Source of the DNA: a virus
Virus record (IMG/VR): IMGVR_UViG_3300005099_000039
Location: 1-21,199 of that record
Reading direction: 5' to 3' (one strand)
Length of the DNA stretch: 21,199 nt
Below, piece by piece: positions 1 to 21,199 of the stretch. The notes under the pieces were generated by a model. That model made no database searches, was not told the DNA's origin, and saw only the letters and a list, made by a program, of their open reading frames with translations. Both the position numbers and the translations under genes were made by a program. Each line of letters starts with the position of its first letter. Position 1 is the first letter of the stretch.

Positions 1-1914
1 GATATGAACTCGCCGCAAAGGTTCTACAAGCCCTGAATATCCCACTTTCCCCTGTCTTATCTGCCCCAAATCGTGAGCTACTATAAGCTCACAATCTTTA
101 CTAACCTCACATGGTTTATCTAGCCGCACTTTCCATATTATTCTATATTTGCCCGTATCATACTCCTCACATCTAGACTCTATAATATCCTCAAGGTAAT
201 AAACCTTGTCACACAGTTTCACGGGTATTGTTCCTTTGTTGAATCCTAAAGCTATTGCCCAATAAGGACTTCTTATATCTATATTACCTTCGGCAAAAGG
301 TTCTACCTTTATCATTAGCTCACCGCCAGAATAAATATAATCCTCAACTCGAAAACCGCCTATAAAACGGTTGCTGTGAAGCACGCCAGCTCTTATAAAA
401 ATGAATACATCATCATACAGTTCCTGTAGAGAAGACGCCAACCCCGCCAATGAGTATATTCCAGCTTTGAAACCGCTCCACCAATCTCCATCATCTTCAG
501 CCCATATATATCCTTCTGAAGTATCAACTAGAGCTCGAAAAACATTTATACTACCAAGTTCTGGCTTCAAAGCTGTAACTCCCCCATTTATTCCCGACCC
601 GCTAGCATCTATATGCGCACTGCAATCATTCACTAACTTGAGCGCCGCCATTAAAATGCCACTTTCTATCCATACTTCATCATTGCCCACCTCGCAGGTT
701 ACCTTAATAGGAATATCATTGCTGGCGGAAACAGCAGGATAACTGGCAAGCCACTGCCGCTGCTCATTTATCTCATCTTTATCCTCTACTGTATAAGGCA
801 CAACAGTATCTAGCGGCATCGTGTCTAAAGGTTGATAATCCAGCAAACCGCAATAACCTTTCTCTTTGTAAAATTCAGGCAAAGAAGGCGATATTTTCAG
901 TAAATCTTCTGATATATTACAACGATGCGCCCCATATACATCCTCATACTTTACCTCTAGCAGGTCCATAAGCCACTTATAGACATCCGTCCATCCCTTG
1001 TCTGACAGAAAATAGGGGGCATCTTGGATGAGAAGGCGGCGGCGGTCATCTTTCAAAAATTCCTGCAAGCTTATGCCCAATAACAATATCTCAAGAAAAT
1101 AGAGAAAGTCTGGCGGTTTGAAATAAGCCAAAGACCGCTGCTCAGGTGCCGCCCTTACCCGCTTGGAATATTCTACTATCGCCCGCTGCTGTAAAATGTC
1201 ATGAGTAGTCAACCTGAAAAGCCGCTCATTGTTGTTGAGATGCCATCCCTGCCCTAGTTTATAAAATTCAGTTCTATCTTCAAAAGCCGCTCCATAAGTG
1301 CAGGTTACATCCTCACCCGCTTTTACTTCCTCTTTAAACCCAAAATGATAAAACCCTGTTTGATAATTGATAGTATTCGGTATGTTAGAATCCCCCGTTT
1401 CAATATCTCCTACCAAGTTGCCTTCTCCATCATCTACAATCACCATCTCCTCATCTGCCGCATTCAAAGCCGTAAACTTTATCGAACCTAAAACCAAAGG
1501 CGTCTTTGGCAATGTGCCATATATGTTCTTACCATTGCTCGTGCCCTCAATATCTATCGTGACCGTCTGCAACTGCCCATACCATATCTCATAGCGCTTG
1601 TATTCCTCTGTTTCCCCAAGCAAGGTTACCTTGCCCAGATATACATCACTGCTACGACTTAACAAAAGGTCTTTATGATGCACATCGTAGAGGGCAGCTA
1701 ATTTGTCAAGTCTATGCTTGATATACTCTATCTCATCAGCAAAAGCCTCCAGCAGCTTCTTCAACAAATTCTGCTGTCTGTCATCTTCTTCTTTGTAGAA
1801 TTGCGGCAAGAGGTAAAGTAAATGATATTTGCCAAACCAAGTATGCCCAAAAGGACTGTGCCCGAAAGGTCCTATCCCAAAATGCCCACCTCTATATAAC
1901 CATTTCCAATCCAT
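1..1914 (-). CDS. Phage tail protein, P2 gpI-like N-terminus (3' end outside window)
   Basis: The frame is open for 638 codons from the ATG at 1914 to the window edge; its stop lies outside. The ATG follows a good SD (GAGGT, 5-nt spacing). The N-terminus carries a Gly-Phe-His-rich stretch (residues 9-29, repeated PFGH), then LLPQFYKEEDD (35-45) and a helical segment to about 76 that resembles the start of P2 gpI-like tail proteins, which link the baseplate wedge to tail fibres. Residues about 131-208 hold a beta-type module (VDDGEGNL, then TINYQTG, then VTCTYG) also present in the sheath and capsid proteins here. The rest is acidic, Trp-containing and unrecognised. It directly follows the gp6-like gene, the usual gpJ-gpI order. 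It is much longer than P2 gpI, so it is probably a gpI-like head fused to extra domains. Role by family and position; the later domains are unassigned. Confidence 0.7.
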   Translation of the reverse strand, partial: MDWKWLYRGGHFGIGPFGHSPFGHTWFGKYHLLYLLPQFYKEEDDRQQNLLKKLLEAFADEIEYIKHRLDKLAALYDVHHKDLLLSRSSDVYLGKVTLLGETEEYKRYEIWYGQLQTVTIDIEGTSNGKNIYGTLPKTPLVLGSIKFTALNAADEEMVIVDDGEGNLVGDIETGDSNIPNTINYQTGFYHFGFKEEVKAGEDVTCTYGAAFEDRTEFYKLGQGWHLNNNERLFRLTTHDILQQRAIVEYSKRVRAAPEQRSLAYFKPPDFLYFLEILLLGISLQEFLKDDRRRLLIQDAPYFLSDKGWTDVYKWLMDLLEVKYEDVYGAHRCNISEDLLKISPSLPEFYKEKGYCGLLDYQPLDTMPLDTVVPYTVEDKDEINEQRQWLASYPAVSASNDIPIKVTCEVGNDEVWIESGILMAALKLVNDCSAHIDASGSGINGGVTALKPELGSINVFRALVDTSEGYIWAEDDGDWWSGFKAGIYSLAGLASSLQELYDDVFIFIRAGVLHSNRFIGGFRVEDYIYSGGELMIKVEPFAEGNIDIRSPYWAIALGFNKGTIPVKLCDKVYYLEDIIESRCEEYDTGKYRIIWKVRLDKPCEVSKDCELIVAHDLGQIRQGKVGYSGLVEPLRRVHI

Positions 1915-1933
1915 AGCTTACCTCGACTCGCCC

Positions 1934-1953
1934 TTTGCAATCATGATTGCACA
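1934..1953. repeat. Intergenic palindrome copy 1
   Basis: This is the repeat TTTGCAATCATGATTGCAAA with one mismatch (C at 1952). It overlaps the end of the gp6-like gene: the stop codon TGA (1943-1941, minus strand) lies in the central ATGA. The ATG of that ATGA opens an eight-codon frame, MIAKGESR, whose stop at 1918 is 3 nt before the next gene start at 1914. Confidence 0.85.
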
Positions 1954-4118
1954 GCCGCCACATTGGCAACTGTATGCACATTCACCACAATTTCACCTTT
2001 TACAATAACCTCTTGTTCATTTACTTCTACATCGCCGCTGTCCGCTTTTTTCCCTGAAGGATCAGTGCTGGTAACCACAATTACTCCATACAACACATTG
2101 GGAGTATTGTTTAGAACTTCATACAAATCAGAAAGGCGCAATGCCCTGCCAAAATCCATCTGCAAAAACAGGTTGTCAAGCCGCTCCAGAAAGTCTTGCT
2201 TGACTTCCGCCATATTGATCCCTATAGGCACAAACAAATCACATTGCAGATTGACCTTTACAAGCATATAGCTGCCGTCAATTACCACAATGTCTGTTGT
2301 AGCATTGCACCGCTTGTTCAAATAATCCTGCAAAGCCGATATGAGCTGCTCTGAAGGAGCTGTGTAAAATCCTTTTTCATCACGGGCAAGTATCGGCACA
2401 CTTACCGCATTTACCCTGCTATCGCTTGCCACTATGGAATTATAATATTGCTGTAGTTGCCCCAGTTTGGCAAGAGCAGTCGGGATAGAATAAGGTTCGT
2501 CGCTTTCCACAAAAGCTTGATAGCTAGGAGTAAATCCCAAAGGAATATCAGAAGATCCATACCGCAGCTCTGCTATTTTGTCTATTATCATATCAATCCT
2601 TGCCGCCGCTATAGTTGCATAGGAATAAATTGCACTTATTCGATCCTCTGCCGTTGTGATGTTGTTAGTAATGTTGTTAAGGTTAGAAGCCAGTCCAGAC
2701 AACTCATCATTCAAAACATCACAGTAAGCTTGGATATTTTCTGCCCAAGCTTGTATTTTATCAGTATCAGGATTATCTTTTTGCGCTTCTTCTACAATTT
2801 TCCCCGCCAAATCATTTATGTTATCCTTCAACTCAGCCGAATAACTACTGTGCCCTTTAGCTTGGCGAGAATTGACTTCTATTTCATACAAGAGTCCGCT
2901 GGGTCCAGAACCATCATAAAGAAAATTCGCCTCATTGTGAATATTAAGAGAACCAGAAACTAAATAATCTTTAGCCTCATCTGCTTGGGTATCCATGCTT
3001 TCAAGGGCAGTATGGTAAGACGCCCCTGATTTCATTGTCAAATCAAAGAACAGCCGCAACTGGTTGATAAAGACAGATAAGTCATTTATGAGCAAGGCGA
3101 AAGTTACATCACTATCACCAGAGCGGCTTGTGATGGCTTTTGCTGCCGCCACCGCCCCATAATTGGGATCAACAAAATTCTTTGCCAAAGTCTCTATGTC
3201 ATCCTTTGTAATTGCCACATTTCTTGCTTTGAACCAATTGGGAATGGCCGCCCGCACTGATTCTATCGGTTCAGGATCAGCCCCCATAGATGATGGTTGA
3301 GCATTATCTACACTCTGGATTTTTACCGTTTCACCATGCAGATATAAAGTGTCTATAGCTGAAGTGATAGAATGGGCTAAAACTCGCCCTGCACTGCCCG
3401 AACATTGCACATAAGATATCTCTATAGAAGCCCCAGCAGGGGGAATTTGCCCCGCCGCCCCATTCCCAAACCTTACATACACATCATCTCGCCCATACCA
3501 TACCTCATATTGCTTGTTTACTCCATACTCAATAAAATTCACCTCTTGCCATTCTTCACCATTTACTTTGACCTTTACAGTTTTGTCAGCTACGAATTTG
3601 CCGCTTTCAACTTTGGATAATCTGAATACCTGATTTGCCGCCCCCGAACTCACATAAAATTCCTTGACCGTGAAACCCTCTCCAACTTCTACATCCATCT
3701 GCGTTGTATTGGGCAATATGTAATTTTCAGTCAAAGTCTCAAATATCAAGCCGTGAGGACCTGAAAACCTGAACCCTGCTGGTATCAGAATAGAATCTGA
3801 ATAAGACTGCTCAAGGGTAATAGTTACTACCGCCGTGCTTCGGGCTGCCCCATGTGCTCTATATCCTACCAAACGGGCAAGCCGCCGCACTGAACTATCC
3901 AATACCGCCGTATATGGGAAAAGCTCACTGGCATACCTGTCCGCATAAAATATCAAATTTTCAATAGCATGCGCTACAAGGTCGAGAATGACAACCCCCA
4001 AATCGCTTTCCCGAAAGTCGTCAAATTTGTCTTGATAATAATCCTTTACGCGCTGCTGTAATTCCGCCAAAATCGTATCAAAATCCTTGCCCCAGTAATA
4101 TACCCTGTTGTTATTCAT
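1941..4118 (-). CDS. Baseplate wedge protein, gp6/gpJ-like (baseplate J family)
   Basis: This 725-residue protein matches the gp6/gpJ wedge family that forms the baseplate ring around the hub. Family features seen: an N-terminal helix pair with FRESDLGVVILDLVAHAIE (35-53), SVRRLARLVGY (76-86), the IPAGFRF strand (112-118), YEVWYGRDDVYVRFGNG (204-220), and PNWFKARNVAITKDDIETLA (293-312). The C-terminus has the usual QLISALQDYLNKR and IGINMAEVKQDFLERLDNLF helices. An atypical helical, Asn-rich insertion spans about residues 345-565. The ATG at 4118 overlaps the end of the gp25-like gene by 8 nt and uses an SD (AAGGGA) inside it. The stop falls inside palindrome copy 1. The gp25-gp6 adjacency is conserved in contractile phages and eCIS, which supports the call. 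Confidence 0.9.
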   Translation of the reverse strand: MNNNRVYYWGKDFDTILAELQQRVKDYYQDKFDDFRESDLGVVILDLVAHAIENLIFYADRYASELFPYTAVLDSSVRRLARLVGYRAHGAARSTAVVTITLEQSYSDSILIPAGFRFSGPHGLIFETLTENYILPNTTQMDVEVGEGFTVKEFYVSSGAANQVFRLSKVESGKFVADKTVKVKVNGEEWQEVNFIEYGVNKQYEVWYGRDDVYVRFGNGAAGQIPPAGASIEISYVQCSGSAGRVLAHSITSAIDTLYLHGETVKIQSVDNAQPSSMGADPEPIESVRAAIPNWFKARNVAITKDDIETLAKNFVDPNYGAVAAAKAITSRSGDSDVTFALLINDLSVFINQLRLFFDLTMKSGASYHTALESMDTQADEAKDYLVSGSLNIHNEANFLYDGSGPSGLLYEIEVNSRQAKGHSSYSAELKDNINDLAGKIVEEAQKDNPDTDKIQAWAENIQAYCDVLNDELSGLASNLNNITNNITTAEDRISAIYSYATIAAARIDMIIDKIAELRYGSSDIPLGFTPSYQAFVESDEPYSIPTALAKLGQLQQYYNSIVASDSRVNAVSVPILARDEKGFYTAPSEQLISALQDYLNKRCNATTDIVVIDGSYMLVKVNLQCDLFVPIGINMAEVKQDFLERLDNLFLQMDFGRALRLSDLYEVLNNTPNVLYGVIVVTSTDPSGKKADSGDVEVNEQEVIVKGEIVVNVHTVANVAAVQS

Positions 4119-4473
4119 TGCTTGTTTCCCTTTCTAAAGTTAAGCTCATTTTCTCCTCTTGCCCTCTTAAATAATACTGCAAATCAACAAAAATGGCTTT
4201 ATCTTCAATGGTGACTTCTACCTTTGTCAACTGGATACGAGGCTCAAACTTTTGCAGGGCTTGTATCACTTCTTGCCGCACTTCTGCCGCCAGCAAATTT
4301 GACTCATTTTCAAATAGCAATTTGTATAAGTTAGACCCGAAATAAGGACGCATCACTCTACTGCCCTTTGGAGTTAGCAAAATCTGCTTGATGGATGCCT
4401 TTATCAAATCACCTTCAGTGGCTGGTTGCGGCAACTGAAGATAGCTTCTATATGGAAAATCAAACCCCTTCAT
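4111..4473 (-). CDS. Baseplate wedge protein, gp25-like
   Basis: This 120-residue protein has the gp25 pattern: an N-terminal segment ending in a GDLIKASIKQILLTPKGSRV helix, then MRPYFGSNLYKLLFE, AEVRQEVIQALQKFEPRIQL, and a final strand pair (VEVTIEDKAIFVDLQYYLRG). RPYFGSNL is the family signature region. gp25 proteins are called lysozyme-like by annotation habit but are structural wedge components that contact the sheath and initiate its assembly; no lytic function is implied. The start at 4473 is chosen over a longer upstream frame because GGGAGGT lies 7 nt before the ATG and the longer version would overlap the previous gene. The gene lies between the proline-rich repeat gene and the gp6-like gene, overlapping the latter by 8 nt. 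Confidence 0.9.
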   Translation of the reverse strand: MKGFDFPYRSYLQLPQPATEGDLIKASIKQILLTPKGSRVMRPYFGSNLYKLLFENESNLLAAEVRQEVIQALQKFEPRIQLTKVEVTIEDKAIFVDLQYYLRGQEEKMSLTLERETSNE

Positions 4474-4492
4474 TATGACAACCTCCCTTTTC

Positions 4493-4852
4493 CTACAATG
4501 GACAGTCAAAATCAACCGACGGCAAAGAAGGCAATGAAGGCAAAGAAATTGAAGGGGGAAATTGCGGCATTGGTATTGATAAACTGGGCAATGAAGGTAA
4601 CTTCACAGAGGGCAGCTCCACATCAGGAATATCTATAGAGGGCAAAGATGGCAAACTGGGCAAGCTGATAGATGGCGGAAATTGCGGCATTGGAATCGAC
4701 AAACTCGGCAATGAAGGTAATTTCACATCTATACCTATATCTGGAATGTCTATTGAAGGCAGACTGGGCAAGCTGGGCAAGCTAATAGACGGTGGAAACT
4801 GCGGCATAGGAATCGATAAACCAGGCAATGACGGTATTTTACATTTACTCAT
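4493..4852 (-). CDS. Proline-rich triple-repeat protein of the baseplate cluster
   Basis: This 119-residue protein is almost entirely repeats: about 39-40 residues occur twice in full (6-44, 45-84) and once truncated (85-119). The core LSIPMPQFPPSISLPSLPSL appears with almost no change each time, followed by PSIDIPD-type linkers. Cysteines lie only near the ends (Cys4 and Cys117, in MSKC and DCPL). There is no signal peptide or membrane segment. The (S)LPSLPSLP pattern suggests an extended polyproline or beta-stranded rod. The gene lies between spike and gp25-like genes, where some contractile systems encode a PAAR tip protein, but it has no PAAR features. A structural role near the spike or hub is inferred from position only. 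The start follows GAGGGAAGGG and is preceded by palindrome copy 2, whose mini-ORF stop overlaps this ATG as ATGA. Function unknown. Confidence 0.8.
   Translation of the reverse strand: MSKCKIPSLPGLSIPMPQFPPSISLPSLPSLPSIDIPDIGIDVKLPSLPSLSIPMPQFPPSISLPSLPSLPSIDIPDVELPSVKLPSLPSLSIPMPQFPPSISLPSLPSLPSVDFDCPL
4514..4837 (-). repeat. In-frame tandem repeat, 117/120-nt period
   Basis: These DNA repeats encode the three-unit proline-rich protein. A landmark (attgcggcat on the plus strand) recurs at 4561 and 4681 and, as actgcggcat, at 4798, giving spacings of 120 and 117 nt. Differences between units are mostly at third codon positions, so the amino-acid repeat is better preserved than the DNA. That points to selection on the protein rather than a very recent duplication. 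Confidence 0.9.
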
Positions 4853-4870
4853 CGCCGCCCTTCCCTCATC

Positions 4871-4890
4871 TTTGCAATCATGATTGCAAA
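4871..4890. repeat. Intergenic palindrome copy 2
   Basis: Perfect 20-bp palindrome TTTGCAATCATGATTGCAAA between the spike gene stop (4924) and the repeat-protein start (4852). On the minus strand GAGGT lies 9 nt before the central ATG. That ATG opens the frame MIAKMREGRR (4849-4881), whose TGA overlaps the next gene's ATG as ATGA. Confidence 0.95.
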
Positions 4891-4923
4891 ACCTCTATCC
4901 TTACCCATTCCCGCCATAATATT

Positions 4924-5856
4924 CTACATAATTTTGAATTTTTGAGACAAAGCAGTTACCCAGTTTGGCGGTGTTATCGGTGGCGTTGGTGGCGATGTAG
5001 GTCCACCGCTGCCGCCTGGCGCTGTATGAATATGAGTGTTGATAGCTGTTATAAGCTGTGTCAGCAAAGCTACCAGCTTATTTCCTAATACTGCAGGTTC
5101 ACTGCCCGCTCCACCTCCACCACCTGCTCCCATTGGGGCACAGCTAGCCCCGCCCGTTGCAAAAGTTATGCTACCTGCTGCCAACACAAGATTAGGTGCC
5201 ATCAATTGCAATGTATTCCCTACCTGCAAGCTAGACCCCGCATTGCTAGCTAACACTATCCCCGAACTGCCCAATGTTATCGTATTCCCATCAGAGTTGA
5301 TGATTGTTATTTCGCCTGAATCGGCATTCAAATAAACCATCTGCCCCGTTTTTGAAGCCACAATCACTGAACCATTATCCAGCAATGAAACATGCGAATT
5401 GCCCTTGTGTTTTATAACAACCTTTTCCTTCCCTTCTCTGTCGTCAAACCTTATCTCATGCCCCGCCTTCGTCTTTACCCCTCGAACAAATTTCTTATCT
5501 TCAGCCTGTCCTTCCGACTGCCATTCTTCAGCAGTCTCTCCTTTCGCCCACCATCCCCCTATGTATAGAGGATATTCAGGTCGCCCCCCTTCAAAAATTA
5601 CCCATACAAAGTCGCCTTTGTCTGGTGGGAAAAATATTCCTGCATCTTTAGCGGCAAACGGCATTACAGGCCATGCCCAGTTCTCTGAAACTTTGTCATC
5701 CTTTCTATGCATCACAGCAGGCACTTTAACCACTACCCGCCCCAACTTCTCTGGATCATCATTGTTGACCACTTCCCCCCGATATACACCATAATACAAC
5801 CCAAAATACTCAAGTCCATAATGCAATAGCTTTTGCAAAAAATCAGCAAATATCAT
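4924..5856 (-). CDS. Baseplate spike protein, gpV/gp5-like
   Basis: This 310-residue protein is the central tail-tip spike. Residues about 22-105 form the OB-fold typical of the Phage_base_V family (YRGEVVNNDDPEKLGRVVVKV, FPPDKGDFVWVIFEGG, YPLYIGGWWA). Residues about 130-235 are beta-helix-like short repeats (GHEIRFDD, VSLLDNGSVIVAS, GEITIINSDGNTITLGSSGI) expected to form a trimeric needle. There is no T4 gp5 lysozyme domain. After a glycine-rich stretch (244-249) comes HIH (275-277) followed by GGSGGPTSPPTPP; HxH in gpV-type spikes can bind a metal ion at the tip. The C-terminus continues about 30 residues further, which is unusual for a tip. The ATG at 5856 overlaps the hub stop as ATGA and uses GGGAGG inside the hub gene. 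Strong call by sequence and hub-spike adjacency. Confidence 0.9.
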   Translation of the reverse strand: MIFADFLQKLLHYGLEYFGLYYGVYRGEVVNNDDPEKLGRVVVKVPAVMHRKDDKVSENWAWPVMPFAAKDAGIFFPPDKGDFVWVIFEGGRPEYPLYIGGWWAKGETAEEWQSEGQAEDKKFVRGVKTKAGHEIRFDDREGKEKVVIKHKGNSHVSLLDNGSVIVASKTGQMVYLNADSGEITIINSDGNTITLGSSGIVLASNAGSSLQVGNTLQLMAPNLVLAAGSITFATGGASCAPMGAGGGGGAGSEPAVLGNKLVALLTQLITAINTHIHTAPGGSGGPTSPPTPPITPPNWVTALSQKFKIM

Positions 5857-7220
5857 GCTATTCCTCCCTGAGAAGCCTCCCAGTCACCTAGATTTTTAAT
5901 CTTTTTCTTCACTTTCTCGCCTTCAGCGCCTGGCATCGATTGTCGTATTACCTGCAAAGATGTTGACCATCCATCATCAAGCTTGTGCGAAACCTCCAGA
6001 ATGTAATACATTCCATCGAGGCGCTGACAAAGCCCCTCTAGCTTGATATATTTGCCAGGCCAAAAATCGGGCAACCCTATAGTCTCAATTGTGGCTCGTG
6101 CGGCAACTTCAGCACTGTTATGCGCCTTCGTCAATAAACTTTTTGCCCCTTCCTTGTCTCGACCCATGTTTGTATATATGCTTTTGCCATATACATCAGG
6201 AGCAGCTTCTTTTTGCTGGTCTGTCCTGCCCGCCTCTTTCCTGTCAAATTGCTCAGGCACCGCAGGCTTGTCTTCTGATGTATCCTCAACCTTTTTCTTT
6301 TCCTCTAAACTAATATCGGCGCTATAAGCTGACCGCCACAACCCATACCTTACTATATTGCCCTCAAACTCTATGCTATATGCTGGATATATCTTGTTTT
6401 CTAAATCCATCTGCCCATAGAACCTCAAAGTGCCCACTAAATCAGGCTCGCAGTCTATAGCTTCAACAATAAATCCAAACACAGAAACCTCAGTTTCGCC
6501 CGATCTGTAACTCAATACTTTCCCCCCTTGTCTTAAGCGGCAATTTGCCAGCCGCAAAAGCTTGTCTAAATAAGCTCTGTCATTTTCACAACCACTCTGG
6601 TCAAAATACACCTTTCCCTTAAAATATTCTTCTGTCGCTCGGCTGTCATCAATAGCTAACTCATACTTAACTGGAATTTCTGAACTTGCATTCTTTGCCG
6701 CCTCAGCTAACATATTATTCAGCACTTCTTTGACAAGCTTTTGAATAGTCTTACCCTCTGCCAAAATACCTGAATTCATGTCCTCTAAGCTGCCCAATCC
6801 TCCTATAGCCCTAACTGTTACAGATATGCTTTCACCAAAAGATACCTCAGGCACAGGATCGGCTATTATACCTACGAAAGATATATATTTGCCCAATGAA
6901 GGATATCCCAGCTTTATCCATACCGTATCTTGAGGATGAAATAGGTTCAGCTTGTCAACATCAAATACTTGCCGAAACCCCTCCAATGTCAACTCTAGGT
7001 TAATCTCTGCTCTTATGGTCCAGCCTGCCCCGCTTTCTGCAGGGCATGTCATCTGCAAAGAAAGTCCGCTATATCCTAAAGGTCCACCGCTGTATCGAGA
7101 AGATACCGCCGCCCCGCTTCCCTTTGATGGCATATATCCTAGCATATGCAGCTTCTTTGTTTTATGTGAAACAACACCAACTATAGCTTGAGGATCAGCT
7201 AAATGTTTCAAATCTGCCAT
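5853..7220 (-). CDS. Baseplate hub protein, gpD/gp27-like (late control D family)
   Basis: This 455-residue protein fits the hub that joins the tail tube end to the spike. It has an N-terminal beta domain with WIKLGYPSLGKYISFVGIIA, the segment VRAIGGLGSLEDMNSGILAE leading into a helix (IQKLVKEVLNNML), a DRAYLDKLLRLANCRL helix, and a C-terminal beta domain (IETIGLPDFWPGKYIKLEGL, YYILEVSHKLDDGWSTSLQV) typical of gpD/gp27 relatives. A charged, probably disordered Lys/Glu/Pro-rich linker lies around residues 305-345. GAGGAG precedes the ATG at 7220. The LysM gene ends 10 nt upstream and the spike gene overlaps by 4 nt, so LysM, hub and spike form one translational unit as in P2-like phages and eCIS. 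Confidence 0.88.
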   Translation of the reverse strand: MADLKHLADPQAIVGVVSHKTKKLHMLGYMPSKGSGAAVSSRYSGGPLGYSGLSLQMTCPAESGAGWTIRAEINLELTLEGFRQVFDVDKLNLFHPQDTVWIKLGYPSLGKYISFVGIIADPVPEVSFGESISVTVRAIGGLGSLEDMNSGILAEGKTIQKLVKEVLNNMLAEAAKNASSEIPVKYELAIDDSRATEEYFKGKVYFDQSGCENDRAYLDKLLRLANCRLRQGGKVLSYRSGETEVSVFGFIVEAIDCEPDLVGTLRFYGQMDLENKIYPAYSIEFEGNIVRYGLWRSAYSADISLEEKKKVEDTSEDKPAVPEQFDRKEAGRTDQQKEAAPDVYGKSIYTNMGRDKEGAKSLLTKAHNSAEVAARATIETIGLPDFWPGKYIKLEGLCQRLDGMYYILEVSHKLDDGWSTSLQVIRQSMPGAEGEKVKKKIKNLGDWEASQGGIA

Positions 7221-7230
7221 TTGCCGCTCC

Positions 7231-7533
7231 TCAAGACATCAAGATAACCTTCTTTACATAATCAGGCGAAGGGATGATGAGTTGCCGCCCCGCATAAATC
7301 AATGCTGATGGATTATAAGCATCATTCGCCAAAGCTATTACCCACCATAAGCGAGGATCGCCGTAGAACTTATAAGCAATTCCCGACAAAGTATCCTGCC
7401 CCTTCACTGTATATATCAGGTCATCATCAGTTTTGATTTTTCTGCGTGCCGAAAACCCCGTGAAAAAGCGCCCTTCACTATCCTTTGCCTCAACCCCTAT
7501 TGCCCAAGATGTATATGTATAATGCTGCGGCAT
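7231..7533 (-). CDS. LysM-domain baseplate/tail protein (P2 gpX / gp53-like)
   Basis: This 100-residue protein has a single LysM domain at about residues 40-88: YTVKGQDTLSGIAYKFYGDP, then WWVIALANDAYNP and IYAGRQLIIPS. Small LysM proteins directly after the tape measure and before the hub occur in P2-like phages (gpX), T4 (gp53) and eCIS. There they act as baseplate components that bridge hub and wedge, not as cell-wall hydrolases. The ATG at 7533 is chosen because GAGGAG lies 7 nt upstream. The in-frame TTG at 7575 would begin inside palindrome copy 3 and lacks an SD. The mini-ORF from palindrome copy 3 stops 10 nt before this start. Confidence 0.88.
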   Translation of the reverse strand: MPQHYTYTSWAIGVEAKDSEGRFFTGFSARRKIKTDDDLIYTVKGQDTLSGIAYKFYGDPRLWWVIALANDAYNPSALIYAGRQLIIPSPDYVKKVILMS

Positions 7534-7568
7534 CTTTGTCTCCTCATTTTTGATTGCCTTGTTTCCTT

Positions 7569-7588
7569 TTTGCAATCATGATTGCAAA
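7569..7588. repeat. Intergenic palindrome copy 3
   Basis: Perfect 20-bp TTTGCAATCATGATTGCAAA between the tape-measure stop (7599) and the LysM start (7533). The central ATG opens MIAKRKQGNQK (7544-7579), which ends 10 nt before the LysM ATG. Its 3' plus-strand flank (ccacattgtcttacattgtc) resembles the flank of copy 4. Confidence 0.95.
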
Positions 7589-7598
7589 CCACATTGTC

Positions 7599-10500
7599 TT
7601 ACATTGTCACACCTGCCGTCGCCAACCTGCGCTGCCCCTCTTTCTCTACTGCTTTGAACATCTGTTTGGCATCTCCTTTCAATTCTACCTTTGTAGCTGG
7701 TGCAGGTCTGCCCATTTGCTTTATCTGTTGCTGTAGCTGCTTCATTGCCTTCGCAAGCTGAATAATAGCCTCTACATTGAATTTCAATGCTTCTGTTAAC
7801 ATCTTCATATTTTGATTTGTTTCTGTGACTACAGCAGGCGAAACTGGTGCTGGTGTAGGAGCTACTGCCGCCGCCGCTTGCAACTGTTTCCCCGTTGGCA
7901 CTCCTTTAGGCAAAGCCGCAGGCGCCCCACCGCCACCACCCCAAATCAGTCCGCTTATCTTTTTGCCAATTAGCGCCGTCCATCCCCCTTTCCAGTATTC
8001 TTTTCCCGCTGCTAGCACCTTTTCTTGACTGGCAAGCTTTTCCTTGAATTGTCTCTTTTCTCGCTCCCGCCTTTCTCTATCATAAGCTTCTTCTAATTTT
8101 CTGGTCTTTCGAGCTAAATCCTCAGCAGCCTTTGCTTGCTCTTTACTCCATTCTTTACTCCAGTCTATTAGCTTTCGAGCAAGACCACCTGCCCCTATCT
8201 TACTCAGGAAAGCCGCAAACCGCTCCACAAGAAGCTGAAGAATCGGCGCTACTATTTTTGCTTTGAAAAGGGTAATTACCCAATCCTTGAATAAGAGCAA
8301 CTTCTGCATGGCATACTTTATCCCTGCTACAAAATCCTGCCATATATGCTTGATAGTTACTCCAATATCCTCAAAAATCGCTGCAAAATAATCCGAATAC
8401 TTAATAGCATCCCGTATGATGGCAACAATCGCCGTCAAACCTGCCACTATAATTCCAATTTTGACTGCCAACAAAGCCGTTGCCTTGAGCCTTGCCCAAC
8501 TCAATACTGTTATTCCCTTCTCAAGTAACAGCTCTTTAACCTTTAACCCAATTCTCACTATTACATTGGTTACCAACCATTTGCTGACTTTCCAAATCCC
8601 CAACATAGAAGCCTGCGCCGATTTCAATATGCCAAGAAACAATCCATATTGCTTCACCATCGCCGCCACCATAACCCCGCCAACAATCAACCCTACTTGC
8701 TTTATCCTCTGAGCCGTATCCCCCGCCTTCCACCATTCTATAAACTTGTTCACTGCCTTTTTGCCAAGCAACCATATTGACTTTAGAAAAGCATCCTCAA
8801 ATGCCATTCCTGCTATTGCAACTTTCTGTTCACCTTCCTTTGCCCCAAAAAACTCCACAATTTTATCAAGAATTTTCGCCCCAAGCTTTTTCGCTTCACC
8901 TACCGTCTTCACAAGAGCATCCCAAATGGCTGAACCTATTTTTGACCAGTCAAGCGTATCTATCACATCCATAAAAGTATCATAAAACGCTACCCCTGCT
9001 TCCCAAAACGCCTGCTTCAGTTCTGGCCAAGCTTCTTTAAATCCTTCATATATCCCTTTGATCATTTGAGGGGCACTTCTAACAAGCACTACAATTATTT
9101 GCCCAATAGTCTTTGCTATTCCCTTCGCCATTCCGACTATATCTTTACCAAAGGCTTTGGCTAATGCCCGCATTCCTTCTTCTGTTTTCAGAGCATCTTT
9201 GGGCATTTTTTTGAAAACTCGCGCCACATTCTCAAATGGAGGAATTAGCGCCATCCAGCCCATGCGGCTAACCAGAGCTGCTTTGCGCATTAGCTGCCCC
9301 AAAGCCGTATTGCTTGTTCCTAACTTGTCAATGTTCTTAGCTATCAATCCATATGATTTGAGCAACCGCTTGGTGTATTGAACTACATCTTTTTGAGCTA
9401 TTCGCCTGAAGGCATATCTTACCCGTTCCTGCGCCAGCTCAAGCCATTCAGTAAGACTGCGCCCTGTCCTGTAAGCCTTTGCTATAGCATTTTGATATTT
9501 GCCAAATCCCCCTGCCCCTTTTTCTGTTTCTGCCCGCAATCGGGCTATCTGTTTGGCGGACAAGTCTAAATTGCCCCTCAACAACCATAGCAAGTCTGCA
9601 TTTTCGCCCAAAATATGCTGGAGACGAGAAAGAGCTACTTGAGCCTCAGGCATCCCTTGCGCCGCCAATTCTTGCCAATACTTAAATGTTTGTCTCAAAG
9701 CCGCTGCAAAGTCTAATGGTCCTCTTTGAGCTGCTTCAAATAGTTTTCTGATATCACCCTGAAAAACCCCTGCCTGTTCTCCTAGGCTTTCAAGGCCCGA
9801 CCCAAGCCCCACAAGAACTTTTTGCCAGTTTTCTATTATTCCTGCCGTTCTTCCAAAAACCTCTCTTGCCTTTTGTATAGCTTCTTCAGAGGACATACCT
9901 TGAGCTTTGAAGGCGGCAGCCAGCAAATATACCTGCTTGATCATCTTCAAAGTCCATTGAGATGCTTCTTGCTCATTTTTAGTTACTTTGGCTGCCACCG
10001 CCCCCACTTCAGTTGCTATTTCGGGCAATAGAGATAATGCCGCCGCCCCCATCCTCATTGTTTGTGATATGTAAATTATTTGTCCATGGAATTCTCTAAC
10101 TACCTCACGCGGCAATCTAAAACTCTGCAAAAATCCAGACATATGAACTGCCCAAGCCTTGGCATCCAATCCCGCCGCCTTCAAAAATTTCATATAGTCT
10201 TTCAGGTTCTTAAATCCTACATCCCGCAGAGTTAGATGCTGTTCTACCAAAGCCGCATAAGCTTCAACAACTTCTTCTACACCCAAATTGAGGGCAACTG
10301 CCGTGCTTACAAATTGTGAACGATATTTCTCTAGTGCCTTTGCTGTCTTTTCACCTATGTTTACTCTAACCCTTTCAAGCGCTTTATCTACTTCTATAGC
10401 TCCCCGCTCAAATACCGTAAGACTATCCTGCACCGCCTTGCCCGCAAAAGACTCATGCACCTGCTCGGAAAGACCCTTAACCCGCTCTGCTAATTGCCTT

Positions 10501-10676
10501 ATTGATACCGCTGATACGGTCTCTATAAACACAGAAAGCTTCTGCCAGCGGCTAATAGAAGCGGCATGAGACGCTGTCTCATCTATATTCTCTAATGCCT
10601 CATTCAAACGCCTTGCCGCCTTTGTCGCCCCTTGATCCTTTCCTTTGAAAATGAACCCTACTCCAAAATTGAGCAT
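7599..10676 (-). CDS. Tail tape measure protein
   Basis: This is the longest gene (1025 residues), in the canonical place after the frameshifted tail chaperone. It is mainly helical. The N-terminus (1-110) has FGVGFIFKGKDQGATKAARR followed by coiled coil. The middle is Ala/Lys-rich amphipathic helix. Hydrophobic segments at about 661-675 and 731-755 are plausible membrane-inserting or core-packing regions. Residues 840-885 are a highly charged coiled coil, followed by a Gly/Ala/Pro linker (910-950) and a last helix (955-990) with Gln-rich heptads. Tape measures fix tail length and are ejected with DNA. At the usual rule of about 0.15 nm per residue the tail would be near 150 nm, longer than that of T4. 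The start at 10676 follows GAAGGGCGGCAGGG and palindrome copy 4, whose mini-ORF runs 18 nt into this gene. Confidence 0.92.
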   Translation of the reverse strand: MLNFGVGFIFKGKDQGATKAARRLNEALENIDETASHAASISRWQKLSVFIETVSAVSIRQLAERVKGLSEQVHESFAGKAVQDSLTVFERGAIEVDKALERVRVNIGEKTAKALEKYRSQFVSTAVALNLGVEEVVEAYAALVEQHLTLRDVGFKNLKDYMKFLKAAGLDAKAWAVHMSGFLQSFRLPREVVREFHGQIIYISQTMRMGAAALSLLPEIATEVGAVAAKVTKNEQEASQWTLKMIKQVYLLAAAFKAQGMSSEEAIQKAREVFGRTAGIIENWQKVLVGLGSGLESLGEQAGVFQGDIRKLFEAAQRGPLDFAAALRQTFKYWQELAAQGMPEAQVALSRLQHILGENADLLWLLRGNLDLSAKQIARLRAETEKGAGGFGKYQNAIAKAYRTGRSLTEWLELAQERVRYAFRRIAQKDVVQYTKRLLKSYGLIAKNIDKLGTSNTALGQLMRKAALVSRMGWMALIPPFENVARVFKKMPKDALKTEEGMRALAKAFGKDIVGMAKGIAKTIGQIIVVLVRSAPQMIKGIYEGFKEAWPELKQAFWEAGVAFYDTFMDVIDTLDWSKIGSAIWDALVKTVGEAKKLGAKILDKIVEFFGAKEGEQKVAIAGMAFEDAFLKSIWLLGKKAVNKFIEWWKAGDTAQRIKQVGLIVGGVMVAAMVKQYGLFLGILKSAQASMLGIWKVSKWLVTNVIVRIGLKVKELLLEKGITVLSWARLKATALLAVKIGIIVAGLTAIVAIIRDAIKYSDYFAAIFEDIGVTIKHIWQDFVAGIKYAMQKLLLFKDWVITLFKAKIVAPILQLLVERFAAFLSKIGAGGLARKLIDWSKEWSKEQAKAAEDLARKTRKLEEAYDRERREREKRQFKEKLASQEKVLAAGKEYWKGGWTALIGKKISGLIWGGGGGAPAALPKGVPTGKQLQAAAAVAPTPAPVSPAVVTETNQNMKMLTEALKFNVEAIIQLAKAMKQLQQQIKQMGRPAPATKVELKGDAKQMFKAVEKEGQRRLATAGVTM

Positions 10677-10697
10677 CCCTGCCGCCCTTCAAACCTC

Positions 10698-10717
10698 TTT
10701 GCAATCATGATTGCAAA
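10698..10717. repeat. Intergenic palindrome copy 4
   Basis: Perfect 20-bp TTTGCAATCATGATTGCAAA between the end of the chaperone extension (10745) and the tape-measure start (10676). The central ATG opens MIAKRFEGRQGCSILE (10658-10708), which overlaps the tape-measure start in another frame. No SD is visible before this ATG. Confidence 0.95.
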
Positions 10718-10744
10718 CTACATTGCCCTACATTTGCCACCATC

Positions 10745-10945
10745 TTATCGCCTTCTAACCCTTGCCGCCGCCTGCAATTGCTCTAGCTTCCTTGCCATCT
10801 CCTGTTCTCTGTCTGCCTTATTCCTCAATAACCTATACCGCCTTGAATAAGGCATGCTCATCAGATCATTATACGATAAACCTAACATCTCCATCCCAGC
10901 TAACAAATGGTTTTCCAAAACCTCTATATCTCCTGCGGGAAGAAA
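10745..10945 (-). CDS. Frameshift extension of the tail assembly chaperone (T-like part)
   Basis: This -1 frame is open from 10981 to the TAA at 10745, overlapping the end of the gp26-like frame. Read through the slippery site at 10951-10942 it adds 66 residues to the 240-odd-residue zero-frame part: FLPAGDIEVLENHLL, then GMEMLGLSYNDLMSMPYSRR and a strongly charged helix ending in VRRR. A short downstream frame with a MPYSRRYRLL-type motif, placed between a chaperone frame and the tape measure, matches the lambda G/GT and P2 E/E+E' arrangement, where the extension recruits the tape measure. Independent initiation is poorly supported: the first in-frame ATG (10894) lacks a well-spaced SD and would remove the first third. 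Without the shift, 10744-10923 would be a long unexplained gap in an otherwise packed block. Confidence 0.75.
   Translation of the reverse strand, partial: FLPAGDIEVLENHLLAGMEMLGLSYNDLMSMPYSRRYRLLRNKADREQEMARKLEQLQAAARVRRR
10909..10922. other. Small palindrome after the zero-frame stop of the chaperone
   Basis: GGTTTTCCAAAACC is a perfect 14-bp palindrome starting 1 nt after the zero-frame TAG (10926-10924). As RNA it could form a 5-bp stem with a 4-nt loop. It begins 19 nt after the slippery site, further than the usual 5-9 nt spacer of a frameshift-stimulating hairpin, so a stimulatory role is uncertain. Confidence 0.4.
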
Positions 10946-11667
10946 AAACCCCGCTGCGCTGGGTCCAATATGGATTGGAATTCATAGCCGCACTCTGGAC
11001 AAGTAACCTCCAATGTTGTATCCACGCCGCCCTCCATCTCCTCAAATTTGTTCCGCAAAAACATCCTATCTCTGTAAGACAATGACTTTACAATTTCCAA
11101 TCCTGTTGGCGATTTGTCTATAGGTGTTCCATTTAGCTGCTTCAACCTGCCCAAAATCGCAATGGATAACACATTATCAGCTTTGCTCAAACGGGCAAGC
11201 TGCCGCTCGGTTGCCCCTCGATAAACCTCCAATATTGCCTTTTTGCCCGACGGCAACTCAACCTCTACTTCATCTTGATATTCAGCAGGTCTTTTTATCT
11301 CCAAAGTGCTCAAATCCACTGTTGCCGTGAACTTCTTTTTGCACTGTGGACAGGTAAACTCCATCCTGAAAATGTCCCCAAGAGTCGCCCGCCGCAATAA
11401 AATCAAAAGATATACCCTATCTGAAACAACCATATTGTCAATGATCTGCGCAATTTGCTGCCTGTCGGTTATATCTCCTATGCTCACTACACATTGTTTG
11501 ATAATGCGGTCAAAGCGCTCCATTGGCGGCAAATTGTCATTCGCTAAAATGTCCTCTTCATACCCCGTCATCTCCCGCAAGGTAATGTCCTCAATGCGCC
11601 GCCCATCTACCACAACTCCATAAATCAACTTATAAGTGTCCTGACTGCTCTTTGGCATCTCAATCAT
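10924..11667 (-). CDS. Tail assembly chaperone / baseplate hub assembly protein, T4 gp26-like
   Basis: This 247-residue protein resembles the T4_baseplate (gp26) family: DGRRIEDITLREMTGYEEDI (21-40), ERFDRIIKQCVVSIG, SDRVYLLILLRRATLGDIFR, and a late SLSYRDRMFLRNKFEEMEGG. Two CxxC pairs, CPQC (Cys106/109) and CPEC (Cys223/226), probably form one zinc site. It lies where tail assembly chaperones lie, between tube genes and tape measure. Near its end the codons CGG GGT TTT TTC form a slippery site; most ribosomes should stop at the TAG (10924) and some continue into the extension. The start at 11667 follows AAGGAGGG with 6-nt spacing, just after the ribbon-helix-helix stop. The sequence around this start (CAATCATGAT on the plus strand) resembles half of the dispersed palindrome. 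The family role is in hub or tail assembly, and the protein is probably absent from the finished tail. Confidence 0.8.
   Translation of the reverse strand: MIEMPKSSQDTYKLIYGVVVDGRRIEDITLREMTGYEEDILANDNLPPMERFDRIIKQCVVSIGDITDRQQIAQIIDNMVVSDRVYLLILLRRATLGDIFRMEFTCPQCKKKFTATVDLSTLEIKRPAEYQDEVEVELPSGKKAILEVYRGATERQLARLSKADNVLSIAILGRLKQLNGTPIDKSPTGLEIVKSLSYRDRMFLRNKFEEMEGGVDTTLEVTCPECGYEFQSILDPAQRGFFFPQEI
10942..10951 (-). promoter_or_regulatory. Programmed -1 frameshift slippery sequence
   Basis: On the minus strand GGGTTTTTTC (10951-10942) contains two overlapping X XXY YYZ heptamers in the chaperone frame: G GGT TTT and T TTT TTC. Both tRNAs can re-pair after a one-base backward slip. Such a slip leads into the open -1 frame and avoids the TAG at 10924. 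This is the standard signal for tail assembly chaperone fusions. Confidence 0.78.
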
Positions 11668-11669
11668 GA

Positions 11670-11861
11670 TCAGCCCTCCTTTTCAATTAACTCTTTGTTT
11701 CGCCTGTCATATTCCCATATATAATCAGCTATCATAACCCTAATAATATCAGAAATGGAGCGCCCTTCTTCTTCCGAAATCTCCCGCAGTCTGTCATATA
11801 TGCTACGCTTGAGCTGCACATTTAACCTTACTTCATTGTTCAGTCTGCCCCTGCCCATCAT
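11670..11861 (-). CDS. Ribbon-helix-helix (CopG/Arc-type) DNA-binding protein
   Basis: This 63-residue protein has the full RHH pattern: a basic strand VRLNVQLKRS (11-20), helix IYDRLREISEEEG (21-33), then RSISDIIRVMIADYIWEY (34-51) as second helix. RHH proteins are dimeric repressors that insert paired beta-strands into the major groove of short palindromic or tandem operators. A dedicated regulator inside a tail gene cluster, between tube and chaperone genes, is unusual. It follows palindrome copy 5 and its stop overlaps the region upstream of the chaperone start. A plausible but untested idea is that it binds the dispersed palindromes and tunes this operon. TGAGGT precedes the tandem ATG ATG start (11861 or 11858). 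A truncated copy of its first bases lies upstream at 11905-11926. Family call strong; target unknown. Confidence 0.85.
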   Translation of the reverse strand: MMGRGRLNNEVRLNVQLKRSIYDRLREISEEEGRSISDIIRVMIADYIWEYDRRNKELIEKEG

Positions 11862-11886
11862 TTTACCTCATTGCTCATCTTTTGCC

Positions 11887-11906
11887 CTTGCAATCATGAT
11901 TGCAAA
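11887..11906. repeat. Intergenic palindrome copy 5
   Basis: Copy of TTTGCAATCATGATTGCAAA with one outer mismatch (C at 11887); the inner 18 bp are a perfect palindrome. It lies before the ribbon-helix-helix gene. AGGT precedes the central ATG on the minus strand, and that ATG opens MIARAKDEQ (11868-11897), which ends 6 nt before the ATG at 11861. Confidence 0.92.
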
Positions 11907-11926
11907 CCTTACTTCATTTTACCTCA
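11905..11926 (-). repeat. Truncated duplication of the ribbon-helix-helix gene start
   Basis: On the minus strand this segment reads TGAGGTAAAATGA then AGTAAGGTT. Both parts occur in the same order at the start of the downstream gene (11870-11858 and 11832-11824), where 25 nt separate them. The junction falls at a short ATGA repeat, as expected for a duplication followed by deletion between direct repeats. It joins palindrome copy 5 directly. The remaining frame is MK then stop, so it encodes nothing. Confidence 0.6.
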
Positions 11927-11957
11927 AAATTTACTCATCGCTCCTCAAAAAAAAGAA

Positions 11958-12509
11958 CTAAGCCATCAGAGCAACTTCTGTCAAGTCTTCATATTCTACA
12001 TCTAGCTCGACAAGGGAAACATCCCCCGATGAAGCATCAAAATCGGAAGCCACCTTGCAACGGGCAGGGATACAACCTTCTAAAAGCCAAGCTTTGGCTG
12101 GGACAAAAGGTGCCAATGTAATAGGACCAAAGGAAATCTGTGCCTCTCCACCTGTCATTGCCGCTATGTTGTAATTGGTAAAGTGAATCAGAAGGAGTGT
12201 GCGGCGGCTGCCTGTTTTCCCCTGTAGATACTTCATCGTCCATCTGTAAAAATCCGAATCTCCCCAAAATGCCCCTCTTGATAGAGTGATAGTATTCAAA
12301 GAAGCATATGGCGCTGCCTTGTAAGGATATATCCTATTCCCTGCCCGAATCGTCTCTACCTCTAATGATATCTCAGGGCTTGTGATCTGTGAAAAGCCAA
12401 AAACGGGCAAGAGCACAAAAAGGTCTAAAAGTCCAGTCCAGTCCGTAGGCACATCGAAAAGCCAAAACCTGAAGCTCTGAAGATGATCCCAAAGCCGTAA
12501 TCTAGCCAT
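11958..12509 (-). CDS. Second gp19-like tube protein (possible tube initiator)
   Basis: This 183-residue protein is a clear paralogue of the upstream tube gene: ITSPEISLEVETIRAGNRIY aligns with the tube's VTTPEVSQDAVEYREGNWIY, both continue through a TRGM/SRGA strand before a W-containing helix (FYRWTMKYLQG), and both end with the same pattern (IPARCKVASDFDASSGDVSL; VELDVEYEDL). eCIS clusters encode a second tube protein that forms the first ring on the baseplate, and T4 uses gp48/gp54 for that step; such a role is likely but inferred. The N-terminus is more hydrophobic than in the tube. No SD is seen: the ATG is 3 nt after the tube stop (TGATAAATG), so translation probably depends on reinitiation, giving less product than the tube. 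Call as tube paralogue is strong. Confidence 0.8.
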   Translation of the reverse strand: MARLRLWDHLQSFRFWLFDVPTDWTGLLDLFVLLPVFGFSQITSPEISLEVETIRAGNRIYPYKAAPYASLNTITLSRGAFWGDSDFYRWTMKYLQGKTGSRRTLLLIHFTNYNIAAMTGGEAQISFGPITLAPFVPAKAWLLEGCIPARCKVASDFDASSGDVSLVELDVEYEDLTEVALMA

Positions 12510-12512
12510 TTA

Positions 12513-13070
12513 TCACAATGTAGGTATGGTAATAGGTGGCTGCAGAGGCAGCTTGACCTTAGGTGCTTTGACCGTAAAGTATTCATAAGCTACATCGAGC
12601 TCGCCAATTGAAATATCCGCCGTAGTAGCATCCAAATCGCCCGCTATTTTACAACGAATTGGAAAAGCCTCATGCAAAATATACTGCTTGGCTTGATCCC
12701 AAGAGATCTCCAATTTGTGCGGTGCATTCAGGTCACCCCTTGTCATCTCATCTCTATGCAAGTGGTAAATTGTCACATCAGCTCTATATTCCTCACCCGT
12801 TTGCGCCCTCATCATCCAGTCGAAAAACACCGTATCTGTCCTTGTCATCCCTCTGGTCATAGTCACATCACTATAAGTAGGCACGCCAGGATATTTCCGT
12901 GTGTAAATCCAGTTACCTTCTCGATATTCCACCGCATCTTGGCTTACCTCTGGAGTAGTTACCGAATTAAATCCTGCCTGCGTCTGGGAAAAGTAAGGAG
13001 TGGTGCTCAAATTCACAGACACACCAAATCTCATACCTGACAAATAATCACTTGCCTGCGATCTTGCCAT
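12513..13070 (-). CDS. Tail tube protein, T4 gp19-like
   Basis: This 185-residue protein fits the gp19 tube family, whose hexamers stack inside the sheath. Seen: the N-terminal FGVSVNLSTTPYFSQTQAGF, then VTTPEVSQDAVEYREGNWIY, the VTMTRGMTRTDTVFFDWMM segment (strand then helix), and the C-terminal IRCKIAGDLDATTADISIGE followed by LDVAYEYF. The last 20 residues are a proline-rich tail (PLQPPITIPTL) not needed for the fold. The start has an ideal SD (AGGAGG) and lies downstream of palindrome copy 6. It follows the sheath gene, the conserved order for abundant tail proteins. The stop is 3 nt before the paralogue's ATG. Confidence 0.9.
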   Translation of the reverse strand: MARSQASDYLSGMRFGVSVNLSTTPYFSQTQAGFNSVTTPEVSQDAVEYREGNWIYTRKYPGVPTYSDVTMTRGMTRTDTVFFDWMMRAQTGEEYRADVTIYHLHRDEMTRGDLNAPHKLEISWDQAKQYILHEAFPIRCKIAGDLDATTADISIGELDVAYEYFTVKAPKVKLPLQPPITIPTL

Positions 13071-13094
13071 TTTCTAAACCTCCTTTATTGCATC

Positions 13095-13114
13095 TTTGCA
13101 ATCATGATTGCAAA
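13095..13114. repeat. Intergenic palindrome copy 6
   Basis: Perfect 20-bp TTTGCAATCATGATTGCAAA between sheath stop (13130) and tube start (13070). AGGT precedes the central ATG on the minus strand. The mini-ORF is MIAKMQ (13085-13105), ending directly before the AGGAGG of the tube gene. Confidence 0.95.
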
Positions 13115-13129
13115 ACCTTCATTTATTAC

Positions 13130-15220
13130 TTATGAAGCGGTCTTTGTCTTTTGCTGAAACCTTACAACAATGAATTCACCTGGCTTATTCGGAGCTACTC
13201 CAATGTCTATATACACAATGCCCTGCTCAATGGACTCTGGAGTGTTGTTTGTATCATCACATATTACAAAGAATGCCTCATCAGGAGTGTTTCCTGCAAA
13301 GTAGCCCTGCTCAAACAGGAACTTCAAAAAGCCATTGATCTGCGCTGAAATCTGCAACCAAAGGTTAGGTCCATTGTTCTCAAAGGGCACCCAGAACAGG
13401 GCATTATAGACAGACTTTTCAAGGAATTGGAAAAGGCGACGGGCATTGATATACCGCCATTCTGAATCAAGAGACAAGGTTCGAGCACCCCAAAGGGCTA
13501 TGCCAATGGCAGCATGCGATACAATTGGATTGATCCTCGCTTGGTAAAGCACATCCCTTTCGCCTTTAGTCAATTCTCTTTCTATTCCAAGACACCAACT
13601 AAGCTGTCCGTCATCCAATCCCGCAGGCACTTTGCCCACATTCTTGTTCGTATCTGTATAAGCATATCTGCCTGCGATATGTCCCATTGGCGGCATCACT
13701 ATAGGTCTGCCGTCTCCAAGCGGGTCGGGAATCTTCACCCAAGGATAATAACAAGCACCATAACTAGTATTGCGCCGCAACTCATTCCTTACCCAGTTGA
13801 TAGCTTTCTGCGGTGTATATCCTTTTGGCGGCACATGGATGGCAAACAGCAATTTGCTCTGCTTACAAAGGTCATCTATGTCTCTAGCTACAGTGGTATC
13901 GCCCGCAAAGTCGGGCACAGCTACCTGCATAATCTCATCTACCTTGAGAAGCGCATATATCCCTTTATATTCAGACTGCAAAGATGGATCAGTAACCTGC
14001 GCCCGTGTAATAGGATTAGAACCATCTGCGCCATCTGCCAAAACATTGTCCACATTGTCCACAGGCGGCTCTTTAGCATAATAGCAAACAACATCACTGC
14101 CAGCACTAGAAGCCAGCCAAAAATCTATCTCACCTGTAGCATAATTTATTGTATGCTCTTTTGATGAGTCTAAAGCATTTGTCCCATTATCAATAAGATG
14201 TCCATATCCATCATCATATATAGTTTTCTCTTCGCCACCAAGTGTTACTGTAATTCTTATTGAATAAGGAATGACAGGTGTATTAGCCAAAGTAGCTGTA
14301 ATATGCTGTGCACCCGTGCTGGCAATAGTTTCACCATCAATATAAGTGCCCTGCAAGCTTGGCGGATTGTAATATTCATTATTCATATCAATTCTAATAT
14401 ATTGCGATGAGTTGTTTATAACTCGATCTGCTGCCGATTTGTGATCTGGATCATCAAATACTAGCGCCTCAAAGCTTTCAACTACTTGATAATTCCCTTC
14501 CTCATCTTTCTGGGCTACTACTAAATCAAATCTAGAATATTGCCCTGTCTGGGGATCAAAGTAGTTAGAATTGCCGCTGATCTGATAAGCCAAATCATTG
14601 CCCCAAGCACCAGGATTTGCCGCTGTGACCTTCCAAAGATATTTGAAAGTCATCGTAATCGGTTTATCATTCTTAGGCGCCTCTGTAAATTTCAAATTTA
14701 TAACACCAGTCATATAGTCTATAGTAGATTCGCTTTCATTTATAGTTCCATTCTCTTCTTCATTCTTTATATGCCCATTGCCATCATCAATGCCATGTCT
14801 TTCCTCGCCCGATGCAAGATAGTAAGTTATTCTTACTGTATTTTTTCTTATAGCTAACTTGTCTGGATCAACAGTTGCTATAAATAGCGTAGAGCCACCT
14901 TCATTGTTTTCCGCTATAGTAAATTCTGCTTTTGCATCCTCAGCAGTTGCTGCATCAGTCCTTGCTACCCTCACTATATATGCCCGCTTGCCGCCATTGG
15001 CAAAGAAAGCATATACAGTATGCGCCAGCCAAGAATCCCTCGTAAATCCCCCAAACTTCTCCACAAATTGATTCCAACTTGTTACCAAAGTTGCCTCATC
15101 TACAGGTCCTTTTGGTGCCCAACCTACCACTCCAAAATTTGAAGTCGATACCGCCGCAATTACCCTCTGCCCGCTTGGCTTTTCCTCTATGTATATCCAC
15201 GGACTCAAGTATTCAGGCAT
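13130..15220 (-). CDS. Tail sheath protein
   Basis: This 696-residue contractile sheath subunit begins SPWIYIEEKPSGQRVIAAVS (6-25) followed by GVVGWAPKGPVDEATLVTSW, the standard sheath N-terminus. It ends with the conserved polymerisation core: RRLFQFLEKSVYNALFWVPF (594-613), INGFLKFLFEQGYF, DTNNTPESIEQGIVYIDIGV and PGEFIVVRFQQ. Between them are surface insertions, including two copies of a beta-type module: residues about 121-194 (IDDGNGHI, TIDYMTG) and 305-382 (YDDGYGHL, TINYATG). The same module occurs in the capsid protein and the gpI-like protein. Energy for injection comes from contraction of this layer around the tube. The SD GAAAGGAGG is strong. The gene is 21 nt after the tail-terminator gene and 59 nt before the tube. 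Confidence 0.95.
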   Translation of the reverse strand: MPEYLSPWIYIEEKPSGQRVIAAVSTSNFGVVGWAPKGPVDEATLVTSWNQFVEKFGGFTRDSWLAHTVYAFFANGGKRAYIVRVARTDAATAEDAKAEFTIAENNEGGSTLFIATVDPDKLAIRKNTVRITYYLASGEERHGIDDGNGHIKNEEENGTINESESTIDYMTGVINLKFTEAPKNDKPITMTFKYLWKVTAANPGAWGNDLAYQISGNSNYFDPQTGQYSRFDLVVAQKDEEGNYQVVESFEALVFDDPDHKSAADRVINNSSQYIRIDMNNEYYNPPSLQGTYIDGETIASTGAQHITATLANTPVIPYSIRITVTLGGEEKTIYDDGYGHLIDNGTNALDSSKEHTINYATGEIDFWLASSAGSDVVCYYAKEPPVDNVDNVLADGADGSNPITRAQVTDPSLQSEYKGIYALLKVDEIMQVAVPDFAGDTTVARDIDDLCKQSKLLFAIHVPPKGYTPQKAINWVRNELRRNTSYGACYYPWVKIPDPLGDGRPIVMPPMGHIAGRYAYTDTNKNVGKVPAGLDDGQLSWCLGIERELTKGERDVLYQARINPIVSHAAIGIALWGARTLSLDSEWRYINARRLFQFLEKSVYNALFWVPFENNGPNLWLQISAQINGFLKFLFEQGYFAGNTPDEAFFVICDDTNNTPESIEQGIVYIDIGVAPNKPGEFIVVRFQQKTKTAS

Positions 15221-15241
15221 TGTAAACCTCCTTTCTATTCA

Positions 15242-15856
15242 TTAACCTTCCTTATGCATTATATCAACATTAACTACCTCTTTCAAAGATTTGCTGGGGT
15301 CAAAGGTCTTCATAGGTTCTTCAGGTAACAGGTCAATTTCCCCCATTACTCGTATTGATACGCTGAATCCCAACACTCGATCTGCCACATCTGCTATTTC
15401 ATCCAGCACAGAAAACCCTTCTACTATAGCATCATAGCTTCTAATATCACCCTCAGAATCCACTACTTTAATGTATTGCTGGGGCAAAAGCTTTGATTGC
15501 AGATATTCAAATATCTTGTTGACCTGCTGGCGATACCTAGCATAACACTGAACATCATAAGAGATATCTATGGGCATTGCTACCCATTGCAATATTCTTT
15601 CAGTTGGACCGATTGTTGCCTGCCGCACAAACCTCGCCCCATTATACCTAGACAGTGCCAGCTCATACCCTTCCCGCCTGATAATCACAGACGGCAAAGT
15701 GTATTCCTCTAAAATGATCTCAGGAGCTACCATTATCACAGGGATGCGGTCCTTTACCCCCTCTATGGTCAGGTAATAATTATTATCAATGAGTTGAGCG
15801 CCTAAAGTCTCAACCAATCCAGCGTCAAAGCTCCTTATGTCAACCTTAGAAAACAT
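15242..15856 (-). CDS. Probable tail terminator/completion protein (gp15-like by position)
   Basis: This 204-residue protein lies immediately before the sheath gene, where contractile phages encode the protein that caps the tail tube for head joining. The middle fits that family loosely: IPVIMVAPEIILEEYTLPSV, then MPIDISYDVQCYARYRQQVN (polar strand and helix), a YLQSKLLPQQYIKVVDSEGD segment, and DRVLGFSVSIRVMGEIDLLP near the end. This alternation of strands with one long helix is typical of tail terminators. No diagnostic motif is seen, so the call rests on context and general pattern. The start at 15856 has only a weak purine stretch (GAAAAAAC) and an unusually long 82-nt leader containing palindrome copy 7, so its expression may be controlled separately. 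Alternative: another neck or tail completion protein. Confidence 0.5.
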   Translation of the reverse strand: MFSKVDIRSFDAGLVETLGAQLIDNNYYLTIEGVKDRIPVIMVAPEIILEEYTLPSVIIRREGYELALSRYNGARFVRQATIGPTERILQWVAMPIDISYDVQCYARYRQQVNKIFEYLQSKLLPQQYIKVVDSEGDIRSYDAIVEGFSVLDEIADVADRVLGFSVSIRVMGEIDLLPEEPMKTFDPSKSLKEVVNVDIMHKEG

Positions 15857-15903
15857 TGTTTTTTCAGCTTCTTATACCCATTATCTTAACCTTTTGCTTT
15901 CAA

Positions 15904-15923
15904 TTTGCAATTTTGATTGCAAA
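15904..15923. repeat. Intergenic palindrome copy 7 (variant centre)
   Basis: TTTGCAATTTTGATTGCAAA keeps both 8-base arms (TTTGCAAT and ATTGCAAA) but has TTTG in place of CATG at the centre. No ATG mini-ORF can start here. It lies between the stop at 15939 and the start at 15856. Confidence 0.9.
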
Positions 15924-15938
15924 GATGCCCTGCATTGC

Positions 15939-16619
15939 TTACCTTACTCCAATGACCATCTTTGTAAACTTGGCGAATTTTTTGGCTTCTGCCGCTGTAA
16001 GTGATTTGTAACCTCTAGTTTCAACCCGTGCTCTTTCCTTTTGAGCTTTCTTTTCTATAAGCTGCCGCAATGTGTCACTTATTGAAGCAGTAATTTTTTG
16101 CCAAGCTGGTCGCCAAGCTGGTCTGTATTCAAAGCCCCGTCCGCCAAATTCCATCCTTACCGCCGCAAAGGAAAGGTCAAAATTGCCCTCTCCAATGCCT
16201 GAATGAGCTTGAATATCATATCCATAGCGCCGCATTAAGCCCGCCAATTCCCTTTTCCGCCGCCTGTTGTATTGCCGCAACCTTTCAGCTTCCCCCCTAG
16301 ATACAATTGAAAACCTTATCATACTGTTAGGTGGTGGTGGCGGTGCTTCATCCAATACCCACCTGCGCCAGTATATTGGCAAAAACCTCTTATCAATTCT
16401 ACGAGGTCGATATATCACTACAACTCGATCTCTATACTCAGCAGGGATGTGCCTCTGCACAGGAAATAGCCCCACACCGTAACCTTCACCGCCGTCAACC
16501 TCAAATTTATGCAGAGAACGAATATAATCTGCTTTTATCCGACTGCCAGATACTCTATCTAACACTGTTTCATACATTTGCTCTGTGGTTGCCTGCGGCA
16601 ATACACCGCCGCAAGCCAT
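15939..16619 (-). CDS. Basic protein of unknown function, neck/tail completion region
   Basis: This 226-residue protein is not recognised. Visible features are a very basic character, a PPPPP run (about residues 92-96) in APPPPPNSMIRFSIVSRGEA, an RQYNRRRKRELAGLMRRYGY helix (115-134), a FRYRPAWRPAWQ-like aromatic segment (EYRPAWRPAWQ), and a C-terminal KKAQKERARVETRGYKSLTA helix. There is no signal peptide or membrane segment. Its position between neck genes and the tail terminator suggests a minor virion or connector protein. The start is uncertain. The ATG at 16619 follows GAAGGG with 8-nt spacing, but an ATG at 16678 in another frame starts MFDIKVDTSKIEGLEEGLFE, which also looks like real protein; a frameshift or an overlapping gene is possible. 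Confidence 0.6.
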   Translation of the reverse strand: MACGGVLPQATTEQMYETVLDRVSGSRIKADYIRSLHKFEVDGGEGYGVGLFPVQRHIPAEYRDRVVVIYRPRRIDKRFLPIYWRRWVLDEAPPPPPNSMIRFSIVSRGEAERLRQYNRRRKRELAGLMRRYGYDIQAHSGIGEGNFDLSFAAVRMEFGGRGFEYRPAWRPAWQKITASISDTLRQLIEKKAQKERARVETRGYKSLTAAEAKKFAKFTKMVIGVR

Positions 16620-16678
16620 TCAAACAACCCTTCCTCCAGTCCTTCTATCTTTGAAGTATCTACCTTAATGTCAAACAT
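16559..16678 (-). other. Short overlapping ORF before the basic protein (possible true N-terminus)
   Basis: A 39-codon frame starts at the ATG at 16678, 15 nt after the upstream stop, and ends with TAG at 16559. It fills an otherwise empty 73-nt gap. Its first 21 residues (MFDIKVDTSKIEGLEEGLFEW) look like the beginnings of small neck or minor tail proteins (short strand then IEGLEE-type helix). The remainder (VYCRRQPQSKCMKQC) does not look like protein. A one-base slip or assembly error near GCGGCGG (about 16605-16611) could join it to the longer frame. No strong SD. Low confidence as a separate gene. Confidence 0.3.
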
Positions 16679-16692
16679 TGCCGCCGCTCAAC

Positions 16693-17256
16693 TCATTTAG
16701 CCTTTGCCTTTCTGGTCTTCTTTTTAGTTCTAGCCTGTTCAGCCTTCTTAACTAAATACTTACGCAAAGCCTTCTTCTCAAGCTTCTGGAAAAACCGAGT
16801 GCGCTGCTGTAGTGTCTTGATTATCTGACTCGTCATATCTTGCTCTTTTGTTCGAGTGGGTCTGAACCCCAGCTCTTTCTCTATCAGGTCTTTCCAAATG
16901 GACACAACCAACTGGTAATTGGGCATATGATGGTAAGGTCCCCAGACAAAAACCTTGTCTAAATACTTTTTGAATACTATATCTACTGCTTCCCACCAAT
17001 AGTCTTCAGCAGCCTGCCATCCCGCCGCCACCAATTCCCTGACAAACTTTGGCGGTCTAAACACATCCTCTTTCTTTAAGGACCCCCTCTTAATCATATC
17101 AATAAGAGCCTTGGACCCATATTGAGGATTTCGCCAAGGCTCTGCTATTATCTTGTTTATATCTACCTCTTTTTCTCTTTCTCTAGCTTCTCTTATTCCT
17201 GTTATTCCTGCAATTCCCCACAAAACATCTCTTATCTGCTCAGCTAAATACCTCAT
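16693..17256 (-). CDS. Hypothetical basic protein, neck-region gene
   Basis: This 187-residue protein is not recognised. It starts with a helix (MRYLAEQIRDVLWGI) and has a central aromatic part with AAEDYWWEAVDIVFKKYLDK and FVWGPYHHMPNYQLVVSIWK. It ends in a strongly basic tail (KKAEQARTKKKTRKAKAK), which suggests contact with DNA or an acidic surface such as a portal or connector. No membrane segment or signal peptide is seen. The ATG (17256) has GGAGG at 7-nt spacing and overlaps the upstream zinc-knuckle gene by 4 nt, so the two are probably translated together. Its place among head-completion genes points to a minor virion or assembly role, inferred only from context. Confidence 0.7.
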   Translation of the reverse strand: MRYLAEQIRDVLWGIAGITGIREAREREKEVDINKIIAEPWRNPQYGSKALIDMIKRGSLKKEDVFRPPKFVRELVAAGWQAAEDYWWEAVDIVFKKYLDKVFVWGPYHHMPNYQLVVSIWKDLIEKELGFRPTRTKEQDMTSQIIKTLQQRTRFFQKLEKKALRKYLVKKAEQARTKKKTRKAKAK

Positions 17257-17600
17257 TTCCTAACCTCCAGCTTGCCCCTATACTTAGCTTCTATAAATGC
17301 CTTATGTTTTTCACACAACCCTAGATATCTATGCCCATCTGTTATTACAAAGCTTGCGGGCTCGCCGCAAATGTAGCAAAGCCGCTTCAGGGTCTGGGCA
17401 TCTAACCCTCTATATTCAGGAAATAGGCGGTTGCAGGTAAAAGGACCGCCGCAATTTTTTATGCCGCAGCTTATCTCACCCCGCATCAACGCCTGTCGAT
17501 AATGCCAACAAGTAGAACATAGGAATATCACTGAACTATCATCAACTCTTTTAGCCTTTACGGCTTGCCTCAAACCGTCCATCTGCTTAAAATCACTCAT
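17253..17600 (-). CDS. Small protein with two zinc knuckles
   Basis: This 115-residue protein is cysteine-rich, unlike most of its neighbours. The first set is Cys28-x2-Cys31 with Cys45, Cys50 and Cys56; the second is Cys75-x2-Cys78 paired with Cys96-x2-His99 (LCYICGEP to GLCEKHKAF), a treble-clef-like spacing. No catalytic HNH residues are evident, so an endonuclease call is not supported. Two structural zinc sites for protein or nucleic-acid binding are the minimal reading. It is translationally linked to both neighbours (8-nt overlap upstream, 4-nt overlap downstream), with SD AAAGGA in the upstream gene. Function unknown; it may act in head completion or DNA handling by association. Confidence 0.75.
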   Translation of the reverse strand: MSDFKQMDGLRQAVKAKRVDDSSVIFLCSTCWHYRQALMRGEISCGIKNCGGPFTCNRLFPEYRGLDAQTLKRLCYICGEPASFVITDGHRYLGLCEKHKAFIEAKYRGKLEVRK

Positions 17601-18078
17601 CAGTCCTTTCCTCTATCTTTCTTATGGGGGCAAATTTGGAGTTATATACCCCTCTGGCAAAAACAACATTTTTGACACCTTTGGCTATTCCCTCATAGAA
17701 AACATGCGTAATATCATAAGCCCGATTGATAGGTCCCAGCATCTCTACAACATCTCCTACCTTAATTAAAGGGGCTTTTTCAAAGCTGCTTCGGGCAAAT
17801 ACAAACTCTACTTCAGAGGAGAAAACCCGCCCTTCTTCTCTTGCCTCTGTTGTTGAATCACTGCTTCTCATAATGCACTTCATAGAATAAGGACCTGCAA
17901 ACTCGGGCTGCTGAAACCCCTCATTCAAAGGTTCATCATATAGAGGATCACGGTTAAGACTATCATTGATAGCGGCACTCCAGAGCTGGCAGGGCATACC
18001 ATACAAGGTAATATATTCAGCCGCCCACTCATGCCATAACTTGCTATCCTCTTGCCAAGCTTCAAATAGACTGATCAT
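17593..18078 (-). CDS. Putative neck/head-completion protein
   Basis: This 161-residue protein lies between the gp13-like gene and the tail terminator, in the zone of gp14-type neck or stopper proteins. It has an N-terminal helical part (LFEAWQEDSKLWHEWAAEYI), NRDPLYDEPLNEGFQQPEF, and then a beta-rich half: VFSSEVEFVFARSSFEKAPL, IKVGDVVEMLGPINRAYDIT, and a C-terminal NVVFARGVYNSKFAPIRKIE. The GDVVEMLG...YDITHV run is the kind of small beta-barrel seen in head-tail connectors that plug the portal. The match is general, not diagnostic, so this is a positional inference. SD is weak (GCAGAGC before the ATG at 18078), and the gene starts 9 nt after the upstream stop. Confidence 0.5.
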   Translation of the reverse strand: MISLFEAWQEDSKLWHEWAAEYITLYGMPCQLWSAAINDSLNRDPLYDEPLNEGFQQPEFAGPYSMKCIMRSSDSTTEAREEGRVFSSEVEFVFARSSFEKAPLIKVGDVVEMLGPINRAYDITHVFYEGIAKGVKNVVFARGVYNSKFAPIRKIEERTDE

Positions 18079-18087
18079 TGCTCTGCT

Positions 18088-18573
18088 TTATCCCCAGAAT
18101 TCTATGGATTTAGGTTGCCGCCATTCCCCGCAAATAAATCGTTCTTTGTCTTTCTGATTATTAAACACTATCAGATATTGCCCTGACTTAACCTCATTTT
18201 CTAACTCTACCTTTTGCCCTTCGGCAAAGGCGAATTTGCCATCTACGATGACCTTCAAAGCCGCATTGTTATACAACACACCAACAAGCTGGTCTGCCAG
18301 AGAACTAAGATAAGACCTTTGAGCAGACTTCAAAGGTTCTACATCTATAGTTTCTATATGGTCATGGGCTCTGCGGCGGCGGCGCTTTTTGCTCAATGCT
18401 ATTATTTCTGAAGGTGTTAGCCGCTTCTTGTTTTTGGGATCAACTCCACATGCTCGCTTCAGAACAGAATAAGCTATTGCCAAAGCTTGATCATGGCGGT
18501 CAGGATATTCCTTGAACAGTCTTTTCACATTAGCTTTAAAAGCATCCATAGAGCATCTTTTGTCAAGCGGCAT
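18088..18573 (-). CDS. Virion-region protein with N-terminal KAFKxNV-type helical module
   Basis: This 161-residue protein begins with a helical module, MDAFKANVKRLFKEYPDRHD then QALAIAYSVLKRACG, that recurs in many phage proteins of unknown function (pattern FKxNV...QAxAIAYSVxxR). A very basic stretch follows (SKKRRRRRAHDHIE, about 66-79), then a helical segment and a beta-rich C-terminus (VIVDGKFAFAEGQKVELENE, ICGEWRQPKSIEFWG). The basic patch fits nucleic-acid contact. The ATG at 18573 is preferred (AAAGGTGA upstream) over the in-frame TTG at 18591, which would begin inside palindrome copy 8. No enzymatic motif is seen. Its role is unassigned; it lies among neck genes. Confidence 0.65.
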   Translation of the reverse strand: MPLDKRCSMDAFKANVKRLFKEYPDRHDQALAIAYSVLKRACGVDPKNKKRLTPSEIIALSKKRRRRRAHDHIETIDVEPLKSAQRSYLSSLADQLVGVLYNNAALKVIVDGKFAFAEGQKVELENEVKSGQYLIVFNNQKDKERFICGEWRQPKSIEFWG

Positions 18574-18584
18574 TTCCTTCACCT

Positions 18585-18603
18585 TTTGCAATCGGATTGC
18601 AAA
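18585..18603. repeat. Intergenic palindrome copy 8 (shorter variant)
   Basis: TTTGCAATCGGATTGCAAA keeps the same 8-base arms but has a 3-nt centre (CGG) instead of 4 nt. It begins immediately after the stop codon of the upstream gene (18606-18604) and lies just before the SD of the gene starting at 18573. No ATG is present in it. Confidence 0.9.
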
Positions 18604-19017
18604 TTATTCCGCCGCCTCAAACCCTATATCTGCCAATGCCGCCTGCGCTGCCTCAATTTCATCTCGCTCGCCCATCACAATCACCTTGCTGTCCTGTATA
18701 TCCACATTAAACCCCAAGTCCTTGAGATACTCATAACATTCTTGAGCTTCTTCTGGTGTCTCAAATTCCAACTGAAGCTTTGATACTTCTTCAACTTGTT
18801 CCTTTGTTTTTATCGTTTCGCCTCCCGCCATTCCCATAACCTTTTTGGCGGCATTGACTACCTCTTGGAAAAACTCTTTGATCTTGTCATCTGCCTCAAA
18901 GGCACTTGCCAAACCTTTGAGCAACTGAGCAACTGCAAATGCATCTTCTTTAGTCTTCAATTCTCTTACCGCCAAAGATGCCAAAGCTGCCTTTGCCTTT
19001 GCGATAGGATCTGCCAT
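18604..19017 (-). CDS. Small acidic helical protein of unknown function
   Basis: This 137-residue protein is not recognised. The N-terminal half is Ala/Lys-rich helix (KAKAALASLAVRELKTKEDA, LLKGLASAFEADDKIKEFFQ). A short glycine linker (MGMAGGE) leads to a compact C-terminal domain with alternating strands and helices: KLQLEFETPEEAQECYEYLK, FNVDIQDSKVIVMGERDEIE, AAQAALADIGFEA. That order resembles a small ferredoxin-like fold. The start at 19017 is chosen because AAAGGAGGT lies 6 nt upstream; the ATG 18 nt earlier would overlap that SD. The strong SD suggests an abundant protein, perhaps a head or decoration component, but this is inference. Position: between the gp13-like neck gene and palindrome copy 8. 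Confidence 0.65.
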   Translation of the reverse strand: MADPIAKAKAALASLAVRELKTKEDAFAVAQLLKGLASAFEADDKIKEFFQEVVNAAKKVMGMAGGETIKTKEQVEEVSKLQLEFETPEEAQECYEYLKDLGFNVDIQDSKVIVMGERDEIEAAQAALADIGFEAAE

Positions 19018-19061
19018 CGCCAAACCTCCTTTCATTTATGTAATGCCGCTTTTCATTCGTG

Positions 19062-19760
19062 TCATGTTACCAATATTCCCATGAGTGAAGCCTTGCTTCT
19101 AATCCACTCATCTAGTTTATCTTTAGCGGTGCGCGCCTCATCTGCCAACCTATCAGCATCTAGCTCGGTCTCACCCGCAGGCAACGCCACGGACCGATAC
19201 TTGCCCCGAATTGCCACCAATATCTCTTTAGCCTCCGCCAGAGCATATTCCATGAGTGCATCCAAATCCGCCTTGTCAATGTCATCTATGTCCTTGATTT
19301 TGCTAAGATACTTATAAACTATCTTCATTCCCCCAATACTATTGCTGGGGGTCGGATATATTCTCAACTTGTGCTCAGCAGGGATATATTCCCAGCCGTG
19401 CTCCCAACCTAGATATTTTCGTAGGCTTTCCATTTGAACTTGAGCGGCAATGAAACCCGCCATTTCCTGTCGCACAAGCCGCCAGGGAAATCCTACTTCA
19501 AGCGCCCCACGCCCAGGCAATAGCGGCAATCTCGGAAAGTAGATGTCAACTACATCTATAACATCCTCATCCAAGATATATTCGTTTTGCCCCGCCACAA
19601 GGGTCAATTCCGCTTCCTTCATAACCCCCCCAATATTAGCCTCATACCATATTATCGCTTTCTGAACCGCTTGATCTAGCTGCTCATCTGATAGTTCTAC
19701 ATTTATGGCAGGATACCCCAGCTTTTCCCTGATCCATTGCTTTATATCATTTCGGGTCAT
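19062..19760 (-). CDS. Neck protein, T4 gp13-like (head completion)
   Basis: This 232-residue protein resembles the gp13 neck proteins of T4-type phages, which sit on the portal and prepare the head for the tail. The recognisable part is the N-terminus: a helix with IKQWIREKLGYPAINVELSD followed by EQLDQAVQKAIIWYEANIGG, then VAGQNEYILDEDVIDVVDIY, a pattern of ordered helix, DEQL-type turn and VIDVV strand. Later segments YIPAEHKLRIYPTPSNSIGG and MKIVYKYL are beta. The C-terminal helices (LDALMEYALAEAKEILVAIR and EARTAKDKLDEWIRSK) complete the family pattern. The ATG at 19760 is preferred over the in-frame TTG at 19766; no strong SD is seen for either. Position two genes after the capsid gene supports a neck role. 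Confidence 0.6.
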   Translation of the reverse strand: MTRNDIKQWIREKLGYPAINVELSDEQLDQAVQKAIIWYEANIGGVMKEAELTLVAGQNEYILDEDVIDVVDIYFPRLPLLPGRGALEVGFPWRLVRQEMAGFIAAQVQMESLRKYLGWEHGWEYIPAEHKLRIYPTPSNSIGGMKIVYKYLSKIKDIDDIDKADLDALMEYALAEAKEILVAIRGKYRSVALPAGETELDADRLADEARTAKDKLDEWIRSKASLMGILVT

Positions 19761-19776
19761 TGCCAATCATTTTCAT

Positions 19777-19788
19777 TCTACTAGTAGA
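19777..19788. repeat. Short perfect palindrome upstream of the neck gene
   Basis: TCTACTAGTAGA is a perfect 12-bp palindrome 2 nt after the stop of the upstream gene and 16 nt before the neck gene start. It is unrelated in sequence to the dispersed repeat. Its role is unknown; it could be chance or a single operator-like site. Confidence 0.35.
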
Positions 19789-19790
19789 GA

Positions 19791-20210
19791 TTATCCCCTT
19801 CTGCGGCGTCTTCTTTTGGGCTGTTCTGGTTTTTCAGCTTCATTGCTATCTTCTGCGGTGTTCTCTTCACCTGTCATATTACCTGTTATATTTTCAATAT
19901 TTTCAGGATTTTCAGGAGCTTCTTCTGCCACTGATTCTGAAGCTGCCGCCACCTCCGCAGGTGCTTCTGATTCAGGAGACGCCGCCATTTTCAAATTTGC
20001 CGAAGTTGTGCCTTCAGGAGCTTCTTCAGGCGTCGCTTGAGCTGCTTGAGAAGCAGACTGTTCCTCATCAGGTTTCACCTCCACCAGTAGTCCTGATCTT
20101 ACAAAAAACTCCATTACTGCGGGATCACCCTCCAGCAGATCGTCATCCTTTACCAACTTGCCATTAAAGTAAAAGTTAGCAACCTTTGAACTCTTTTTGT
20201 AAAGCGCCAT
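19791..20210 (-). CDS. Small acidic protein next to the capsid gene
   Basis: This 139-residue protein has a short N-terminal domain, ANFYFNGKLVKDDDLLEGDP then VMEFFVRSGLLVEV (about 11-44), similar in pattern to small domains encoded beside capsid genes in other phages. It continues as a long Glu/Ala/Pro/Ser-rich, probably disordered region (45-130) and ends in KRRRRRRG. A disordered acidic stretch with an Arg cluster at the very end is unusual and could bind capsid or DNA. The start at 20210 follows GGAGGAAATGTA; an upstream in-frame extension to 20279 is rejected because it would begin inside the terminator-like hairpin. It lies 89 nt downstream of the capsid gene, past that hairpin. Possible head-fibre, decoration or assembly protein; function not established. 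Confidence 0.7.
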   Translation of the reverse strand: MALYKKSSKVANFYFNGKLVKDDDLLEGDPAVMEFFVRSGLLVEVKPDEEQSASQAAQATPEEAPEGTTSANLKMAASPESEAPAEVAAASESVAEEAPENPENIENITGNMTGEENTAEDSNEAEKPEQPKRRRRRRG

Positions 20211-20254
20211 TACATTTCCTCCATGTGAGCAATAAGGTGAACAATAGAAAGAAA

Positions 20255-20285
20255 GGGGCAGCAGGTCAATAAAACCCACTGCCCC
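20255..20285 (-). terminator. Terminator-like hairpin after the capsid gene
   Basis: On the minus strand the capsid stop (20302-20300) is followed by an inverted repeat: GGGGCAGTGGG pairs with CCTGCTGCCCC (11 pairs including two wobbles) around a 9-nt loop, then TTTCTTTCT. The stem is GC-rich and strong; the T-run is interrupted, so termination is probably partial. This would let capsid mRNA be much more abundant than downstream message. Confidence 0.6.
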
Positions 20286-20299
20286 GCCGCCCTTGTCAA

Positions 20300-21199
20300 T
20301 TATAGATTCTGAACGGTTACTGTGCCGTAGTAGTAATCACGCAGACGCTTATTGGCATAGCGACTGCGAAACAGCTTTTTCGCCTTGCCATCATCAGGAT
20401 CAATGAAGGTCTCAATCGAAGTAACAGGCACATAAGGCAGATGAGCAAATCCCGCATCGAGGAAGCTCGGACCTTTGAATCCAACAAGGATAGTATTAGA
20501 AGCCAAGTAGGGGTCTTGATAGACCAGCCACTTGTTCTGCAAAGTTCCAATTTTCCAGATGCCGAAAGTGCCTGTGGTTGGAGTGAATGAAGTCGGGGTA
20601 ACTACACCAGACTGGAATTTTTCTGGAGTTTCGGTTTCAGGCGACCAGAAGAACGGCTGGTAATCACCATGCGTGGAGAGCTGCTGGAATACTACAGCTA
20701 TATCAGGCGGCACAATTATGAAGTTAGCGGGACCTCTCTTGTTCCGCTTGTGAATTGTATTGGCAACCTTCGATATGGCGGTAGTAAGCGTTCTGAAGTG
20801 GTCATGCTGGGTAATTCCAGAGGGCACGGTGGCATCCCAAACAACAGAGATGCCTGAAGCTGCCGCTGCTACCAACAGATGCTCTATGATTTCCCTGTCG
20901 ATTTCCAGAGAAAGCTGGTTTGCGGCATCTTCAATGAACTCACTTTCAATATCCAGTCCCCAATAAGCCATCATGTCTTCAGCCGCTTCAGGAGTCCAGA
21001 TGATTTTTAGCGACCTATCCTCAACTCTAACTTCTTCCATTGAGATGTCATAGCGAATGGCAGGCCGCTTTTTATTGCCCTCCATCACATACTTGTAATC
21101 TACAGTAACAGGAGTATTGTTGTCGGGGGCACTCTTGAAGGTGACGCTAATAGCGCCCGTTGCATAATTGATTGTGCCCGAATCTATCTGATCTCCTAC
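20300..21199 (-). CDS. Major capsid protein, T4 gp23-like (5' end outside window)
   Basis: The visible 299 residues are the C-terminal part; the frame continues past the window edge. It matches the gp23 family in order: EVRVEDRSLKIIWTPEAAED, then MAYWGLDIESEFIEDAANQL and SLEIDREIIEHLL (the long E-loop/spine-helix region), NFIIVPPDIAVVFQQL, VYQDPYLASNTILVGFKG and the late DAGFAHLPYVPVT with RSRYA near the C-terminus. These are hallmarks of the HK97-fold capsid of T4-type phages. The first visible part holds a beta-type module (GTINYATG then VTVDYKY) also found in the sheath and gpI-like proteins, probably a surface insertion before the conserved core. The codon at 21088 is an internal GTG, not the start. 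A strong hairpin follows the stop. Confidence 0.88.
   Translation of the reverse strand, partial: VGDQIDSGTINYATGAISVTFKSAPDNNTPVTVDYKYVMEGNKKRPAIRYDISMEEVRVEDRSLKIIWTPEAAEDMMAYWGLDIESEFIEDAANQLSLEIDREIIEHLLVAAAASGISVVWDATVPSGITQHDHFRTLTTAISKVANTIHKRNKRGPANFIIVPPDIAVVFQQLSTHGDYQPFFWSPETETPEKFQSGVVTPTSFTPTTGTFGIWKIGTLQNKWLVYQDPYLASNTILVGFKGPSFLDAGFAHLPYVPVTSIETFIDPDDGKAKKLFRSRYANKRLRDYYYGTVTVQNL

Follow-up and report, generated by a model that had tools for sequence, protein, structure and literature searches.

The window analysed here (21,199 nt; positions 1 to 21,199 of the 39,624-bp IMG/VR virus record IMGVR_UViG_3300005099_000039) contains a gp26-family gene that very probably specifies both forms of a tail assembly chaperone. 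Judged from sequence comparison, the gp26-family protein would be the short form (TAC-N) and a -1 frameshift product the long form (TAC-NC), in the manner of the lambda G/GT arrangement. This reading holds because the protein matches PF12322, the gene lies between the tail tube and tape measure genes, the -1 slip site is conserved and the -1 extension is selected. The same evidence bears out the original prediction, which had proposed a lambda G/GT arrangement on a CxxC-containing gp26-family protein.

Gene order and slip site

The record carries a contractile-tail cluster on the minus strand; the presence of a sheath gene indicates that the tail is contractile. The relevant features are as follows.

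15220-13130, minus strand: tail sheath gene (phrog_23 tail sheath, E-value: 1.2e-73)
13070-12513 and 12509-11958, minus strand: two adjacent gp19-type tail tube genes (Pfam Phage_T4_gp19, E-values: 2.6e-21 and 1.4e-11)
11861-11670, minus strand: ribbon-helix-helix (Arc/CopG-like) gene, 63 aa, inside the tail operon between the tube and chaperone genes
11667-10924, minus strand: gp26-family (PF12322) gene, 247 aa, with two CxxC motifs; putative short chaperone form (TAC-N or 'G')
10951-10945, minus strand: overlapping heptamer G_GGT_TTT in X_XXY_YYZ phase, also found in loci L009, L010, L016 and L028
10948-10942, minus strand: slippery heptamer T_TTT_TTC in X_XXY_YYZ phase; likely main -1 shift site
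10942-10745, minus strand: -1 extension from translation, 65 aa plus stop, conserved and helical; putative TAC-C or 'T' part
10926-10924, minus strand: zero-frame stop TAG, end of the 247-aa form
10918-10916, minus strand: TTG, first possible start codon of the -1 frame, with AGGAG at 10931-10935, 12 nt upstream
10676-7599, minus strand: tape measure protein gene, 1025 aa, assigned from position and length, with a weak match to phrog_991 (tail length tape measure, E-value: 6e-4)

The gp26-family gene thus sits between the tube genes and the tape measure gene, as expected of a G/GT-type chaperone. Further genes of the cluster, after the tape measure gene, encode a LysM/gp53-type protein, hub, spike, gp25 and a baseplate-J-type protein, the names hub, gp25 and baseplate-J being based partly on gene order and size. 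The protein encoded at 11667-10924 has the conserved domain PF12322 (T4_baseplate; E-value: 2.5e-15, residues 27-231 on profile positions 15-207 of 219), which is matched by 11/11 aligned members of the gp26 family, and also matches phrog_150 (E-value: 4.1e-19).

In the zero frame, the gene ends with CAG CGG GGT TTT TTC TTC CCG CAG GAG ATA TAG. Both of the overlapping in-phase heptamers that had been predicted before the TAG are present, and the distance from the heptamer to the TAG is 15 nt rather than the 16 nt first given. As predicted, translation shows no interruption of the -1 frame between 10981 and the stop at 10747-10745, which lies 68 nt before the tape measure ATG (10676). Following a slip on T_TTT_TTC, the extension is LPAGDIEVLENHLLAGMEMLGLSYNDLMSMPYSRRYRLLRNKADREQEMARKLEQLQAAARVRRR, with a length of 65 aa; the predicted 66 residues apply if the slip is on G_GGT_TTT. 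The latter heptamer is probably secondary, because it is absent from relatives other than the four loci listed above. TTTTTTC occurs as a single copy on the coding (minus) strand of the window, at this slip site, and among the 11 tail genes checked only the gp26-family gene has an in-phase heptamer within its terminal -1-open stretch. No stimulatory stem-loop was found downstream of the slip site beyond shuffled controls (z -0.27).

The proposed mechanism is as follows. Most ribosomes would end at the TAG, producing the 247-aa TAC-N. A minority would slip by -1 on T_TTT_TTC, possibly aided by the overlapping G_GGT_TTT, and would produce a TAC-NC of ~307 aa, whose C-terminal domain is predicted to be small, basic and helical. 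If lambda is a guide, the tape measure protein would be coated by many copies of TAC-N and a few of TAC-NC, with tube subunits recruited by the C domain. The analysis demonstrates the slip site, its conservation and the selection on the -1 frame, whereas the frameshift efficiency, the ratio of the isoforms and the binding partners of each domain are inferred.

Conservation of the -1 frame and competing explanations

A scan of viral contigs gave 16 loci (28-42% identity). Twelve of these, some of them near-identical contigs, combine an in-phase T_TTT_TTC with a -1 frame that is open; in L021 the heptamer is C_CCT_TTT instead, and L006, L007 and L017 have no slip heptamer. T_TTT_TTC with an open -1 frame is also found in the jumbo phages Atu_ph07, PA5oct, GAP32, CBB, Munch and 121Q, in Phosso, Vibrio 2.275.O and Serratia BF, and likewise in an uncultured 595-kb phage and one Acidobacteriota contig. 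Conservation of the heptamer in relatives, which the original prediction had named as a check, is seen in 20 of the 21 -1-class sequences (T_TTT_TTC, same phase, -1 frame open), L021 being the other; the classes were set by the frame that is open across the stop, and this fraction describes the -1 class rather than a blind sample. The core proteins of many of these sequences are only 24-42% identical. Given the encoded amino acids, the codon-usage probability of each NNT TTT TTC context is 0.015-0.19, with codon usage roughly estimated from the long open frames of each locus. The heptamer is kept also in genomes of 57-66% G+C, where TTT is a minority Phe codon. No plasmid relatives were found.

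The run of six T in the window, which is extended to nine in L047 (the single genome-collection relative), could instead suggest slippage by RNA polymerase, such that some mRNAs of altered length would encode the fusion. For transcriptional slippage, six T would be a short run. Polymerase slippage would also be indifferent to codon phase, yet the heptamer is in X_XXY_YYZ phase in 20/20 cases, and L021 uses C_CCT_TTT without any T6 run. This explanation is most unlikely, with hardly any probability left to it.

The -1 extension also appears to be maintained as protein. Across twelve pairs of relatives, not all of which are independent, pN/pS is 0.14-0.56 for the -1 extension past the zero-frame stop and 0.12-0.48 for the core; for the other frames of the same extension DNA it is 0.86-3.1 (ungapped pairs only). 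These ratios indicate purifying selection on the extension as read in the -1 frame. Short open -1 stretches are common, and the arrangement could in principle be an accident, either a recent frameshift mutation or a chance open frame. Its recurrence in deeply diverged phages, the homology of the extension and the purifying selection on it leave this idea with virtually no probability, and it was rejected as refuted by the comparative data.

The beginning of the conserved region bears on whether the second frame could be a small gene of its own, with translation starting at TTG 10918 (or ATG 10894) through coupling or reinitiation and no frameshift involved. The TTG lies 8 nt past the first base of the gp26 stop and has the AGGAG 12 nt upstream, but this spacing is too long for a good Shine-Dalgarno sequence, and in the window the -1 frame contains no start codon ahead of the slip. 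In the Rak2-like and Atu-like phages, conservation (FFRxxLL) starts at the slip, which in most of them precedes any start codon. The point from which their -1 frame is open coincides with the slip site or lies 3 nt ahead of it in L067-L072, and lies 9-36 nt upstream in L025 and L073; a start codon is found three to six codons into the extension in L025, L067, L068 and L072, and L073 has an ATG upstream of the slip. The PA5oct extension has no ATG, GTG or TTG at all. A separate gene would also leave the invariant phase of the heptamer unexplained. Relatives with a separately started second ORF and no slip site, which the original prediction had given as potential counter-evidence, do exist (L006, L007, L017, Cygsa01 and cyanophage Sf-FS3) and lend the separate-gene explanation some support. 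They do not refute frameshifting in the window because they belong to a different branch, from which the heptamer is absent altogether. Overall, translation from a separate start is very unlikely here. Conservation of the -1 frame beginning at the slip, the lack of any start codon in the PA5oct extension and the low pN/pS values in this frame favour ribosomal frameshifting over a separate start.

In several of the jumbo phages (L067-L073), the annotation begins the extension at an internal start and lists it as a hypothetical protein in its own right (for example CBB gp249, GAP32_242, Munch_275 and 121Q_595; phrog_18291), and the conserved first residues are lost. In many jumbo phages the extension has been missed or labelled 'hypothetical protein'.

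Other arrangements and known chaperones

The C-terminal domain is also found in other contexts. In GXN1, SP-15, BRock, LIS04, LR756508 and Mel-JY01 (loci L022, L023, L024, L026, L029 and L074), it is the +1 and not the -1 frame that continues past the gp26 stop and reaches the C domain. No exact +1 shift codon could be fixed in SP-15, LIS04 and GXN1, all three of which have CC CGA TTY before the stop; a -2 shift is a possible alternative. In L006, L007, L017, Cygsa01 and Sf-FS3, the C domain is encoded by a free-standing ORF. Those of L006, L007 and L017 lie ~4 nt after the gp26 stop and have an extra N-terminal part of ~45 residues. Two free-standing C-domain ORFs have the following positions.

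L075, 3591-3764: free-standing C-domain ORF that has a start of its own and lacks a slip site
L076, 3199-3390: free-standing C-domain ORF that has a start of its own and lacks a slip site

In a search of a small target set, a profile of the -1 extensions (T1) matched the +1 extensions of Mel-JY01 (E-value: 2e-11), SP-15 (8e-8), LIS04 (3e-7) and LR756508 (2e-5) and the free-standing ORFs of L006, L007 and L017 (1e-10 to 3e-10). A tblastn search of phages with the extension alone gave no match.

The connection of this domain to T4 gp51 is less firmly supported and came from a wider profile. Neither T1 nor a second profile (T2) separated T4 gp51 from shuffled decoys. A third profile (T3) contained the window, +1 and free-standing domains and no gp51; it was widened with cyanophage, Cygsa01, IC12, GXN1 and BRock domains chosen for their position directly downstream of gp26-type genes. 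This widened profile gave positive but modest matches to the C-terminal ends of the gp51 proteins, five of six scoring 8.9-16.0 bits and the sixth at 5.7, with at most 2 of 2065 decoys as high. Of these, T4 gp51 scored 9.1 bits (1/2065 decoys as high) and MD-2021a gp51 16.0; gp26, gp25 and gp28 scored below zero or had no match. The hhalign P value for the link between T3 and gp51 is 6e-5. In addition, phrog_634 matches T4 gp51 (residues 147-246; E-value: 1.2e-23), the free-standing Sf-FS3 domain (4.7e-25) and the IC12 ORF (2e-7). The extension is therefore likely, though not proven, to be homologous to the gp51 C-terminus.

It is possible, at somewhat short of an even chance, that one gp26-family C domain is expressed in at least four ways: by -1 frameshifting (the window and many jumbo phages), by +1 recoding, as a free-standing protein and as part of an in-frame paralogue (T4 gp51). 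A single family that uses -1 and +1 shifts, a free-standing ORF and a duplicated gene would constitute a natural experiment on the need for a short and a long chaperone. Free-standing cases, if genuine, would mean that the two chaperone domains need not be covalently fused.

T4 itself is said, by Vladimirov et al., to use gp26 as the short and gp51 as the long form, and the sequences compared here fit these as its two chaperone genes. T4 gp26 ends at the FF position where other members slip, and T4 gp51, also of PF12322, has a C-terminal domain in the same frame that probably corresponds to the extension. The two forms are thus separate genes in T4, whereas the window has one gene, directly before the tape measure gene. 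Tail assembly chaperone genes of T4-like phages have been identified (Vladimirov, Gautam & Davidson, Virology 2022, 566:9-15); papers that cite this work describe poly-T sequences as -1 signals in T4-like TAC-N genes (PMC12846349) and report that some T4-like phages have a short gene and a longer fusion gene (PMC10885494). The window shares with these T4-like chaperones both the PF12322 family and a poly-T -1 signal in the short gene (PMC12846349). Earlier, a 2010 review described gp26 and gp51 as T4 hub assembly chaperones, with gp51 required but absent from the particle and the evidence for gp26 in the hub conflicting (PMC3004832), and a 2016 review described G-T frameshifting as widely conserved 'except T4' (PMC5009743). 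The original prediction took the arrangement as support for a tail assembly chaperone role of gp26-type proteins; that reading is upheld, but the family-level idea is already published and the window is a new member. Likewise, the idea that gp26 and gp51 form a short-plus-long gene pair was dropped as a novelty, having a precedent in Vladimirov et al. (2022). The +1-frame arrangement of six phages and the free-standing downstream extension may be new variants. The window and its relatives extend the known gp26-type chaperones by one divergent virus of non-T4 type and by a wide range of shift sites.

Several other systems are similar in part. Like lambda gpG/gpGT, the proposed system pairs a short protein with a low-level -1 fusion immediately upstream of the tape measure gene. 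The lambda slip site is G_GGA_AAG rather than T_TTT_TTC, and the gp26 core of the window differs in having CxxC motifs; the likeness to lambda described here is one of arrangement. P2 gpE/E+E' and Mu gp41/42 also combine contractile tails with a chaperone frameshift before the tape measure gene. The corresponding domain, Phage_TAC_7 (PF10109; P2 E, Mu 41), matches the N-terminus of 3/11 gp26-family members (E-values: 0.0014-0.004), below the Pfam cut-off and over ~32 residues only. An AlphaFold2 model of the gp26-family protein (pLDDT 89.1) is most similar, among 350,542 PDB chains, to both chains of the HK97 tail assembly chaperone 2OB9 (Foldseek; probability 0.82-0.85), although the E-value of 0.37 is not significant alone, only 90 columns are aligned and the length of the gp26 protein is more than double. 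Bacillus subtilis YqbN (3KLU) ranked 10 in this comparison. In a viral structure library, the best matches to the gp26 model are gp26/gp51-type baseplate hub proteins. The extension is modelled as three helices (pLDDT 83.6). Finally, PMC12846349 describes, for the Vandenendeviridae/Andersonviridae (phage Adele), the TAC locus of a myovirus, in which a GTTTTT -1 site is conserved and the -1 frame stays open across an 'intergenic' stretch that has been annotated as a hypothetical gene. Adele belongs to a different tail lineage, and the likeness of its locus to the window is drawn from this description.

Further features of the tail cluster

The two gp19-type tube genes (13070-11958, minus strand) are adjacent paralogues that have diverged from each other. 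Right after the spike gene, a 119-aa protein (4852-4493, minus strand) consists of LPSLPS / SIPMPQFPPS repeat units and is possibly associated with the spike tip or needle.

A 20-bp perfect palindrome, TTTGCAATCATGATTGCAAA, is present with 0-3 mismatches in 12 copies in the 39.6-kb record, 7 of them in the window, where none are expected.

1934, 4871, 7569, 10698, 11887, 13095 and 15904: copies in the window
22259, 29711, 30985, 37386 and 38579: copies in the rest of the record

No close relatives of the window virus were found; one other contig has the intergenic palindrome, but no tail genes, in common with it. Several copies lie ~19-48 nt upstream of minus-strand gene starts, and the set is perhaps an operator- or stoperator-like array. 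The ribbon-helix-helix gene (11861-11670) lies ~26 nt from one copy, and its product is a candidate binder of these palindromes.
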